Shown piece after piece: positions 1 through 64,000 of a stretch of DNA of 64,000 nt (its first letter is position 1; each line of letters opens with the position of its first letter). The notes below the pieces were generated by a model. The model saw only the letters and a list, made by a program, of their open reading frames with translations. It was not told the origin of the DNA and did no database searches. The DNA is from Bacteroides rodentium JCM 16496 (GTDB taxonomy: Bacteria; Bacteroidota; Bacteroidia; Bacteroidales; Bacteroidaceae). The stretch lies in assembly GCF_000614125.1 (NCBI RefSeq), contig NZ_BAKJ01000017.1, positions 1-64,000 of the forward strand, read 5' to 3'. The position numbers and the translations under genes are program-made.

Positions 1-124
1 ACTCTTCATATCCCCCCTCTTTTGCCGAAAACTAAAACTTTCCTCCCCAAACACTACCCTTCGTATCACTATATTTTATACCTTTGTTCACTAAGAATTA
101 ATCGTCCCATACCCATTTCTGTTT

Positions 125-193
125 CGTCCGACAGCTGTCGGACGATAATTAAACAACTGTTGGACGATAATGCAACAGTTGTCGGACGATTAG
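125..193. repeat. 22-bp-pitch direct repeat array upstream of the HU-like gene
   Basis: A perfect 20-bp palindrome (CGTCCGACAGCTGTCGGACG, 125-144) opens the array. The core TGTYGGACGAT then recurs at 136, 158 and 180, a spacing of exactly 22 bp, about two helical turns. The array ends about 100 bp before the chosen start of the next gene. It looks like a multi-site operator, but no binding protein can be named from sequence. Confidence 0.8.
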
Positions 194-288
194 TTTTTAG
201 GAAGAAGAAAATTAATCCGCTTAGCGACAAAAATAATTCCCCGAAGCGACGAGAACTGTTTATCGCTATAAACAAAAATAAATATCTT

Positions 289-927
289 ATGAGCGCGTAT
301 TACGACCTTTACGAAACGCCTTCGCCCGACGGGAAAGAAGACAAGAAATCACTCCACGCACGTATCTGCCCGAAAAGGAATTATACCCAAAAGGAATTTG
401 TGGAACATATCGCAACTTTCCAGCATCTGCCAAAAAATGTGATAGGGGCAGCATTGGATGCCTGCATCGACGAGCTGTGCGACCTCCTTGCCAACGGAAA
501 CATCGTGGAGCTGGGAGAACTCGGATTCTTCAGCACTTCACTGAAATGCCTGCGCGAGACCGACGATGAGAAAAAGAAAATCCGTTCCGAATCCGTCCAA
601 TTCCAAAACGTGCACCTGCGCATCAGCAGCACGTTCCGCAACAACATCAAGAAGAAAATGACGTTGGAACGTGTACACTCCACTACCAAGAAATCGAAAA
701 AAGCAGTAGAGACCACAGAAGAAACAAGAAAAGCCGAACTGGAACTGTTCCTCAAACAGAATGTATGCATCAACAAGAACGAATACATCCAGCTAAGCGG
801 ACTGACCAGACATGCCGCCATAGACGAACTGAACAACTTCATCCGGCAAGGGTTCCTGCGCCGCCGCGGGATGGGAAGGTCAACGGTCTATGTGCGGCAA
901 GAAAAAGACACAGCAAACGAAATTTAG
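289..927 (+). CDS. HU-family (HU-HIG type) DNA-binding protein with C-terminal winged-helix-like tail
   Basis: A 212-residue protein. Residues 1 to about 125 resemble the HU/IHF-like proteins common in Bacteroides: KRNYTQKEF, then a helical pair and GNIVELGELGFF, which matches the HU 'V.L.GFG.F' region. A Lys-rich linker near 140-155 is followed by about 55 residues (INKNEYIQLSGLTRHAAIDE to GRSTVYV) that look like a winged helix. An open reading frame extends further upstream, but it would run through the 22-bp repeat array and loses HU similarity, so I start at the ATG at 289. Function is inferred as nucleoid-associated or regulatory DNA binding. It is monocistronic and precedes nudC by 116 bp. 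Confidence 0.8.
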   Translation: MSAYYDLYETPSPDGKEDKKSLHARICPKRNYTQKEFVEHIATFQHLPKNVIGAALDACIDELCDLLANGNIVELGELGFFSTSLKCLRETDDEKKKIRSESVQFQNVHLRISSTFRNNIKKKMTLERVHSTTKKSKKAVETTEETRKAELELFLKQNVCINKNEYIQLSGLTRHAAIDELNNFIRQGFLRRRGMGRSTVYVRQEKDTANEI

Positions 928-1043
928 AGAACACACACAGAGGCACAAAGACACAAAGATTCATGCATTTTCTCTTTGAAAAGAAAGAAAGCAGCCACAG
1001 AGTTTTCGGACAGGCTCCCCCTCAAATAATAAAATAACAAACA

Positions 1044-1850
1044 ATGGAAAAATCAACAGAACCCCAACCCTGCACGCAGTGGTTCGTCTTCTTCAAAGAC
1101 CAACTGCTGCTGAAAAAAGGATATACAGACAAAGGAGAAATAAAATACAGCGTACCCGTCAGTATAGAGCCTCCTCTGACACCGGAAGCCGGAAGTAATA
1201 TACACGAAGTGTTCCCACCCAACGGCAAGCAAGTACATGCATTTGCCTTGGAACAGCCCGTGGCCGAAACCGACGAATGGGTCATGATAGGCCTGCGTGC
1301 ATCGTACGACTACATCTCGCCGGACGAGTACCGCTCTGCAGGAAAGGCCTTCCAGATACTCTATTGGGACGAGCACAGCCGCTTCTGCCCCGTATGTGGC
1401 AGCGCCATGGAGCGCCAGACCCCCATCATGAAGAAATGCCCCAACTGCGGCAATGAGATGTACCCTCCCGTTTCCACCGCCATCATCGTACTGATACGCA
1501 AAGGAGACGAAATCCTGCTGGTGCATGCCCGGAACTTCCGCGGAACCTTCTACGGACTGGTAGCAGGCTTCCTCGAAGCCGGCGAGACACTGGAAGAATG
1601 TGTGGAACGGGAAGTTTTTGAGGAAACGGGGCTGAAGGTAAAGAACATCACCTACTTCAGTAACCAGCCCTGGCCCTACCCCAGCGGATTGATGGTGGGC
1701 TTCATTGCCGACTACGAAAGCGGGGAGATAAAACTGCAGGAAGATGAGCTGACCGCTGCCGCCTTCTATTCCAAAGACAACCTGCCCGAAATACCACGAA
1801 AGCTGAGTATCGCAAGAAGGCTGATAGACTGGTGGATGGAGAACAATTAA
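1044..1850 (+). CDS. nudC: NAD(+)/NADH pyrophosphatase (NudC)
   Basis: A 268-residue Nudix hydrolase close to the usual NudC length. A four-cysteine zinc site (Cys115, Cys118, Cys132, Cys135) precedes the Nudix box at about 175-197 (GFLEAGETLEE...REVFEETG). The diagnostic NudC block SNQPWPYP lies directly after it (206-213). Members of this family split NAD(H) into NMN(H) and AMP and remove NAD caps from RNA in the cytoplasm. The gene stands alone, convergent with the phosphohexomutase gene. The start ATG is preceded by an AT-rich leader with no clear Shine-Dalgarno site, as is usual in Bacteroides. Confidence 0.95.
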   Translation: MEKSTEPQPCTQWFVFFKDQLLLKKGYTDKGEIKYSVPVSIEPPLTPEAGSNIHEVFPPNGKQVHAFALEQPVAETDEWVMIGLRASYDYISPDEYRSAGKAFQILYWDEHSRFCPVCGSAMERQTPIMKKCPNCGNEMYPPVSTAIIVLIRKGDEILLVHARNFRGTFYGLVAGFLEAGETLEECVEREVFEETGLKVKNITYFSNQPWPYPSGLMVGFIADYESGEIKLQEDELTAAAFYSKDNLPEIPRKLSIARRLIDWWMENN

Positions 1851-1898
1851 AAATTAAAGAATTAAAAATTAAAAAGAAGGGGGAAGATATTTAAAAAA

Positions 1899-1991
1899 GC
1901 AGATTGCGGAAAACACACACTCACAAACGAACAACTACGAATGAAACGACTCTCATTCACATCAACCAATCGGTGTGTAACCGCAATCTGC
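1899..1991. repeat. Long-range inverted repeat (about 93 bp) between nudC and the phosphohexomutase gene
   Basis: GCAGATTGCGG (1899-1909) is the exact reverse complement of CCGCAATCTGC (1981-1991). Inside it ACACAC (1913-1918) faces GTGTGT (1973-1978), and GAATGA faces TCATTC near the centre. The whole can fold into one elongated hairpin. It lies between convergent genes, so it may be a 3' structure, a small RNA or the remnant of a miniature mobile element. Confidence 0.6.
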
Positions 1992-2081
1992 ATATACTAA
2001 ACTTCCCTGCAAACGTTTTGTTCATCAACCGTCGGGTTTAAGTCTTTATTTAAGTTTTCTTTCAACACAGAAGCAAAAGGA

Positions 2082-2110
2082 AGAGGCGCAGCCTCACGGG
2101 TTACGCCTCT
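2082..2110. terminator. Hairpin downstream of the phosphohexomutase gene
   Basis: AGAGGCG (2082-2088) pairs with CGCCTCT (2104-2110), 35 bp beyond the stop codon of the minus-strand phosphohexomutase gene. There is no long T-run, so the termination role is tentative. Confidence 0.4.
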
Positions 2111-2144
2111 CTGAATACTATATACACATTTTTCCTCTTTCCTA

Positions 2145-3887
2145 TCAAATGCCGAGTGACTTGCGCACTGCCTCCACTTTCTTCCCAGCTTCGGTATCGG
2201 CGCTGGCATAGCATTTCGGACAACCCATCTCGCCCTTCACCTCGATATAGAACTTAATCTTCGGTTCCGTACCGGAAGGACGGACAGAAATCTTCGTGCC
2301 GTCTACAGTGAAATATTGAAGCACATTGGAAGTCTCGGGCATATCCAGCTTGCTTACGTTGCCCTGGGCATCAGTCAGTTCCAGCGTCTTGTAATCCTTA
2401 ATCAGGCTGACAGCCGAACCGCCGATTTCCTTCGGAGGATTGGCACGGAAGTTATCCATCATCGCCTTGATTTCTTCGGCACCGCTCTTACCCGGTTTCA
2501 CCACATTCACGGTGGTTTCCTTCGAGAATCCATATTCTACATAGATTTCCATCAATACGTCATAGAGCGTCTTGCCCTGGTCTTTGGCCCAAGCACAGAT
2601 TTCGGCCAGCAAGGAGCAGGCAGAAACCGCATCTTTATCACGGACAAAGTCTTCGGCCAGGAAGCCATAGCTTTCTTCACCACCACCGATATACTGCTGC
2701 TTGCCTTCGCTCAGACGGATTTCACGGGCAATCCACTTGAAGCCGGTGTAACAGTCGCGCATTTCAATCTTGTTCTTGTCTGCCACAGCCTTGATGAGTT
2801 CAGTGGTCACGATGGTCTTCACGATGAAGTCGTTCGGCTGCATCTTACCCATTGCAATACGGTTCTTGATGATGTAGTACAAGAAGATGAGACACGTCTG
2901 GTTACCGTTGATAAGCACCCACTCGCCCTTATCGTCCTTGCAGGCCATGCCAACACGGTCGGCATCCGGGTCACTTGCCATCACGATGTCGGCGTCAATC
3001 TTCTTGGCCAGCGCAATGGCCATGGAAAGGGCTTCGGCATTTTCGGGGTTCGGAGAAACCACTGTCGAGAAATTGCCGTCCTTCACCATCTGTTCGGGCA
3101 CGCAGTTGATATTCTCAAATCCCCACTCCTTCAATGAGTCCGGAATGAGCACGCGGCCTGCGCCATGAAGCGGAGTATACACAATGCTGAGGTCTTTCTG
3201 GCGACGGATGACTTCGGGGTCGATGGAGATGGAGTGAACCATGTCCAGATAAACCTTATCCACTTCCTTGCCGATAATCTGAATCAAGTCCTTGTTACCG
3301 TTGAACTTGATGTCGTCCACAGTCACCTTGTTCACCTCGTCGATGATGGCTGTATCGTGCGGAGCGAGCACCTGCGCACCGTCATCCCAATAAGCCTTGT
3401 AGCCATTATATTCTCTGGGATTATGGCTGGCAGTGATGTTGATACCGCTCTGGCAGCCGAAGTGGCGGATGGCGAATGAAACTTCGGGCGTAGGACGAAG
3501 GTCATCAAAAAGATATACCTTGATGCCGTTTGCAGAGAAGATGTCGGCGGAAATCTTGGCGAACTTGTCGCTATTGTTGCGGCAGTCGTGACCCACAACA
3601 ACGGAGATATCCTTCTTTCCGGCAAAGCATTTGTTCAGATAGTTGGACAAGCCTTGTGTGGCGGCACCTACGGTATAGATGTTCATGCGGTTTGTACCGG
3701 CACCCATGATGCCGCGCAGACCACCCGTTCCAAACTCCAGGTCTTTGTAAAAACTGTCTATCAATTCGGTTTTATCTGGATTTTCCAACATGCGTTTCAC
3801 TTCTGCCTGAGTTTCGGCATCATATGCCGGGGTAAGCCATTTTTCGGCTTTCTCAGTCACCTGCTTAATCAGTTCCTGATTTTCCAT
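2145..3887 (-). CDS. Phosphoglucomutase/phosphomannomutase (alpha-D-phosphohexomutase)
   Basis: A 580-residue alpha-D-phosphohexomutase. The four family signatures are in order: the phosphoserine loop TASHNPREYNG (Ser154), the metal loop DPDADR (306-311), the sugar-binding loop GGEESYG (402-408) and the phosphate-binding loop RPSGTEPK (about 525-533). It interconverts hexose 1- and 6-phosphates and feeds glycogen and surface polysaccharide synthesis. Which hexose it prefers cannot be told from sequence. A CAAATGTA element (the TAnnTTTG type promoter on the minus strand) lies at 3935-3942, about 50 bp before the start. It is probably monocistronic. Confidence 0.93.
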   Translation of the reverse strand: MENQELIKQVTEKAEKWLTPAYDAETQAEVKRMLENPDKTELIDSFYKDLEFGTGGLRGIMGAGTNRMNIYTVGAATQGLSNYLNKCFAGKKDISVVVGHDCRNNSDKFAKISADIFSANGIKVYLFDDLRPTPEVSFAIRHFGCQSGINITASHNPREYNGYKAYWDDGAQVLAPHDTAIIDEVNKVTVDDIKFNGNKDLIQIIGKEVDKVYLDMVHSISIDPEVIRRQKDLSIVYTPLHGAGRVLIPDSLKEWGFENINCVPEQMVKDGNFSTVVSPNPENAEALSMAIALAKKIDADIVMASDPDADRVGMACKDDKGEWVLINGNQTCLIFLYYIIKNRIAMGKMQPNDFIVKTIVTTELIKAVADKNKIEMRDCYTGFKWIAREIRLSEGKQQYIGGGEESYGFLAEDFVRDKDAVSACSLLAEICAWAKDQGKTLYDVLMEIYVEYGFSKETTVNVVKPGKSGAEEIKAMMDNFRANPPKEIGGSAVSLIKDYKTLELTDAQGNVSKLDMPETSNVLQYFTVDGTKISVRPSGTEPKIKFYIEVKGEMGCPKCYASADTEAGKKVEAVRKSLGI

Positions 3888-3968
3888 AAGACTGTTATTG
3901 TTTTAAGGGTTAATATAAACTTTTTTGTAAGACACAAATGTAGGAGAATAAGTTCAAATATCCTAATT

Positions 3969-5612
3969 TTATTCAGGCATTTTATATCTGTCTCCTGTCT
4001 GCTTAACATACTCTTCGAGGAACTCCTTCGGGTATCCCGGGCGGATTACGCCTGCCGGCTGGCCGATGGAATTACGTTCGAATTGACCGTTTTTCATACG
4101 TTTGACAACGCCGTCATTGTACTTTACGACAAGAAACTCGCCAAGACGTTTCCAGGTATCGAAAGTGCTTTGGGCGGTCATGTTCGTATAATTGGTAAGG
4201 AATGCCTTTGCTTTGGCAGGGTCTTTTTCCAGCAGTTTGGCAGCAGCAGCCTCAACGCCTTCCTGCGCTTCGTTGAAGGTTGTCTCCAACTCTGTCTGAG
4301 TGGCACGCACGTCGCCCATCATCAAATCATAACGGGGATAAACCATATTGGCCACCCAGTTGAAAATCCAGAAAGCGGAGTTCCAGGAGAAAGTGATGTA
4401 ATCGGCGCCGTCCACACGGGTGTAGCATACGGGAACCTTGTCCGTACAGCAGTATACGGGTGTAAATACCGTCATGTTGGCATCATCCGTGCCGAACCAC
4501 AATACTCCACCGATAGGGTCGGGCAACTCGGAGCGCATCTGTGCCACGAATACGAAACCGCTCTGCTGGGTGGAGATGGGACGCTCATTGAAGTATTCCT
4601 GGTCACCCACCTTGAAAGAGAGTGGAGAAAGGCGGTACGGGGTATGATACGGGCCTGCACCGAAATCTTTGCTGATGTCGAGAGGGGTACCTTCATAATG
4701 GTCGCGCATGGCGTTCTTCACATCCTGCACGGAAACTTTGCGGTTGGGCTTCACAAACAGAGGCATCGGAGTATTCGTCTCACCTAATATATAAGGTAGG
4801 AACTCGTTGCCGCGGTCGGTAAACATATTGAAATAACTCCATACGCGGGCCTCGCAATAGCGGCGGGCACCGAAATCGAGCGGAGCGTAAGCATCGGCAA
4901 AGCTGAAATCCTTGTTCACACCGTCAAAATACCCCTTCTCACGTGCAAAGGAGATGACGTCGGCAGAGTACATACAGTTTTCCTTGTCGTTCATGTTGAA
5001 CTGATGAATACGGCTCTGGTTGGCATGAGCGGAGATACAGTCATCAGGTACGCGGACAGCTACCCATACGGCACCGCGCACACCGGGTCCCTTGCCAATC
5101 ATCTCCATAATCCATATCTCGTTGGGGTCGGCAACGGTAAAGGACTCGCCACTGCTGTAATAGCCGTATTCCTGCACCAGTTCCGTCATCACCTTGATGG
5201 CCTCGCGGGCGGTGCGTGAGCGTTGCAGACCGAGGTAAATCAAACTGCCGTAGTCGATGATGCCGGTGGTATCCACCAGCTCGGGACGTCCGCCGAATGT
5301 CGTCTCACCGATAGTGAGCTGGAACTCATTCATATTGCCGATGACGTTGTACGTCTGGCGGGCCTGCTCTATCTGCCCAAGGTATTTGCCGGTGTCCCAC
5401 TCGTGTATGTCAATCAGCGTGCCTTTCTTGTGCATGCCGGCAGGATAATGGTATAACTCGCCGAACAAGCCATAGGAATCGGCAGAATAAGAAACGATGG
5501 TAGAACCGTCCGCGGAGGCGTTCTTACCTACGATAAGATTGGTGCAGGCCAGCGCATTCGCCACGGCTGCCACAATAAACAAGACGGAAAGAGTCAGTCT
5601 TTTACTTTTCAT
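3969..5612 (-). CDS. C69-family dipeptidase (PepD-like), exported
   Basis: A 547-residue protein with an N-terminal signal sequence (about 1-22) that is cleaved before the sequence CTNLIVGK. In peptidase family C69 this cysteine becomes the N-terminal nucleophile of an Ntn-hydrolase fold. Further family-typical blocks include GSTIVSYSADSYG and EYGYYSSGESFTVADPNE. Members hydrolyse dipeptides. A periplasmic or outer-membrane-associated role in peptide use is inferred from the signal sequence. It follows the M23 peptidase gene in the same direction after a 187-bp spacer with two G/C-rich hairpins, so it probably has its own promoter. Confidence 0.88.
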   Translation of the reverse strand: MKSKRLTLSVLFIVAAVANALACTNLIVGKNASADGSTIVSYSADSYGLFGELYHYPAGMHKKGTLIDIHEWDTGKYLGQIEQARQTYNVIGNMNEFQLTIGETTFGGRPELVDTTGIIDYGSLIYLGLQRSRTAREAIKVMTELVQEYGYYSSGESFTVADPNEIWIMEMIGKGPGVRGAVWVAVRVPDDCISAHANQSRIHQFNMNDKENCMYSADVISFAREKGYFDGVNKDFSFADAYAPLDFGARRYCEARVWSYFNMFTDRGNEFLPYILGETNTPMPLFVKPNRKVSVQDVKNAMRDHYEGTPLDISKDFGAGPYHTPYRLSPLSFKVGDQEYFNERPISTQQSGFVFVAQMRSELPDPIGGVLWFGTDDANMTVFTPVYCCTDKVPVCYTRVDGADYITFSWNSAFWIFNWVANMVYPRYDLMMGDVRATQTELETTFNEAQEGVEAAAAKLLEKDPAKAKAFLTNYTNMTAQSTFDTWKRLGEFLVVKYNDGVVKRMKNGQFERNSIGQPAGVIRPGYPKEFLEEYVKQTGDRYKMPE

Positions 5613-5641
5613 ACTTCTGATAAATTAAGGCTCACCCCCGC

Positions 5642-5662
5642 CCCCTCTCCGAAAGAGAGGGG
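5642..5662. terminator. G/C-rich hairpin between the M23 and C69 peptidase genes
   Basis: CCCCTCTC pairs with GAGAGGGG around a CGAAA loop. It lies in the spacer downstream of the minus-strand M23 gene. It could terminate M23 transcription or be part of the C69 leader. A second, nested inverted repeat follows at 5728-5780. Confidence 0.45.
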
Positions 5663-5727
5663 AGAAGGGAATGATGGCTTGTTACACATATTTTTATTAC
5701 ACTATATACAGCAAAAGCAACTTCAAA

Positions 5728-5780
5728 CCTCCCCCCCCTACCGGATTGCTCTCCCCCGACAACGGGAGAACCGGAGGGGG
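5728..5780. repeat. Nested G/C-rich inverted repeat
   Basis: A pyrimidine-rich arm ending in ACCGG (5728-5743) faces CCGGAGGGGG (5771-5780). Within it CTCCC faces GGGAG. The element begins 20 bp beyond the M23 stop codon and is a plausible terminator. Confidence 0.4.
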
Positions 5781-5799
5781 TAAAGCCTGGGGAGAGTCT

Positions 5800-7466
5800 T
5801 TACCATACAAAGTCAAACTGTTCGGTGGTACGGTTGCCACAGCCATCCGTCACCGTCATCTCCACCACGTGCTTGCCGCCTTTCTCCACATGTTTCGGGT
5901 CGAGCTCGCACACCAGGTTGCCACTGATGGAATTGGGCTTGCCGAACAAGGCATACTTCCCGTCAATCGTACCCCGATAGGTATTGATGCCGGTTTCCTT
6001 GTCCTTGGCCTTGAAGATGATTTTTCCCGTACGTCCCCATTGGGCTTGGTTCACGGGAGTTATCACCGGCGGAACCGTATCCACCGCCACGGTATAAGTC
6101 CCCAAATCCCGTATACGCACTTTCATGACACCATCCTCATACTTACCGCCGATGCGGTATTTTCTACCGCGCTCCGTTACGCCCGCCACATAATATTTGG
6201 TCATATCCTCTACCGGACGCCGGCGCAAGCCGATACGCAAATCGCAGGCATCGTGCATAGGAATACGGGTATCGTTCAGTTGATAGGTGAAAGCGATGTC
6301 GCCACTATCAGCCCGCACGGAGTAGTTCAGCAAGACGTCATCGTAGAGCATTCCTTTCGGGATAACCAACTCCAGCCCCGGCTCCTGCAGATAGTTCACC
6401 TTGTCCCATTTGAGGGCATATTTCTCACGATGTTCCACCGGAGCAATGGTCGTCTTCTGCCCCTGGACTGTAAAGCGGACCTTGGAGGTATTTCCCAGCG
6501 CATCGCTCAGCGTATAGACAAACCGGTAAGGGCGTTCTTCGTTGATTTCCACCAGCCGCGATTGCCGTTGGATGCCTGCAGCATGCGAAGGCGGTTGCCC
6601 GGCTCTATAAAAGACTTCATGTACTGACCGTGTGTCCACGAATTGATATAGCGGTTCTCCTCATAGGCAAAGCGGTCTACCGTACTGCGGAAGACTTCCT
6701 CACCGTCCACTTCGAGAATCACCGTCTTCACGCCATATTTATTCTGCACTCCGTCCATATAATCGTAGGCACGGATGCCTGCACCAATCAGTCCCCAGGC
6801 GGTAATGGGTTTCGCAGGATGTGCCGGAAAAGCCCGTCGCGCCTGCTTGCCTTCCACCACTCCTTTTCCCGGCTGGGGAAACAGCATGATACCTTCGGCA
6901 CGCGGGGCAGTCTTGTCCTTCACCTTGTCCATGAAAAAAGGCAGCGGGTCTATATATTCGTCCGTAGCCGTCTCTATCATATCCAGATGCAGGTGCGGAC
7001 CGAAAGAGTATCCGGTGTTTCCGCTCAAAGCTATTATCTGACCGGCCTTCACGGGATATTCACCGGGCTCGGGAGTAATTTCCACCTCCCAACTCTCTTT
7101 CTCGTACTGCAAGTCTTCAACCCGGCGGGCCACATCGCCCACAAAAGCACTCAAATGGCGGTTTATCGTCGAATAGCCGTTGTCATAAGCCACATCGAGC
7201 ACATAGCCCGAACCGTGGGTAACGCGGATACGCGAAATATGTCCGTCGGCCAGGGCGCGTACCGGCTTGCCGATGGTGCCGCCGGTCTTGAAGTCCAGCC
7301 CGCCATGAAAATGGTTGGCACGTATCTCGCCGAAGTTACCGGAGAAGGTGATGGGGAAATCAAAAGGCGGGATGAAGGAGGTCTTGCCTGTATCGGTTTC
7401 CTGGGCATAGCCGCCCTGCATACCACCGACAAAAAGCAAGAGAAAGAAAAACAGAGAATATTTCAT
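5800..7466 (-). CDS. M23-family metallopeptidase, exported (single apparent frameshift)
   Basis: Read as one gene of about 555 residues. A signal peptide (1-21) precedes a LytM/M23 domain with the zinc ligands in NHFHGGLDF and HLHLD (about residues 50-155), followed by a long beta-rich region up to VTDGCGNRTTEQFDFVW. M23 enzymes cut peptidoglycan stem peptides or other glycine-rich peptides in the periplasm. The frame changes once near 6555, where ...NGNRG continues as LVEINEERPYRF. Restoring one base to a GG pair joins the two halves perfectly, so I regard this as sequencing loss and not a true pseudogene. A CAAATATA promoter element lies at 7498-7505. Confidence 0.85.
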
Positions 7467-7497
7467 ATCTTATACAGTCAATATTATTTAATCCATG

Positions 7498-7505
7498 CAA
7501 ATATA
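7498..7505 (-). promoter_or_regulatory. Bacteroides-type -7 element for the M23 peptidase gene
   Basis: CAAATATA on the plus strand is TATATTTG on the minus strand, matching the TAnnTTTG -7 consensus, about 32 bp before the M23 start codon. No convincing -33 TTTG is seen. Confidence 0.45.
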
Positions 7506-7609
7506 GGAAGATTACACGGATTATCACTGATTTTTCCCGGAGAACTCCATGAAACTCTGTGAACTCTGTAGTGAGAAAAAGGATTTTCCGACAAACAAAA
7601 CATTTCCAT

Positions 7610-7714
7610 TCCCTGCGCTCTACCCGCTCCCTATCTGCTCCCTATCTGCTCCCTACCAAGTCCCTCTGTATAGACAGGGAGAAAACATGAAGAAGGCAGG
7701 GAGCAATCAGGAGA
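7610..7714. repeat. 11-bp-pitch repeat array with inverted second half, upstream of ald
   Basis: TCCCT recurs at 7628, 7639, 7650 and 7661, spaced exactly 11 bp; the units CTCCCTATCTG are nearly identical. The second half carries the complement AGGGA at 7676 and 7698 (22 bp apart) and AGGAG at 7709. TGCTCCCT (7647-7654) and AGGGAGCA (7698-7705) are perfect inverted partners. The array lies 130-230 bp before the alanine dehydrogenase start in a 376-bp gap that holds no gene. Confidence 0.7.
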
Positions 7715-7842
7715 AAACAAAAAAATAGCACAATGGACATGCATAAAAATTCTGTTGAAGAACATAGCTGCACCAATAACACCCAAGCCGGGAAATCGCT
7801 ATATTGCGCCATGTTTAACCCCCCAATTAAAACTTTAAGGTT

Positions 7843-8949
7843 ATGATTATCGGAGTACCTAAAGAAATCAAGAACAACGAGAACCGCGTGGGCATGACCC
7901 CTGCCGGAGTAGCCGAGTTGGTGAAAAAAGGTCATACGGTGTATGTGCAGGCCACGGCAGGCGCAAACAGCGGCTTCTCCGACGATGACTACATCGCCGT
8001 AGGTGCAAAGACTTTACCGACCATTGAAGAGACGTATGCCGCAGCCGACATGATTGTCAAGGTAAAGGAACCTATTGCACCGGAGTACAAACTGATTAAA
8101 AAGGGACAAGTGGTATTTACCTACTTCCACTTTGCAGCCGATAAATTACTGACCGAAGCCATGATTGAAAGCGGTGCCGTCTGCATCGCCTACGAAACCG
8201 TGGAAAAAGAAGACCACTCACTTCCGCTACTTACTCCCATGAGCGAGGTGGCAGGACGTATGGCTACACAAGTAGGAGCCCGCTTCCTTGAAAAGCCACA
8301 AGGCGGCAAGGGAAAACTGATGGGTGGAGTGACTGGTGTACGTCCCGCACGCGTACTTATCCTTGGAGGCGGTATCGTGGGCACCAATGCCGCACAGATA
8401 GCTGCCGGAATGGGTGCCGAAGTGCTGATTACAGACATCAACCTCCCCCGCCTGCGCTACCTGAGTGAAGTGATGCCGAAAAACGTAAAGACACTCTATT
8501 CTTCCACCCATAACATCAAGATGGAATTGCCGAACATCGACATGGTAGTAGGTTCCGTCCTCATCCCCGGTGACAAGGCCCCGCATCTCATCACCCGCGA
8601 AATGCTGAAGATGATGAAACCCGGCACCGTACTCGTGGACGTAGCCATCGACCAAGGCGGTTGTTTCGAAACCTCCCATCCCACTACGCACAGCGATCCT
8701 ACCTACATTGTGGATGGAATTGTGCACTACGCCGTTGCCAATATCCCCGGCGCCGTACCCTTCACCTCCACCATGGCACTGACAAATGCCACCCTGCCCT
8801 ACACCGTTGCCCTGGCATGCAAAGGCTGGAGACAAGCCTGCAAGGACGATCCGGCTCTGGCGCTGGGATTGAACGTAGTGGAAGGCAAGGTAACATACAA
8901 AGCTGTAGCCGATGTCTTCGGGCTGAAATATGAGGCGATTGAGCTATAA
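7843..8949 (+). CDS. ald: Alanine dehydrogenase
   Basis: A 368-residue enzyme with the complete family layout. MIIGVPKEIKNNENRVGMTP at the N-terminus is the classic signature with the substrate-binding Arg15, and GGGIVGTNAAQIAAGMGAEV (about 170-190) is the NAD-binding Rossmann loop. It catalyses reversible NAD-dependent deamination of L-alanine to pyruvate and ammonia in the cytoplasm. The start ATG is supported by the conserved N-terminus. The gene is single, with the 11-bp repeat array in its upstream region, and converges on the MFS permease gene. Confidence 0.95.
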   Translation: MIIGVPKEIKNNENRVGMTPAGVAELVKKGHTVYVQATAGANSGFSDDDYIAVGAKTLPTIEETYAAADMIVKVKEPIAPEYKLIKKGQVVFTYFHFAADKLLTEAMIESGAVCIAYETVEKEDHSLPLLTPMSEVAGRMATQVGARFLEKPQGGKGKLMGGVTGVRPARVLILGGGIVGTNAAQIAAGMGAEVLITDINLPRLRYLSEVMPKNVKTLYSSTHNIKMELPNIDMVVGSVLIPGDKAPHLITREMLKMMKPGTVLVDVAIDQGGCFETSHPTTHSDPTYIVDGIVHYAVANIPGAVPFTSTMALTNATLPYTVALACKGWRQACKDDPALALGLNVVEGKVTYKAVADVFGLKYEAIEL

Positions 8950-9009
8950 GTTATAGAGTGTGTCAAAACCCTCTTAATCCGCACCTAATATTATAACATT
9001 ATGAAAGTG

Positions 9010-10215
9010 TTAAGAGCTTTGCCACATTCTCTTTTTCTCCCACCACATAGCGAGCAGTGTGATGCAGAGATTGAAAATAAACGGGAATTCCTTGGAACTA
9101 GTGTGAAACAAGGTCTGAAAGAAGTCTGTAATGAACGGGGACAATAGGATCGCCAGATAATTCATCACCATTACAAAGGCCAGTGCCAAAGTTGTTTTTT
9201 CCGGTATAGCCGTATCTACTGTCTCGTCATAAATCAGCGGTTGAATGACACCATATCCCAAACCAACCAACATACATCCCGGTATTATCAGCCATTCTTT
9301 AGGCGAAATCCATATCAAGAGCAAACCCGCTGCAATGGACAAAAGGCTGTAGAACTTCGTATTTCTCCCCATCCACTTCACGATATGCCCCAGGAAGAAG
9401 CCCGGAGCCATAATGGCAAGGAAGAATAAGGAAATCATCAATCCGGAATTTCCGCTGGAGAAGTGATGTGCCTCCATCAAAAAAGGCAAGTCAAAAGTAA
9501 CCGCCAGCACTACATACGTAGTGACGCCATAAAACAGCATCAACTGTAGCAGATGGCGGACATGGATGCCGTATTTACCGGGAACCGCACGCTTGGATTC
9601 CTCCGGAACAACGGTAACCGTATCTTCTGTTATCTGCGGCTGACCGGTATCCCCCTTCAAATACCCGACAAGCAGCAGAGAAACCAACGGAAGCAGATAT
9701 ACCACGAAAGGCAAGTGCCAGTTTACCTCTGCCAGATACCCAGTCACCGCCGTTGCCACAACCAGCGTCACATTGGTGATGGCAGAACTGTAACCAAACT
9801 GCTTCACCCGATATTCCCCCGTGAAATAGCGTGAAACCAGACCGGTGGACAACGGAATAATCACCCCCGAACCGATGCCAAGCAAAGCGCTGACCACCAT
9901 CAACTGCCACATTTTGTCCGAAAAAAGATAAAGTACCCCACTGGCGGCAAACATCCAAAGGCCCGCTTTCAGCAGACGTACAAAATCACGTTTCTCTGCC
10001 AGCTTGCCCGCCAACAGCACAAAAGGAATTATCAGCAGCGAAGGTAGGGAGGTAAGCATCTGTATATCCAGTTCCGTGGCATGTGGAAAAATGGTGGTAA
10101 GCTGTCCCAAAATAGGTGATACGGCCAATCCCGGCAAGGAAGTCAATGCAGAGACAGACCAAATGCCGACAAGCGTGATAAGGGGGATTGTGCCCCTTCC
10201 GGTATTAATTTTCAT
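9010..10215 (-). CDS. Major facilitator superfamily transporter
   Basis: A 401-residue integral inner-membrane protein with about twelve hydrophobic segments and a central cytoplasmic loop (residues about 188-215, GDTGQPQITEDT...). AGKLAEKRDFVR after the second segment fits the MFS loop 2-3 motif, and GIGSGVIIPLSTG fits the segment-five region of drug/proton antiporters. The substrate is unknown. It is divergent from gadB across a 202-bp intergenic region. Proximity to the acid-resistance cluster does not by itself imply a shared function. Confidence 0.8.
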   Translation of the reverse strand: MKINTGRGTIPLITLVGIWSVSALTSLPGLAVSPILGQLTTIFPHATELDIQMLTSLPSLLIIPFVLLAGKLAEKRDFVRLLKAGLWMFAASGVLYLFSDKMWQLMVVSALLGIGSGVIIPLSTGLVSRYFTGEYRVKQFGYSSAITNVTLVVATAVTGYLAEVNWHLPFVVYLLPLVSLLLVGYLKGDTGQPQITEDTVTVVPEESKRAVPGKYGIHVRHLLQLMLFYGVTTYVVLAVTFDLPFLMEAHHFSSGNSGLMISLFFLAIMAPGFFLGHIVKWMGRNTKFYSLLSIAAGLLLIWISPKEWLIIPGCMLVGLGYGVIQPLIYDETVDTAIPEKTTLALAFVMVMNYLAILLSPFITDFFQTLFHTSSKEFPFIFNLCITLLAMWWEKKRMWQSS

Positions 10216-10322
10216 ATAGTAGTATATTAATTAAATGAATAATGTGGGAACAACAAACCTACCTTCAGAATGTTCGTTTTTTAAGATTTTACTACGCTGC
10301 CCTTTAATAAACGCCAAATAAT

Positions 10323-10388
10323 GTAAAACCCCGGAACTTTCATCCGCAAACCTCGTTGTTGTGGGAAATTCGACGGGGAAAAGCCCCG
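10323..10388 (+). promoter_or_regulatory. gadB upstream motif and hairpin
   Basis: CCGGAACTTTCA (10331-10342), preceded by TAAAAC, also occurs upstream of gadC at a similar distance (about 85-90 bp before the start). It is followed here by a CGGGG/CCCCG hairpin at 10374-10388. The shared motif suggests a common regulator or promoter for the two acid-resistance genes. Confidence 0.5.
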
Positions 10389-10417
10389 CCGCCTAAACCT
10401 TTAAAAAACTTATTTAT

Positions 10418-11854
10418 ATGGAAGATTTGAATTTCAGAAAAGGAGATGCGAAAACTGAAGTATTCGGCTCAAACCGTATGTTACAACCCTCACCCGTAGA
10501 AAAGATTCCCGACGGACCTACTACCCCGGAAATCGCCTATCAGATGGTGAAAGACGAGACCTTCGCCCAAACGCAGCCTCGCTTGAATCTGGCTACATTC
10601 GTCACTACCTATATGGACGAATATGCCACCAAGCTGATGAACGAAGCCATCAACATCAACTACATTGACGAGACCGAATATCCGCGCATCGCCGTAATGA
10701 ACGGTAAATGTATCAACATCGTGGCCAACCTCTGGAACTCTCCTGAAAAAGAGACCTGGAAAACCGGCGCACTTGCCATCGGTTCCTCGGAGGCATGTAT
10801 GCTGGGTGGTGTGGCAGCCTGGTTGCGCTGGCGCAAGAAACGTCAGGCACAAGGCAAACCGTTCGACAAACCAAACTTCGTTATTTCAACCGGTTTCCAG
10901 GTGGTATGGGAAAAATTCGCCCAATTGTGGCAGATTGAAATGCGTGAAGTGCCCTTGACACTGGACAAGACCACGCTCGACCCCGAAGAAGCTTTGAAGA
11001 TGTGTGATGAGAACACCATCTGTATCGTGCCTATCCAAGGCGTTACATGGACAGGACTGAACGATGACGTCGAAGCCCTCGACAAAGCCCTCGATGCCTA
11101 CAATGCAAAGACCGGCTACGACATTCCTATCCACGTAGATGCCGCCAGCGGCGGTTTCATCCTCCCGTTCCTCTATCCCGAAAAGAAATGGGACTTCCGT
11201 TTGAAGTGGGTACTCTCCATCAGCGTCAGCGGACACAAATTCGGTCTGGTTTATCCGGGTCTGGGCTGGGTTTGCTGGAAAGGCAAGGAATATCTGCCCG
11301 AAGAAATGTCATTCAGCGTAAACTACCTCGGTGCCAACATTACCCAGGTAGGCCTGAACTTCTCCCGTCCTGCCGCACAGATTCTGGGTCAATATTACCA
11401 GTTCATCCGTTTGGGATTCCAGGGTTACAAAGAAGTACAGTACAACTCCCTGACCATCGCCAAGTACATCCATGACGAAATCGGCAAGATGGCTCCGTTC
11501 GTAAACTATTCCGACGAAGTTGTGAACCCGCTGTTCATCTGGTACTTGAAACCGGAATATGCAAAAGCTGCCAAATGGACTCTGTATGACCTGCAGGACA
11601 AGCTGTCACAACACGGTTGGATGGTACCCGCCTATACCCTGCCTTCAAAACTGGAAGACTACGTCGTAATGCGTGTCGTTGTCCGCCAAGGATTCAGCCG
11701 CGACATGGCAGACATGCTGCTGGGTGACATCAAGAATGCCATCACAGAGCTGGAGAAACTGGATTACCCGACTCCTACCCGTATGGCGCAGGAAAAGAAC
11801 CTGCCGGTGGAAACCAAAATATTCAACCACGGATGCCGTACACATAAAAAGTAA
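10418..11854 (+). CDS. gadB: Glutamate decarboxylase
   Basis: A 478-residue PLP-dependent group II decarboxylase. The PLP lysine is Lys274 in SVSGHKFGLVYPG, with DAASGGF (241-247) upstream contacting the cofactor. Length and motifs match bacterial GAD throughout. It converts glutamate to GABA and consumes a cytoplasmic proton. It is followed after 8 bp by glutaminase, then a K+ channel and the glutamate/GABA antiporter, giving a complete glutamine/glutamate-driven acid-resistance module. It shares an upstream motif with gadC. Confidence 0.96.
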   Translation: MEDLNFRKGDAKTEVFGSNRMLQPSPVEKIPDGPTTPEIAYQMVKDETFAQTQPRLNLATFVTTYMDEYATKLMNEAININYIDETEYPRIAVMNGKCINIVANLWNSPEKETWKTGALAIGSSEACMLGGVAAWLRWRKKRQAQGKPFDKPNFVISTGFQVVWEKFAQLWQIEMREVPLTLDKTTLDPEEALKMCDENTICIVPIQGVTWTGLNDDVEALDKALDAYNAKTGYDIPIHVDAASGGFILPFLYPEKKWDFRLKWVLSISVSGHKFGLVYPGLGWVCWKGKEYLPEEMSFSVNYLGANITQVGLNFSRPAAQILGQYYQFIRLGFQGYKEVQYNSLTIAKYIHDEIGKMAPFVNYSDEVVNPLFIWYLKPEYAKAAKWTLYDLQDKLSQHGWMVPAYTLPSKLEDYVVMRVVVRQGFSRDMADMLLGDIKNAITELEKLDYPTPTRMAQEKNLPVETKIFNHGCRTHKK

Positions 11855-11862
11855 CAACTAAT

Positions 11863-12826
11863 ATGGAAAAGAAAATATCAATTTCACAAATAAAGGAGGT
11901 TGCCCAAGAAGCCTACAACGAGGTGAAGGGCAGCACGGGAGGCAAGAATGCGGATTATATCCCTACCTTGCCAACATAGACTCCAGACTGTTCGGGCTCA
12001 GCATCTGCCTGATGAACGGGCAGACCATCAATATAGGTGATACAGACTATCATTTCGGTATAGAGTCCGTCTCGAAGGTACACACAGCCATCCTTATCCT
12101 GCGCCAATACGGTGCACAGAAAGTGCTGGACATGATAGGTGCCGATGCCACGGGACTACCGTTCAACTCCATCATCGCCATTTTGCTGGAAAACGACCAC
12201 CCTTCCACTCCATTGGTAAATGCCGGTGCCATTTCCGCTTGTTCCATGGTGCAGCCAGTGGGAAACTCCGACAAGAAATGGGATGCCATTGTACAGAATG
12301 TCACTGAGCTGTGCGGCTCTGCCCCGCAACTCATCGACGAACTGTACAAATCGGAAACGGCTACCAACTTCAACAACCGCTCCATTGCCTGGCTGCTGAA
12401 AAACTACAACCGCATCTACGATGATCCGGATATGGCCCTCGACCTCTATACCCGCCAGTGTTCTCTCGGCATCACAGCCCGGCAACTGGGCATTGCCGCA
12501 GGAACCATCGCCAACAACGGCGTGAACCCCGTCACCAAACAAACGGTGTTCGAAGCAGCCTGGCACCGAAAATCACGTCGATGATTTCGACCGTAGGCTT
12601 CTACGAGCATTCCGGCGACTGGATGTACACCGCCGGCATACCGGCCAAAAGCGGTGTAGGCGGCGGCGTAATGGCCGTATTGCCCGGTGTCATGGGAGTA
12701 TCGGCCTTCGCTCCTCCCCTGGACGAAGCGGGAAACTCCGTAAAGGCCCAATCGGCAATCAAGTTCATCATGAACAAGCTCGGCCTGGGTGTGTTCAATG
12801 GTGATAACGTAACGATTACAGAATAA
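11863..12826 (+). CDS. glsA: Glutaminase A (two apparent frameshifts)
   Basis: About 321 residues when repaired. It begins MEKKISISQIKEVAQEAYNE and contains the serine-dependent glutaminase core (GIESVSKVHTAIL, with VSK of the S-x-x-K motif, and LVNAGAISACSMV). It hydrolyses glutamine to glutamate and ammonia, supplying substrate for gadB and base for acid neutralisation. The frame is lost near 11961 (CCCC read as CCC; YIPYLANIDS becomes a stop) and again near 12558 (FEASLAPKITS). Both are one-base losses and the repaired length is a whole number of codons, so the gene is probably intact in the organism. Confidence 0.88.
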
Positions 12827-12839
12827 GCTTCTCTTTTTA

Positions 12840-12917
12840 GTTATGAGTTATAGGTTATGAGTTATTTGTTGGTAGGCACCGTAATCAGCAAATGACTTAT
12901 AACTCATAACTTATGAC
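12840..12917. repeat. Low-complexity hairpin (GTTATGAGTTATAA family) inside the gad cluster
   Basis: A 29-bp arm at 12840-12868 is the near-complement of 12889-12917 (six mismatches, all transitions that allow G-U pairs). It fills almost the whole glsA-channel spacer. Related short copies occur at 29066-29090 and 15370. Confidence 0.65.
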
Positions 12918-12923
12918 TTTATA

Positions 12924-13678
12924 ATGGACTTCATCATGAAAATGGCTCTATCAGAATTTGTATTGCGGGAAAAAGGTATCTATGGCATACTGCATGTCAT
13001 TATATTGATACTGTCGCTATTTTTAGTTATCAGCATCTCTGTCGACACGTTCAAGGGGATTCCCTTCTATGAACAGTCGGTCTACATGAAAGTACAGTTG
13101 TGGATATGCGCTCTGTTCCTGGCGGATTTTGTATTGGAATGGTTCCTGGCAGAGAAGAAGGGTCACTACGTGGCCACACATTTCATTTTCCTGCTGGTGG
13201 CTATACCCTACCAAAACATCATTGCTATATGGGATGGACTTTCTCACCCGAGATAACCTATATGCTGCGTTTCATCCCATTGGTGCGGGGCGGTTACGCC
13301 ATGGCTATCGTAGTGGGTTGGCTGACGTACAACCGAGCATCGGGACTGTTTGTTTCCTACCTTACCATGCTGCTGGCCACTGTCTATTTTTCCAGCTTGG
13401 CCTTTTATGTCATGGAGCATGGTCCCAATCCTTTGGTCAAAGGATATGGAGACGCCTTGTGGTGGGCATTTATGGATGTGACGACGGTGGGTTCCAATAT
13501 CATAGCAGTCACCCCCACCGGACGGGTACTGTCCGTACTGCTGGCTGCGCTGGGCATGATGATGTTCCCTATCTTTACAGTGTATGTAACGAGCCTGGTC
13601 GAACGGCGCAATAAGGAAAAAGAAGAGTTCTACAAGAAAGTTGCACAGAAGCCCGCGCCCAAAGCCGACGCTTCCTGA
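12924..13678 (+). CDS. Six-segment potassium-channel-like ion channel (one apparent frameshift)
   Basis: About 251 residues when repaired near 13235 (IWDWTFSPEITYMLRF). The sequence has hydrophobic segments characteristic of voltage-gated-like channels, a pore helix WWAFMDVTTVGSN, a final segment and a charged tail (ERRNKEKEEFYKK). It stands within the gad cluster, as in other Bacteroides, where it presumably balances charge during acid stress. The selectivity filter reads TVGSN and not the TVGYG of potassium channels, so ion selectivity is uncertain. Confidence 0.8.
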
Positions 13679-13682
13679 ATAG

Positions 13683-13728
13683 TTAAAACCGGAACTTTCA
13701 CTTATCCGTTGGGAACAACTCTTCCCAA
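13683..13728 (+). promoter_or_regulatory. gadC upstream motif and dyad
   Basis: CCGGAACTTTCA (13689-13700), preceded by TTAAAA, matches the element upstream of gadB. A perfect dyad follows: TTGGGAA (13709-13715) and TTCCCAA (13722-13728). The placement, about 80-95 bp before the antiporter start, mirrors gadB. Confidence 0.5.
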
Positions 13729-13781
13729 GTGTTGTTATAGACGCTGATTTTGAATATATTTTTCATCTAAAACCTTAACTT

Positions 13782-15367
13782 ATGGCAAATATTAAACAAA
13801 CAGTGAAGCTGGGGGTATTTACCCTGGCAATCATGAATGTGACGGCAGTAGTATCCCTACGTGGACTTCCTGCCGAGGCCGTGTACGGAATGAGTTCGGC
13901 CTTCTACTACTTATTTGCAGCCATTGTTTTTCTGATTCCGACGTCACTTGTCGCCGCGGAACTGGCTGCCATGTTTCAAGACAAGCAAGGCGGTGTGTTC
14001 CGCTGGGTGGGCGAAGCCTACGGAAAAAGACTGGGCTTCCTTGCCATCTGGGTACAATGGATTGAAAGTACAATCTGGTATCCTACCGTATTGACATTCG
14101 GTGCCGTATCCATTGCTTTCATCGGCATGAACGACGTACACGACATGGCACTGGCCAACAACAAGTATTACTCGCTCGTCGTTGTCCTCATCATCTACTG
14201 GCTGGCCACGTTCATCTCCATGAAGGGCATGAGCTGGTAGGTAAAGTGGCAAAGGTCGGCGGCCTGGTCGGGACCATTATTCCTGCCGCACTGCTGATTA
14301 TCCTGGGTATCATCTACCTTGCCACCGGCGGACACTCCAACCTGGACTTCCACAGCAGCTTCTTCCCCGACTTGACGAACTTCGACAACGTGGTGCTTGC
14401 TGCCAGTATCTTCCTCTTCTATGCCGGTATGGAAATGGGCGGTATCCACGTAAAAGACGTGAACAATCCCTCCAAGAATTATCCGAAGGCAGTGTTTATC
14501 GGTGCAGCCATTACGGTTATCATCTTCGTACTCGGCACTTTCTCACTGGGCATCATCATCCCGGCCAAAGACATCAGTCTGACACAGAGTCTGCTTGTAG
14601 GCTTCGATAACTATTTCCATTACATCCGTGCCTCCTGGCTGTCACCCATCATTGCCATTGCTCTGGCATTCGGTGTGCTGGCAGGTGTATTGACATGGGT
14701 TGCCGGTCCGTCCAAAGGTATCTTTGCCGTAGGAAAAGCAGGCTACATGCCTCCGTTCTTCCAAAAGACAAACAAGCTGGGCGTACAGAAGAATATCCTT
14801 TATGTACAAGGCGGTGCAGTAACCGTACTGAGCCTTCTGTTCGTAGTCATGCCTTCCGTACAGAGTTTCTACCAAATTCTGTCACAGCTGACTGTAGTCC
14901 TCTATCTTATCATGTATATGCTGATGTTCTCCGGAGCCATCGTGCTGCGTTATAAGATGAAGAAGCTGAACCGTCCGTTCCGTATCGGCAAGAATGGCAA
15001 CGGATTGATGTGGCTCATCGGTGGGCTTGGCTTCTGCGGTTCATTGCTGGCATTCGTGCTGAGCTTTATCCCGCCCAGCCAGATTTCAACAGGCAGCAAC
15101 ACTGTATGGTTCTCCGTGCTCATCATCGGTGCGCTGATTGTAGTCATTGCCCCGTTCATTATTTATGCCTCCAAGAAACCGTCCTGGGTTGACCCGAACA
15201 GTAGCTTCGAACCATTCCACTGGGAAGAGCAACCCGCTGTGCAGACAGCCGGTAAAAGTGCAACAAATATGGCTACCGGTAGCGCCACTACCAGCAGCAA
15301 TGGCACAAGCAATTCCGCCACAAGTGGAAATATGGCAAAAGACACAACCAATATCCCCAAAGGATAA
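13782..15367 (+). CDS. gadC: Glutamate/GABA antiporter (one apparent frameshift)
   Basis: About 528 residues when repaired near 14236 (GGG read as GG; FISMKGMSWVGKVAKVGG). It is an APC-superfamily exchanger with about twelve membrane segments. The N-terminus (TLAIMNVTAVVSLRGLPAEA) is typical of GadC. It imports glutamate and exports GABA across the inner membrane, completing the cycle started by GadB. The C-terminus is unusual: from about residue 485 it is a Thr/Ser/Gly/Asn-rich tail (KSATNMATGSATTSSNGTSN) in place of the ordinary C-plug. It ends just before a strong bidirectional terminator. Confidence 0.9.
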
Positions 15368-15386
15368 AAGGTTATAAGTTGGAACT

Positions 15387-15429
15387 AAAAAAGGAATATC
15401 CCCGAAATCACCGGGAATATTCCTTTTTT
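15387..15429. terminator. Bidirectional terminator after gadC
   Basis: AAAAAAGGAATAT pairs with ATATTCCTTTTTT around CCCCGAAATCACCGGG. A/T runs lie on both sides, so it serves gadC (+) and the convergent DUF2442 gene (-). Confidence 0.88.
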
Positions 15430-15450
15430 AGTATAGCACCATTACATTCT

Positions 15451-15735
15451 TTAAATGCAATCCAACGGATTACGTTTCATAATAAGAGGATAACGCTCCG
15501 GATGTTTCAGACTCTCAATCTCCAAATCAACACCTAACGCTTCCCACTCTATAGCCGAATGCCCACACATACGCACATTTAAAACATCCGAAATTCGAGC
15601 ATCTCGTAACCAAGGTACGCGATTATAGGAAATAAAGAAATCGTTACCTTTCACTGACAGCATAATCCCTTGAGCATTAATCATCAACACGCTTACCGAT
15701 GTGTTCTGTGAATTGGCGTTTAAATTCGTTTCCAT
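15451..15735 (-). CDS. DUF2442-domain protein
   Basis: A 94-residue protein with the DUF2442 layout: LSVKGNDFFISYNRVPWLRDA followed by WEALGVDLEIESLKHPERYP, where the segment 'W..LG.D..I..L' is typical. Its start lies inside the 3' end of the DUF4160 gene (59-bp overlap), so the two are translationally linked. DUF2442 proteins often pair with DUF4160 in an arrangement resembling a toxin-antitoxin operon, but no activity has been shown from this sequence. Confidence 0.75.
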   Translation of the reverse strand: METNLNANSQNTSVSVLMINAQGIMLSVKGNDFFISYNRVPWLRDARISDVLNVRMCGHSAIEWEALGVDLEIESLKHPERYPLIMKRNPLDCI

Positions 15736-15928
15736 ATTGCTCCAATATTTGAGTTATTCTTTTCAAATCCTTATTTTTAAAACCATAGTTTTCAGCCAGC
15801 TCTATAGACGGCTCTAACCAAAACTTCGCTTCACATTCAGCCTTAATTACATGAATATGCTGTCGTTCTTCTTCATTAGAGAAAATTTTGAAACAATAAC
15901 CGTCTTCGCGTCTAAATACCGGACTCAT
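15677..15928 (-). CDS. DUF4160-domain protein
   Basis: An 83-residue protein, MSPVFRREDGYCFKIFSNEE then HIHVIKAECEAKFWLEP. The 'G..F.I.S.E..R.HIHV....A.A..WL.P' pattern is diagnostic of DUF4160. It is the first gene of a two-gene unit with the DUF2442 gene. The family is small and probably cytoplasmic. A role in a toxin-antitoxin-like module is suggested only by gene arrangement. Confidence 0.75.
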   Translation of the reverse strand: MSPVFRREDGYCFKIFSNEEERQHIHVIKAECEAKFWLEPSIELAENYGFKNKDLKRITQILEQYGNEFKRQFTEHIGKRVDD

Positions 15929-16001
15929 AATATCAATGATTTTCTATATCGAGTCAAAGATACGAAAAAACTTATGCATAATTATCTTGTCACCATTTTT
16001 T

Positions 16002-16948
16002 TTAAAACGTTTCCTGCATTCTCTCCCACGCCCTTCTGCTCTCCTCCACCAGCTCTTGCATGACCGACGCCACAGACTGCACTCCCTTTCCATGCAGCAA
16101 GGCAGATACCTGCCCTATTTCCAGTTCCCCTTCTTCCAAGTCACCTTCAAAAATACCACGTTTGGCACGGCCACGCCCTAAAAGGATACGAAGTTCTTCC
16201 TCTGAAGCGCCCACAGCCTCAGCAGCCTCTACGGCGCTGCGAAAGTTATTGCGCACCAGACGCACCGGAGCCAATTTCTTCAAAAGCAGACGGGTATCCC
16301 CTTCTTCCAAATGCAGGCAGTAATCCTTAAATACCTCGCTTGCAGAACTTTCTGCCGTCAAGGCAAAGCGTGTACCAATCTGCACACCTTCCGCACCCAG
16401 CACCCGGGCAGCCAGCATGGCCTCACCCGTTGCAATGCCACCGGCGGCAATCAGCGGAAGTGTAGTAACTGCACGTACAGCAGGTATCAGGCACAGAGTG
16501 GTAGTCTCCTCCCTCCCATTGTGCCCACCGGCTTCGAACCTTCGGCAACTATTGCATCGACACCCGCCTCTTCTGCCTTCACGGCAAAACGCGAGGACGA
16601 AACAACATGCACCACCGTGATGCCACGCTCGTGCAACCAACCGGTCCATTTCTTCGGGCTGCCGGCAGATGTAAATACAATCTTCACTCCCTCGTCGGCC
16701 ACAATCTGCATTATCTCTTCTATCTGGGGATACATCAAGGGAATGTTCACACCAAAAGCATGATGCGTAGCCTCACGGCATTTCCTGATATGCTCCCGCA
16801 ACGTTTCGGGATGCATCGAACCTGCGCCGAGCAGGCCCAACCCTCCCGCATTGCTTACAGCAGCAGCAAGTCTCCAGCCGCTACACCACACCATACCACC
16901 TTGAATTATCGGATATCTTATTCCGAATAGAGAAGTCACTCTGTTCAT
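16002..16948 (-). CDS. fabK: Enoyl-ACP reductase II / nitronate monooxygenase family flavoprotein (one apparent frameshift)
   Basis: About 315 residues when repaired near 16537 (TTT read as TT on the coding strand), which restores the family motif EGFEAGGHNGREE. The N-terminus YPIIQGGMVWCSGWRLAAAVSNAGGLG and the C-terminal GAEGVQIGTRFALTAES are FMN-barrel signatures. The choice between FabK (NADH-dependent enoyl-ACP reduction in fatty acid synthesis) and nitronate monooxygenase rests on overall FabK-like sequence and on the known use of FabK in Bacteroidales. I start at MNRVTSLFGIRYP (16948); a further 12 upstream residues are open but unlike the family. Confidence 0.75.
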
Positions 16949-17028
16949 TATTACTTTTTTTAAAAGATTTACTAATGAAAACAAGAGGAGAAGAAAGAAA
17001 GTTCAAAATTTGAAAAGAAAGTGACAAA

Positions 17029-17691
17029 CTACCGTTTTTCCAAAACTGTTATCGAGTCTCCATACGCCTTCAATACTTCCAGCGTACGGGCACGGCGCTT
17101 GCGACCTTTGATATTCCAAAACTCACGGGTAAAAGGCATCATCAGGTCTAAACCGGAAATTCCGCCTCCACCGGCACCTTGCCAACCACCCACAGCCATA
17201 TTATTGGCCCGCTCCGTCACCCGGTAACGCAGACCGGTTGCTTCAATCTGCTCCACCGTCTCACGCAGACCGGCATCAAACGGATGTTTAGCCCAGTTCG
17301 TGGGAAGCTTCAGAATCTTAAGCGCATAGAATTCGTCTCCCCGCCAAGTATCCTTGTCTACCTTGATTTTTTTCTGATAAATGGGGTCCCAATTATATTT
17401 GGTATTGGCCGTATAGGGACGCAGGGTAAGCACCACTTTTTTCTCGGGCGCTTTCGGCATGACGGGCAATGAACTATCAAAATCCATCCACGACTTGTCC
17501 ATCGCCGCTTTTGGAGTGCCCAGTGAATTGTTCATTTCCAATTCCTGCAATACCTCCGGATTCAGCCTTACCTCCCCCTCGCCCTTCAGCAACCGGTTCA
17601 GCCTCAACGAGTCCTGAGGAGTCCAGTTTTGGGCATAGCAAGGGAAGGCTACTGCACAGAGCAACCCCCAAACAAGTATAGATATCTTCAC
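17029..17691 (-). CDS. Exported protein of unknown function (DUF4858-like)
   Basis: A 220-residue protein with a signal peptide (about 1-20, ending CYAQ). It has a Leu-rich region (DSLRLNRLLKGEGEVRLNPE), conserved Trp/Tyr positions and a Gly-rich stretch (GGWQGAGGGGISGLDLMMPF), ending RARTLEVLKAYGDSITVLEK. I assign DUF4858 only tentatively. It is the last gene of a likely four-gene unit with an ECF sigma factor, an anti-sigma/barrel hybrid and a lipoprotein, so it may be part of an envelope-stress response. Confidence 0.6.
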   Translation of the reverse strand: MKISILVWGLLCAVAFPCYAQNWTPQDSLRLNRLLKGEGEVRLNPEVLQELEMNNSLGTPKAAMDKSWMDFDSSLPVMPKAPEKKVVLTLRPYTANTKYNWDPIYQKKIKVDKDTWRGDEFYALKILKLPTNWAKHPFDAGLRETVEQIEATGLRYRVTERANNMAVGGWQGAGGGGISGLDLMMPFTREFWNIKGRKRRARTLEVLKAYGDSITVLEKR

Positions 17692-17740
17692 CTGACAGTT
17701 TTGATTACTTAATCCCTAATCCTTAATCCCTAAAAACATT

Positions 17741-18298
17741 TCACCACCACATATATCCGCTGCCACAAAGCGGTTCGTCATAGCAGGGGTCAATCGTCCA
17801 CATGGTCCGTGGATACTTACGGGTTTCCCACCAGCGTCGGTAGCGCGAGGCGGCATCCAGCACCTCTTCGTCCGAAAGGAAATAGATACCTTCATAATTC
17901 TCCGCATCCGTATGCACCATCTTGCATCCCATCGAAGCATTGTTCCCGAGGCGGATAGTCTCTACCGTCCACAAGATGCATTCGCCCAAACGCAGCTTGC
18001 CACCTGCCGAATAGGATACCGGAGCCAGGGGGAAAGAGGGAATGACCGTCAAGTCCTCGGCATACTTCAGCAATTCCTCTATATCTTCGGAAGTGAACTT
18101 GGGCATGTTACTCAATCCATCCGGACTTTGGGTAGAATATTTGCCAGCCTTCAACTGCTTGACAAACAAGTCTACATCCGGATGGTTGTAGTCCAACGTT
18201 TCTTTGCTGCAAGAGCCCAAAGAGAGAACAGAAAGAGTAAAGAATACGAGCAGCATAGTCTGCCCGAATATATGTAATTTATTGTATAGAGTCTTCAT
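17741..18298 (-). CDS. Lipoprotein of unknown function (DUF4943-like)
   Basis: A 185-residue protein with a hydrophobic N-terminus and a lipobox SLGSC (Cys30), then SKETLDYNHPDVDLFVKQLK, characteristic of DUF4943 lipoproteins in Bacteroides. A tryptophan-rich C-terminus (RRWWETRKYP, GYMWW) is notable. It follows the anti-sigma/barrel gene by 19 bp and precedes the DUF4858-like gene by 49 bp in the same direction. Its role is unknown. Co-transcription with an ECF sigma factor suggests that it senses or responds to envelope conditions. Confidence 0.65.
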   Translation of the reverse strand: MKTLYNKLHIFGQTMLLVFFTLSVLSLGSCSKETLDYNHPDVDLFVKQLKAGKYSTQSPDGLSNMPKFTSEDIEELLKYAEDLTVIPSFPLAPVSYSAGGKLRLGECILWTVETIRLGNNASMGCKMVHTDAENYEGIYFLSDEEVLDAASRYRRWWETRKYPRTMWTIDPCYDEPLCGSGYMWW

Positions 18299-18317
18299 AT
18301 TTGTATGGTATTTAAGA

Positions 18318-19418
18318 TTAATAAGTCATGCGCACGCCGCACAACAGATTCAGATTGGTGGGCCGTTCCGTACGCAAGGTTCTCGTCTGCGAGTCCGTAT
18401 CGAAATGATGGGACACGGACGGCTCTGCAAACAAGGCAAAACGGTCGTTCATTTTATAGCGTACCCCTACTCCGGCAGCAACCGACAACTGTACCGGCTC
18501 TGCGCCGAATCCATTGTCCGGAGCACCTGCAATGCATTTTTCGGCTGTTCCACCTACCATAGCATAGAAATCCACTTTCGGCGTACTGGCCAGCATCATG
18601 TTCAGCCTTACCGGAACTCCCAGCGTATGCAACGTATGGTCACCATCCAAGCAATTATACTGAAGACCGGCTTCCAAGGAGAAATGCTTATCTAAACGAC
18701 GTTCCACACTTACCCCGGCTGTGAACGGCATATGGAAATTCCCTTTCGGGAGGGAAGTGCCGATGCCTGCTTTCAATGCCCAATTACGGGGCTTGGACGG
18801 CGATACAGCCACAGACTTTGCCGGTTCTTCCTCAGAAGATGACGGCACTCTGTCTATATCAGCATCCTTATGGCCGGAATTTGAATGGTAGTTACCGTTT
18901 CCGGCCGGAGTTCCGTTACTGTAATAACCGTTTCCCGGCTGCGGCTGGTTTCCGTACACCCGTTGGGTAATCCGGATGGAAACATGGACGGACACGGATT
19001 CATCCTCATCGGCCTGCGCCGTCAATCCTGCCGGAATGCCGTTGGCGGGATGCTGTGTACCGGGTTTTTGTGCCACGGGGTTGGCCTGATGGATAGAGGG
19101 AAAACTTTCCTGCACCACATCCCCGTTCAAGTTGCCTTCCGGTGTCATGACTGCCACTTGTGTAAAGGCCTCCTTGATTTCCTCTTTCGGAGAGAAATAC
19201 CAGAAAGCGGCAGAAGCAGCTCCCAGTACAAATACAACAGAGGCGGCTGCGGCTACGCGGTGAAACCTCGGAGAAAGAAGAAGCTGCCTCCTGCCTTTTA
19301 CGGCAACCGGTGACGGCAAGTCACGTTGCAACCCTTCCCAGAAGTCCTCCCGCACTGTCATCTCTGCGCCGGCAAGACGACTGCGGAACAAACCGGTTAT
19401 TTCATCATTTTCTCTCAT
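18318..19418 (-). CDS. Anti-sigma-like membrane protein with C-terminal outer-membrane-type beta-barrel domain
   Basis: A 366-residue hybrid. Residues 1 to about 50 are a charged cytoplasmic region resembling anti-sigma domains (ITGLFRSRLAGAEMTVREDF). A single membrane segment follows (about 54-73, VAAAASVVFVLGAASAAFWYF), then a low-complexity Pro/Asn/Gly/Ser linker to about 205. The C-terminal part is an eight-strand-type porin-family sequence (WALKAGIGTSLPKGNF to NLNLLCGVRMTY). The start codon overlaps the sigma-factor gene by 14 bp, indicating translational coupling. How one polypeptide could span both membranes is unclear, so the barrel may sit in the periplasm or span the outer membrane. 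Confidence 0.75.
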   Translation of the reverse strand: MRENDEITGLFRSRLAGAEMTVREDFWEGLQRDLPSPVAVKGRRQLLLSPRFHRVAAAASVVFVLGAASAAFWYFSPKEEIKEAFTQVAVMTPEGNLNGDVVQESFPSIHQANPVAQKPGTQHPANGIPAGLTAQADEDESVSVHVSIRITQRVYGNQPQPGNGYYSNGTPAGNGNYHSNSGHKDADIDRVPSSSEEEPAKSVAVSPSKPRNWALKAGIGTSLPKGNFHMPFTAGVSVERRLDKHFSLEAGLQYNCLDGDHTLHTLGVPVRLNMMLASTPKVDFYAMVGGTAEKCIAGAPDNGFGAEPVQLSVAAGVGVRYKMNDRFALFAEPSVSHHFDTDSQTRTLRTERPTNLNLLCGVRMTY

Positions 19419-20013
19419 ATTCAGTATATTCTTTAATTCTTTTTATCAACAAACACTTGGCACGATGCAACTGCGAGGTAGACGAATGCTCTTTGATGTG
19501 GAGGATTTCGGCTATTTCCTTGTGCGATTTCTCCTCAAAGACGTATAAGTTGAATACAGTACGGCATCCATCGGGAAGTTCCGCCACGAACGCCATCAGC
19601 ATTTCTTCGGAAATGCGGCCTCCGGTTTCGGCAATGCCCGCTTCATCCGGAATGTCGGGCAATTGTTCCTCATTCACCACCAGTTGGCTGAAGCGTTGCT
19701 GCCTCCGCAGGTAGTCTATCGCCTGCGTCACCATTACCCTTGTCACCCAGGTACTCAATGCACATTCGCCACGGAAGGTGAAGTGGGTGAAAATTTTGAT
19801 GAAGCCATCGTGCAATACGTCATGGGCCGCATCGACATCGCCCGTATAGCGGTAACATACCGCCAGCATCTGCTTGGAGTAGAGGGTGTATAATTCCTTT
19901 CGGGCGGAATCCTTTCCTGCCCGGCAGCCCTCAATCAGTTCTATCTCATTTTCCAATGTCAGTGCTCGTTTTACGGACGCCTCTTCGCGTCGTTTGTTAG
20001 TTAGACGCAGCAT
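19405..20013 (-). CDS. ECF-family RNA polymerase sigma factor
   Basis: A 202-residue protein with sigma region 2 (ARKELYTLYSKQMLAVCYRYTGDVDAAHDVLHDGFIKIF, in pieces) and region 4 (LPDGCRTVFNLYVFEEKSHKEIAEIL). The 'H-D-V-L-H-D-G-F' segment is the core-binding motif of Bacteroides ECF factors. It heads a unit with the anti-sigma/barrel gene, a DUF4943-like lipoprotein and a DUF4858-like protein. The regulon cannot be inferred here. A direct effect on its own operon is likely by family habit. Confidence 0.88.
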   Translation of the reverse strand: MLRLTNKRREEASVKRALTLENEIELIEGCRAGKDSARKELYTLYSKQMLAVCYRYTGDVDAAHDVLHDGFIKIFTHFTFRGECALSTWVTRVMVTQAIDYLRRQQRFSQLVVNEEQLPDIPDEAGIAETGGRISEEMLMAFVAELPDGCRTVFNLYVFEEKSHKEIAEILHIKEHSSTSQLHRAKCLLIKRIKEYTEYERK

Positions 20014-20063
20014 TGCGGAAAATGCTGCTGAAATAATTCTAAAAAGAAGTTAAAGAGCAGAGA

Positions 20064-20768
20064 TTATTTATATTTGGCCCTCAGAACCTGTATTTGCTTG
20101 TCCAGTATCTCATTCAAAGAAATAAATTCTCTCCAAACGAAGAAATTGGGAGTCAAATCCACAAAATTGATAAATTTATCATTTTCCAAAAGATGATAAA
20201 TGCTGCCACTATTGCCGGCCAAAACTTCTTCCCTGCTCTGCAACATATTAACAGATACAAGTACACTCTTTTTCAAACTATAATAGTCGTTGACCGATTT
20301 CTGTACGCCTCCCAGCTGATAATAAGCCTGCAATATATCCTGTAGCAAGCGCTTGTCCGGAATATACTGCATCATGGAAGAACCTTTCAGAACATCCAAC
20401 GCATCGGTACGATAAGAGAAGTCATATAAATTACCGAATAATCCCTGATACTTATCCAAAGTATCCTGGGGAATTTCTGCTACGGACATTTTATGTTCTT
20501 TCAACAGCAAACTCATGTGCATATCCTGCTTCAACAAGTACTCTGTCTCGAGCAACTCCCCCTTGTTATACTCCAACTCATCCGCCACCAACTGCATCGT
20601 AGCACGTACCTCCTTCTGGCGGGCATTCTCAGTAATCCGGTCACTTCCCCAGAAAGTAACAATGATACCCGCAGCCACAATGCTGAACTGACGGAAATAA
20701 TCACCCAGCTTCCAGCCTTTAATGGTAGTTTTTATTTTACCCAAACTGATTTTAGTTACCATAATCAT
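20064..20768 (-). CDS. Membrane-anchored protein, tandem paralogue B
   Basis: A 234-residue protein. Residues about 14-40 (TIKGWKLGDYFRQFSIVAAG) lead into one membrane segment (SIVAAGIIVTFWGSDRI) followed by a helical, probably coiled-coil region (VRATMQLVADELEYNKGELL). The downstream gene's product has the same design and about one-third to one-half identity by eye over the N-terminal half. I do not recognise the family. The GSD/GSE motif after the membrane segment is conserved in both. It is separated from the paralogue by 1 bp, so the two are certainly co-transcribed. Confidence 0.65.
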   Translation of the reverse strand: MIMVTKISLGKIKTTIKGWKLGDYFRQFSIVAAGIIVTFWGSDRITENARQKEVRATMQLVADELEYNKGELLETEYLLKQDMHMSLLLKEHKMSVAEIPQDTLDKYQGLFGNLYDFSYRTDALDVLKGSSMMQYIPDKRLLQDILQAYYQLGGVQKSVNDYYSLKKSVLVSVNMLQSREEVLAGNSGSIYHLLENDKFINFVDLTPNFFVWREFISLNEILDKQIQVLRAKYK

Positions 20769-20769
20769 T

Positions 20770-21480
20770 TTACTTTAAATCATATCTTTCTTCAAGCATT
20801 TGTATTGCCTCGTCTATGCGTTTTCCCACACGTTCTACATAGTCTGGTGTGAAATAGTTTTTCGCTACCCTGACAAAGTTCCGTACCGACCTATCCGACA
20901 AGTAGATATCCCACGCCTCATATCCTCCACGATTTAACTGGTCCGTCTGTTCGTCAGTCAATGCCAAATGAAAAGGAAGTATAATTTCGTCCTTCATATC
21001 GTAATAGCCATTCATAGTCGCCTTGAATCCATCCAATACTTCATAGATTCCAGTCAACTGCAACAGTAATTCTTTATCCGAAATCTTCTGCATCAACATG
21101 GAGCTTTTAAGTATATCCAACGCATTCTGACTATAATAAAAATTACGGATATGCCCCATAAGAAAGCGGAACTGTATCAATGAATCTTCCGGTATCGTCC
21201 GATACTTCAAGTCATGCTCCACCAATAAGCTGGAAAGGTGTTCATCCTCTCTGAACTCTGAAACGATACTCTCATAATTCTCCCGATTGCTTTTCAGTTC
21301 ATCCCTGATTAGCGACATGGTGGCCCGAATATCTTTCCCCTCGGAGTTTTGAGTAACCAACTCACTGCCGGCAAATGTTATCACTACACCAATCACCACA
21401 ATGGAAGTCTGCCGGATGTAGTCTCCCACTTGCCAACCTTTGACAGTTGTTTTTACTTTATTCCATGGTATGTTTTTCAT
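20770..21480 (-). CDS. Membrane-anchored protein, tandem paralogue A
   Basis: A 236-residue protein, first of a tandem pair. KTTVKGWQVGDYIRQTSIVVIG and one membrane segment (SIVVIGVVITFAGSELV) precede a helical domain (IRATMSLIRDELKSNRENYE). The layout and the motifs KTT.KGW..GDY.RQ.SIV and RATM.L..DEL are shared with the second gene. Both are predicted inner-membrane proteins with the large domain on one side. No function can be assigned. The duplication and strict pairing imply a hetero-oligomer or a recent duplication. Confidence 0.65.
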   Translation of the reverse strand: MKNIPWNKVKTTVKGWQVGDYIRQTSIVVIGVVITFAGSELVTQNSEGKDIRATMSLIRDELKSNRENYESIVSEFREDEHLSSLLVEHDLKYRTIPEDSLIQFRFLMGHIRNFYYSQNALDILKSSMLMQKISDKELLLQLTGIYEVLDGFKATMNGYYDMKDEIILPFHLALTDEQTDQLNRGGYEAWDIYLSDRSVRNFVRVAKNYFTPDYVERVGKRIDEAIQMLEERYDLK

Positions 21481-21542
21481 ATTTTCCGATGCTATTATCC
21501 ATATCTGTTTTTCCAGGAGCCATTACTCTGCCGGTTATCAAG

Positions 21543-21596
21543 AGAAAGCCTCTCATAAATCTGCCGTAATGCAGCATTCTTTATGAGAGGCTTTCT
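21543..21596. terminator. Terminator between nadC and paralogue A
   Basis: AGAAAGCCTCTCATAAA (21543-21559) is the exact complement of TTTATGAGAGGCTTTCT (21580-21596). It lies 30 bp beyond the nadC stop and before the paralogue genes on the minus strand. Confidence 0.75.
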
Positions 21597-21627
21597 TATT
21601 ATTCTGCAATAATGCTTTCCGCCTTTG

Positions 21628-22476
21628 TCAACATGCTTTAAAGCTCATGTCCAATCCTTTCACGGAGTGAGTCAAAGCTCCTACGGAAATAAAGTCTACA
21701 CCGCATTCGGCATAGTCGCGGAGCGTATCAAACGTGATGCCGCCGGAAGATTCCGTTTCATAGCGGCCGCCTACCATCTCCACAGCCTTCTTTGTCATTG
21801 CCGGGGTGAAGTTGTCGAACATGATACGGTCTACGCCGCCCAGGTCGAGCACTTGCTGCAATTCGTCGAAGTTGCGCACTTCTATTTCTATCTTGAGGTC
21901 CTTACCTTTTTCCTTGCAATATTCCTTGGCACGGTTGATGGCCTTGTCGATGCCTCCGGCAAAGTCCACATGGTTGTCTTTCAGCAAAATCATATCGAAC
22001 AAGCCGATACGGTGGTTTACCCCGCCACCGATTTTCACTGCCATTTTCTCAAGGATACGCATGCCCGGAGTAGTCTTGCGGGTATCGAGTACACGGGTAT
22101 TCGTACCTTTCAGTTGCTCGGCATACTTATGTGTCATGGTGGCAATGCCACTCATGCGCTGCATGATGTTCAGCATCAGACGCTCCGTTTGCAGCAGCGA
22201 CTGTATCTTGCCTTCCACAATCATGGCCACGTCGCCCGGCTTTACGGCTGTACCGTCATTAATAAACACTTCCACCTTCATGGTAGGGTCGAAACGACGG
22301 AACACCTCCTTGGCTATTTCGATACCGGCCAGTATGCCCGGCTCTTTTATCAGCAGTTTGGACTTGCCCGTTGCCGTGGCAGGAATGCACGAAAGGGTTG
22401 TATGGTCTCCATCGCCTATGTCTTCGGCGAAAGCCAGGTCTATCAGCCTGTCAATCAATTCTTCTTCCTTATTCAT
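21628..22476 (-). CDS. nadC: Nicotinate-nucleotide pyrophosphorylase (carboxylating)
   Basis: A 282-residue enzyme of NAD biosynthesis that converts quinolinate and PRPP to nicotinate mononucleotide with release of CO2. Typical motifs are AEDIGDGDHTTLSCIP at the N-terminus, RLMLNIMQRMSGIAT and DTRKTTPGMR (phosphate and substrate contacts, about 128-150), and DRIMFDNFTP near 200. It overlaps the DUF4783 gene by 8 bp and is therefore translated after it in a two-gene operon. A long perfect hairpin follows the stop. Confidence 0.95.
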   Translation of the reverse strand: MNKEEELIDRLIDLAFAEDIGDGDHTTLSCIPATATGKSKLLIKEPGILAGIEIAKEVFRRFDPTMKVEVFINDGTAVKPGDVAMIVEGKIQSLLQTERLMLNIMQRMSGIATMTHKYAEQLKGTNTRVLDTRKTTPGMRILEKMAVKIGGGVNHRIGLFDMILLKDNHVDFAGGIDKAINRAKEYCKEKGKDLKIEIEVRNFDELQQVLDLGGVDRIMFDNFTPAMTKKAVEMVGGRYETESSGGITFDTLRDYAECGVDFISVGALTHSVKGLDMSFKAC

Positions 22477-22867
22477 CTGTTTTATCTATCCTTATTTGAT
22501 GTATGACATATTTGTTCTGTACTTTTCTGAAGAAACAATTCACCCGAAAGTTTCCATTGGCGGTTGTCAAGGTACCGATGACGAAACCGGACTCATCGCG
22601 CTTCCCCTTGTGGTTCACAGTAAAACTGCCGACCTTGTGGTTGGAGAAGAAAGCAGCCATTGCGCCCTCTGCCGTCCGCTTGTCGGCATGGGTCGACTTA
22701 TTCTGAATGATTAAATCGACCTTGTCACCCAGATACTTGTTGAGCTCCTGAGAGTTTCCTTCCTTGAAGGCTCCAATCACTCCCTCGGGAACGCTCTGGG
22801 CCAGCAGCACAGACGTCCAAATGAAGAGACCGGTCAACAAAAAGATTACCCGTTTTTTCATTTTCAC
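22469..22867 (-). CDS. DUF4783 exported protein
   Basis: A 132-residue protein with a signal peptide (about 1-24, ending LAQ) and the DUF4783 pattern VIGAFKEGNSQELNKYLGDK, TAEGAMAAFFSNHKV and GNFRVNCFFRKVQNKYVIHQ. The fold is likely NTF2-like. The function is unknown. Its coupling to nadC by an 8-bp overlap is a Bacteroidales gene arrangement without obvious functional reason. A CAAAGGTA promoter element lies 17 bp upstream of its start. Confidence 0.85.
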   Translation of the reverse strand: MKMKKRVIFLLTGLFIWTSVLLAQSVPEGVIGAFKEGNSQELNKYLGDKVDLIIQNKSTHADKRTAEGAMAAFFSNHKVGSFTVNHKGKRDESGFVIGTLTTANGNFRVNCFFRKVQNKYVIHQIRIDKTDE

Positions 22868-22883
22868 AAGTATTTATGATAGG

Positions 22884-22931
22884 CAAAGGTAAGCATTTGT
22901 ATCAAAATACAATAAAAAAATGCTAAATTTG
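22884..22931. promoter_or_regulatory. Divergent promoters for DUF4783-nadC and rlmH
   Basis: CAAAGGTA (22884-22891) is a minus-strand TAnnTTTG element for DUF4783-nadC. TAAATTTG (22924-22931) is a plus-strand -7 element 24 bp before the rlmH start, with a TTTG at 22896-22899 (spacing 24, slightly long). The two promoters overlap back to back. Confidence 0.6.
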
Positions 22932-22955
22932 TGCGCTAATCAAAACAGAACCAGT

Positions 22956-23429
22956 ATGAAAACTACTCTGCTCGTCGTAGGACGAACTGTAGAACAACAC
23001 TTTATAACAGCCATCAACGACTATGTGCAACGTACCAAGCGTTATCTCTCATTCGAGATGGAGGTCATCCCCGAACTGAAAAACACCAAGAGCCTCTCCA
23101 TGGAAGTGCAGAAGGAAAAGGAAGGGGAACTGATACTGAAAGCCCTCCAGCCGGGAGATGTGGTCGTACTGCTGGACGAAGGTGGAAAAGAGATGCGCTC
23201 CATAGAGTTTGCAGACTATATGAAGCGCAAGATGAATACCGTGAACAAACGGCTGGTATTCGTCATCGGAGGCCCTTACGGATTCTCCCCCAAAGTGTAC
23301 GAAGCGGCACACGAGAAGATGTCCCTTTCACGCATGACCTTTTCCCACCAGATGGTGCGCCTCATCTTTGTGGAGCAACTCTACCGGGCGATGAATATAC
23401 TGAACGGGGGGCCGTATCATCATGAATGA
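22956..23429 (+). CDS. rlmH: 23S rRNA (pseudouridine-1915-N3)-methyltransferase RlmH
   Basis: A 157-residue SPOUT methyltransferase with all the usual blocks: KTTLLVVGRT at the N-terminus, DVVVLLDEGGKEMRSIEFA, the SAM-binding knot FVIGGPYGFS (about 104-113), LSRMTFSHQMVRLIFVEQLY and the terminal GGPYHHE. It methylates pseudouridine 1915 of 23S rRNA in assembled 70S ribosomes. The start at 22956 (MKTTLLVV) matches the family; 12 more upstream residues are open but lie in the promoter region. Confidence 0.95.
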   Translation: MKTTLLVVGRTVEQHFITAINDYVQRTKRYLSFEMEVIPELKNTKSLSMEVQKEKEGELILKALQPGDVVVLLDEGGKEMRSIEFADYMKRKMNTVNKRLVFVIGGPYGFSPKVYEAAHEKMSLSRMTFSHQMVRLIFVEQLYRAMNILNGGPYHHE

Positions 23430-23589
23430 CGGATATAATGATTTTTCGCAATCAAGGCAAGAAAGTGGGCTAAGGGGGTTATGAGACAATCCACCGGACA
23501 ACATTTTTTCAAGGTTCGAAACAAACAGACCGTACATCGCTTACAATCAACGACATATCCATAAAACAAAAGAAGAGAAAAAGCGTGTA

Positions 23590-23968
23590 GGGCTCATTTG
23601 GGGCTCAAGGCTCACTATAGGCCCCTGCCGTAGCAAAAACAGAGGGGACCAAGCATTATTTGTAAATTCATTTTATTAAGGAGACGGGGGTATAAACGAA
23701 AACGCAAAAAAGATCCGTATCTGCTGCTTTTTCTAACTTATCAGCCACAAGCATTCCTGGAATGTACAGGACTTGAACAAAAGGACATCTGACGATTAAA
23801 AATGATTACACACAAAAAAGGGATATAGCAGAAACAAGTAAAAACATGCTACAACACGGAACGGGCACACAAAACTTAACACACTGACAATAAACGTATT
23901 ACTATTCTAATCGGGCTTAAAACGAATCTCCAAGGCACCTATAGTGAGCCCTGAGCCCAAAATGAGCC
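23590..23968. repeat. 380-bp element bounded by 31-bp imperfect inverted repeats
   Basis: A 32-bp arm at 23590-23621 (core GCTCACTATAGG) is complementary to 23938-23968 (core CCTATAGTGAGC) with only a few mismatches. The 316 bp between hold no plausible gene. This is the centre of a 965-bp gap between rlmH and the marR-type gene. A miniature inverted-repeat transposon or decayed insertion sequence is possible. No transposase or clear target duplication was found. Confidence 0.6.
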
Positions 23969-24020
23969 TTTGAAAAAGAAAATAGAGGACAAACAACGCA
24001 AAGAACCGTTCTGTTTCCCA

Positions 24021-24190
24021 TCACCCAAGCGGCAATGTTTCGCCCGGAAAGCCATAATGCTTCGTGATAAAAGCGGCAATATCACGACCGCGCTCCCCGG
24101 AATCGAATGGCTTCGGCCATATACATGTTATTTCTCATAAATGTCGCTATAAACTCCTTGCACTTACGTTTTCCCGGACGATATGAAGAA
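24021..24190 (-). pseudogene. Possible decayed gene remnant
   Basis: On the minus strand one frame reads SSYRPGKRKCKEFIATFMRN and on through MYMAEAIR. Another frame continues as DSGERGRDIAAFITKHYGFP to GETLPLG and a stop. The two pieces join with one frame change near 24098. The composition is protein-like, but I do not recognise the family and there is no start. It is best read as the C-terminal remnant of a lost gene in the repeat-rich gap. Confidence 0.35.
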
Positions 24191-24394
24191 CAAAAATAAT
24201 GCTTTTCCAATCAAGTTCATTCTAAAACTGAGAAAAGAATTGTCTAAGAGTCAAGAGATTGTCGAAAGAAACATTCTTAAGGATTCTTTATAAATCTCTC
24301 GGAAACAAAAGATGGAAATACACATGAATAAAATATCGTGCCCGCAGAATATTAACTTCCTGCAAACACGATATTAATTCACTTTGATACAAAG

Positions 24395-24751
24395 CTATAC
24401 GAGGCTGACCACCTGCTGCAACAACCCCGGCAATTCTAAAGTAGCATTCTTGATGTCCGAAATCCGGTTCTTGCCTTCTGCCGTAAGAGAAAAACGCATC
24501 TGACGCTTATCTTCCTTACCTATCAGACGGGTAATGAGCTTCTTTCCCTCGACGGAGCGAATGACCTTTGAAGTGTTGGAGGCAGACAACCCCAGTGCCT
24601 CGGCTATCTCACTGGAGGTAAGCTTAGGAGTATTGAGCAGCGTGCACAACAGCATTCCTTCGTTCAACGACAAATCGTACATCTGCGTAAACTGCACCTC
24701 GAACTCGGCTATAGCCCGATAAATATCACGGATTTTACATAAAGTCTCCAT
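24395..24751 (-). CDS. MarR-family transcriptional regulator
   Basis: A 118-residue regulator with a winged-helix DNA-binding core (LNTPKLTSSEIAEALGLSAS, NTSKVIRSVEGKKLITR) and the wing DKRQMRFSLTAEGK. The two cysteines, Cys5 and Cys36, could be redox active, but this is only a possibility. It lies 12 bp after the sulfur-handling flavoprotein gene and is co-transcribed. The dyad TTTCCAATGGAAA at 27294-27306, in the operon's upstream region, is a candidate operator. Confidence 0.85.
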   Translation of the reverse strand: METLCKIRDIYRAIAEFEVQFTQMYDLSLNEGMLLCTLLNTPKLTSSEIAEALGLSASNTSKVIRSVEGKKLITRLIGKEDKRQMRFSLTAEGKNRISDIKNATLELPGLLQQVVSLV

Positions 24752-24762
24752 ATCTCGTCCTC

Positions 24763-27235
24763 CTATATAAATAAGTTCACATTGGCCTTGTCCGCACGTT
24801 CCATATAGGTAGCCACGCCGCCGATGGTTACTTCATCCAAAAGTTCTTCGTGCCGGATGCCCATCATGTCCATAGACATCTGGCAAGCGATGAATTCCAC
24901 TCCCTGCGCCAATGCCTGCGAGCGCAACGACTCCAGAGAATCCACTCCCTTGCGCTTCATCAGGAAGCGCATCATGCGGCTGCCCATGCCAAACATATTC
25001 ATCTGCGACAATTTCAGTTTCAAAGAGCTGGACGGCAGCATCATGCCGAACATCTTGCCGAAGAAGTCTTTCCGCACACTGGGTTTCCGCACTTTCTTCA
25101 AGACGTTCAGTCCCCAGAAGGTGAAGAAAATGGTTACTTTCTGTCCCGTTGCCGCTGCTCCGTTTGCCAGTACGAAGGTTGCCAGCGCTTTGTCCAGGTC
25201 GTCACTGAACAGAATCAGCGTCTTTCCCCTGCCCCCGGCTACCGGCATCCCGGAAGCCGCTACACAAGACGGAGCACCCTTCTCGATGACTACCGTATAG
25301 CGTCCCTTCTCGTCATGCTTCTCTATCAACTTATTTCCCGTCGTATCGCACCAGGCAGAGGCATCGCGGGCAAAACCGGCATCGGTAGCCACAATCTCCA
25401 CACGCTCACCCGCAGCAATGCTGTCCATCGCCTTCTTCACCTGCATGATAGGTCCCGGGCATTGCAAGCCGCAAGCGTTTATCTTCAACGGTTCCTTCTT
25501 GGAAGCAGATGCCGCCGCAGGAACATCATCAGCAACAGCCTCTGCCGAAGAAGTAGAAGAACCGCCGCCTGCCGGAGCAGATGGAAACGGCAGAGGTGCT
25601 GTTGCCGTGGAGTAGGTCTTATACCCTCCTATCAGATTGCGTACATTGCGATAGCCGCGCCCCATCAGAATACGCTGAGCCAGATAACCGCGCAGCCCCA
25701 CAGCGCAGAAAAGCACTACCGGCTTGTCCGCAGGTATCTCAGCCAGATGCTCGCGCATTTCATCCAACGGAATATTGACGGCTCCCGGAATGGTGCCGAA
25801 AGAGAACTCCTCGGGCGTACGGGTATCTATCAGCATCACTTTATCCTTCTCTTCCACCAGCGCGCCAGGAGATGACGGGCATAGCGCCGCTGATAATGTT
25901 CGACGCTGCATATCCGGCAATGGCGATGGGGTCTTTGGCCGAGGAGAAAGGAGGCGCGTATGTATGCTCCGTCTCCATCAAATCGTAGACTGTGCCACCC
26001 CGCTTGACGAGTCCGGCAATCTGGTCGATTCGCTTGTCCACTCCCTCGTAACCGATACATTGCGCACCATAGAGCTTGCCGGTTTTGGGATGGAAAGTCA
26101 GTTTCAGAGTCAACGGCAGGGCATCCGGATAGTAACCGGCATGAGATGCCGAGTGAGTTATCGAGCTTTGGTATTCCATGCCCCACTGTTTCAGGCGTTT
26201 GGCGGCAAGCCCCGTAGAGGCCACCGTCATGTCGAATACTTTGGCAATGGAGGTACCGATAGCTCCTTCGTAGGAGACGGTATTGCCGAACGCCATATTA
26301 TCGGCCACAATACGCCCCTGGCGGTTGGCAGGATTTGCCAGGTAATTGAGCCAGGGCTTTCCGGTCAGCGGATGAGGATATTCGATGGCATCGCCCACGG
26401 CATAGATGTCTTTTTCGGAAGTCTCCAAGTGTTCGTCTACCCAGATGCCGCCCGTCTCGCCCAGCTTCAAGCCGGCTTGTTGCGCCAATGCCGTGGCAGG
26501 ACGCACACCGATGGAGAGCAGCACCATATCGGCAGGAATGGTCTTTCCGCTTTTCAGGAATACGGTGATTCCCCGGTCCGTACGCTTGAAGCGGGTTACG
26601 CCTTCTTCCAGATAGAGGGAGACGCCTTTCTGCAACAAATGCTGATGGATGGGTGCCGCCATGGAGAAATCAATAGGCGCCATTACCTGGTTACCCATTT
26701 CGACTACGGACACATCTACACCGGCATGATGCAGGTTCTCTGCCATCTCCAATCCGATGAAACCGGCACCTACAACCACGGCACGTTTCACTTGCTTATC
26801 CGAAATATAAGCCTTGATATGATCGGTATCCTCTACATTGCGCAACGTGAAGATGCCTTCGGAATCGATTCCTTCCAAAGGCGGTCTCACCGGGTTGGCA
26901 CCGGGAGAAAGCAAAAGTTTGTCATAACTCTCATCGTATTCCCTCCCCTCCGCATTGCGTATGGTAACGTTTTTGTCTTCGGGATGGATGGCAACGACCT
27001 CATTCTTGACACGTACATCGATACGAAAACGCTTGCCGAAAGATTCGGGCGTCTGTACCAATAGCTTTTCGCGCTCGGCTATCACTCCACCTATATAATA
27101 TGGTAAACCACAATTGGCATACGAGATGTAAGGCCCCTTCTCCAATAAAAGGATTTCAGCCATTTCGTCCACTCTTCTCAGTCGGGCGGCAGCCGTGGCT
27201 CCACCTGCTACACCGCCAATGATTATATACTTCAT
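24763..27235 (-). CDS. Four-domain CoA-disulfide reductase/rhodanese/TusA/DsrE protein (apparent two-base frameshift)
   Basis: About 824 residues when repaired near 25860. Domains in order: a CoA-disulfide-reductase-type flavoprotein (about 1-450; FAD loop GGVAGGATAAARLRR, active-site Cys42 in SYANCGLPYYIG), a rhodanese (about 460-550; active cysteine in LFCAVGLRGY), a TusA-like sulfur carrier (about 580-660; ACGLQCPGP) and a DsrE/DsrF-like domain to the end. The set suggests persulfide reduction and sulfur relay in the cytoplasm. The frame break joins ISWR to LVEEKDK in a G/C-rich CGCGC tract and requires two missing bases, probably sequencing loss. A MarR-type regulator follows. Confidence 0.85.
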
Positions 27236-27293
27236 AATTCTTTGTTTTATGTTTGACGATGCAAAGAAAAGAATATTTTCTTATATTAAATAA

Positions 27294-27306
27294 TTTCCAA
27301 TGGAAA
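27294..27306. promoter_or_regulatory. Candidate MarR operator
   Basis: TTTCC-AAT-GGAAA dyad 59-71 bp before the start of the flavoprotein-MarR operon. The size and symmetry fit a MarR-type site, but this is inference only. Confidence 0.35.
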
Positions 27307-27343
27307 ATAATGTTAACCGGACTGTTTTCACAAGAATACCTAT

Positions 27344-27389
27344 AAAAAAACGGATTACCGTGGACAACATCATCCGCGATAATCCGTTT
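27344..27389. terminator. Terminator after the C11 peptidase gene
   Basis: AAACGGATTACCG (27347-27359 region) faces CGCGATAATCCGTTT (27375-27389). On the minus strand it follows the C11 peptidase stop at 27415 and ends in a T-run. Confidence 0.65.
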
Positions 27390-27414
27390 CGTATATAAGT
27401 TTCCAGCCAGCTTC

Positions 27415-28620
27415 TTACCAGCCAATCCGAGAAAGGCCGGCAGCAGAATACCACGCCATTGAGCGATATGCCTTTGCAGCCCCTGGACTCTCTTCGAGAG
27501 AAGGAATATAGTGTGTGACGCCATGAGAACGTTCCATCGAAAACATGCCGTCCACTGCCGAATAAATCATAGGAGTAGTAGCCCAATAGCCCAAAGCAGC
27601 ACGGAAAGCCTGCTTCCAATCATTCAGTACGGATGTATCTTCCACAAGTGCCTCCATCATTTCCACAAAATCGAAGTAACCCACATACAAGGAAGAATAG
27701 TAACTCCGACGACGATCACAATCAAAGACTTGCCTACGGAGCGTTCCCCCATCCGTCGTCACTCCCGCCAAGGCAGTGCGGGTGGCAGAAGCCAAGTTCT
27801 CCAACTCCGATGATTTCAGCACACAAACAGCTGTTCCTCCGGTCCAATTAGAGTTACTGATACCATTGCCCTTGTCATACTTATCTTGATATACAGCAAA
27901 ATATTCGGAAGCAATCTTAGTCGCCGCACCTTCCTGGAACATATAAGGCATAATCTTGTCGTAAGGAGCACCGGGGCCCGGATTCTCAGCCGGAGAACCA
28001 ATGTAGTAATCCGTATATTGCCTTAACGCATAAGCCACCTCCACAGACTGCATGAAGCAGGCATCAAACATAATAAAATCAAAATGAGGAGCTGTTTCCA
28101 ATACAGATACCAAACCATCTATATTCATATAATGAGTACCGTTGCCGGTATCCTGACCTATCCAACGGGTAGAAGGCAACGGATTAGGTATCCATCCGTC
28201 ACCGTGCGACCAATAGACCAAGCCATAGCTTCCCGCCTGATATCGGGTACTTTTAAACACATCGGCAAATACTTCCTGCGTTTCAGTAACCCCGACGGAA
28301 TTACGGTCTTCATACTCCTTGACAACCTTCTCTATAACATCGTTCCCTTTCTTTTCCAATTCTATCAGACGGGGGGATGAACCGGTATCCACATAAACCA
28401 ACAGATGCATGCCCAAAGTATTCATCTGCGCCCATCCTTCCTTCATTTCATTCAAATCCCCAGAAGCGAAGTTGGACAAACTATTATCTGCCGCCATATA
28501 AACCAATACCGTACGCCTGTCCTCAACCGGAGGCTCCGGAATAGGCTCATCACCACCCTTACAAGCAGTCAGTACGATAGGAAGGAAAAAAGAAAGAATC
28601 AAATATAACTTTGTTCTCAT
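27415..28620 (-). CDS. Clostripain-related (C11) cysteine peptidase lipoprotein
   Basis: About 401 residues with a lipobox LTAC (Cys20), so probably anchored in the envelope or at the cell surface. The C11 catalytic dyad is visible: His139 in YWSHGDGW and Cys188 in FDACFMQSVE. The catalytic region follows RRTVLVYMAADNSLSNF. The family cuts after basic residues and several Bacteroides members activate surface or secreted proteins. The start ATG at 28620 is used; two more codons upstream begin with TTG. Related lipoproteins commonly occur in gut Bacteroides. Confidence 0.85.
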   Translation of the reverse strand: MRTKLYLILSFFLPIVLTACKGGDEPIPEPPVEDRRTVLVYMAADNSLSNFASGDLNEMKEGWAQMNTLGMHLLVYVDTGSSPRLIELEKKGNDVIEKVVKEYEDRNSVGVTETQEVFADVFKSTRYQAGSYGLVYWSHGDGWIPNPLPSTRWIGQDTGNGTHYMNIDGLVSVLETAPHFDFIMFDACFMQSVEVAYALRQYTDYYIGSPAENPGPGAPYDKIMPYMFQEGAATKIASEYFAVYQDKYDKGNGISNSNWTGGTAVCVLKSSELENLASATRTALAGVTTDGGTLRRQVFDCDRRRSYYSSLYVGYFDFVEMMEALVEDTSVLNDWKQAFRAALGYWATTPMIYSAVDGMFSMERSHGVTHYIPSLEESPGAAKAYRSMAWYSAAGLSRIGW

Positions 28621-28665
28621 AATCAAAATAATAATTTAAAAAAGAGTTGGACACTCACGACATTC

Positions 28666-29064
28666 CTATTCCTGAGGTTTCGTAAACATAAAGATATCCG
28701 GCTTCACCACCTGCAAAACCATATTCTTACTCTTCTTATACTTGCCTTTTACCTTTACAGCCTCTTTTTCCAACTTTTTCTTGTTTTCAGAGAAATAAAT
28801 CATGCAAGTATAGTCCGGCTTCTTCAGATTGTACTCCAGATAGTTCTTGAGCTGGTAGGTGTATAAATCACGCTTGGGCAAGAATCCATTCTTATCCAGC
28901 TCCACGCTGTCCAGCACCTGGATGTCTGTATAATATACGATGGAGTCATTGAAAGAAGCCGCCACACCAAAAGCATATACAGCCTTTTCCTTATTTTTCA
29001 TTGTAAAAGCCGAGCACAACGCAAAAACCAAAGCTACGGCACAAAGTACACGAACGTATTTCAT
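28666..29064 (-). CDS. Exported protein of unknown function
   Basis: A 132-residue protein with a signal peptide (about 1-20). YAFGVAASFNDSIVYYTDIQ, YTYQLKNYLEYNL, YTCMIYFSENKKKLEKEAVK and a Lys-rich end (KVKGKYKKSKNMVLQVVKPD) are its main features. The mature part is small and basic and resembles no family I can name. It has its own promoter (29103-29110) directly after the rpoD terminator. A hairpin of the TTATGAGTTATAA family sits in its leader. The C11 peptidase gene follows after 45 bp and may be co-transcribed. Confidence 0.65.
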   Translation of the reverse strand: MKYVRVLCAVALVFALCSAFTMKNKEKAVYAFGVAASFNDSIVYYTDIQVLDSVELDKNGFLPKRDLYTYQLKNYLEYNLKKPDYTCMIYFSENKKKLEKEAVKVKGKYKKSKNMVLQVVKPDIFMFTKPQE

Positions 29065-29102
29065 TGAGTTATGAGTTATAAGTTATGAATTATCAATGGG
29101 GG

Positions 29103-29110
29103 CAAAGATA
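29103..29110 (-). promoter_or_regulatory. Bacteroides-type -7 element
   Basis: CAAAGATA (TATCTTTG on the minus strand) about 40 bp before the start of the exported protein gene. Confidence 0.55.
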
Positions 29111-29111
29111 T

Positions 29112-29148
29112 AAAAAAACCGCACGCCTACTAAAGACGTACGGTTTTT
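29112..29148. terminator. rpoD terminator
   Basis: AAAAAACCGCACG faces CGTACGGTTTTT with the loop CCTACTAAAGA. It is 37 bp beyond the rpoD stop and carries a T-run on the minus strand. Confidence 0.8.
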
Positions 29149-29184
29149 AATTCCTTCTATTTGTCGGAAACTGATATTTCTTAT

Positions 29185-30044
29185 TTATCCCAAATAAGAT
29201 TTGAGCAATTTGCTACGATTACTTTGTCTTAATCTTCTGATTGCTTTTTCCTTAATCTGACGCACACGCTCACGGGTCAAGCCGAATTTGTCGCCGATTT
29301 CCTCTAATGTCATTTCCTGTTGTCCGATACCGAAAAACATCTGTATGATTTCTTTTTCCCTATCGGTTAACGTAGAAAGAGCTCTATCAATTTCCCTCGC
29401 AAGAGACTCGTTCACCAAAGAGCGGTCGGCCATAGGGGAGTCGTCGTTGACCAGTACATCGAGCAAGCTGTTGTCCTCTCCTTCTACGAAAGGTGCGTCC
29501 ACCGAAATGTGACGACCGGACACCTTCAGCGTATCAGAGATTTTGTCAACAGGGATTTCCAGTTCATCGGCAAGCTCTTCGGGAGACGGACGACGTTCGT
29601 TTTCCTGCTCGAACTTGGAGAAGGCCTTGCTGATTTTATTCAGCGAGCCTACCTGGTTCAACGGAAGACGTACAATACGCGACTGCTCTGCCAAAGCCTG
29701 CAGAATGGACTGACGTATCCACCATACTGCATAACTGATGAACTTGAAACCACGTGTTTCATCGAACTTTTCGGCAGCTTGATCAGTCCTAAATTACCCT
29801 CGTTAATCAAGTCGGGCAAACTCAAACCTTGGTTCTGGTACTGCTTGGCCACAGATACAACGAAACGCAGATTGGCACGTGTCAATTTCTCCAGTGCAAC
29901 ACGGTCACCCTTGCGGATGCGCTGAGCGAGCTCCACTTCCTCTTCAACAGTAATGAGGTCTTCGCGACCGATTTCCTGCAAATACTTGTCAAGAGAAGCG
30001 CTCTCTCTGTTAGTGATACTTTTTGTAATTTTAAGTTGTCTCAT
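29185..30044 (-). CDS. rpoD: Primary sigma factor RpoD (one apparent frameshift)
   Basis: 286 residues when repaired near 29778 (GG read as G on the coding strand, [18 protein letters not shown]). It contains regions 1.2 ([15 protein letters not shown]), 2 ([40 protein letters not shown]), 3 and 4 (TREREVRQIKEK-like, [20 protein letters not shown]). The short form, lacking the long region 1.1 of Proteobacteria, is typical of Bacteroides. Because the gene is essential, the break is almost certainly a sequence error. A CAAAGGTA promoter lies at 30068-30075. Confidence 0.95.
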
Positions 30045-30067
30045 TCTTATAATACAGATTTGGGTTG

Positions 30068-30075
30068 CAAAGGTA
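30068..30075 (-). promoter_or_regulatory. rpoD -7 promoter element
   Basis: CAAAGGTA (TACCTTTG on the minus strand), 24 bp before the rpoD start codon. A weak CAAT lies near the -33 position. Confidence 0.6.
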
Positions 30076-30145
30076 CGACAAATTATTTTGTTACAATAAT
30101 TTTATCCCAACTTTTTCACCTTATTTATATCTTGTCCTATATAAC

Positions 30146-30186
30146 AAAAAGGATGCCGGTATGTATTGTACCGACATCCCCTTTTT
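30146..30186. terminator. Terminator after degP
   Basis: AAAAAGGATGCCGGTA pairs with TACCGACATCCCCTTTTT around a short TGTATTG loop. It lies 173 bp beyond the degP stop on the minus strand, before the rpoD promoter. Confidence 0.85.
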
Positions 30187-30218
30187 CGCTATTGTTAGCT
30201 AATATTACAACCCTTTTT

Positions 30219-30354
30219 ATTTACGATTTGACGATGCACAATGTACGATTGAATTTACCACCCTATTATTATTGCATCCAATACCTATTATCTTCTTTAC
30301 TCCCTCTCCGACTTCAATCGTAAATTGTACATTGTAAATCGTCAAATCGTAAAT
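30219..30354. repeat. Imperfect inverted repeat (TTTACGATTTGACGAT family) after degP
   Basis: ATTTACGATTTGACGATGCA at 30219-30238, with its continuation to 30253, faces 30313-30354, which ends GTCAAATCGTAAAT. The same word family recurs after recN and coaBC (60241-60277 and 61940-61974). It occupies nearly all of the spacer between the terminator and the degP stop. Confidence 0.6.
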
Positions 30355-30358
30355 ATCC

Positions 30359-31888
30359 TTATTCTTGAGTCAAATCAACGGCATACATTGCACGTTTTCC
30401 TGACGGGAACATACCGGTGATGAACAAACCTTGCTCAGGAGACTTTCTTGCCTCTTTCATCGCCTTTTCCAAATCGTCCACCGTCTTCATCGGCACTCCA
30501 TTGGCTTTCAGAATGATGAAGCCCTTGCGGATACCTGCATCGGCCATCTTGCCACTGGTAACCCCGGTAACTTCCAGACCGTAACCCAGGTTCAACTGCT
30601 TCTTCAGCTCGGAAGATACGGGCTTAAAGGCTGCACCCAGGATTTCCATTCCGGCATCCTTCACTACCTTCGTAGTGCCTTGCTCATTCTTCAGCGTGAT
30701 TTCGAATTCCTTTTCCTTCTTGTCACGAACTACCGTTACCTTCACTTTGTCGCCCGGACGGTGTTTTGCCAGCATTTCCTGCAAATCCGAGAATTTGTGA
30801 AGCTTCTTACCGTTCAATGCTATGATTACATCGTTTTCCTTCAAGACGCCGGCAGCGGAACCACCTTCAACAACTTCGGCCACATAGATACCCTCTTTCA
30901 CGCCAAGTTCGTCGGCCTTCTTCTTCAGCTCTTCGGTCCAGCGTTCGTCCATCTGCAGGTCTGTGCTCAAATCACTGCCCTTGATGCCAAGGAGCGCGCG
31001 TTGCACGGTACCAAACTGTTTCAAGTCGGCTACCACCTTTGTCATAATGCTGGTAGGGATGGCAAAACCATAGCCGGAATAAGCGCCCGTGGGTGAGTAA
31101 AGCATAGCATTGATACCAACCAGCTCGCCTTTGGCATTCACCAACGCACCACCACTATTACCTTGGTTGATGGCAGCATCCGTCTGAATGAAAGACTGGA
31201 TGTTTGCAGCTTGTCCGTTGGAGGCAGAAGAGCCAATGGAGCGGGCTTTTGCACTGACGATACCGGCTGTTACGGTAGAGTTCAGGTTGAACGGATTACC
31301 TACCGCCAATACCCATTCTCCCACCTTCAACTGGTCGGAGTCACCAACCGGAATTGTCGGGAAGTCATCCCCTTCAATCTTAATCAATGCCAAGTCCGTA
31401 CTGGGGTCAGTACCGATGATGCGTCCTTTCAGCTCACGGTCGTCATTCAGTTTCACGGTGATTTCATCAGCACCTTCCACCACGTGATTGTTCGTCACAA
31501 TATATCCGTCTTTGGAGATGATGACACCCGAACCGAAACCTACACGCGGCTGGGTCTGTATCTGGCGCTGGCGTCCGCGCCCGTCTCCAAAGAAGAAGTC
31601 AAAAATATCCGGCTGTTCTTGCACCGTCTGAGTCTTGCTCAACTGAGTGGCACGTATATGCACTACAGCATGGAGCGAGCTCTCCGCTGCTTGTGTCAAA
31701 TCCACAGGCTGGGCATCCGTTGCATGGAAAGCTGCCGGCAGCAAATTATTCGGGTTCTGTTGGAACAACTCGCTGAATGCGGCAGGCTTTTCCTTATTCA
31801 GCATCTTATAAGTGGTCAATCCAGCCACTCCAGAGCTCAGGAGCACGATGGCCGCAACTCCAAGGATGTTTTTTGTTGTCTGTTTCAT
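30359..31888 (-). CDS. degP: HtrA/DegP-type periplasmic serine protease
   Basis: 509 residues from MKQTTKNILG. An N-terminal membrane or signal segment (about 7-26) precedes a trypsin-like domain with His135 (VTNNHVVEG), Asp165 (TDLALIKI) and Ser245 (QGNSGGALV), followed by two PDZ domains (about 305-395 and 420-505). It degrades and chaperones misfolded envelope proteins. A longer open frame begins 12 codons upstream, but MKQTTKN is the family-like start. It shares direction with rpoD downstream, from which it is separated by its own terminator. Confidence 0.95.
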   Translation of the reverse strand: MKQTTKNILGVAAIVLLSSGVAGLTTYKMLNKEKPAAFSELFQQNPNNLLPAAFHATDAQPVDLTQAAESSLHAVVHIRATQLSKTQTVQEQPDIFDFFFGDGRGRQRQIQTQPRVGFGSGVIISKDGYIVTNNHVVEGADEITVKLNDDRELKGRIIGTDPSTDLALIKIEGDDFPTIPVGDSDQLKVGEWVLAVGNPFNLNSTVTAGIVSAKARSIGSSASNGQAANIQSFIQTDAAINQGNSGGALVNAKGELVGINAMLYSPTGAYSGYGFAIPTSIMTKVVADLKQFGTVQRALLGIKGSDLSTDLQMDERWTEELKKKADELGVKEGIYVAEVVEGGSAAGVLKENDVIIALNGKKLHKFSDLQEMLAKHRPGDKVKVTVVRDKKEKEFEITLKNEQGTTKVVKDAGMEILGAAFKPVSSELKKQLNLGYGLEVTGVTSGKMADAGIRKGFIILKANGVPMKTVDDLEKAMKEARKSPEQGLFITGMFPSGKRAMYAVDLTQE

Positions 31889-32102
31889 ACTATTCTTCCT
31901 ATTCTTTAAATTGTTAATATTCAAGTTTCGTTTAACATTACGACGTTAAAATAACGACAAAAAACGTTCAGTTATTCCGCTTGTCACTCTTTTTTGTTCT
32001 CTTTTAACAGAGGATATTTAGGGCTTAACAGCGGTTAACGGCAAAGACTGACAAATTAGCATTTATGTACGATTGCCGACTGTTAACGAACTGACAGATA
32101 GT

Positions 32103-32210
32103 ACACTTTCACCACAGAGGACACAGAGGCGCACAGGGTTCTTTTTGAATCGACAATTCATAATTCAAAAAAAAACCTGTGCGCCTCTGTGTCCTCTGTG
32201 GTGAAAGTGT
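32103..32210. repeat. Near-perfect 37-bp inverted repeat (CACAGAGGACACAGAG family)
   Basis: ACACTTTCACCACAGAGGAC (32103-32122) and its continuation to 32140 are matched by 32174-32210, with a single one-base indel over 37-38 bp. The loop is A/T-rich. It fills the spacer upstream of degP and after the transglutaminase gene. A related copy is found at 34750-34842, and a fragment (CACAGAGGCACAAAGACACA) at 935. Confidence 0.85.
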
Positions 32211-32223
32211 AACGGGTACCGCC

Positions 32224-33558
32224 TTAATAATTCAAGTAATCAATGTCCATGTGGTAATCCCACTGCGGGAAATAGAGGTTACCTCCCTCCCACTCCACCT
32301 CGCCACGCTGGAAGTCGACGGTCTCGCTGCGGGGATACTGCTTTTCGGGCTGTAGCGGCATGCCGTAATCAGCGTTCACAATCATGCGCCAGGAGTCTAT
32401 ACCACCCAGGAAGAAGTATTCTTCGTCGGCATTGCGGGCAAAGGCAGGAATGCCGAATGACTGGTCGGCAGGCACCCACCCCACACCCTCAAAGTAGACT
32501 TCCGCCCAATCGTGCAGATTCCATGCACGGGGATGCATCATGAAGCCGCTCTGGAAATGTGCGGGAATGCCACTGATGCGGCAAAGCGTAATGAACAGCA
32601 GGCTGACTTGGCCACAGTCTCCGTGACGGTTGTCCAACACATATTCCGGAATATTCTCAATGGTGGAATATTCGCGTGCAGAGGCCCACGGGAAGTTGTC
32701 GTTCACCCAACGGAAGATACGTTTGGCTTTCAGGTAGGGGTTGGTTTCACCGGCTGTCAATTTGGCAGCAAGTTCGCGCAAACGCGGGGAAAAGACGATA
32801 TGCTTCTCACGCTCGGCAGTATATTCCTTATAAAGGGCGGTCGTCGTATCATAGGGCTGCACGTCTTCCGGCTTCAGATTATGCCATTCGCCGTTGGCGG
32901 TAAACTCAAAGGTTTCGGAGAATACGGTCGGCTCGCCTTCGACAGCACGTTTCTCCATGTACAATGTACTGTGACGGCACTCGGGCGATGAAAAGGTGTA
33001 TTGCGGTTCGCTGGCCGAAATGAACTTGACATCCTGCTGCCGGGCCTGGTCCTGACGGGGATAGGGCAACCAGCAACGGATGATTTTCCCGGCAGGCACG
33101 GCATTGGTATCCACGGTCAACGTGTAGGTGACGCGCATGCGCTTCGGCGCAACAATGGCCTTGCCCCCTTTCTTCACAGCAGAAATGATTTCGGGCAGGT
33201 TCTCCATATTCACCTTCTCGCTACCACTCGGCGAAGTGCCTTCCTTGGCTATCTTGATGTCATAGCAAGTGGAGTCCACACGAAACAGATTAGGTCCGGC
33301 ATTGCGGAAATAGCGTTTCTCTCCATCCAGCATCATGCACTCCAAAGCTTTGGAGTCTTCCCACTGGCGCATCTGCTCATCGGTCACGTCGGGAATATAC
33401 TTGCGGATATAGTCCTTCACCTGGGATTCCGTCATACAGAAATCCGTAAGCAGACGTTGGTGCAGGTCGTCCTCCCAATTATAGGGCTTGCTCTCGGGCT
33501 TCGTGCTGCATGCAGAAGCCATCACAAACAGAGCGACGGTATACAATAGCTTTCTCAT
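32224..33558 (-). CDS. Transglutaminase-like lipoprotein
   Basis: A 444-residue protein with a lipobox near residue 17 (MASAC). The transglutaminase-like triad is Cys315 (HGDCGQVSL), His349 (NLHDWAEVY) and Asp365 (VPADQS). The N-terminal 130 residues are an uncharacterised region (QVKDYIRKYIPDVTDEQMRQ). Enzymes of this fold in Bacteroidetes are usually peptidases or ligases and not true transglutaminases. It is the last gene of the murein-peptide operon: it overlaps the epimerase gene by 4 bp (ATGA). It is probably exposed to the periplasm. Confidence 0.85.
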   Translation of the reverse strand: MRKLLYTVALFVMASACSTKPESKPYNWEDDLHQRLLTDFCMTESQVKDYIRKYIPDVTDEQMRQWEDSKALECMMLDGEKRYFRNAGPNLFRVDSTCYDIKIAKEGTSPSGSEKVNMENLPEIISAVKKGGKAIVAPKRMRVTYTLTVDTNAVPAGKIIRCWLPYPRQDQARQQDVKFISASEPQYTFSSPECRHSTLYMEKRAVEGEPTVFSETFEFTANGEWHNLKPEDVQPYDTTTALYKEYTAEREKHIVFSPRLRELAAKLTAGETNPYLKAKRIFRWVNDNFPWASAREYSTIENIPEYVLDNRHGDCGQVSLLFITLCRISGIPAHFQSGFMMHPRAWNLHDWAEVYFEGVGWVPADQSFGIPAFARNADEEYFFLGGIDSWRMIVNADYGMPLQPEKQYPRSETVDFQRGEVEWEGGNLYFPQWDYHMDIDYLNY

Positions 33559-34727
33559 AACTTCACCACTCCAATACCCGGCAAATCGGGCAACGTTATC
33601 TTACCTTTCACAACCTCCATACCCTTGAAACGGTCGTTCGCAATCAACAGACTGCCGTCCAAGTCGGCAAAGTCCACTGCCGGAGAGAATTGGGAGGCAG
33701 CGGTAATGGCACAAGAGGTCTCGGTCATACAGCCTACCATCACTTTCATGCCCAATGCACGTGCCAAAGTCACCATCTTCCAGGCTTCGCGCATGCCGGT
33801 ACACTTCATCAGCTTGATGTTGATGCCCGTGAAGGCGCCCTTCAATCCTGCCACATCCTTCAGACGCTGGATGGACTCATCGGCAAATACGGGCAACGGG
33901 CTTTGCTGGGTGACCCATGCAATATCGTCCAGTTGTTCCTTGGGCATCGGTTGCTCTATCATGACAATTCCTTTTTCGTGCAGCCAGTGTATCATATCGA
34001 GCGCATGATGTTTGTCCTTCCAGCCCTGGTTGGCATCAATGGCAATCGGAAGGTCCGTCACCGAACGGATGGTCTCTATCATTTCCTTGTCGTTCTCCCG
34101 CCCCAGCTTCACTTTAAGGATATTAAACCGGTCGGCACACTCTTTCGTCTTTTCACGCACCACGTCGACCGTATCAATGCCGATGGTGAAAGTTGTAGAG
34201 GGAGCCTTCTCCTTGTCCAACCCCCATATCTTATACCAGGGGGCTTGCAACAGTTTGCCCACAAGGTCGTGCAAGGCGATGTCCACAGCAGTTTTGGCAG
34301 CGGAATCCCCTGCCGAGAGGCTGTCTATATAAGCCAGTATGTCTTCCAGCTGAAAGGGGTCTGAGAATCGACCGATGACATCCTGCACCTTCTTCAGAAA
34401 AGCCAGCACACTGTCCATCGTGCCCAGTTCGTGTTGCAGGTACGGGGGCATGGAGGCTTCACCATAACCGATAATGCCATCATATTCTATCTCGACCTGA
34501 ACGTCGGGAGTGGTAGTACGCGAGTAGGTGGCCACTGTAAAGACATGGCGCAATTTCAGTTCATAGGGGAAGAAACGCAGTTTCATCTTGGGAGTTACAC
34601 CTGTCCTGCTGTTCACGTTGAACAAGGAAGGAGCGTCATTTCCTCCGGCAAATACATGATTGATTGCCATGCCTGAGCCGAGTGCGGCAAAGGTGGCGGT
34701 TTTCAGGAAATCTCTTCTGTTTGACAT
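33555..34727 (-). CDS. Dipeptide (L-Ala-D/L-Glu) epimerase, Tat-exported
   Basis: 390 residues from MSNRRDFLKTATFAALGSG, a twin-arginine signal (NRRDFLK). The enolase-superfamily fold follows: the KVKLGR lysine pair, the metal ligands in IDANQGW and EQPMP, then ADESI and the lysine in INIKLMKC. Dipeptide epimerases of this kind convert L-Ala-D-Glu from peptidoglycan to L-Ala-L-Glu. The Tat signal indicates that the reaction takes place outside the cytoplasm. It lies between the NlpC/P60 gene upstream and the transglutaminase gene downstream, matching a murein-recycling operon. An open frame extends 13 codons upstream; MSNRRDF is the sensible start. Confidence 0.88.
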   Translation of the reverse strand: MSNRRDFLKTATFAALGSGMAINHVFAGGNDAPSLFNVNSRTGVTPKMKLRFFPYELKLRHVFTVATYSRTTTPDVQVEIEYDGIIGYGEASMPPYLQHELGTMDSVLAFLKKVQDVIGRFSDPFQLEDILAYIDSLSAGDSAAKTAVDIALHDLVGKLLQAPWYKIWGLDKEKAPSTTFTIGIDTVDVVREKTKECADRFNILKVKLGRENDKEMIETIRSVTDLPIAIDANQGWKDKHHALDMIHWLHEKGIVMIEQPMPKEQLDDIAWVTQQSPLPVFADESIQRLKDVAGLKGAFTGINIKLMKCTGMREAWKMVTLARALGMKVMVGCMTETSCAITAASQFSPAVDFADLDGSLLIANDRFKGMEVVKGKITLPDLPGIGVVKL

Positions 34728-34749
34728 ATATGTAGATATTGGGAGGAGA

Positions 34750-34842
34750 TTCACCACAGAGGACACAGAGGCGCACAGAGCTCTTTCTTTTTTGTCACAG
34801 ATATTATAAAACTCTGTGCTACTTTGTGTCCTCTGTGGTGAA
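34750..34842. repeat. Inverted repeat of the CACAGAGGACACAGAG family
   Basis: TTCACCACAGAGGACACAGA (34750-34769, continuing to 34780) faces 34812-34842, which reads CTCTGTG...TTTGTGTCCTCTGTGG. The arms match at most positions. The element fills the spacer between the NlpC/P60 and epimerase genes and resembles the copy at 32103-32210. Confidence 0.75.
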
Positions 34843-34848
34843 CCTCAA

Positions 34849-36054
34849 TTAAAATTTATAATATAAGTTCGTTTCTGTCGTATTGAGCGACGCCTCCTTA
34901 TTTATATAAGGTAACACGCGCGTAGCAAACAACAGTCTACCGAGGTTGTATTCATCGAACAGCTCGTCATCGGGGCTGAAACTGCTGACGTGCACATCGC
35001 CTTGCGAATGGATGAAACGCTTGTTGCCGATATACATGCCGACATGTACCACACGCTCCTTGCGTTCCGGCGTCGCCTTGCGCCCGAAGAAAATCAAATC
35101 GCCCGGCTGGAGGTTACTGAAATCAGGAGCGATATCGATATGCTCGCCCACGTATGCCTGCTGGGAAGCATCCCGCGGAATGATGATGTCATGCATGAAA
35201 AGAACGGTGCGCATGAAGCCGCTACAATCCACCCCTTTGGAGGAAGTGCCAGCCCAAAGGTAAGGGATACCCATCATGCTATGCGCCGTGGCTATAATGC
35301 TGGCGGCATCCTGCTTCAAGGCGGCCCGCCATTTCTTCTCGGGCATGGAGATGGATTTGGAGATATATCCCTGGCGACCGTCGGGATAAGCCACCTTATA
35401 AAAGGCACCTTTTGTCCCCTCCCACTTCAGACGGTTTCCGGCAGCAACATCAGAGACGGTCTGTGATGCCTGGCTGGGCTGTGAGTAGACAAAGCCGTAA
35501 TGCGAAGTCACCACTATTTTCTCTGCATTGTTCCAAGCGGCCAGCTCTTCCCGCGTGACGGGATGTATGCCCACGCGGTGTACCCATGCTATGTAGTTGT
35601 CCGGTGTCTGGATACGGTACCAGCCGTCGCGCTGCAACACCCGCACCGGCATACCCATCAAGCCTTGCGTCATCATTTCTGAAGAGAAATCCGGGTCCAC
35701 CCGAAGATTGCACACAGACACATTGACAATGCCATATGCCTTGCCTTCAAGTCCGGCCTCATCCGGAAGCACCTGCAGACAGTCCATCACCGCATATCCT
35801 TTCTTTGCCAAACCATCCAGCAAAGCCGTCTTTGCCTCTGCCGAAGTGGTGACACCACGCAACATCACATTCTTTCCGGAGAAAGAGTAATCCACATCGA
35901 ACAGAGCCACGCGCTTGTCCGGCGCAAACTTTTGTTTCAAACTGTCAGAGAGTTGCGCCACTTCTGCAGGGATTGTGCAGTCACCCACTTCCGAAGCGAC
36001 AGCAAAAAGCGGAATTAACAGAAATAAAGAAAAAAGAGAGGAGAACTTTTTCAT
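34849..36054 (-). CDS. NlpC/P60 peptidase with SH3-like domains
   Basis: A 401-residue protein with a signal peptide (about 1-20). Two bacterial SH3-like regions (about 105-165 and 178-235, VSVCNLRVDP, GWYRIQTPDNYIAWVHR) precede the NlpC/P60 domain with Cys277 (GVDCSGFM), His337 (VVHVGMYIG) and His349 (RFIHSQG). It resembles gamma-D-glutamyl-L-diamino-acid endopeptidases that split murein stem peptides, releasing L-Ala-D-Glu. The product is the natural substrate of the epimerase encoded next, which supports the operon assignment. Confidence 0.9.
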   Translation of the reverse strand: MKKFSSLFSLFLLIPLFAVASEVGDCTIPAEVAQLSDSLKQKFAPDKRVALFDVDYSFSGKNVMLRGVTTSAEAKTALLDGLAKKGYAVMDCLQVLPDEAGLEGKAYGIVNVSVCNLRVDPDFSSEMMTQGLMGMPVRVLQRDGWYRIQTPDNYIAWVHRVGIHPVTREELAAWNNAEKIVVTSHYGFVYSQPSQASQTVSDVAAGNRLKWEGTKGAFYKVAYPDGRQGYISKSISMPEKKWRAALKQDAASIIATAHSMMGIPYLWAGTSSKGVDCSGFMRTVLFMHDIIIPRDASQQAYVGEHIDIAPDFSNLQPGDLIFFGRKATPERKERVVHVGMYIGNKRFIHSQGDVHVSSFSPDDELFDEYNLGRLLFATRVLPYINKEASLNTTETNLYYKF

Positions 36055-36142
36055 TGGTCAAAAGGATTTGGGGGTTATTACTAATAGCAAAGCTACGAAT
36101 TTATTCCGAAATAGATACATGTTTTTAAGATAATTAAGGGTA

Positions 36143-36222
36143 AAGAATAAAGAATGAAGGATTCATCCGTACTGCATCCGCACACTGCACAACAAATTCT
36201 TCATCCTTCATTCTTCATTCTT
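36143..36222. repeat. Inverted repeat (AAGAATGAAGGAT family) before rnpB
   Basis: AAGAATAAAGAATGAAGGAT (36143-36162) faces ATCCTTCATTCTTCATTCTT (36203-36222), 20 bp with one mismatch. The 3' arm ends 14 bp before the rnpB -7 element. The same words occur after pstS (44374-44407) and inside rnpB. Confidence 0.7.
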
Positions 36223-36235
36223 CATTAATATTCCG

Positions 36236-36243
36236 TATCTTTG
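36236..36243 (+). promoter_or_regulatory. rnpB -7 promoter element
   Basis: TATCTTTG matches TAnnTTTG and lies 7 bp before the predicted 5' end of RNase P RNA. Confidence 0.7.
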
Positions 36244-36249
36244 TACCCC

Positions 36250-36668
36250 ATAAAGCAGTTGGTCGGTCTGTCGCTTGCGCCTCGTGCGTATGAGGAAAGT
36301 CCGGGCAACACAGAGCGTCCCACTTCCTAACAGAAAGCTGTCCGTGAGGGTAGAGTAACGTAGAAGAAAATAACCGCCGTCGCCCCTGGGCTACGGTAAG
36401 GGTGAGAAGGTGGGGTAAGAGCCTACCAGTCTTGTGGCGACACAAGGGCTGTGCGTCTTGGGAGTTGTAAGGTCATGTAAACCGACGTTATGAGAGTTGC
36501 TCGCTCCATGTCGGAGGGTAGACCGCTAAAGCCTGTATGGTGACATACGGCTCAGATAAATGACAGACACTTCTTTAATGGAGAATGGATAATGAAGAAT
36601 GGATAATTCCTAATTAGGCTTTTTCAGAAACAGAAGAACAGAACCCGGCTTACAGACTGACTGCTTTT
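36250..36668 (+). ncRNA. rnpB: RNase P RNA (type A) with extended P19 region
   Basis: Conserved elements in order: GAGGAAAGTCCGGGC (36291-36305), GGTAAGGGTGAGAAGGTGGG-type region (36395-36415), GGCTCAGATAAATGACAGAC (36549-36568) and ACAGAACCCGGCTTACAG (near 36639-36656). The 5' segment GCAGTTGGTCGGTCTGT pairs with the 3' ACAGACTGACTGC to form P1, followed by a T-run. It processes the 5' ends of tRNA precursors. The stem CTTCT/AGAAG (P19 position) encloses about 60 bases including AATGGAGAATGGATAATGAA, a low-complexity repeat word also seen in spacers, which makes the RNA (about 419 nt) long. Confidence 0.93.
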
Positions 36669-36678
36669 TTTATTGACA

Positions 36679-38019
36679 ATGGATAATCGAGATAATAGCA
36701 TGAACAAGCGTATTGCTGCCCTTTGGAAATTCCTCACCTACGACATCTGGCGTATTACGGAAGATGAAGTCACGCGAACGACCTTTTCCGTATACAATAT
36801 CATCAAGACGATTTATCTTTGCATCAACCGCTTCACCAAAGACCGGATAGTGAACAAAGCCTCGGCGCTGACTTACAGTACGCTGCTTGCCATCGTGCCT
36901 ATTCTTGCCATCTTGTTTGCCATAGCCCGCGGTTTCGGATTCGACAATCTGATGGAAAGCCAGATTGTCAACGGTTTCGGCGGTCCTACGGAAACCACGG
37001 AAGTCATCCTGCAATTCGTGAATTCGTATTTGTCTCAGACCAAGAGTGGAATATTCATCGGAGTGGGTCTGATTATGTTGCTATGGACAGTCCTGAACCT
37101 AATCAACAATATGGAAATCACCTTCAACCGCATCTGGCAGGTGAAAAAGGCGCGCAGCATGTACCGCAAAATAACGGATTACTTCTCCATGCTCCTGCTG
37201 ATGCCCATTCTGCTGGTGGTGTCCGGCGGTCTTTCCATCTTCATGAGTACGATGGTGAAGAACCTCGAAGACTTTACCCTGCTGGCTCCCGTCGGCAAGT
37301 TTATGGTGCGCCTCATCCCCTTCGTGCTGACCTGGTTCATGTTTACAGCACTGTACGTCTTTATGCCGAATACAAAGGTCAAGCTGAAACACGCACTCAT
37401 ATCCGGTATTCTGGCAGGTACGGCACACCAGGCATTCCAGTTCCTCTACATCAGCAGCCAGTTGTGGGTTTCCCGTTACAATGCCATCTATGGTAGTTTC
37501 GCCGCCCTCCCGATGTTTCTGCTATGGCTGCAGGTATCCTGGACCATCTGCCTATTCGGCGCCGAACTGACCTACGCCGGACAGAATATCCGGAACTTCA
37601 GCTTCGACAAGGATGCGCGCAACATCAGCCGGCGCTACCGCGACTTTATCTCCATCCTGATAATGTCTCTCATAGCCAAGCGCTTTGAACAAGACGCCCA
37701 GCCCTATACGGCCGAAGAGATATCCGAAGAGTGCCAGATTCCCATCCGGCTGACACACGAAACCCTTTATGAATTGCAGGAAATCAACCTCCTGCATGAA
37801 GTGGTGACCGATGAAAAGAGTGAAGACATCGCTTACCAGCCTTCCATGGATATCAACAAGATGAATGTGGCCCTCCTGCTGGACAAGCTGGACACACACG
37901 GCTCAGAAGATTTCAAAATTGATAAGGAAAATGAATTCAACAGCCAATGGGGAGCATTGCTGAAGGCACGGGAAGAATACTACAAGAATGCAAGCAAGGT
38001 GCTGCTGAAGGATTTGTAA
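36679..38019 (+). CDS. YihY/BrkB family membrane protein
   Basis: About 446 residues, with the family core of six hydrophobic segments (ALTYSTLLAIVPILAILFAI, GLIMLLWTVLNLINNMEITF, LLLMPILLVVSGGLSIFMST and others) and the motif NRIW near 155. A cytoplasmic C-terminal extension of about 140 residues follows, containing a winged-helix-like region (AEEISEECQIPIRLTHETLY). The family was once mis-named RNase BN, and its role is not established. It starts only about 10 bp after the rnpB T-run, so it may rely on read-through or an undetected promoter. I use the ATG at 36679; a TTG two codons earlier is possible. Confidence 0.85.
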   Translation: MDNRDNSMNKRIAALWKFLTYDIWRITEDEVTRTTFSVYNIIKTIYLCINRFTKDRIVNKASALTYSTLLAIVPILAILFAIARGFGFDNLMESQIVNGFGGPTETTEVILQFVNSYLSQTKSGIFIGVGLIMLLWTVLNLINNMEITFNRIWQVKKARSMYRKITDYFSMLLLMPILLVVSGGLSIFMSTMVKNLEDFTLLAPVGKFMVRLIPFVLTWFMFTALYVFMPNTKVKLKHALISGILAGTAHQAFQFLYISSQLWVSRYNAIYGSFAALPMFLLWLQVSWTICLFGAELTYAGQNIRNFSFDKDARNISRRYRDFISILIMSLIAKRFEQDAQPYTAEEISEECQIPIRLTHETLYELQEINLLHEVVTDEKSEDIAYQPSMDINKMNVALLLDKLDTHGSEDFKIDKENEFNSQWGALLKAREEYYKNASKVLLKDL

Positions 38020-38089
38020 GCACGCGGAAGTCTTTCCGAAAACTCCGTATCTGCATTCTTTTTGACCCTCAATCACCGATATTAATCAG

Positions 38090-38629
38090 TCAATACTTAT
38101 TATAAGATACCGTCTTTTCTTTCGGCTTCCGCGATTTTTTCCGTTTTTCCTTCACCGGATAGCCAATCGTAATGTCGAGCAGAAGCCGCTTCCCCGCCGG
38201 GATTCCGACAAGCTTCTTTATCTCCTTTTCGTCAAACCAGCCCAAGATGCAGGAACCCAGCCCTTCACTTTCTGCCGCCAACGTGATATGTGCGGCAGCG
38301 ATACCAATATCAATCAACGGAAAATACTTACCCTTGATTTTTGCACCCAGGAAGGAAGTGACATTCATGGACTCCTCCACCACCAGAATATGAACGGGAG
38401 CATCCTTGGCAAACTTGTTCATCCCCAGTCCGGCAGCGGCCTTGCCCACCTTGGCAGACAGTTCCGGCTCCGTAACTACCACGAACTTCCACGGTTGTGC
38501 ATTGCAGGCGGACGGAGCCAGACAAGCCGCAGCCAATATCCATTCCAGCTTCTCAGGCTCCACGGCACGAGTCATATCATAGGCACGGTCACTCTGACGG
38601 GATGCCACTAATTGCAGGAAATCGTCCAT
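38090..38629 (-). CDS. Nitroreductase-family protein
   Basis: A 179-residue flavoprotein. The N-terminal FMN-binding motif is SRQSDRAYD, and WILAAACLAPSACNAQPWKF contains the typical A-P-S-x-x-N-x-Q-P-W block. The segment IDIGIAAAHITLAAESEGLG contacts FMN in family members. It presumably reduces nitro- or quinone-type compounds with NAD(P)H. The substrate is unknown. It follows the riboflavin synthase gene by 12 bp and is probably co-transcribed. Confidence 0.9.
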   Translation of the reverse strand: MDDFLQLVASRQSDRAYDMTRAVEPEKLEWILAAACLAPSACNAQPWKFVVVTEPELSAKVGKAAAGLGMNKFAKDAPVHILVVEESMNVTSFLGAKIKGKYFPLIDIGIAAAHITLAAESEGLGSCILGWFDEKEIKKLVGIPAGKRLLLDITIGYPVKEKRKKSRKPKEKTVSYNKY

Positions 38630-38641
38630 AGTGCCGTTACC

Positions 38642-39244
38642 TTATTTATATTGTATCATGCGGCTGATGTACTTGCCGATGATGTCGAACTCCAGATTCA
38701 CCACACTGCCCACTTTGAAAGCATGGAAATTGGTATGCTCGAAGGTGTAAGGAATAATGGCCACCTGGAAAGTATCGTCGGTGGGATTGCACACGGTCAG
38801 GCTGACACCGTTCACCGTTACCGAGCCTTTGTCTACCGTGATGTAGCCGCGCTTTGCCATCTCCTTGTCAAAAGCATACCGGAAAGTAAAGTAATAGCTT
38901 CCTTCCGCATCCTTTATATCGATGCAAGTGGCAGTCTGGTCCACATGCCCTTGAACGATATGGCCATCCAGGCGACCGTTCATCATCATGCTGCGCTCCA
39001 CATTCACTTCATCCCCCACCTGCAACAAGCCAAGATTGGAACGGTCCAGTGTTTCCTTCATGGCCGTCACGGTATAGGTATCATCCGTCAGGCTGACTAC
39101 CGTCAGGCAAACACCGTTGTGAGACACACTCTGGTCTATTTTTAATTCACTGACGAATGAACACTTAAAAGTAAAATGTACATTCTCCTGGTCTTTGACC
39201 ATCGCCACCAGTGTGGCACATTCTTCTACTATTCCGGAAAACAT
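38642..39244 (-). CDS. ribE: Riboflavin synthase (alpha subunit)
   Basis: A 200-residue protein made of two homologous lumazine-binding barrels: MFSGIVEECATLVAMV...VSHNGVCLTVV (about 1-95) and HIVQGHVDQTATCIDI...SVTVNGVSLTVC (about 97-190). It dismutates two 6,7-dimethyl-8-ribityllumazine to riboflavin and a pyrimidinedione. The VNGVSLTV and SHNGVCLTV copies are the active-site repeats. The adjacent nitroreductase uses FMN, which gives a loose functional link. The promoter element CAAAGATA lies at 39291-39298. Confidence 0.95.
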   Translation of the reverse strand: MFSGIVEECATLVAMVKDQENVHFTFKCSFVSELKIDQSVSHNGVCLTVVSLTDDTYTVTAMKETLDRSNLGLLQVGDEVNVERSMMMNGRLDGHIVQGHVDQTATCIDIKDAEGSYYFTFRYAFDKEMAKRGYITVDKGSVTVNGVSLTVCNPTDDTFQVAIIPYTFEHTNFHAFKVGSVVNLEFDIIGKYISRMIQYK

Positions 39245-39290
39245 GGTTCTCTATACTTTTAGATTATATACGATTTATTATTAATATGCG

Positions 39291-39298
39291 CAAAGATA
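39291..39298 (-). promoter_or_regulatory. ribE -7 promoter element
   Basis: CAAAGATA (TATCTTTG on the minus strand), 47 bp before the ribE start. The leader is too short for an FMN riboswitch. Confidence 0.6.
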
Positions 39299-39321
39299 CA
39301 AAAAGCCCCTCGTATAGGCAC

Positions 39322-39355
39322 AAAAAAAGGAAGCTTTTCACAAAGCCTCCTTTTT
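39322..39355. terminator. Terminator in the ribE-phoU gap
   Basis: AAAAAAAGGAAGCTTT faces AAAGCCTCCTTTTT around TCAC. A/T runs lie on both sides. It can serve the minus-strand transcripts from phoU or from the candidate short RNA just upstream. Confidence 0.75.
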
Positions 39356-39410
39356 CAGTTTTCAATAGGTATTAGTTTTTTTTTAAGGTAAAAAGATTGT
39401 TTTCAGGATA
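39322..39410 (-). ncRNA. Candidate short RNA in the 351-bp ribE-phoU gap
   Basis: CAAATATA (39417-39424; TATATTTG on the minus strand) lies 21 bp from CAAA (39446-39449; -33 TTTG), an ideal Bacteroides promoter. The predicted transcript starts near 39410 and would end at the terminator 39322-39355, about 88 nt. No reading frame lies in it. The rest of the gap to 39595 is A/T-rich with a second CAAATATA (39545-39552) and no gene. Confidence 0.4.
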
Positions 39411-39416
39411 ACGATG

Positions 39417-39449
39417 CAAATATAGGCGCTTTTCGTGATACTAACCAAA
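39417..39449 (-). promoter_or_regulatory. Full Bacteroides promoter without a gene
   Basis: -33 TTTG (CAAA at 39446-39449) and -7 TATATTTG (39417-39424) with a 21-bp spacer, one of the best promoter matches in the window. Confidence 0.5.
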
Positions 39450-39595
39450 TTAAAAAACATGTCTTATAACATCTTTTCAAAAAATCATTTAAGTTTATTA
39501 TCATTTCAAAGCATTTTTCTACACCTGCAATCGTTTTCAATGGACAAATATAAGGCTATTTTCCATGAAACACTGAAATTATCCTAAAATTTTGT

Positions 39596-40291
39596 TTATT
39601 TCTTATCATTTAAGTAGTGTTCGTCTATCCGCCCGCTATGTTTTAACACTTTTGCGTCGATAAAGAACACTATTTCTTCGGCAATATTCGTGATGTGGTC
39701 GCCGGAGCGCTCCAACTTGCGGAACACGCTCACCAGATTCAGACAAGAGAGTGCACTCTCCGGATGCCGGCTGATGTAGTCGGCAAGGATGGCAGTGGCC
39801 TCCGCATTGATTTCGTCCAGCATATTGTCCTTGGCAAACACGGCGGTAGCCAATTCCTGACTCTCCTCCTGAAGTGCCTGCTTGGCAAGCTCGAGCATGG
39901 AGAGCACCTGGACTATCATCTCTTCGAGACGGAGTTGCTTGACCAGCTCGGTATCCAAAGCAGGTTCATGGCAGTTGAGGGCAAAGCGGGCAATGCCTTC
40001 TGCAAAGTCGCCCAGACGCTCCAGGTTCGTATTGATTTTGAGCATGGCAAGCACAAAGCGCAGGTCGATGGCAACGGGGTTGTAAAGGGCAATGATGTCC
40101 TCCACGTCGCTGTCTATTTTCAGTTCGAAAGCATTGACACGACGTTCGCGCACCAATACCTGCTGGGCCAGTTCCCGGTCCAGCGTGAGCACGGCATCGC
40201 CTGCACGGTCGAGCTGATTATATACCAGGGTCCACATTTCGTCTATTTCCTTTTTCAGCAAGACGAGTTCAGATTCGATAAACTTCACCAT
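39596..40291 (-). CDS. phoU: Phosphate-transport regulator PhoU
   Basis: A 231-residue all-helical protein with the two PhoU repeats. The metal-binding motif appears as NTNLERLGDFAEGI (about 88-101) and RKLERSGDHITNIAEEIVFF (about 192-211). It links Pst transport activity to phosphate signalling. It is the last gene after pstC, pstA and pstB, with a 170-bp gap to pstB occupied by a 22-bp repeat array. No phoR-phoB pair is in this window. Confidence 0.93.
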   Translation of the reverse strand: MVKFIESELVLLKKEIDEMWTLVYNQLDRAGDAVLTLDRELAQQVLVRERRVNAFELKIDSDVEDIIALYNPVAIDLRFVLAMLKINTNLERLGDFAEGIARFALNCHEPALDTELVKQLRLEEMIVQVLSMLELAKQALQEESQELATAVFAKDNMLDEINAEATAILADYISRHPESALSCLNLVSVFRKLERSGDHITNIAEEIVFFIDAKVLKHSGRIDEHYLNDKK

Positions 40292-40346
40292 AATGTTTCT
40301 ATTTTAAGATTACTTTTATACAACTTGACTTTTCTTATATAGAACA

Positions 40347-40470
40347 GTTCGTTTCAAGGCACGAAACAGTTTGTTACACGAGGGAAAACACTTTGTTACA
40401 CCAGGGGAAACACTTTGTTACACGAGGGAAAACAGCCCGTTTCTCCACAAGGAACAATCCGTTACCCGAA
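40347..40470. repeat. 22-bp-pitch repeat array between pstB and phoU
   Basis: Five consecutive 22-bp units start at 40347, 40369, 40391, 40413 and 40435, with a partial sixth at 40457. Units 2, 3 and 4 are almost identical (TTTGTTACACGAGGGAAAAC). Each unit contains a GTTWC...GRAAC type dyad. The array sits inside the pst operon and reaches into the end of pstB. Confidence 0.85.
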
Positions 40471-41217
40471 ACGTCCCGTGATATAGTTCTGTGTCTCCAC
40501 CTTATCGGGGTTCGTAAATATCTTCCGGGTATCTCCAAACTCCACCATCTCTCCCATGTAGAAGAAGGCCGTATTATCACTGACACGCGCAGCCTGCTGC
40601 ATGTTGTGGGTGACGATGACAATGGTGTACTGCTTCTTCAGCTCATGGATAAGCTCTTCCACTTTGGCAGTGGAAATGGGGTCGAGGGCAGATGCCGGCT
40701 CGTCCATCAGCAAGACCGAAGGAGACACCGCCATGGCACGGGCTATGCAGAGGCGTTGCTGTTGCCCGCCGGAGAGGGCGTAGGCAGAAACATTCAGCTT
40801 GTCCTTCACCTCATTCCAAAGGGCGGCTCCTTTTAGGGTTTCTTCCACCCGCTGACGGATAAAGGTATTGTCGGTCACACCGTTCACGCGGAGTCCGTAG
40901 GCAACGTTCTCGAAGATACTCTTGGGGAAAGGATTGGGACGCTGGAACACCATGCCCACGTTCTTGCGGAGTTCGTCCACTTGCACTCCTTTTCCATAGA
41001 TATCTTGTCCGTCAATGCGTATCTCGCCGGTCAGACGGGTATCGGGAACCAAATCGTTCATGCGGTTCAGCAGGCGCAGGAAGGTAGACTTTCCACAGCC
41101 CGAGGGGCCGATGAAGGCTATCACAGACTTCTCCTCAATGTCCATGCTGATGCCTTTCAGGGCATGGAAATCGCCATACCAGAAGTTCACGTCACGGGTT
41201 TCTATCTTGTTCTTCAT
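40462..41217 (-). CDS. pstB: Phosphate ABC transporter ATP-binding protein PstB
   Basis: 251 residues from [20 protein letters not shown]. Walker [10 protein letters not shown], the signature LSGGQQQRL, Walker [13 protein letters not shown] and the switch histidine VTHNMQQ are present. It powers high-affinity phosphate import through PstC/PstA. The reading frame is open seven codons further (TTG start), but the ATG at 41217 gives the family N-terminus. It follows pstA by 17 bp. The C-terminal GRF end lies within the start of the 22-bp repeat array. Confidence 0.96.
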
Positions 41218-41234
41218 ACCTATTGTATATGTTT

Positions 41235-42095
41235 TCAATTCGTCTTAATCTTCTTCTCAAAGTATTTCCGCAGGGCGTTTGCCAGCAGGTTCACCAGGAG
41301 GATAATGAGTATCAGCACCAGTGCCGTGCCGTAGGCGATGGGAAGTTGCGCCTCCATATCGGTGCCGCTGGTAGAGATGACGTAGAGGTGATAAGGAAGC
41401 GCCATACACTGGTCGAAGATACTTGCAGGCAGTTGTGGCAGGAAGTAGGCGGCACAGGTGAAAAGGATGGGTGCCGTCTCGCCCGAAACACGCCCCAGCG
41501 CCAGAATCAGTCCGGTGATGATATTGGGCATCCCCATCGGCAGAATGACATGCCAGATGGTCTGAAGCTTGGTGGCTCCCAACGCGCGGCTTCCCTCGCG
41601 CATGCTGTCGGGGATGGCTTTCAGCGCTTCTTCCGTGGTGCGGATAACCAAAGGCAGACTCAGCAGGCCCAGTGTCAACGAACCTGCCAGGATGCTGTCG
41701 CCAAAATCCATATAATTGACGAACAGCGCCATGCCGAACAGACCGAACACGATGGAAGGGATGCCGCTCAGATTATTCGTCATCATCCGTATGAAGCGTA
41801 CTACCCAGCCTTTCGGCACATACTCATTCATATAAATGCCGCTCATCACTCCTACCGGAAAAGCAAACAAGGCACTGCCCGCCATCAAGCAGAACGTACC
41901 TACAATGGCAGGAAGGATTCCACCGGCAGTCATACCGTTGGCAGGAGCCGTAGTGAGGAACTCCCAATCGATGACTCCTATACCTTTATATATAATGAAA
42001 CCGAGGATTGCAAAAAGAATCACCACCACACTCAGACTCAACAGACGGAACAAGCCGAATGCCACGTTTTGCGAAAGATGCTTTCTATTGACCAT
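41235..42095 (-). CDS. pstA: Phosphate ABC transporter permease PstA
   Basis: A 286-residue inner-membrane permease with six hydrophobic segments. The ABC permease loop [20 protein letters not shown] (the EAA motif, about 185-204) contacts PstB. The N-terminal [17 protein letters not shown] is cytoplasmic. It partners with PstC and PstB to import phosphate. Gene order is pstC-pstA-pstB with small gaps (12 and 17 bp), so they are one transcript. Confidence 0.94.
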
Positions 42096-42107
42096 ATCTA
42101 TCTTCTT

Positions 42108-43292
42108 TTATTTTCGTCTTGGCGAAACTGCTTCCACCGTGAAGTTTATCAATAAACTGATGAAGAACAGCACGACCCCCAGCAGGAACAATGCTTCGTA
42201 GTGAGGTCCGCCGGCAGGCGCCTCACCCAGTTCGGCGGCAATCGTTGCCGGAATGGTGCGCAGCGGTTCCAGGATGGTATGGGGGATGACGGCGGCGTTT
42301 CCCGTCACCATCAGCACAGCCATCGTCTCGCCCACCGCACGACCGATACCCAACACCACCCCGGAGGTGATACCCGAAATGGAGTAAGGAATCACCACCT
42401 TATATATAGTCTGCCATTGCGACGCTCCCAGCGCCAGACTGGCTTCGCGCATGGCACGAGGGCAATTTCTCATCGCATCTTCCGTCACCGTAATGATGGT
42501 GGGCAACGCCATAATGGCAAGCACGATGCTGCCCGCCAGCCCGCTCTCGCCCACCGGCAAGTTGAACACCTGCTGCAAAAACGGCACAATGACAATCAAG
42601 CCGAAAAAGCCGTAAACCACCGACGGTATGCCACTCAACAACTCAATGATGGGTTTCAGCAGATTCCTTACCCGGGAATTGGCAACCTCCGACATATAGA
42701 TTGCCACCGACAGACCAAACGGCAGTGCAAAAAGGATGGCAAACAGACTGACCCACAGCGTCCCCGTAATGAGCGGCAAAAAGCCGAACTGCGCAGCAGG
42801 TGTTGCCGTGGGAAACCATTCGGCACCGGCAAAGACGTCCTTCACCGAAATGGTGTTGTCTTTCAGTAGATGCACCGAGTCCGGACGGACGATGAACTGC
42901 TGCGGTACAAAGGCTATAATGCCAGGCGTACGCTCCACCAGCTCCGTAATGCAGGCACCTGCATTTTCGTAGGAAGCGCCCAACTGTTCTTCCGTATAAT
43001 ACAGCGAGATGTCCTCCAAACGGAAAAGACGGATAGGGAGGTCCTCCCCTCCCACTTCGTTCCAGTTTGTCAGCTCTTCATCAAAGACATTCTTTATCTG
43101 TGCCGGAGTCAGTTCGTCCACCCGGTTCTCCTTATTCAAGGCCAATACATACCCTTCTTCTATCACCTTGCTGCTGAACAAGCCCAGCGCTTCGGAAAAG
43201 AGGAACACGACGATAAGTACGATGGTAAGGCTCGTCACAAAGCCGCTACAAGCCAGTATACCTTCTACAATCTTCTCAAAAATCTTTTTCAT
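42108..43292 (-). CDS. pstC: Phosphate ABC transporter permease PstC with embedded PstS-like lobe
   Basis: About 394 residues from MKKIFEKIVEG. A first membrane segment (about 12-40) is followed by about 110 residues (44-150) that do not belong to typical PstC. They align with the second lobe of PstS: LTPAQIKNVFDEELTNWNEV (61-80) against LTRQQLEDIFRGKITNWQQV of PstS, and RTPGIIAFVP (121-130) against RGAIGYVGLAY. The permease core (EAA loop REASLALGASQWQ) follows. The conserved PstC loop is otherwise complete. A longer open frame upstream (to 43376) is not used because it would leave the natural start. Confidence 0.9.
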   Translation of the reverse strand: MKKIFEKIVEGILACSGFVTSLTIVLIVVFLFSEALGLFSSKVIEEGYVLALNKENRVDELTPAQIKNVFDEELTNWNEVGGEDLPIRLFRLEDISLYYTEEQLGASYENAGACITELVERTPGIIAFVPQQFIVRPDSVHLLKDNTISVKDVFAGAEWFPTATPAAQFGFLPLITGTLWVSLFAILFALPFGLSVAIYMSEVANSRVRNLLKPIIELLSGIPSVVYGFFGLIVIVPFLQQVFNLPVGESGLAGSIVLAIMALPTIITVTEDAMRNCPRAMREASLALGASQWQTIYKVVIPYSISGITSGVVLGIGRAVGETMAVLMVTGNAAVIPHTILEPLRTIPATIAAELGEAPAGGPHYEALFLLGVVLFFISLLINFTVEAVSPRRK

Positions 43293-43446
43293 GTTGCCTA
43301 TTGATTTCTGTATGCAAAGGAACAGACCGGATGTTAAGGCAGTGTGACTAACGTTTGAAAGAAATGTTTCAAACATGTTACAAAACTGTTACAACAGCTT
43401 AAAGTGCACCCCATGTAACACATCTGTAATATCCATTGCCTTAATT

Positions 43447-43549
43447 TGCATCATGCGTTGAGCCAGATTACATGATGCATACCACCGGTTTACATCATGC
43501 GTTTGCCCCAATTGCATCATGTGTTTACCCTATTTGCATCATGTGTTTT
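43447..43549. repeat. 22-bp-pitch repeat array in the pstC-pstS divergent region
   Basis: CATSATG recurs at 43449, 43471, 43493, 43515 and 43537, exactly 22 bp apart. The second copy is CATGATG, so it is inverted in sense. The consensus unit is CATCATGYGTTTRCCCNATT. The last unit runs directly into the pstS start codon at 43550, so the array occupies both promoter and leader. Each unit contains an ATG; two such ATGs are out of frame. Confidence 0.85.
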
Positions 43550-44371
43550 ATGAAGACAAGAAAATTACTCCTACTCCTCGCCCTGGCAGCCGCCACCACC
43601 GGCATGCAGGCGCAGCGCATCAAAGGTAGCGACACCGTGCTCCCCATAGCGCAACAGACCGCCGAACGCTTTATGACCCTGAACCCCTCTGCCCGTGTCA
43701 CCGTGACCGGCGGTGGAACCGGTGTCGGTATTTCAGCCCTGCTGGACCAGACCACGGACATCGCCATGGCTTCACGCGCCATCAAGTTCAGCGAAAAGAT
43801 GAAGGCCAAAGCTGCGGGAGAGGAACTGGCGGAAGTACCCATCGCCTACGATGCCCTTGCCGTAGTAGTCCACCCCTCCAACCCGGTGACACAGCTGACC
43901 CGCCAACAACTGGAAGATATCTTCCGGGGCAAAATCACCAACTGGCAGCAAGTGGGTGGAGACGACCGCAAAATCGTAGTCTACTCCCGCGAGACTTCCT
44001 CCGGCACCTACGAGTTCTTCAAGGAGAGCGTGCTGAAAAACAAGAACTACATGAGCAGCAGCCTCTCCATGCCTGCCACGGGAGCCATTATCCAGTCCGT
44101 CAGCCAAACCCGCGGAGCCATCGGATATGTGGGCCTAGCCTATGTATCGCCGCGCATCAAGACGCTCGCCGTTTCATACGACGGACAGCATTATGCCGCT
44201 CCCACGCTGGAGAATGCCATCAATAAGACTTATCCGATAGTGCGCCCGCTATACTATTATTATAACCGGAAGAACGCCTCGGCCATAGCCCCTCTGCTCG
44301 ATTTCGTCTTGTCTGCCGCAGGACAGAAAATCATCAAAGAGAGCGGATATATCCCGGTACATAAAGAATAA
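43550..44371 (+). CDS. pstS: Phosphate-binding protein PstS
   Basis: About 273 residues from MKTRKLLLLLALAAATTGMQ, a signal peptide ending AQA. The binding-protein core has GSDTVLPIAQ, GGGTGVGISALLDQTTDIAM (P-loop type phosphate contact) and LTRQQLEDIFRGKITNWQQV with SRETSSGTYEFF. It captures phosphate in the periplasm for PstCAB. The start at 43550 follows the last unit of the 22-bp array; longer frames from 43472 would translate the repeat and are unlikely. The gene is divergent from pstC-pstA-pstB-phoU. Confidence 0.93.
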   Translation: MKTRKLLLLLALAAATTGMQAQRIKGSDTVLPIAQQTAERFMTLNPSARVTVTGGGTGVGISALLDQTTDIAMASRAIKFSEKMKAKAAGEELAEVPIAYDALAVVVHPSNPVTQLTRQQLEDIFRGKITNWQQVGGDDRKIVVYSRETSSGTYEFFKESVLKNKNYMSSSLSMPATGAIIQSVSQTRGAIGYVGLAYVSPRIKTLAVSYDGQHYAAPTLENAINKTYPIVRPLYYYYNRKNASAIAPLLDFVLSAAGQKIIKESGYIPVHKE

Positions 44372-44373
44372 AT

Positions 44374-44407
44374 CTTCATTCTTCATTCTTCATTCTTCAT
44401 TTTTTTA
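44374..44407. repeat. Tandem CTTCATT repeat after pstS
   Basis: Four perfect 7-bp copies of CTTCATT (44374-44401) followed by a T-run. It begins directly after the pstS stop. The word is shared with the rnpB upstream repeat. Confidence 0.8.
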
Positions 44408-44411
44408 CCCT

Positions 44412-44419
44412 ATCTTTGT
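44412..44419 (+). promoter_or_regulatory. glnS -7 promoter element
   Basis: TATCTTTG, 27 bp before the glnS start codon. The CTTCATT/T-run stretch occupies the region where a -33 TTTG would be. Confidence 0.6.
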
Positions 44420-44445
44420 CCCCACGATACGAAAATAGTAACATT

Positions 44446-46185
44446 ATGGCAGAAATAAAGAGCGAAGAAACAAGCGAAAAAAAGAGTTTGAACTTCATTG
44501 AGCAAATAGTAGATAACGATTTGAAAGAGGGTAAAAACGGGGGAAAAGTACAGACACGCTTCCCGCCCGAACCGAACGGTTACCTCCACATCGGACACGC
44601 CAAGGCCATCTGCCTTGATTTCGGCATTGCCGCCGCACACGGTGGCGTCTGCAACCTGCGTTTCGATGACACCAATCCCACCAAAGAAGATGTGGAATAC
44701 GTAGAAGCCATCAAGGAGGACATCCAATGGCTGGGCTACAAATGGGGTAACGAATATTACGCTTCCGACTATTTCCAACAACTGTGGGACTTCGCTATCC
44801 GCCTCATCAAAGAGGGCAAGGCATACATTGACGAACAGACTTCCGAGCAGATTGCCGCCCAGAAAGGCACTCCTACCCAGGCAGGTGTGGAAAGCCCTTA
44901 CCGCAACCGTCCCATCGAAGAGACACTGGATTTGTTTCAGAAGATGAACAGCGGTGAAATTGAGGAAGGTGCCATGGTGCTCCGCGCCAAGATAGACATG
45001 GCAAGCCCCAACATGCACTTCCGCGACCCCATCATCTACCGTGTAGTGAAGCATCCGCACCATCGTACGGGCACCACCTGGAAGGCTTATCCGATGTACG
45101 ACTTCGCCCACGGACAAAGCGACTTCTTCGAAGGCGTGACCCACTCGCTCTGCACACTGGAGTTTGTACCCCACCGTCCGCTCTACGACCTCTTCGTGGA
45201 CTGGGTGAAGGAAGGCAAAGACCTCGACGATAACCGCCCCCATCAGTATGAGTTCAACAAACTGAACCTCAGCTATACGCTGATGAGCAAGCGCAACCTG
45301 CTGACACTGGTCAAAGAAGGCCTGGTGAACGGTTGGGACGACCCCCGTATGCCGACCATTTGCGGTTTCCGCCGTCGCGGTTACTCTCCGGAGTCCATCC
45401 ATAAGTTCATCGACAAGATTGGCTATACCACATACGACGCCCTCAATGAATTCGCCCTGCTGGAAAGCGCCGTGCGCGAGGACCTGAACGACCGCGCCAC
45501 CCGCGTATCCGCCGTACTGAATCCCGTGAAGCTCATCATCACCAACTATCCCGAAGGACAAGTGGAAGAAATGGAAGCCGTCAACAACCCCGAACATCCG
45601 GAAGAAGGCAGCCACTTCATTGAGTTCAGCCGCGAACTCTGGATGGAGCGCGACGACTTCATGGAAGATGCCCCGAAGAAATACTTCCGCATGACACCGG
45701 GACAAGAGGTACGCCTGAAAAACGCGTATATCGTGAAGTGCACCGGCTGCAAGAAAAACGACGCCGGTGAAATCACCGAAGTATATTGCGAATACGACCC
45801 CGATACCAAGAGCGGTCTGCCCGGAGCCAACCGCAAGGTGAAAGGCACCATCCACTGGGTGAGTTGTGCCCACTGCCTCGAAGCGGAAGTGCGCCTCTAC
45901 GACCGTCTGTGGAAAGTGGAAAACCCGCGCGACGAGCTTGCCGCCATCCGCGAAGCGAAGAACTGCGACGCACTGACAGCCATGAAAGAGATAATCAACC
46001 CCGACTCCCTGAATGTGCTGCCCTGCTGCTACATCGAGAAGTACGCTGCCGGCATGCAGCCCCTTTCCTACCTGCAGTTCCAACGTATCGGTTATTTTAA
46101 TGTTGACAAAGATTCCACGCCAGAAAAAATGGTATTCAACCGTACTGTAGGCCTGAAAGACGTTTGGGGTAAAATCAATAAATAA
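44446..46185 (+). CDS. glnS: Glutaminyl-tRNA synthetase
   Basis: About 579 residues from MAEIKSEETSEKKSLNFIEQ. The class I HIGH motif is at 48-51 (PNGYLHIGHAK) and the KMSKS equivalent is LMSKRNL. RFDDTNPTKE is the GlnRS/GluRS block, and RRRGYSPESI belongs to the discriminating domain. The C-terminal anticodon-binding barrels are present, with a CxxC pair near CTGCKK. It charges tRNA-Gln with glutamine. A frame extending ten codons upstream is open but starts in the promoter. A long antisense frame here is a shadow. Confidence 0.97.
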   Translation: MAEIKSEETSEKKSLNFIEQIVDNDLKEGKNGGKVQTRFPPEPNGYLHIGHAKAICLDFGIAAAHGGVCNLRFDDTNPTKEDVEYVEAIKEDIQWLGYKWGNEYYASDYFQQLWDFAIRLIKEGKAYIDEQTSEQIAAQKGTPTQAGVESPYRNRPIEETLDLFQKMNSGEIEEGAMVLRAKIDMASPNMHFRDPIIYRVVKHPHHRTGTTWKAYPMYDFAHGQSDFFEGVTHSLCTLEFVPHRPLYDLFVDWVKEGKDLDDNRPHQYEFNKLNLSYTLMSKRNLLTLVKEGLVNGWDDPRMPTICGFRRRGYSPESIHKFIDKIGYTTYDALNEFALLESAVREDLNDRATRVSAVLNPVKLIITNYPEGQVEEMEAVNNPEHPEEGSHFIEFSRELWMERDDFMEDAPKKYFRMTPGQEVRLKNAYIVKCTGCKKNDAGEITEVYCEYDPDTKSGLPGANRKVKGTIHWVSCAHCLEAEVRLYDRLWKVENPRDELAAIREAKNCDALTAMKEIINPDSLNVLPCCYIEKYAAGMQPLSYLQFQRIGYFNVDKDSTPEKMVFNRTVGLKDVWGKINK

Positions 46186-46189
46186 GAAT

Positions 46190-47602
46190 ATGAGTAAAAA
46201 AAACCTGCTGTCCGGAAGAGATAAGGAACTGCAAGAAATGGCAGAACAATATGAATCCGCCAAAGCAGAAAACAAAACCATCTATCTGGATGCAGACGAC
46301 TTAGCCGACCTAGCAGACTGGTATGCCGTGCATCATAAATATGCCATGGCTACCGAGGTCGTAGAGTATGGCTTGGGAATACATCCGGGTAATACGGCTC
46401 TGCTGGTAGAGCAGGCATACCTGTTCCTCGACACCCAGCATAAAGAGCAAGCCAAAGATATATTGGAACGGATTGCCGAAGAATCTTCCGAAGTGAAAGT
46501 GCTCAAAGCCAACCTGCTGTTGGACGAAGGCAAAGAAGAAGAAGCGGAAGCGATACTCGACAGTATAGACGATAAGGATGACCTGGCCAATATCGTTGAT
46601 GTATCCTATATGTACATCGACATGGGATCCCCGGAAAAAGCATTGACATGGCTGACGCGCGGACTCGAAAAATATGCCGAAGAAGAAGCCTATCTTGCCG
46701 TCACCGGCGATTGTTACTATGCTCAGGGACTGTTTGAAAAAGCCACCTTCTTTTTCAATAAGCTGATTGACAAGAACCCCTATTCGGCTCCTTACTGGTT
46801 TGGACTGGCCCGTTGCTACTTTGACCAGCAGATGTTCGACAAAGCAATCGAAGCATGCGACTATGCCACGGTGGCCGATGACGAGTTTGCCGATGCCTAC
46901 CTGATGAAAGGACATTCCTTCTTCCAATTGGGAAATGAAGAAAGCGCCATGGAGAACTACCTGCAGGCCGAAAAGTTCCATCTCGTCTCCCACGGTTTCA
47001 TCAACACCTTCATCGGTCTGAACAAAGCCTCCAAAGGAGAATGGAAAGAAGGATACGACTATCTGGAAAAAGCCATAACGGCCGAAGACAGCCATGACTT
47101 CGCCTTGCCCTCTCTTTATGCCAATGCAGCCCTATGCCTGCACAAGATGGGAAAAAAACGCAAAGCACACCAGTATTGTAAAAAAGCATACGACCTGTCC
47201 CCCGAAGAGATAGACCCGTACCTGATTGAGGGACGCATCTACATGGAAGAAGGTGAGTATGAGAAAGGTGTAAAGAAATGGGCCAAAGCTTTAGAATATG
47301 CCCCCTATGCGGATACCTGGCACGAAATAGGCATGTGCAGCATGGAAATAGGGCAACTGAGCTATGCCAAGCTGGCCTTTGAACATGTCAAAGAGATGGA
47401 ACCGGACTTTGAAGGTATCAACGAAAGGCTGACTTCTCTGTATATGCTGCTCAAGGACAAGGAGAACTTCATGAAGTACAACCAGCTGTGCGAACATCCG
47501 TTCAGGCTGGAAGAACTGGACAAATTGCAACAGATACTACAAGAAGATAATCAAGAAGAGCTGGCTTTAGTAATGAAGAATATTTTCAATGCATTACAAT
47601 AA
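46190..47602 (+). CDS. Tetratricopeptide-repeat protein
   Basis: A 470-residue, strongly acidic protein made almost entirely of TPR-type helix pairs (for example PYSAPYWFGLARCYFDQQMF, DKAIEACDY). There is no signal peptide or membrane segment, so it is probably cytoplasmic. It begins 4 bp after glnS and is translationally close. TPR proteins act as scaffolds; no partner can be named. The glnS-TPR-DedA order probably reflects one transcript. Confidence 0.85.
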   Translation: MSKKNLLSGRDKELQEMAEQYESAKAENKTIYLDADDLADLADWYAVHHKYAMATEVVEYGLGIHPGNTALLVEQAYLFLDTQHKEQAKDILERIAEESSEVKVLKANLLLDEGKEEEAEAILDSIDDKDDLANIVDVSYMYIDMGSPEKALTWLTRGLEKYAEEEAYLAVTGDCYYAQGLFEKATFFFNKLIDKNPYSAPYWFGLARCYFDQQMFDKAIEACDYATVADDEFADAYLMKGHSFFQLGNEESAMENYLQAEKFHLVSHGFINTFIGLNKASKGEWKEGYDYLEKAITAEDSHDFALPSLYANAALCLHKMGKKRKAHQYCKKAYDLSPEEIDPYLIEGRIYMEEGEYEKGVKKWAKALEYAPYADTWHEIGMCSMEIGQLSYAKLAFEHVKEMEPDFEGINERLTSLYMLLKDKENFMKYNQLCEHPFRLEELDKLQQILQEDNQEELALVMKNIFNALQ

Positions 47603-47629
47603 CAGTAATTATATCCACTAATCTAGCAA

Positions 47630-48267
47630 ATGGAATCAGTAGCCTTTATCCAATGGTGTCTCGACCACCTCAATTACTGGACCATCACTTTATTGATGGC
47701 CATTGAAAGTTCGTTCATCCCCTTCCCCTCGGAAGTTGTAGTTCCTCCTGCCGCTTGGAAAGCCGCCAACAATGACAACATGAACATATATCTGGTGGTA
47801 TTGTTTGCAACCATAGGGGCAAATATCGGAGCTTTGATAAACTACTATCTGGCAAAATGGCTGGGACGCCTATCATTTACAAGTTTGCCAACAGCCGTTT
47901 CGGGCACATGTGCCTCATTGACGAGCCCAAAGTGCAGCATGCGGAAGAATATTTTGACAAGCATGGAGCCGTATCAACCTTTGTAGGACGTCTGATACCT
48001 GCCGTACGCCAGTTGATCTCCATCCCTGCCGGTCTGGCACGCATGAAGCTGGGAACTTTCTTGCTGTACACCACCCTGGGTGCGGGCCTTTGGAATTCCA
48101 TACTGGCTTTCATCGGATATTACTTGTCCACAGTACCCGGCATCGAGAACGAAGAACAGCTGCTTGCCAAAGTAACGGAATACAGCCATGAGATAGGTTA
48201 TGTATTTATCGGCATCGGCGTACTCATCGTGGCATTCTTCATCTATAAAGGCATGAAGAAGAAATAA
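47630..48267 (+). CDS. DedA-family membrane protein (one apparent frameshift)
   Basis: About 212 residues when repaired near 47869 (CCC read as CC; WLGRPIIYKFANSRFGHMCL). The DedA motif ESSFIPFPSEVVVPPAAW (about 25-42) and the second half GRLIPAVRQLISIPAGLARM are characteristic. Such inner-membrane proteins help flip lipid carriers (undecaprenyl-phosphate or phospholipid). Substrate assignment is not possible here. It lies 27 bp after the TPR gene and ends at a strong bidirectional terminator. Confidence 0.85.
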
Positions 48268-48290
48268 AAAAGAAAACGGCATGATAATAA

Positions 48291-48332
48291 AAAAGCGGTG
48301 GACAGCATGATAAATTCTGTCCACCGCTTTTT
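48291..48332. terminator. Bidirectional terminator between dedA and tpx
   Basis: AAAAGCGGTGGACAG (48291-48305) pairs with CTGTCCACCGCTTTTT (48317-48332). The loop is CATGATAAATT. It serves the convergent dedA (+) and tpx (-) genes. Confidence 0.93.
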
Positions 48333-48357
48333 ATTGTTTATCCCAAATCCAAACTTT

Positions 48358-48861
48358 CTACTTTTTTACAGCTTCAATCGCTTTATCATAGTCTGGTTCT
48401 TGTGTAATTTCAGGTACCAATTCCGTATAGGCAATCTTGCCATCCTTGCCGATAACCACTACCGAACGTGCCAGCAAACCGGCAAGCGGTCCGTCGGCCA
48501 TACGTACTCCGTAGTTTTCATCAAAATCGGAGAAACGGAAATCAGACAAAGGAATCACATTCGCAATACCTTCCGTTGTACAGAAACGTGCATGTGCAAA
48601 AGGCAAATCCTTGGAGATTGCCAACACTACCGTATCGGGCAAGCTGGCAGCCAGTTTGTTGAACTTACGTACAGAAGTAGCGCACACACTGGTGTCAAGG
48701 CTGGGGAAAATATTCAAAATAACATTCTTCCCGGTCAGTCCCTTCAAAGAGAATGAAGACAAATCTGTTTTTACCAATTCGAAATCGGGGGCAACAGAGC
48801 CCACCTTTATAAATTCACCGATAACCTTTACCGGTTGTCCTTTAAATTTTGTTGTAGCCAT
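48358..48861 (-). CDS. tpx: Thiol peroxidase
   Basis: A 167-residue peroxiredoxin of the Tpx type. The peroxidatic cysteine is Cys60 in SLDTSVCATSVRKF and the resolving cysteine is Cys94 in ARFCTTEGI, which is the normal Tpx spacing. It removes hydroperoxides with thioredoxin as reductant. The N-terminal KFKGQPVKVIGEFIKVGSVA is also typical. It is transcribed alone, divergent from hdeD, with the hairpin AAAAAGTT...AACTTTTTT in the shared upstream region. Confidence 0.94.
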   Translation of the reverse strand: MATTKFKGQPVKVIGEFIKVGSVAPDFELVKTDLSSFSLKGLTGKNVILNIFPSLDTSVCATSVRKFNKLAASLPDTVVLAISKDLPFAHARFCTTEGIANVIPLSDFRFSDFDENYGVRMADGPLAGLLARSVVVIGKDGKIAYTELVPEITQEPDYDKAIEAVKK

Positions 48862-48987
48862 AGTTTTATCAAATTATATGTATACACAACAAATTACATA
48901 CAGAAAAAGTTCACCCGAAACTTTTTTCCGGATAAACTGTTATTCTACGTACGAATTAATGATAATCACTTAAAAAATTAAATTCAC

Positions 48988-49568
48988 ATGAAAACTATTT
49001 TTGACGAACTTCAGCAGGAAGTAAAGAATTGGTGGATTTCACTCATTCTTGGTATTCTTTATGTAATAGTGGCTATAAGCCTGATGTTCTCCCCCCTCAG
49101 CGGGTATGCGGTATTGAGCATTCTGTTTAGCATCTCCATGTTGTTCAGCGGTCTGCTGGAAATATCTTTTGCAGTAAGTAACCGTAGAAGGGTGTCCAGT
49201 TGGGGATGGTATCTGGCTGGAGGCATCATCGACATGATTCTGGGATTCTACCTGATAGCTTATCCGATGCTCAGCATGGAAGTCATTCCGTTCATCATCG
49301 CTTTCTGGCTGATGTTCCGCGGCTTCTCATCCGTAGCTATGCCATGGACCTCAAAAGATACGGGACAAGAGACTGGGGATGGTATGTTGCTTTCGGTATT
49401 CTTGCCGTCATCTGCTCGCTCATCATCTTGTGGCAACCGGCAGTAGGCGCCCTTTACGCCGTGTACATGATTTCGTTTGCATTCCTGATTATAGGTTTCT
49501 TCCGTATCATGCTGTCATTCGAGCTGAAAAACCTGCACAAGCGCGGGAAAGAGTGGAAGGAAAAATAA
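48988..49568 (+). CDS. HdeD-family membrane protein (one apparent frameshift)
   Basis: About 193 residues when repaired near 49331, where WLMFRGFSSV should continue into YAMDLKRYGTRDWGWYVAFG. It is a DUF308/HdeD protein with six hydrophobic segments; the internal repeat (WWISLILGILYVIVAISLMF and WGWYVAFGILAVICSLIILW) is typical. The family is linked to acid resistance in Enterobacteriaceae, so it may complement the gad module at 10-15 kb, but that is inference. It is divergent from tpx. Confidence 0.8.
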
Positions 49569-49776
49569 CAATTGTATCTTACATCCTAAAAATCAAGTTC
49601 ATCTTAACTCTGATTTTAAGACTACCTTCTAATCCCTTCCCTTGAAAATGCAAATTTATGTTTCTGCAACAGTGTTCAGGCTTTAAAAAAGATGTAGTAC
49701 AAAGGTATAAAATATAATAAGTGTTACAAATACACACTTTATACCCCGTTACTCTTGCAAATGTCGAAAAAGTCCG

Positions 49777-49784
49777 TACCTTTG
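49777..49784 (+). promoter_or_regulatory. -7 promoter element of the candidate short RNA
   Basis: TACCTTTG, with CTTG at 49754-49757 as a three-of-four -33 match and a 19-bp spacer. Confidence 0.55.
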
Positions 49785-49790
49785 CAATGT

Positions 49791-49852
49791 GTTTTTCATA
49801 GTATTAGATTTAAGGTTAACAAAGGTTGGAGTACAGCGGTACTCCTTTTTTT
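49791..49852 (+). ncRNA. Candidate 62-nt terminated transcript (small RNA or attenuator leader)
   Basis: A promoter (49777-49784) is followed only about 40 nt downstream by a strong intrinsic terminator: GGAGTAC, loop AGCG, GTACTCC, seven Ts (49828-49852). The RNA would begin GTGTTTTTCATAGTATTAGA and has no reading frame of note. A second promoter (49936-49943) then serves the DUF4494 gene. It lies in a 450-bp gap that otherwise holds no gene. Confidence 0.55.
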
Positions 49853-49935
49853 ATGCCCATACGTACCGTCCCGGTCTCCAATAAAATTTTCACGTAAAAT
49901 GCAAGGCAACTTTTTATATCCATTTAGTTTTTGGC

Positions 49936-49943
49936 TATCTTTG
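49936..49943 (+). promoter_or_regulatory. -7 promoter element of the DUF4494 gene
   Basis: TATCTTTG, 75 bp before the DUF4494 start. Confidence 0.55.
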
Positions 49944-50018
49944 CAATGCTTTTGGCGGGCATAGGCACGCATAAAGCAGATTAACTAACAATAAATCAAT
50001 AATTAAAAACAGAAAATT

Positions 50019-50483
50019 ATGGCAATGCATACATGGTTTGAATGTAAGATCCGGTACGAGAAAACAATGGAAAATGGAATGAACAAGAAGGTGACCGAAC
50101 CATACCTGGTGGATGCCCTCAGTTTTACGGAAGCGGAAGCACGCATCATCGAAGAGATGACGCCGTTCATTTCGGGAGAGTTCACCGTATCGGACATCAA
50201 ACGTGCCAACTATAGCGAATTGTTCCCCAGCGAAGAGGAAGCTGCCGACCGCTGGTTTAAATGTAAACTGGTTTTCATCACACTGGACGAGAAAAGCGGT
50301 GCGGAAAAGAAAACCTCTACCCAGGTATTGGTGCAGGCTGCCGACCTGCGTGATGCAGTGAAGAAACTGGATGAGGGCATGAAAGGCACAATGGCCGACT
50401 ACCAGATAGCATCTGTAGCGGAAACGGCAATCATGGATGTATATCCGTACAGTGCAGAGCCCAACGACAAACCGGAAGTGTAA
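50019..50483 (+). CDS. DUF4494-domain protein
   Basis: A 154-residue soluble protein, MAMHTWFECKIRYEKTMENG, then VTEPYLVDALSFTEAEARII, the DUF4494 signature, and WFKCKLVFITLDEKSGAEKK. It is widespread and conserved in Bacteroidetes but uncharacterised. It starts 65 bp after the second promoter. A perfect 28-bp hairpin directly follows its stop and separates it from the YggS gene. The function is unknown. Confidence 0.85.
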   Translation: MAMHTWFECKIRYEKTMENGMNKKVTEPYLVDALSFTEAEARIIEEMTPFISGEFTVSDIKRANYSELFPSEEEAADRWFKCKLVFITLDEKSGAEKKTSTQVLVQAADLRDAVKKLDEGMKGTMADYQIASVAETAIMDVYPYSAEPNDKPEV

Positions 50484-50487
50484 ACAG

Positions 50488-50567
50488 ATTTATGATTTAT
50501 AATTTATGATTTATAGATACGCAATAATAGCACATCGCTTATAAATCATAAATTATAAATCATAAAT
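50488..50567. repeat. Perfect 28-bp low-complexity inverted repeat
   Basis: ATTTATGATTTATAATTTAT (50488-50507) with its continuation to 50515 is exactly complementary to 50540-50567. It lies directly between the DUF4494 stop and the YggS start. Confidence 0.9.
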
Positions 50568-50584
50568 CATAAATATTTAAACCA

Positions 50585-51250
50585 ATGATTGCAGAGAATT
50601 TAAAACAAGTACTGAGCGAACTGCCTGCAAAGGTACGGCTGGTGGCTGTTTCCAAATTTCACCCCAACGAGGCGATAGAAGAAGCGTATCGTGCCGGCCA
50701 GCGTGTGTTCGGAGAAAGTAAGGTACAGGAAATGACCGCCAAATACGAAAGTCTGCCCAAAGACATAGAATGGCATTTCATCGGGCATCTGCAAACAAAC
50801 AAGATAAAATATGTCGTTCCTTACGTAGCGCTGATTCATGGCATAGACTCCTACAAGCTGTTGGCCGAAGTGAACAAGCAGGCTGCCAAAGCCGGAAAAA
50901 CCGTCAACTGCCTGCTGCAGCTGCACATTGCCCGGGAAGAGACCAAGTTTGGATTCAGCTTTGACGAATGCCGGGAAATGCTGGCCGCCGGTGAATGGAG
51001 AGAGCTCAAGCATATCCGGATATGCGGATTGATGGGCATGGCCACGAATACGGACAATGACGAACAAATCAAAACTGAGTTTTGTTCTTTAAGTAGCTTC
51101 TTCAATGAAGTAAAAGCCAAGTGGTTTGCCGATGCAGAATCATTCCGGGAACTGTCCATGGGCATGTCTCACGACTACCACGAGGCCATTGCAGCCGGAA
51201 GCACCTTGATACGTGTAGGAAGCAAGATTTTTGGAGAAAGAAACTATTAA
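50585..51250 (+). CDS. YggS-family PLP homeostasis protein
   Basis: A 221-residue PLP-binding protein. The PLP lysine is Lys24 in VRLVAVSKFHP, and IEWHFIGHLQTNK and LSMGMSHDYHEAI are characteristic. The single-domain barrel is a vitamin B6 homeostasis factor and not an alanine racemase. It precedes the dihydroorotate-dehydrogenase-like gene by 18 bp and is probably co-transcribed. A substantial number of PLP enzymes (including GadB) in the window makes a house-keeping role plausible. Confidence 0.93.
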   Translation: MIAENLKQVLSELPAKVRLVAVSKFHPNEAIEEAYRAGQRVFGESKVQEMTAKYESLPKDIEWHFIGHLQTNKIKYVVPYVALIHGIDSYKLLAEVNKQAAKAGKTVNCLLQLHIAREETKFGFSFDECREMLAAGEWRELKHIRICGLMGMATNTDNDEQIKTEFCSLSSFFNEVKAKWFADAESFRELSMGMSHDYHEAIAAGSTLIRVGSKIFGERNY

Positions 51251-51268
51251 CCATAAAAAATCATTATC

Positions 51269-52249
51269 ATGGCAACATTAGAAACTACTTTTGCAGGGCT
51301 GAAACTCAGAAACCCCATTATCGTCAGCAGCTCCGGCCTGACAGACAGTGCCGCCAAGAACCAGAAACTATCTGAGGCCGGCGCAGGTGCCATTGTACTA
51401 AAATCACTCTTTGAAGAGCAAATCATGATGGAGGCTGACTGGCTGGGAGACCCGAATATGTATCCCGAAGGCAGTGACTATCTTGTAGGATATATCCGCG
51501 AACATAAGTTAGGCGAATATCTGAACCTGATTAAGGAAAGCAAAAAGGTTTGCAACATCCCCATCATAGCCAGCATCAACTGCTATCAAGATGCCGACTG
51601 GGTGGAATTTGCCGCCAAAATAGAAGAGGCCGGTGCAGACGCACTGGAAATCAATATCCTTGCACTGCAGACGGATGTACAATATGCTTATGGCAGTTTC
51701 GAGCAACGCCACATCGACATTCTGAGCCACATCAAGAAGACGGTCAAGATACCCGTTATCATGAAGCTGGGTGACAACCTGACCAATCCTATAGCTCTGA
51801 TAGACCAGCTGCATGCCAACGGTGCCGCCGCAGTAGTGCTGTTCAACCGCTTCTACCAGCCGGACATCAACATTGAGAAAATGATACAAGTATCCGGCAA
51901 CGTATTCAGCAATGAATCCGATTTGTCCAAAGCCCTGCGCTGGATAGGCATCGCTTCGGCAGCCGTAAACAAGCTGGACTATGCCGCTTCCGGTGGTATT
52001 CACTCGCCCGAAGGCGTTGTCAAGGCAATATTGGCAGGTGCTTCGGCCGTAGAGATATGCAGTGTGCTTTATCAGAATTCGGCTACCATCATTGAAGAAT
52101 ACATCCGCTTCCTCAACTTGTGGATGGACCGCAAAGGTATGGAAACCATCAGCCAGTTCAAAGGTATTCTGAACGTAAACGACCCGAAGGGAGTCAATAC
52201 TTTCGAACGTACACAGTTCTTGAAATACTTCTCTTCACACCACGAGTAG
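51269..52249 (+). CDS. Dihydroorotate dehydrogenase-like protein
   Basis: A 326-residue FMN-barrel protein, ETTFAGLKLRNPIIVSSSGL at the N-terminus, and ADALEINILALQTDVQYAYG near 130. The active-site position of true PyrD is occupied by NRFYQPD and the family catalytic serine/cysteine is not obvious. Such PyrD-like proteins are common in Bacteroidetes, and their substrate is not established. It lies 18 bp after the YggS gene and ends before a near-perfect 39-bp hairpin. Confidence 0.8.
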   Translation: MATLETTFAGLKLRNPIIVSSSGLTDSAAKNQKLSEAGAGAIVLKSLFEEQIMMEADWLGDPNMYPEGSDYLVGYIREHKLGEYLNLIKESKKVCNIPIIASINCYQDADWVEFAAKIEEAGADALEINILALQTDVQYAYGSFEQRHIDILSHIKKTVKIPVIMKLGDNLTNPIALIDQLHANGAAAVVLFNRFYQPDINIEKMIQVSGNVFSNESDLSKALRWIGIASAAVNKLDYAASGGIHSPEGVVKAILAGASAVEICSVLYQNSATIIEEYIRFLNLWMDRKGMETISQFKGILNVNDPKGVNTFERTQFLKYFSSHHE

Positions 52250-52280
52250 AAGGAACCGAGATACAAGGAGCTTTGATGCC

Positions 52281-52376
52281 AATATTTAGAAGGCGCGGAT
52301 TACGCGGAATTCACAGATTTGGTAAATATACTAACTGAATCCGTGAATTCCGCGTAATCCGCGCCTTCTAAATATT
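52281..52376. repeat. 39-bp inverted repeat (GGCGCGGATTACGCGGAATT)
   Basis: Arm AATATTTAGAAGGCGCGGAT (52281-52300, continuing to 52319) faces 52338-52376 with a single mismatch over 39 bp and an 18-bp loop. It lies between convergent genes and could terminate both. Unlike the A/T-rich hairpins it is G/C-rich in the middle. Confidence 0.9.
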
Positions 52377-52388
52377 ATTAACGCATTC

Positions 52389-54290
52389 TTATTTCTTATC
52401 CAGCGCCTCAAAGCAAGAATTCTTGCTCACGAATTCCGGAACAATATCCTTCATGGCAGCAACAATTTTCATCTGGTCATAGGTGTAACTTACATCAATC
52501 AGCTTCTGGATACGCTCCTTCACCTCGTCATAGTCATACTCACGCACTGTGGCAATCATAATCTTCTCATGGTAGGTGGGTTTTGTAAGCTCCTTCACAT
52601 TCAAGAGTTCCTCGTAGAGCTTCTCGCCATGACGGAGACCGGTAAATTCAATCTTCACATCCGTACGTCCGGAAAGGCTGATCATACGCTTGGCAAGGTC
52701 TACAATCTTCACCGGCTTGCCCATGTCGAAGATGTAGATTTCACCACCGTTGCCCATACTGCCGGCCTCAAGAACAAGGCGGCAAGCTTCGGGAATGGTC
52801 ATGAAGTAACGGATTATCTCAGGATGGGTCACTGTCACCGGGCCGCCACGCTGAATCTGGTCGCGGAAACGGGGAATAACAGAACCGTTGGAACCCAGCA
52901 CATTGCCGAAGCGCGTAGTGATGAACTGAGTGGCATGGCCTCCTTCCTTCTGCAACTTCTTCGCAAGAGACTGCACATAAATCTCGCAGATACGTTTGGA
53001 GCAGCCCATCACGTTTGTAGGATTAACGGCCTTGTCCGTAGAAATCATCACAAACTTCTCGGCACCGTATTTCACGGCAAGATCGGCAACGGTACGCGTG
53101 CCGAATACGTTTACCTGAATGGACTCGGAAACGTTGTCCTCCATCATTGGCACATGCTTGTAGGCTGCCGCATGAAAAATATACTGGGGCTTGAACTCCC
53201 TGAAAATATCCTCCATGCGCGTGGCATTGGAGATGTCGGCTATGATGGTCTCGGCATCAATGTCACGCCAACGGTCCTGAAGTTCCAGACGGATGTCGTG
53301 CAGAGGGGTCTCGGCCTGGTCCACTAAAATAAGCTTATAGGGATTGAACGAAGCCACCTGCCGCATGATTTCGCTGCCGATGGAGCCGGCGGCACCCGTA
53401 ATCATCACACGCTTGCCCTCCAGATGAGAGGCAACCTTATGAATATCTATCTCGATAGGATTGCGCTGAAGCAGGTCCTCAATCTGAATTTCCTTCAGCT
53501 GTGTGCGGCTCAGCGCCTGACCGTTCCACTCGCTCAAGGGAGGCGCGGTCATCAGTTTGATGTTGTGCACCAGCAGGCGGTCAGCCATGTCGGACTTCTT
53601 CAGTTCCTCCATCTTGGCAGGAGAAATGATGATGGTCTGCACATCGCGGTCAATCAGATTGTCAATCAACGTATCATCGTTGGGAAACACTCTGACTCCC
53701 ATCATCACCTTATTAATCAGTTCCGGCTCATCTGCAATAAATCCGCGCAGACGATAGTGGTTGCGCAGATTGACACGCAATGCCTTGGCAATGTTGACCC
53801 CAGCTTCCTTGGCACCATAAATAAACACATTAGCACTATGGGTACCATCAAAGTTCAACGCCTCGAAGAAGGTCTTGACAACCACACGGGAGCATGCCAT
53901 CATGGCAAAGCTGATGATGTAGGACATGAACAGTACGCTGACCGGAGCCAAGTTGAACTCCAAATAGCTTTCCGTCAGGACGCTCGTTATCATCAGCAGT
54001 GCATACGACACTGTTAATGACACAAAAATGCGCATGATATCCACAAAGGAAGAAAAGCGCAGCACATTGGAATACGTACGGAAAACACGGAAGAAAATCA
54101 GATTGACAACAACCGTCCATAAAATGGTCTTGTCAATGGTAGAGGATTCCAAAAAAATGCTTCTGAAATCATATCGAAGAGCATAGGCCAACAGACTGGA
54201 TATGACGATGATAAATACGTCAATTAATAGAATAGTCCATATCGGAAGCACTTTCGCGGAAAGATACCGATGAAAAAAATTTCGCTTCAT
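52389..54290 (-). CDS. CapD/WbpM-like nucleoside-diphosphate-sugar dehydratase
   Basis: A 633-residue membrane enzyme. Four N-terminal membrane segments (about 15-130) are followed by a CoA-binding-like Rossmann region (about 150-260) and an NAD-dependent epimerase/dehydratase domain with GAAGSIGSEI (about 300) and the active-site run STDKAVNPTNVMGCSKR. The family performs 4,6-dehydration of UDP-HexNAc for surface polysaccharide synthesis. MGCSKR in place of YxxxK is normal in this family. It has its own promoter at 54320-54327 and stands alone in the window. Confidence 0.93.
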   Translation of the reverse strand: MKRNFFHRYLSAKVLPIWTILLIDVFIIVISSLLAYALRYDFRSIFLESSTIDKTILWTVVVNLIFFRVFRTYSNVLRFSSFVDIMRIFVSLTVSYALLMITSVLTESYLEFNLAPVSVLFMSYIISFAMMACSRVVVKTFFEALNFDGTHSANVFIYGAKEAGVNIAKALRVNLRNHYRLRGFIADEPELINKVMMGVRVFPNDDTLIDNLIDRDVQTIIISPAKMEELKKSDMADRLLVHNIKLMTAPPLSEWNGQALSRTQLKEIQIEDLLQRNPIEIDIHKVASHLEGKRVMITGAAGSIGSEIMRQVASFNPYKLILVDQAETPLHDIRLELQDRWRDIDAETIIADISNATRMEDIFREFKPQYIFHAAAYKHVPMMEDNVSESIQVNVFGTRTVADLAVKYGAEKFVMISTDKAVNPTNVMGCSKRICEIYVQSLAKKLQKEGGHATQFITTRFGNVLGSNGSVIPRFRDQIQRGGPVTVTHPEIIRYFMTIPEACRLVLEAGSMGNGGEIYIFDMGKPVKIVDLAKRMISLSGRTDVKIEFTGLRHGEKLYEELLNVKELTKPTYHEKIMIATVREYDYDEVKERIQKLIDVSYTYDQMKIVAAMKDIVPEFVSKNSCFEALDKK

Positions 54291-54319
54291 TTCGCTTGAC
54301 AGTTTTGTTTTAGGCGAGG

Positions 54320-54327
54320 CAAAGATA
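54320..54327 (-). promoter_or_regulatory. -7 promoter element of the CapD-like gene
   Basis: CAAAGATA (TATCTTTG on the minus strand), 30 bp before the start codon. Confidence 0.55.
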
Positions 54328-54473
54328 CACTATTTTGGTAAAAACAGGCAAGAAAAAGATAAAAAAAGGTTATAACAATTATTTATCGTCCATAAAGGAC
54401 TATCCCGCCTCCCCCGTTTTAACAGTCAGAAAGCGGAATAGAAATAGTTTTACCCCGAAATAGACGGTATCCG

Positions 54474-55799
54474 TTACATCAGATTACTTGCCAACTCGCT
54501 CAACTGGCTGCGCTCTCCCTTCACCAGATTGACATGGGCAAACAAATTTTGGTCTCTCATGCGGTCTATCATATAGACAAGCCCGTTGGACTGACTGTCC
54601 AGATAGGGTTGGTCTATCTGCTGAATATCACCGGTAAACACCATTTTTGTGCCTTCGCCGGCACGGGTGATGATGGTCTTAATTTCATGCGGAGTCAGGT
54701 TCTGGGCTTCATCGATAATACAGTAGGTCTCGCTCAAGCTGCGCCCGCGGATAAAGGCCAGCGCCTCGATGACCAGTTGTTCACTTTTTTGCATATCCTC
54801 CAAGCGTTTCACTTCAGAGGAATTGGCAGCGAACTGATGCTTGATTACATTCAAATTATCGAACAAAGGCTGCATGTAAGGAGCCACTTTCTCATTGGCA
54901 TCACCGGGAAGGAATCCAAGGTCTTTATTGGACAGAGCCACGATGGGACGTGCCAGAAGAATCTGCTTGTAGTCGGTAAGTTTTCCCAATGCGGCAGCCA
55001 GTGCCAACAAAGTCTTGCCGGTTCCCGCCTTACCGGTCAAGGCAACCAGCTTGATGTTCGGGTCGTTCAGCACTTCAAAAGCAAAGCTCTGCTCGGCATT
55101 GCGAGGTTCAATACCATAGTTCTTTGTCTTGTTGACCCGGCAAATCGAATGGGTAAAGGGATTATAACGTGCAAGCACACTGCTGCGGTCACTCTTCAGC
55201 ACAAAGCATTCGTTGGGACGAATGATGTCCTTAAAGTCGAACTCGTTGATGTCCAGCCCTTCTTTGGAGGAATAAATGCGGTCTATCAGCGCAGGGTCAA
55301 TGCCCTCGAACACTTCATTCGACTTTTCGAATATGTCCACATTGATTACCTTATCATTGATGTAGTCCTCGCACAGCAGGCCGATGGAACGCGCCTTCAT
55401 ACGCAGATTCACGTCTTTCGTGACAAGGATGGTTTTCATTTTGGGCTTTTGGGTGGAAAGCCAGTCCACTACCGACAGAATCTGATGGTCGGGGATGCGT
55501 TCGGGGAAGGAATCACGTACCCGGGGAGAGTCCACCATGCCTGCCACCACAAACAGACGACCCAAGCCCTCGCCCAATGGCGCCCCTTTGGTGAACAGAT
55601 TGTCATCGGTAATCAAATCAAGTTCACGGACGAACTCACGGGCATTGAAATTAATCTGCTCATTGCCTTTCTTGAATTTATCCAGTTCTTCAAGGACTAC
55701 GATGGGAAGATAAATGTCATTCTCCTGAAAATTCTTCAGACAGTTATAATCGTGAAGAATCACATTCGTATCAATCACAAAATTTTTCTTAGCTCCCAT
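54474..55799 (-). CDS. PhoH-family ATPase with N-terminal PIN domain
   Basis: A 441-residue protein. A PIN domain (about 1-150) starts with KNFVIDTNVILHDYNC, carrying acidic metal ligands. A PhoH-type ATPase follows, with Walker A GKAGTGKTLLALA (about 250) and Walker B YCIIDEAQNL. PIN-PhoH fusions are thought to be RNA helicase/nucleases. It is divergent from folC across a 168-bp region. The target RNAs are unknown, and the gene is conserved in many bacteria. Confidence 0.92.
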   Translation of the reverse strand: MGAKKNFVIDTNVILHDYNCLKNFQENDIYLPIVVLEELDKFKKGNEQINFNAREFVRELDLITDDNLFTKGAPLGEGLGRLFVVAGMVDSPRVRDSFPERIPDHQILSVVDWLSTQKPKMKTILVTKDVNLRMKARSIGLLCEDYINDKVINVDIFEKSNEVFEGIDPALIDRIYSSKEGLDINEFDFKDIIRPNECFVLKSDRSSVLARYNPFTHSICRVNKTKNYGIEPRNAEQSFAFEVLNDPNIKLVALTGKAGTGKTLLALAAALGKLTDYKQILLARPIVALSNKDLGFLPGDANEKVAPYMQPLFDNLNVIKHQFAANSSEVKRLEDMQKSEQLVIEALAFIRGRSLSETYCIIDEAQNLTPHEIKTIITRAGEGTKMVFTGDIQQIDQPYLDSQSNGLVYMIDRMRDQNLFAHVNLVKGERSQLSELASNLM

Positions 55800-55873
55800 A
55801 CACGTTAGATTTAAATTGTTAATACCTTTGCATAAGCTTAAGATAAGCTACACTACAAGCAATTTCAAGCAAG

Positions 55874-55903
55874 TTTGATTGCTTCCGGTTTGCATTATCT
55901 TTG
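55874..55903 (+). promoter_or_regulatory. folC promoter
   Basis: -33 TTTG (55874-55877) and -7 TATCTTTG (55896-55903) with an 18-bp spacer, 64 bp before the folC start. A second -7-like TACCTTTG lies at 55823-55830. Confidence 0.65.
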
Positions 55904-55967
55904 TTGCTTTTAAAGATAACAAATTAATAGGGAGAAAGGATTGCTTCTCCGTTAAATATTATAAAAG

Positions 55968-57191
55968 ATGGATTATCAGGACACTTTAACTTACTTATAT
56001 AACAGTACGCCCATGTTTCAGCAGGTGGGCGGCTCAGCATACAAGGAAGGGTTGGAAAATACTCTGACCCTGGACGAACACTTCGGACATCCCCACCGCA
56101 GTTTCCGCAGCATTCATGTGGCCGGTACCAACGGAAAGGGTTCCTGCTCGCATACGCTTGCCGCCATACTGCAAAAAGCGGGATATAGGGTCGGACTCTA
56201 CACCTCGCCCCACCTGGTGGATTTCCGGGAGCGCATCCGGATTAACGGACAGCCTATACCCGAGGAATACGTCATCCGCTTTGTAGAGCAGGAACGTGGA
56301 TTCTTCGAACCCCTCCACCCCTCCTTTTTTGAGCTGACCACTGCCATGGCCTTCCGCTACTTTGCGGATGAAAAGGTGGATGTAGCCGTAATCGAAGTGG
56401 GACTCGGCGGACGCCTGGACTGCACCAATATCATCCGTCCGGATGTATGCATCATTACCAACATCAGTTTTGACCATACCCAATTCCTGGGGGACACCCT
56501 GGCCAAAATCGCGGGAGAGAAGGCAGGAATCATCAAAAGCGGTATCCCCGTTGTAATCGGCGAGAGCACTCCCGAAACGAAAGCGGTGTTTCTGGAAAAA
56601 GCGCAGGCGACGGGTGCTCCCATCTACTTTGCCGAAGAGAACGACCGTGAAGACTATCCCGGAATAGAATACGAATTGAAAGGGCTCTACCAGCAGAAAA
56701 ATGCCCGGACCGTACTCACCGCCCTCCCGCTACTGAAAGAAGCCGGCTACCGGCTGGACGGACAAGCAGTGCGCAGTGGCTTTGCCCGTGTGGTGGAACT
56801 GACGGGCTTGATGGGACGCTGGCAAAAACTGCAAGACTCGCCCACCCTGATTTGTGACACCGGCCACAACGTGGGAGGCATCACCTACATTACAGAACAA
56901 CTGAGGCAACAGACTTACCGACAGCTACACATCGTCGTAGGCATGGTGAATGACAAGGATATACGGGGAGTACTGGCCCTACTGCCCCGGGAAGCGACCT
57001 ACTACTTCACCAAAGCCAGCGTGAAGCGGGCATTGCCCGAAAGCGAACTGCAGGAGCTTGCCGCAGCAGCAGGTCTGAAAGGGCATTGCTATCCTGACGT
57101 ACCCGCCGCCGTGCGGGCTGCACAAGAAAAAAGCCTCCCGGAAGACTTCATCTTCGTGGAGGCAGCAGTTTCATTGTGGCCGACTTGTTAG
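55968..57191 (+). CDS. folC: Bifunctional folylpolyglutamate/dihydrofolate synthase
   Basis: A 407-residue Mur-ligase-family enzyme. The ATP loop VAGTNGKGSCSHTLA (about 50-64) and the IxNISFDHTQFLG segment (about 165) are diagnostic. It adds glutamate to dihydropteroate and folate species. The length is typical. Its stop codon TAG (57189-57191) overlaps the stop of the convergent ridA gene in the sequence TTAG. The upstream promoter is one of the better matches in the window. Confidence 0.94.
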   Translation: MDYQDTLTYLYNSTPMFQQVGGSAYKEGLENTLTLDEHFGHPHRSFRSIHVAGTNGKGSCSHTLAAILQKAGYRVGLYTSPHLVDFRERIRINGQPIPEEYVIRFVEQERGFFEPLHPSFFELTTAMAFRYFADEKVDVAVIEVGLGGRLDCTNIIRPDVCIITNISFDHTQFLGDTLAKIAGEKAGIIKSGIPVVIGESTPETKAVFLEKAQATGAPIYFAEENDREDYPGIEYELKGLYQQKNARTVLTALPLLKEAGYRLDGQAVRSGFARVVELTGLMGRWQKLQDSPTLICDTGHNVGGITYITEQLRQQTYRQLHIVVGMVNDKDIRGVLALLPREATYYFTKASVKRALPESELQELAAAAGLKGHCYPDVPAAVRAAQEKSLPEDFIFVEAAVSLWPTC

Positions 57192-57562
57192 CGAACCGCG
57201 ATGCACTCAATCTCTACTAAGGCGTCTTTAGGCAGCGCCTTCACTGCCACAGCCGAACGTGCCGGGAAAGCACCGTCAAAATAGGTGGCATATACCTTGT
57301 TCATATCAGCGAACAAGGACATGTCTGCCAGGAAAACGGTGGTCTTTACAATATTTGCCATGCCCAGGCCTGCCTCTTCCAGAATATGCTTTATATTCTC
57401 CAAGGACTGGCGGGCTTGCGCTTCCGCACCTTCAGCCATCACCCCGGTAGCTGCGTCAATAGGCAACTGACCTGATACAAATACCATTCCACCGGCTTCG
57501 ATAGCCTGGCTATAAGGGCCTATAGCGCCCGGTGCCTTCTGGCTGCAAATCACTTTCTTCAT
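57188..57562 (-). CDS. ridA: RidA-family enamine/imine deaminase
   Basis: 124 residues from MKKVICSQKAPGAIGPYSQA, the canonical RidA opening. VSGQLPIDAATG and RSAVAVKALPKDALVEIECI include the conserved arginine (about 104) that binds the acid group of substrates. The family hydrolyses reactive 2-aminoacrylate from PLP enzymes. Three upstream codons are open with a non-ATG start and are not used. The stop overlaps folC's stop by 3 bases in the convergent orientation. Confidence 0.93.
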   Translation of the reverse strand: MKKVICSQKAPGAIGPYSQAIEAGGMVFVSGQLPIDAATGVMAEGAEAQARQSLENIKHILEEAGLGMANIVKTTVFLADMSLFADMNKVYATYFDGAFPARSAVAVKALPKDALVEIECIAVR

Positions 57563-57743
57563 GATTGTCAAAGTTTGTTTTTATTAATAATCGAGTCTAT
57601 TTTCTTTTTACGAATAAAAAAATCCGAAGTATATGCAGTATTCCGGAAATCCACGCATTTTATAGATAGAATAACGTAATTTCACTCATAACCTGTTATA
57701 CCTAGACTTAACTCATTTAACACGGGGGAGTTCCCCAAAACAG

Positions 57744-57774
57744 AGGCTCTGCTTGCGAAAGCAGAGCCTTTATT
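57744..57774. terminator. Terminator after the TPR pseudoprotease gene
   Basis: AGGCTCTGCTT (57744-57754) pairs with AAGCAGAGCCT (57759-57769) across a short loop, with A and T runs on both sides. It is about 15 bp beyond the pseudoprotease stop on the minus strand. Confidence 0.88.
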
Positions 57775-57787
57775 CTATCCCATCCCT

Positions 57788-59491
57788 TTACTTGCAATGC
57801 TTCTCAATCAAAGCATCCACATTGGGGTCACCCAATTCCTTTGCCTTGGCAAAGCTGGCACAAGCTTCCTTGTCCTTCTTCATCTGCAGCTGGGCGATAC
57901 CCATCAGACGGTAGGCTTCGGCATATTTAGGGTCTTTCTCCAGAGCAGCCTTTAGCACATTCAACGCCTCCTCGTAACGTCCCACGCGAAGATTCACCAC
58001 TGCCAGTTCGGCACGGTAGGTCAAATCCTCCGGATTCAGTTCGATGGCCTTCGCCATATCGTCCAGCGCACGCTGGTACTGCTTGGCCTTCAAGGCAGCC
58101 TGCTCACGGTAATAGTAGAACATGTCGTTCACTTTACCGTTCACGGCATTGTAATAGGCATCATAATCCAGCATGGCATTACGCGCCTGGTCTGCATTCA
58201 TGCGGGCTTGGGCACGCTCCAGCAAGTAAGGGGCGGCTTCCTCCGTATAGGGCTGGGTAAAGCGGGCCACACAACTGTCCATCAGAGCCAGTACCTCTTC
58301 GGCAGGCGCCTGCATCAGTTCCTTGGTCTTGGCAGCACTGAAGAAGGTAGCCGGAGAGGCCAGAATGGTCTTGTTCACCTTATCATAGCTGGTAAATGCA
58401 GACGGATAGTCCTGCTTGGCAAACTGGATGTCACCCTCCAACTGGACATAAACCGGAAGCTCGTCAATGGCTATCGCTTTCCGTACCTCGTCCAGAGCCT
58501 TGTCGAGCGACCAGTCCTTATAAACCTTCTCGGGCTTGCCCAATGCATAATTATAGATTATCTTGGCCCGGTTGTAATACACATCATCTTTCTTTGCGGC
58601 AACCTCCAAAGCCTTATCCATATCTGCGGCGACCTTATCCATGGAGGCATCTTCACGGGACATGAACAGATGCTGGGAAGCACGGCGCAGATAACCGTCG
58701 GCACTGGCAGGATATTGTGCAATGAAATCGTTCAGAGTCTCCATATACTTCTCCGGAGACAGTTGGGAAGAAGCCATGTAGAGGAACACCAAAGCCTGCT
58801 CTTCGGTATCGGGCAATGCCTTCTTGATACCGATGCCCTTCAATGACATATCTCCATAAGACAATGCGGAGATATTCTGCGACATGGCGAAATTGGCATC
58901 AATGGCATAGCAGATGGTAGCCGTGTCTTGTCCGGAGGACTTCTGCGCAAGGCCGAAGACCTGCCCGTCCACAGTCATCAGCGGACAACTCACCATCTTG
59001 TCCTTCAGACGCATATCGAGCGTATAATAGGAATAGTTACCGGAAATCTTATCAGCTTCCTTTACTTTCCCGGCAGTGTAGGAACGGTCCTTCTGGGTGG
59101 AATAAGGCAGCAGATATACATCCGCGCCGACAGCCGGAGCCACAGCAGCCACAGTGAGTGCCGTGACTTTCTTTCCGGGGATGCCGACACGGAACTTGAC
59201 AACATCGTACATGTCATCGGCCCCCATAATGGCCTCCACCGGCATCTGTGCCCCGTCCGAACTCATCACAACGGCGCGCCGGGCACCTTTGAACAAGGTG
59301 TAGTCAGAAAGTGCAACGCCATCTTCAGTGACAAAAAAACCGTTTCCAGTATTCAGTATCTTATCGTTCTGGTCGTAGGTCACCACCGAAAAAACGGCAC
59401 GTTTGGCTTTGTCTACCCACTTCGGGGCTTGTGCCACACTCCACTGAGCCAATAAACAGAGAGTGAGCATCAACAGCAATTTCTTTTTCAT
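57788..59491 (-). CDS. Exported pseudoprotease-TPR protein (degenerate trypsin-like domain)
   Basis: A 567-residue protein with a signal peptide (about 1-20). Residues about 25-210 have the trypsin-like fold seen in HtrA (VFSVVTYDQNDKILNTGNGF, GNGFFVTEDGVALSDYTLFK), but the His of the usual TNHHV motif is absent and the NSGGP nucleophile segment is replaced by VSCPLMTVDG. From about 250 to the end it consists of TPR repeats. It is probably a periplasmic scaffold that has lost catalysis. It is the last gene of the exonuclease-coaBC-recN-rlmB operon. Confidence 0.78.
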   Translation of the reverse strand: MKKKLLLMLTLCLLAQWSVAQAPKWVDKAKRAVFSVVTYDQNDKILNTGNGFFVTEDGVALSDYTLFKGARRAVVMSSDGAQMPVEAIMGADDMYDVVKFRVGIPGKKVTALTVAAVAPAVGADVYLLPYSTQKDRSYTAGKVKEADKISGNYSYYTLDMRLKDKMVSCPLMTVDGQVFGLAQKSSGQDTATICYAIDANFAMSQNISALSYGDMSLKGIGIKKALPDTEEQALVFLYMASSQLSPEKYMETLNDFIAQYPASADGYLRRASQHLFMSREDASMDKVAADMDKALEVAAKKDDVYYNRAKIIYNYALGKPEKVYKDWSLDKALDEVRKAIAIDELPVYVQLEGDIQFAKQDYPSAFTSYDKVNKTILASPATFFSAAKTKELMQAPAEEVLALMDSCVARFTQPYTEEAAPYLLERAQARMNADQARNAMLDYDAYYNAVNGKVNDMFYYYREQAALKAKQYQRALDDMAKAIELNPEDLTYRAELAVVNLRVGRYEEALNVLKAALEKDPKYAEAYRLMGIAQLQMKKDKEACASFAKAKELGDPNVDALIEKHCK

Positions 59492-59494
59492 ATC

Positions 59495-60234
59495 TTAGTT
59501 GGTTCTTTGTTTTACCGCTTCATAAATCAAAATGCCGGCTGCAACGGAAACATTGAGGGACTCGATGGTTCCCAACATGGGAATCTTCACCCACTCGTCA
59601 CACAACGCCAGGTTGTCATAGGACACCCCCTTGTCTTCGGCACCCATAATGATGCACATCGGACCGGTATAGTCGGCTTTGGTATAGTCGTAATCACCTT
59701 TCTCCGTGGCTGCCACGATATGGAAACCACTGTTCTTGAGGAATTGCAGGGTCTCTTTCAGGCTGTGTTCGCGACAAACGGGCAAAGTGTGCAAGGCTCC
59801 TGCCGAGGTTTTCATGGCATCTGCGTTGACAGATACACTGTTCCGTGCAGGGATAATCACGGCATCTACCGCCGCACACTCGCAAGTACGGGCAATGGCG
59901 CCGAAATTGCGGACATCCGTGATGCCGTCGAGCATCACAAACAGAGGATTCTTGCCCTGCTCGAAAAGGAAAGGTACCAAGTCCTCCGTCTTCTGGTAAG
60001 TGACTGAAGAGATGAAGGCAATCACTCCCTGGTGATTCTTCCGCGTCACGCGGTTGATGCGTTCCACCGGAACGCGCTGTACCGGTATCAAAGTCCCTTT
60101 CAAGACAGCGAACAGCTCTTTTGACAAATCACTCTGAATGTCCTTCTTTACCAATATCTTGTCTATCTCTTTTCCTGCCTGAATGGCTTCTATCACGCAC
60201 GGACGCCGAAAATCATTTCACTGTTATCAACCAT
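59495..60234 (-). CDS. rlmB: 23S rRNA (guanosine-2'-O)-methyltransferase RlmB (one apparent frameshift)
   Basis: About 246 residues if a missing base near 60196 is restored, which joins MVDNSEMIFGVR to VIEAIQAGKEIDKILVKK. The SPOUT knot motifs are present: LDGITDVRNFGAIARTCE, PARNSVSVNADAMKTSAGAL, IMGAEDKGVSYDNLALCDEW and IPMLGTIESLNVSVAAGILI. It methylates a 23S guanosine (the E. coli equivalent is G2251). Without the repair an internal start at 60196 would lack the N-terminal motif. It lies 3 bp upstream of the pseudoprotease gene. Confidence 0.9.
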
Positions 60235-60240
60235 ATATGG

Positions 60241-60277
60241 GTATTTACTATTTGACGATTTACTATTTACTATTTGA
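60241..60277. repeat. TTTACTATTTGACGATTTACTATT repeat at the end of recN
   Basis: Low-complexity run of TTTACTATT and TTTGACGATT words. It contains the recN stop codon and encodes its last residues (NSK). It shares more than 20 contiguous matching bases in nearly the same arrangement with 61940-61974. Confidence 0.7.
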
Positions 60278-61933
60278 TACTTCCAGCAATGCTCTGGCAT
60301 TGTTCAGTGCGGCTTCGGTCAGTTTAGCGCCACTCAGCATGTGGGCTATTTCTTCCACGCGTTCATCGTCGGTCAGACGGCGGATGTGGCTGTTTGTTTC
60401 CGTCTCGTTGTCCTGCTTGTAGACCTTGTAATGGGCGCGTCCGCGGGCAGCAATCTGGGGCAGATGGGTAATGCTGATTACCTGGCGGTCCTGCTCGCCC
60501 ATCTCCTGCATGATATCCGCCATGCGGTCGGCTATCTCGCCGGAGACTCCGGTATCTATTTCGTCGAATACAATGGTGGGGAGCTTGACGGCACCGGCTA
60601 TCATTGCTTTGATGGAGAGCATGACGCGGGCTATTTCACCACCCGAAGCTACGGAGGAGACGCTTTGCAATGCCCCGTTCTTATTCGCGGAAAACAAGAA
60701 GTTCACAGTATCCGCCCCGTGTATGCCCGGCTCTTTGCGGATACCTATCTCTACCTGGAAACGGACATTGGGCATACCCAACGGAATCAGCCGCGCAGCC
60801 ATCTGCTTCTCCACTTCACGGGCAGCGGCAGTACGCGCCTTGGTGAGGACGGCAGCCTGCTTTTTCACCTTATTATATAAAGCATCGCAACGCGCTTTCA
60901 GTTCCTCGATGTGCTCGTCGGACGAAGTGATGGCGGAGAGTTTGGCGGCGTATTCATCCGTCAGCGCCAGAAGTTCGCCGACAGTGGAAACGCGGTGCTT
61001 CTGTTGGAGCGTATAAATCAGGTTCAGACGTTCGTTCACTTCATCCAGACGTTCGGGGTTGAACTCTATTTCATCCTCCTTACCAGACACTTCCTGCGAA
61101 ATATCCTTCAGCTCGATATAAGTGCTTTCCATGCGTTCGGCAAGTTCTCCGGCAACCGGATAAACCCTCTGCAGACCGAGCATCGTGTTCAGGCATTCCT
61201 TCAGCCCGGACAACAAGCCTCCTTCGTCCGAATAGAGCGTCTGCCCCACCCGATAGAGTCCGGCCTTTATCTCTTCCGCATGGCTCAGCGTATCCGCCTC
61301 TTGCTCCAGCTCCTCCTGCTCACCGGCAGACAAGTGTGCCTCTTCCAACTGTTCCAGTTGAAAACGGATATAGTCTTCGTCCGACTTATCCTGATTGGCA
61401 CGGGCAACAAGGGCCTCCAAATCCTGCTGTGCCTGCTTCCATGCTCCGAAGATATGCTGGTAAGCAGACAAGGCCTCTTCGTTATGCGACAAGATGTCCA
61501 ATACATTCAACTGAAATCCTTCCTTGTTCAGCAATAGGTTCTGATGCTGGGAATGCACGTCAATCAGCTGTTCTCCCAACTCCTTCATCTGAGCCAATGA
61601 AGCAGGCGTGTCATTGATGAATGCCCGGCTCTTGCCCGAAGCGGACACCTCGCGGCGCAGGATGCATTCTTCCTCGTACTCCAGCTCATTCTCCTCAAAG
61701 AAGGGCTGCATGCCGTAAGCGGAAATATCAAAACGGGCCTCGATAATGCACTTCGAAGCTCCTACACGAATGGCTTTCACGTCGGCACGCTGTCCCAGCA
61801 GCAGACCGATGGCACCCAGAATAATGGATTTTCCAGCACCGGTCTCACCCGTTATCACCGAGAAACCGCTGCTGAAGCTGATATCGAGCTTTTCAATAAG
61901 CGCATAATTCTGTATGTAAAGCGAACGCAACAT
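60263..61933 (-). CDS. recN: DNA repair protein RecN
   Basis: A 556-residue SMC-like ATPase. Walker A GETGAGKSIILGAIG is near residue 30. Coiled-coil arms follow (about 150-370, with runs of Glu/Gln/Leu), and the C-terminal ABC segment has ASGGEIARVMLSIKAMI and FDEIDTGVSGEIADRM. It acts in double-strand-break repair. The final residues NSK and the stop come from the dispersed repeat, which suggests that the end of the gene has been rewritten. It overlaps neither neighbour. Confidence 0.95.
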   Translation of the reverse strand: MLRSLYIQNYALIEKLDISFSSGFSVITGETGAGKSIILGAIGLLLGQRADVKAIRVGASKCIIEARFDISAYGMQPFFEENELEYEEECILRREVSASGKSRAFINDTPASLAQMKELGEQLIDVHSQHQNLLLNKEGFQLNVLDILSHNEEALSAYQHIFGAWKQAQQDLEALVARANQDKSDEDYIRFQLEQLEEAHLSAGEQEELEQEADTLSHAEEIKAGLYRVGQTLYSDEGGLLSGLKECLNTMLGLQRVYPVAGELAERMESTYIELKDISQEVSGKEDEIEFNPERLDEVNERLNLIYTLQQKHRVSTVGELLALTDEYAAKLSAITSSDEHIEELKARCDALYNKVKKQAAVLTKARTAAAREVEKQMAARLIPLGMPNVRFQVEIGIRKEPGIHGADTVNFLFSANKNGALQSVSSVASGGEIARVMLSIKAMIAGAVKLPTIVFDEIDTGVSGEIADRMADIMQEMGEQDRQVISITHLPQIAARGRAHYKVYKQDNETETNSHIRRLTDDERVEEIAHMLSGAKLTEAALNNARALLEVSNSK

Positions 61934-61939
61934 AAGGAT

Positions 61940-61974
61940 ATTGACGATTTGACGATTTACTATTTACTATTTAA
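61940..61974. repeat. TTGACGATTTACTATT repeat at the end of coaBC
   Basis: Runs of TTGACGATT and TTTACTATT words that contain the coaBC stop codon (61960-61962) and encode its last residues (NSK). The same word order is found at 60241-60277 and the family word at 30219. Confidence 0.7.
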
Positions 61975-63189
61975 TTCTTTCACCAGACGGTCTACGATGT
62001 CGGCAGCCACTTCGGCTTTGGACTTCAAGGGATAGTCCGTCTTTCCCTGGTGGTCTATGATACTGATTTTATTGGTATCGCAACGAAAACCGGCTCCCTT
62101 GTCGTTCAGGGAGTTCAGCACGATGAAGTCCAGATTCTTGCGGTTGAGCTTGTCTTCCGCATTCATCTGCTCGTTATGAGTCTCAAGGGCAAAGCCTACT
62201 AGGAGGCGCCGTTGGTACTCCGTATCGTTCTTCAGATTGCCTAAGAAAGCAGCTATGTCGCGGGTAGGTTTCAAGTTCAAACTCATCTCCCCGGTCTTTT
62301 CGCGCTTGATTTTCTCATCCGCCACTTGTTCGGGGGTGTAATCTGCCACGGCAGCCGTCAAGATGGCGGCATCGGCATGGACAAAGGCGGCGGATGCAGC
62401 CTCGAACATCTCCTGCGCCGACTCTACCGCATGGTACTGGTACATCGGGAAGTAAGTGCCTTGCTGTACCGGACCGGCAATCAGTATCACCTTGGCCCCT
62501 CTGGCGGCGCATTCGTCTGCCAGGGCAAGTCCCATCTTGCCGGAAGAATAGTTGCCGATGAAGCGCACCGGGTCTATCTTCTCATAAGTAGGTCCTGCGG
62601 TTATCATCACTGTCTTGCCCACCAGGTCGCCCTCTTTGGCAGCAAAGTACATTTCCAGGTGGCGGATGATATTCTCCGGCTCCTCCATACGGCCTTTTCC
62701 CACCAGATGGCTGGCGAGTTCTCCCGTAGCAGGTTCTATGATGTGGTTTCCATAAGAGCGGAGTGTATCCAGATTCTTTTGGGTGGAAAGATGGGCGTAC
62801 ATGTCCAGGTCCATGGCAGGCGCCACAAACACCGGAGCTTTGGCAGAGAGGTAGGTGGTAATCAGCATATTGTCTGCCACGCCATGCGCCATCTTGCCGA
62901 TGGTGGAAGCCGTAGCCGGGGCTATCAACATGGCATCTGCCCACAGACCGAGGTCCACATGGCTGTTCCAAGTGCCATCGCGTTGAGCAAAGAACTCACT
63001 GATAACCGGTTTGCTGGTCAGGGCAGAGAGCGTGATAGGGGTAATAAATTCCTTTCCGGCAGGCGTAATGACCACCTGCACCTCTGCACCACGCTTAATC
63101 AGTCCGCGAATAATATAGCAGGCTTTATAGGCGGCAATGCTGCCCGTAATGCCCAATACTATTTTCTTCCCTTTCAGTATATTTGCCAT
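61960..63189 (-). CDS. coaBC: Bifunctional phosphopantothenoylcysteine decarboxylase/phosphopantothenate-cysteine ligase
   Basis: A 409-residue coenzyme A synthesis enzyme. The flavoprotein decarboxylase half (about 1-180) has KIVLGITGSIAAYKACYIIR and the conserved PAMDLDMY (about 122). The CoaB half (about 190-400) has TAGPTYEKIDPVRFIGNYSS and the KIKREK segment. It joins cysteine to 4'-phosphopantothenate and decarboxylates the product to 4'-phosphopantetheine. It starts directly at the stop of the exonuclease gene (63190), a coupled pair. Confidence 0.95.
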   Translation of the reverse strand: MANILKGKKIVLGITGSIAAYKACYIIRGLIKRGAEVQVVITPAGKEFITPITLSALTSKPVISEFFAQRDGTWNSHVDLGLWADAMLIAPATASTIGKMAHGVADNMLITTYLSAKAPVFVAPAMDLDMYAHLSTQKNLDTLRSYGNHIIEPATGELASHLVGKGRMEEPENIIRHLEMYFAAKEGDLVGKTVMITAGPTYEKIDPVRFIGNYSSGKMGLALADECAARGAKVILIAGPVQQGTYFPMYQYHAVESAQEMFEAASAAFVHADAAILTAAVADYTPEQVADEKIKREKTGEMSLNLKPTRDIAAFLGNLKNDTEYQRRLLVGFALETHNEQMNAEDKLNRKNLDFIVLNSLNDKGAGFRCDTNKISIIDHQGKTDYPLKSKAEVAADIVDRLVKELNSK

Positions 63190-63959
63190 TTATTTCTGAG
63201 TCATTTCACGCAGACGTATCTTGGTCAGCGTGGCTTTGGTATTCAGGGTAAAATCACTGTTCAGAATCCAGCTGTAATAGCCGGGGTCGCGCTTCAAGAC
63301 ATCGGATACCGACATGCCTTTGTACTTGCCAAAATTGAATACTTCCACACCTTTGTCGTCGTAGACCATACGGCCGGCAAAGTCCACATTCTTATTGAAG
63401 CTGGAATAGTCGGCAAGGAAAGCCACGTCATTCTGCAACTCCGGATAGCGGTCCAACTGCGACATCAGCACCTCGTAAGTGGCACGTGTATCAGCCTCTG
63501 CCGTATGGGCGTCTTCCAGATTCTTGCCACAATAGAATTTATAGGCGGCAGACAGCGTGCGTTGCTCCATCTTGTGGAAGATGACCTGCACGTCCACAAA
63601 CTTGCGGCGGCTCATGTCAATGTCCACACCGGCACGAAGGAACTCTTCCGCCAGGACGGGGATATCAAAACGGTTGGAGTTGAAGCCTGCCAAGTCGCAT
63701 CCTTCAATGTCATTGGCAATATTGCGCGCCACTTCCTTGAATGTGGGGCAGTCTGCTATATCGGCATCGTAGATGCATGAACGGCAGATGCTTCGGCAGG
63801 AATGGGCATTTCGGGATTGATACGCATGGTTTTGGACTCCTCATTCCCGTTGGGATATACCTTGAGGTAACAGATTTCGACAATTCGGTCTGAGTTGATA
63901 TTGGTACCCGTAGTCTCCAAATCAAAAAAGACTATCGGATTTTTCAGATTCAATTTCAT
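63190..63959 (-). CDS. DnaQ-like 3'-5' exonuclease (one apparent frameshift)
   Basis: About 256 residues when repaired near 63775 (GGC read as GC; EASAVHGIYDADIADCPTFK). The DEDDh exonuclease motifs are ExoI FFDLETTGTN (Asp12, Glu14), ExoII FNSNRFDIPVL and ExoIII HTAEADTRATY. The C-terminal part (about 170-256) is a short extension (FGKYKGMSVSDVLKRDPGYY). Such proteins are proof-reading-type or RNA-processing exonucleases. It is the first gene of an operon with coaBC, recN and rlmB, transcribed from outside the window or the 40 bp left at the edge. Confidence 0.88.
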
Positions 63960-64000
63960 TGTTTTTTCGTTTTATAAGCCCTGGCTATGAGCTATAAATT

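Follow-up and report, generated by a model that had tools for sequence, protein, structure and literature searches.

Proteins of the Dma family are described in published work as single chains that connect an ECF sigma factor in the cytoplasm with the outer membrane. The sigma genes adjoining members of this family belong to ECF21, and in the locus analysed here the adjoining gene was assigned to the ECF sigma factors by Pfam. A dma2 operon (BT_1559-BT_1555) has been studied genetically in B. thetaiotaomicron where, according to PMC13088901, the operon is derepressed when dma2 is lost and vesiculation goes up, an increase that depends on das2; nigD1 is not raised, which sets Dma2 apart from Dma1/Das1. 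That operon holds five kinds of genes in the same order as here, and its Dma2 has the same four-part architecture with an adjoining sigma gene (PMC13088901), a likeness set by gene content, gene order and the published description. Judged on these grounds, we take the locus to be the orthologue of this dma2 operon, an already known system and not a discovery; the preliminary description was mistaken in calling it uncharacterised, since operon genetics are published for B. thetaiotaomicron (PMC13088901). The two operons belong to different species, and here the nitronate-monooxygenase-like gene falls into two frames. B. faecis, a near relative of B. thetaiotaomicron, has a Dma2 with 47% identity to the Dma2-like protein of this locus.

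Two further types of Dma protein can be compared. The Dma1/Das1 pair (doi 10.1073/pnas.2321910121, as described in papers citing it) has a head, a helix, a tether of similar length, a barrel and an adjoining sigma gene, all as here, and we found a Dma1-like paralogue in this same genome (G000:C140). The Dma3 type (16 proteins) also has a barrel and a tether, but carries its sigma domain at the N-terminus of the sensor chain, whereas sensor and sigma factor are two separate genes in our locus. In FecR/FecI-type systems an outer-membrane signal likewise reaches an ECF sigma factor, with receptor and regulator being separate proteins; the present system, for which such a signal is proposed, would differ in using one chain.

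Operon layout and conservation

The window, a stretch of 64,000 nucleotides from Bacteroides rodentium JCM 16496, contains das2, dma2, DUF4943, DUF4858 and nitronate-monooxygenase-like genes in this order. The first four ORFs lie on the minus strand between 20013 and 17029, where the preliminary description had placed them. The ECF sigma factor ORF as called (das2-like, 20013-19405) has both Pfam sigma regions 2 and 4 (Sigma70_r2, 7.8e-13; Sigma70_r4_2, 6e-13), and the announced overlap with the gene of the 366-residue protein is indeed present and amounts to 14 bases (20013-19405 versus 19418-18318). The latter (18318-19418, minus strand) was assigned as a Dma2-like dual-membrane anti-sigma protein from its architecture and orthologues. 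The two following identities also held: a DUF4943 lipoprotein (17741-18298, minus strand; PF16301, 3.5e-72), whose lipobox, judged by eye, contains a cysteine (C30) shared by all 26 sequences, and an exported protein of the DUF4858 family (17029-17691, minus strand; PF16150, 1.8e-94) with a signal peptide judged by eye. The AlphaFold model of DUF4943 (pLDDT 80) had no structural match in the PDB, and no convincing sequence relative of either DUF protein was found among PDB entries. Located 3' of DUF4858 on the same strand, the nitronate-monooxygenase-like gene (16002-16984) is split here into two ORFs in different frames, with PF03060 matching the first part (7.1e-26), and is a single frame in relatives.

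Conservation of gene order, suggested as a check, was confirmed for the sigma, barrel protein and DUF4943 genes, which follow each other in order and on the same strand in 26/26 named loci. After these three, DUF4858 is present in 24/26 and the nitronate-monooxygenase-like gene in 17/26. A chance fusion or annotation artefact at the origin of the long protein was ruled out, as the fusion of head and barrel is kept in all 26 named loci.

Architecture of the Dma2-like protein

The preliminary description had proposed a cytoplasmic anti-sigma-like head, one membrane segment, a flexible linker of about 130 residues and an outer-membrane-type barrel. The last three were borne out, the barrel as a predicted fold, and the first in part. 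The head (residues 1-50; 19269-19418, minus strand) resembles its counterparts in Dma1-like proteins in an hhalign alignment (E 3.8e-9) but does not match any anti-sigma model of Pfam or NCBIfam at E<=0.1, FecR included; its predicted anti-sigma identity comes from gene position and from its similarity to Dma1-like heads. A FecR-type regulator was ruled out by the lack of a FecR model match. The head is followed by a single hydrophobic inner-membrane helix at about residues 51-74 (19197-19268, minus strand), predicted by hydropathy and by an AlphaFold helix of low pLDDT. Lysine and arginine are richer before the helix than after it in 37/37 sequences, a pattern of an N-terminus inside.

At the C-terminal end, AlphaFold places eight strands between residues 213 and 364, and we assigned an eight-strand outer-membrane-type barrel to residues 213-366 (18321-18782, minus strand) from AlphaFold, Foldseek and PF13505. 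The PF13505 match of this barrel has an E of 1.9e-5 and 25.3 bits, below the Pfam cut-off of 28.7; the family was matched at E<=0.001 in 27/27 aligned orthologues. Foldseek retrieved barrels of the OmpA/NspA/OmpX type at E 1e-3 or weaker, and no barrel at E<=0.001 against the PDB. The last residue is aromatic in all 37 Dma2 sequences. BAM substrates are expected to end in such a residue.

Just outside the inner membrane lies a conserved segment (residues 73-85; 19164-19202, minus strand) in which W73, F75, S76, P77, K78, E79, A84 and F85 are invariant across the 27 aligned sequences. This W73-F85 stretch could be a protease-recognition site, and the avoidance of proteolytic relays put forward in the preliminary description is not supported. 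Such a role would fit a proteolytic relay of the kind known from the RseA/sigma-E system, where the barrel would serve as a sentinel of outer-membrane assembly and, when left uninserted, the protein would be cut beside the inner membrane and the sigma factor freed. The rank of W73-F85 among the most conserved parts of the protein and the aromatic terminal residue, as in BAM substrates, both speak for this relay. Nevertheless we consider it rather unlikely, because the tether keeps its length although its sequence is not kept, and a disposable linker would have no need of a set length; moreover, the searched passages of PMC13088901 do not mention proteolysis, and refer to protease only in those on methods.

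The tether itself (residues 79-212; 18783-19184, minus strand) is 134 residues long, of low conservation and with pLDDT <50. Across the three Dma types (73 proteins) tethers have a median length of 130 residues and a range of 104-174, and those of Dma1-like and Dma2 proteins do not align despite their similar length. This conserved length is new here and bears on what Dma proteins respond to, a ligand or the envelope spacing. Within the Dma2 tether, which is variable elsewhere, lies an amphipathic strand-like island (residues 141-153; 18960-18998, minus strand) that is gapless, hydrophobic at alternate positions, and has a conservation of 0.69, a value matched in 0/5000 column shuffles. It represents a specific conserved strand, also new here and open to mutation. 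The AlphaFold model places neither the head nor this island, and has no confidence before residue 209.

A tether that is mostly variable and disordered would tolerate a cut, and the island could be a processing or docking place, as might be imagined if the fusion were cut in the periplasm after export into an anti-sigma part and a barrel, i.e. two proteins and no bridge. This processing is improbable in our view, given that the fusion is preserved in 26/26 named loci and that none of the 73 proteins has a tether shorter than 104 residues, which suggests that reach matters. Concerning the island, a link with DUF4858 was considered and dropped, as locus L059 has the island and no DUF4858 in the next 1,320 bases. 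The link had been suggested by a degraded island in L012 and L013, whose genomes (G135 and G121, respectively) have no DUF4858 match.

A probable bridge from the outer membrane to the sigma factor

We think it probable that a Dma2-like bridge across both membranes keeps the Das2-like sigma factor in check and releases it upon a change at the outer membrane. The sigma factor would be bound by the cytoplasmic head of a protein with one helix in the inner membrane, a tether of about 130 residues, and an eight-strand barrel predicted to insert in the outer membrane. The signal may be a ligand of the barrel, a failed barrel insertion, or an altered envelope spacing, and any of these would lead to release. 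The freed sigma factor would then read a putative promoter, GCAGCATT-N12-GCGTCTAA, before its own gene, so that sigma factor, anti-sigma protein, DUF4943 and DUF4858 would rise together. In some other Bacteroides it may also read one additional gene for an exported protein. Gene order, architecture, predicted topology, the conserved site and tether length are directly visible in the sequence here. The single trans-envelope chain of the preliminary description is largely right and fits the charge pattern (37/37), the barrel matches (27/27) and the tether length, although the idea was already in print. The system bears on how a signal passes across two membranes in one chain, and on vesicle output, in gut Bacteroides.

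A more speculative reading, which we hold to be unlikely, is that Dma proteins are mechanical links set by length, that the conserved Dma2 strand docks a periplasmic partner, and that Das2 directly controls few genes. A tether anchored at both membranes would then be extended to roughly half of its contour length, and a change in the gap or in barrel anchoring, for example during vesicle formation, could be felt as a pull on the inner-membrane helix. Direct control by Das2 would be confined to its own operon, joined in some clades by a single exported protein recruited separately, and with such narrow control the published effects on polysaccharide loci and vesicles would be indirect.

The promoter-like site and candidate Das2 targets

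Alignment of upstream DNA delineated the promoter-like site (20001-20028, minus strand), a predicted target of the Das2-like sigma factor that is exact in 24/25 testable named loci (26 named loci in all). The sigma ORF as called starts within this site, which overlaps its first codons, and the true start is therefore probably downstream. The conserved TTG at 19956 is a likelier start, giving a likely CDS of 19956-19405; TTGG is conserved. The site is added by the present analysis, as the probable das2 promoter, and its 28 bases enable a search for direct Das2 targets. We did not find it in the open-licence literature searched.

The site is palindromic (GCAGCAT...ATGCTGC) in many species, like repressor sites, and might be bound by a separate regulator instead of being the Das2 promoter. 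This is very improbable, as the palindrome is gone in several loci (e.g. L061, L062 and L064) where both end boxes are kept, and box spacing suits ECF promoters. Moreover, in three loci that have DUF4943 and lack das2 the site is missing even when 3 mismatches are allowed, and CGTCTAA is absent upstream of the das1-like gene.

Among 149 genomes of the genus we found 126 sites, 101 of them upstream of das2, 23 upstream of genes for exported proteins of five kinds, and 2 inside genes. The exported-protein genes preceded by the site are likely extra Das2 targets, and provide five new kinds of candidate beyond the operon. The site was lacking at <=1 mismatch before the listed Dma2-like match in 33/132 genus genomes, some of these matches being at contig ends, and in L097 even at <=3 mismatches. 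One candidate, a protein of 213 residues, has no counterpart in this genome except the DUF4858 gene itself. Another gene with the site in front of it encodes a TonB-receptor-like protein of 854 residues.

This genome has one site at 0 mismatches and none at 1-2, and its 21 sites at 3 mismatches are fewer than the 39 of the reversed control, which rules out a large Das2 regulon here. Dma2 effects on polysaccharide loci are published in B. thetaiotaomicron (PMC13088901); the one site in this genome does not account for them. Finally, a leader hairpin 3' of the promoter-like site is present in close relatives and is not uniform in distant ones.

The operon and its published counterpart

The locus encodes, on the minus strand, an ECF sigma factor (20013-19405), a 366-residue protein whose gene (19418-18318) overlaps that of the sigma factor by 14 bases, a DUF4943 lipoprotein (18298-17741), a DUF4858 exported protein (17691-17029) and, in two frames, a nitronate-monooxygenase-like gene (16984-16002). 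Re-reading ORFs and domains in the window confirmed the unit formed by the first four genes, as seen in the preliminary description, together with its coordinates and domain names. None of the Pfam and NCBIfam anti-sigma models matches the head of the 366-residue protein. The monooxygenase-like match occupies a single frame in B. muris (L043) and others, and its split in this assembly may be either a real loss or an assembly error.

The unit had been called uncharacterised, a label that falls because an orthologous operon is already in print for B. thetaiotaomicron, where das2 (BT_1559), dma2 (BT_1558), BT_1557 (DUF4943) and BT_1556 (DUF4858) are accompanied by BT_1555, which structurally resembles enoyl-ACP reductases and nitronate monooxygenases (PMC13088901). 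That Dma2 is reported to comprise an anti-sigma domain, a helix, a disordered tether and a barrel (PMC13088901), and as far as this published description goes the window's protein shares the architecture, its head being a putative anti-sigma domain. In B. thetaiotaomicron, deletion of dma2 is reported to raise das2 (log2 fold change 4.54), bt_1557 (6.00), bt_1556 (5.78) and bt_1555 (2.48), and to lead to more vesicles in a das2-dependent manner, the genes downstream of dma2 being dispensable for this effect (PMC13088901).

One scan of species genomes yielded 26 named loci, ranging from B. muris (92%) to Bacteroides sp. 51 and a Mediterranea MAG (35%) and including one Prevotellaceae MAG (46%). 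The gene order is conserved: sigma, Dma and DUF4943 follow one another in all 26, and DUF4858 comes next in 24 (the sequence of L055 stops there, and L059 has none within the following 1,320 bases). B. faecis (L061), a near relative of B. thetaiotaomicron, keeps all five genes in order, with a Dma2 47% identical. The monooxygenase is present in 17 of the 26; since sequence continues for over 3.7 kb in five of the nine loci without it (L056, L063, L065, L067, L068), it is not an invariable neighbour. Between das2 and the nadC-like gene (20064-21480, minus strand) stands a related tandem pair, proteins of 234 and 236 aa that share 36% identity and have no Pfam match. The pair is a variable insertion, as relatives occur in just six named loci (L043, L046, L048, L050, L053, L063).

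Among 151 family genomes, 11 contain matches that span the whole 366-residue protein (query residue 1-2 to 365-366), namely ten of the window's genus, its own genome counted, and G003; DUF4943 is found in 14 and DUF4858 in 12. Three genomes of another genus (L093-L095) carry DUF4943 followed by the monooxygenase, adjoining what we take to be a nadC-like gene, and no das2, dma2 or DUF4858 turned up within the 8.5 kb read. DUF4943 thus exists independently of the sigma pair, which may either have been lost in this genus or have been inserted elsewhere.

Anatomy of the Dma2-like protein

Conservation was computed from 37 orthologs, reduced to 32 once near-identical sequences were removed; the mean values are 0.80 for the helix region, 0.70 for the barrel, 0.65 for the head and 0.47 for the tether. 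AlphaFold, run with 27 sequences, builds eight barrel strands (residues 213-364, pLDDT block means 71-93) and is nowhere confident over residues 1-208. Top Foldseek ranks for the barrel include OmpA, NspA and OmpW, none at E<=0.001. Lysines and arginines are more numerous before than after the helix in all 37 Dma2, and the C-terminal residue is aromatic in 37/37, against 12/20 Dma1-like proteins; the labels Dma1-like and Dma3-like are our own, given by frame length and sigma position. A Dma3-like gene of the window's genome (L092, G000:C136:28500-32500) is broken into two frames, one of 294 residues carrying the sigma domain and the helix and one of 282 residues carrying the barrel; other genomes have intact fusions of about 500-585 residues.

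From the end of the helix to the first barrel strand, the tether measures 109-174 residues in 37 Dma2, 112-168 in 20 Dma1-like and 104-126 in 16 Dma3-like proteins selected from long frames; the median over all 73 is 130 (interquartile 121-138), with relatedness within types left uncorrected. Alignment was tried for Dma1-like and Dma2: their heads align (hhalign E 3.8e-9) but their tethers do not (probability 0.05%, E 0.83). If the tether is treated as a worm-like chain with 0.36 nm per residue, a persistence length of 0.5 nm and a gap of 20-30 nm, 130 residues would extend to 43-64% of their contour and exert a pull of 8-19 pN, which is arithmetic on assumed values and no evidence of tension.

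The Dma2 tether also contains a conserved, strand-like island (residues 141-153, conservation 0.69); none of 5000 column shuffles attained this score (mean best 0.52). It is gapless in the 32 sequences, hydrophobic at 142, 144, 146, 148 and 150 in 97-100% and at the odd positions between them in 0-6%. AlphaFold does not place it, and it is degraded in two loci (L012, L013).

A promoter-like site before das2

Alignment of upstream DNA revealed a conserved GCAGCATT-N12-GCGTCTAA 5' of the sigma gene, exact in 24 of the 26 named loci; the exceptions are L049, whose sequence begins within the gene, and L059, which has GCGTCTAA without the first box. In the window the site occupies 20028-20001 (minus strand) and so covers the initial codons of the called sigma ORF. 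The called ATG would then be unavailable to any transcript arising from the site, and the sigma factor likely starts at a conserved TTG (19956). In close relatives the das2 leader has a hairpin (GACGC...GCGTC) 3' of the site (19926-20000, minus strand); that of distant ones folds differently.

The window's genome (86% complete) has a single site at 0-2 mismatches, and at 3 mismatches 21 further sites against 39 for the reversed pattern. Across 149 genus genomes, 126 sites occur at <=1 mismatch, spread over 102 genomes, against 10 for the reversed control (counted by eye from the table). Of these, 99 are found upstream of a dma2 match, at a distance of 578-1343 bp (median 586); in another two cases (L152, L155), on contigs that escaped the automatic test, the site stands before das2. 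Arguing against universality, 33 of 132 genomes with a Dma2-like match, among the matches listed, have none in front at <=1 mismatch, and at locus L097 even 3 mismatches reveal no site. The three loci of the other genus likewise carry no site at up to 3 mismatches. The 600 bases preceding the das1-like gene lack CGTCTAA, the nearest sequence being CGTCTA some 380 bases away.

Sequence and the published genetics of another species make it most likely that the head would hold the sigma factor, that an outer-membrane event would be passed along one polypeptide chain, and that the sigma factor, once freed, would induce its own operon via the site. The direct trans-envelope link proposed in the preliminary description is supported in part, and as an idea is already published for the orthologous operon (PMC13088901). 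In the text covered of PMC13088901, and in passages of PMC12596196, PMC7406223 and PMC13114119, there was no mention of the site, its candidate extra targets, the length of the tether or its strand-like island, which within that scope appear to be additions.

Sites away from das2

The remaining 25 sites were each read individually. Two (L151, L153), apparently within a coding gene, look like chance occurrences. At the other 23 an ORF starts downstream whose product appears, by eye, to be exported; counted from the site's first base, the distance to the first ATG is 48-68 bases in 21 cases, 27 in L138 and 99 in L146. Pfam was run on one representative per kind. Eight sites precede an 852-854-residue TonB-receptor-like protein (PF14905, 3e-87), four a 241-residue protein and four a 304-315-residue lipoprotein, both without Pfam match. 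Five precede a 213-residue protein (frame disturbed in L146) that is similar at its start to DUF4858 (blastp 1.5e-8 within a nine-sequence set; Pfam 0.0089, which is below cut-off), and two a 203/209-residue protein (DUF481, 3.9e-6) whose C-terminal end resembles that of the 213-residue protein. In five genomes (L143-L147) an extra site-bearing gene is located some 18-20 kb downstream of das2, which it faces, near a phosphomannomutase-like gene; the window has no counterpart at the corresponding place.
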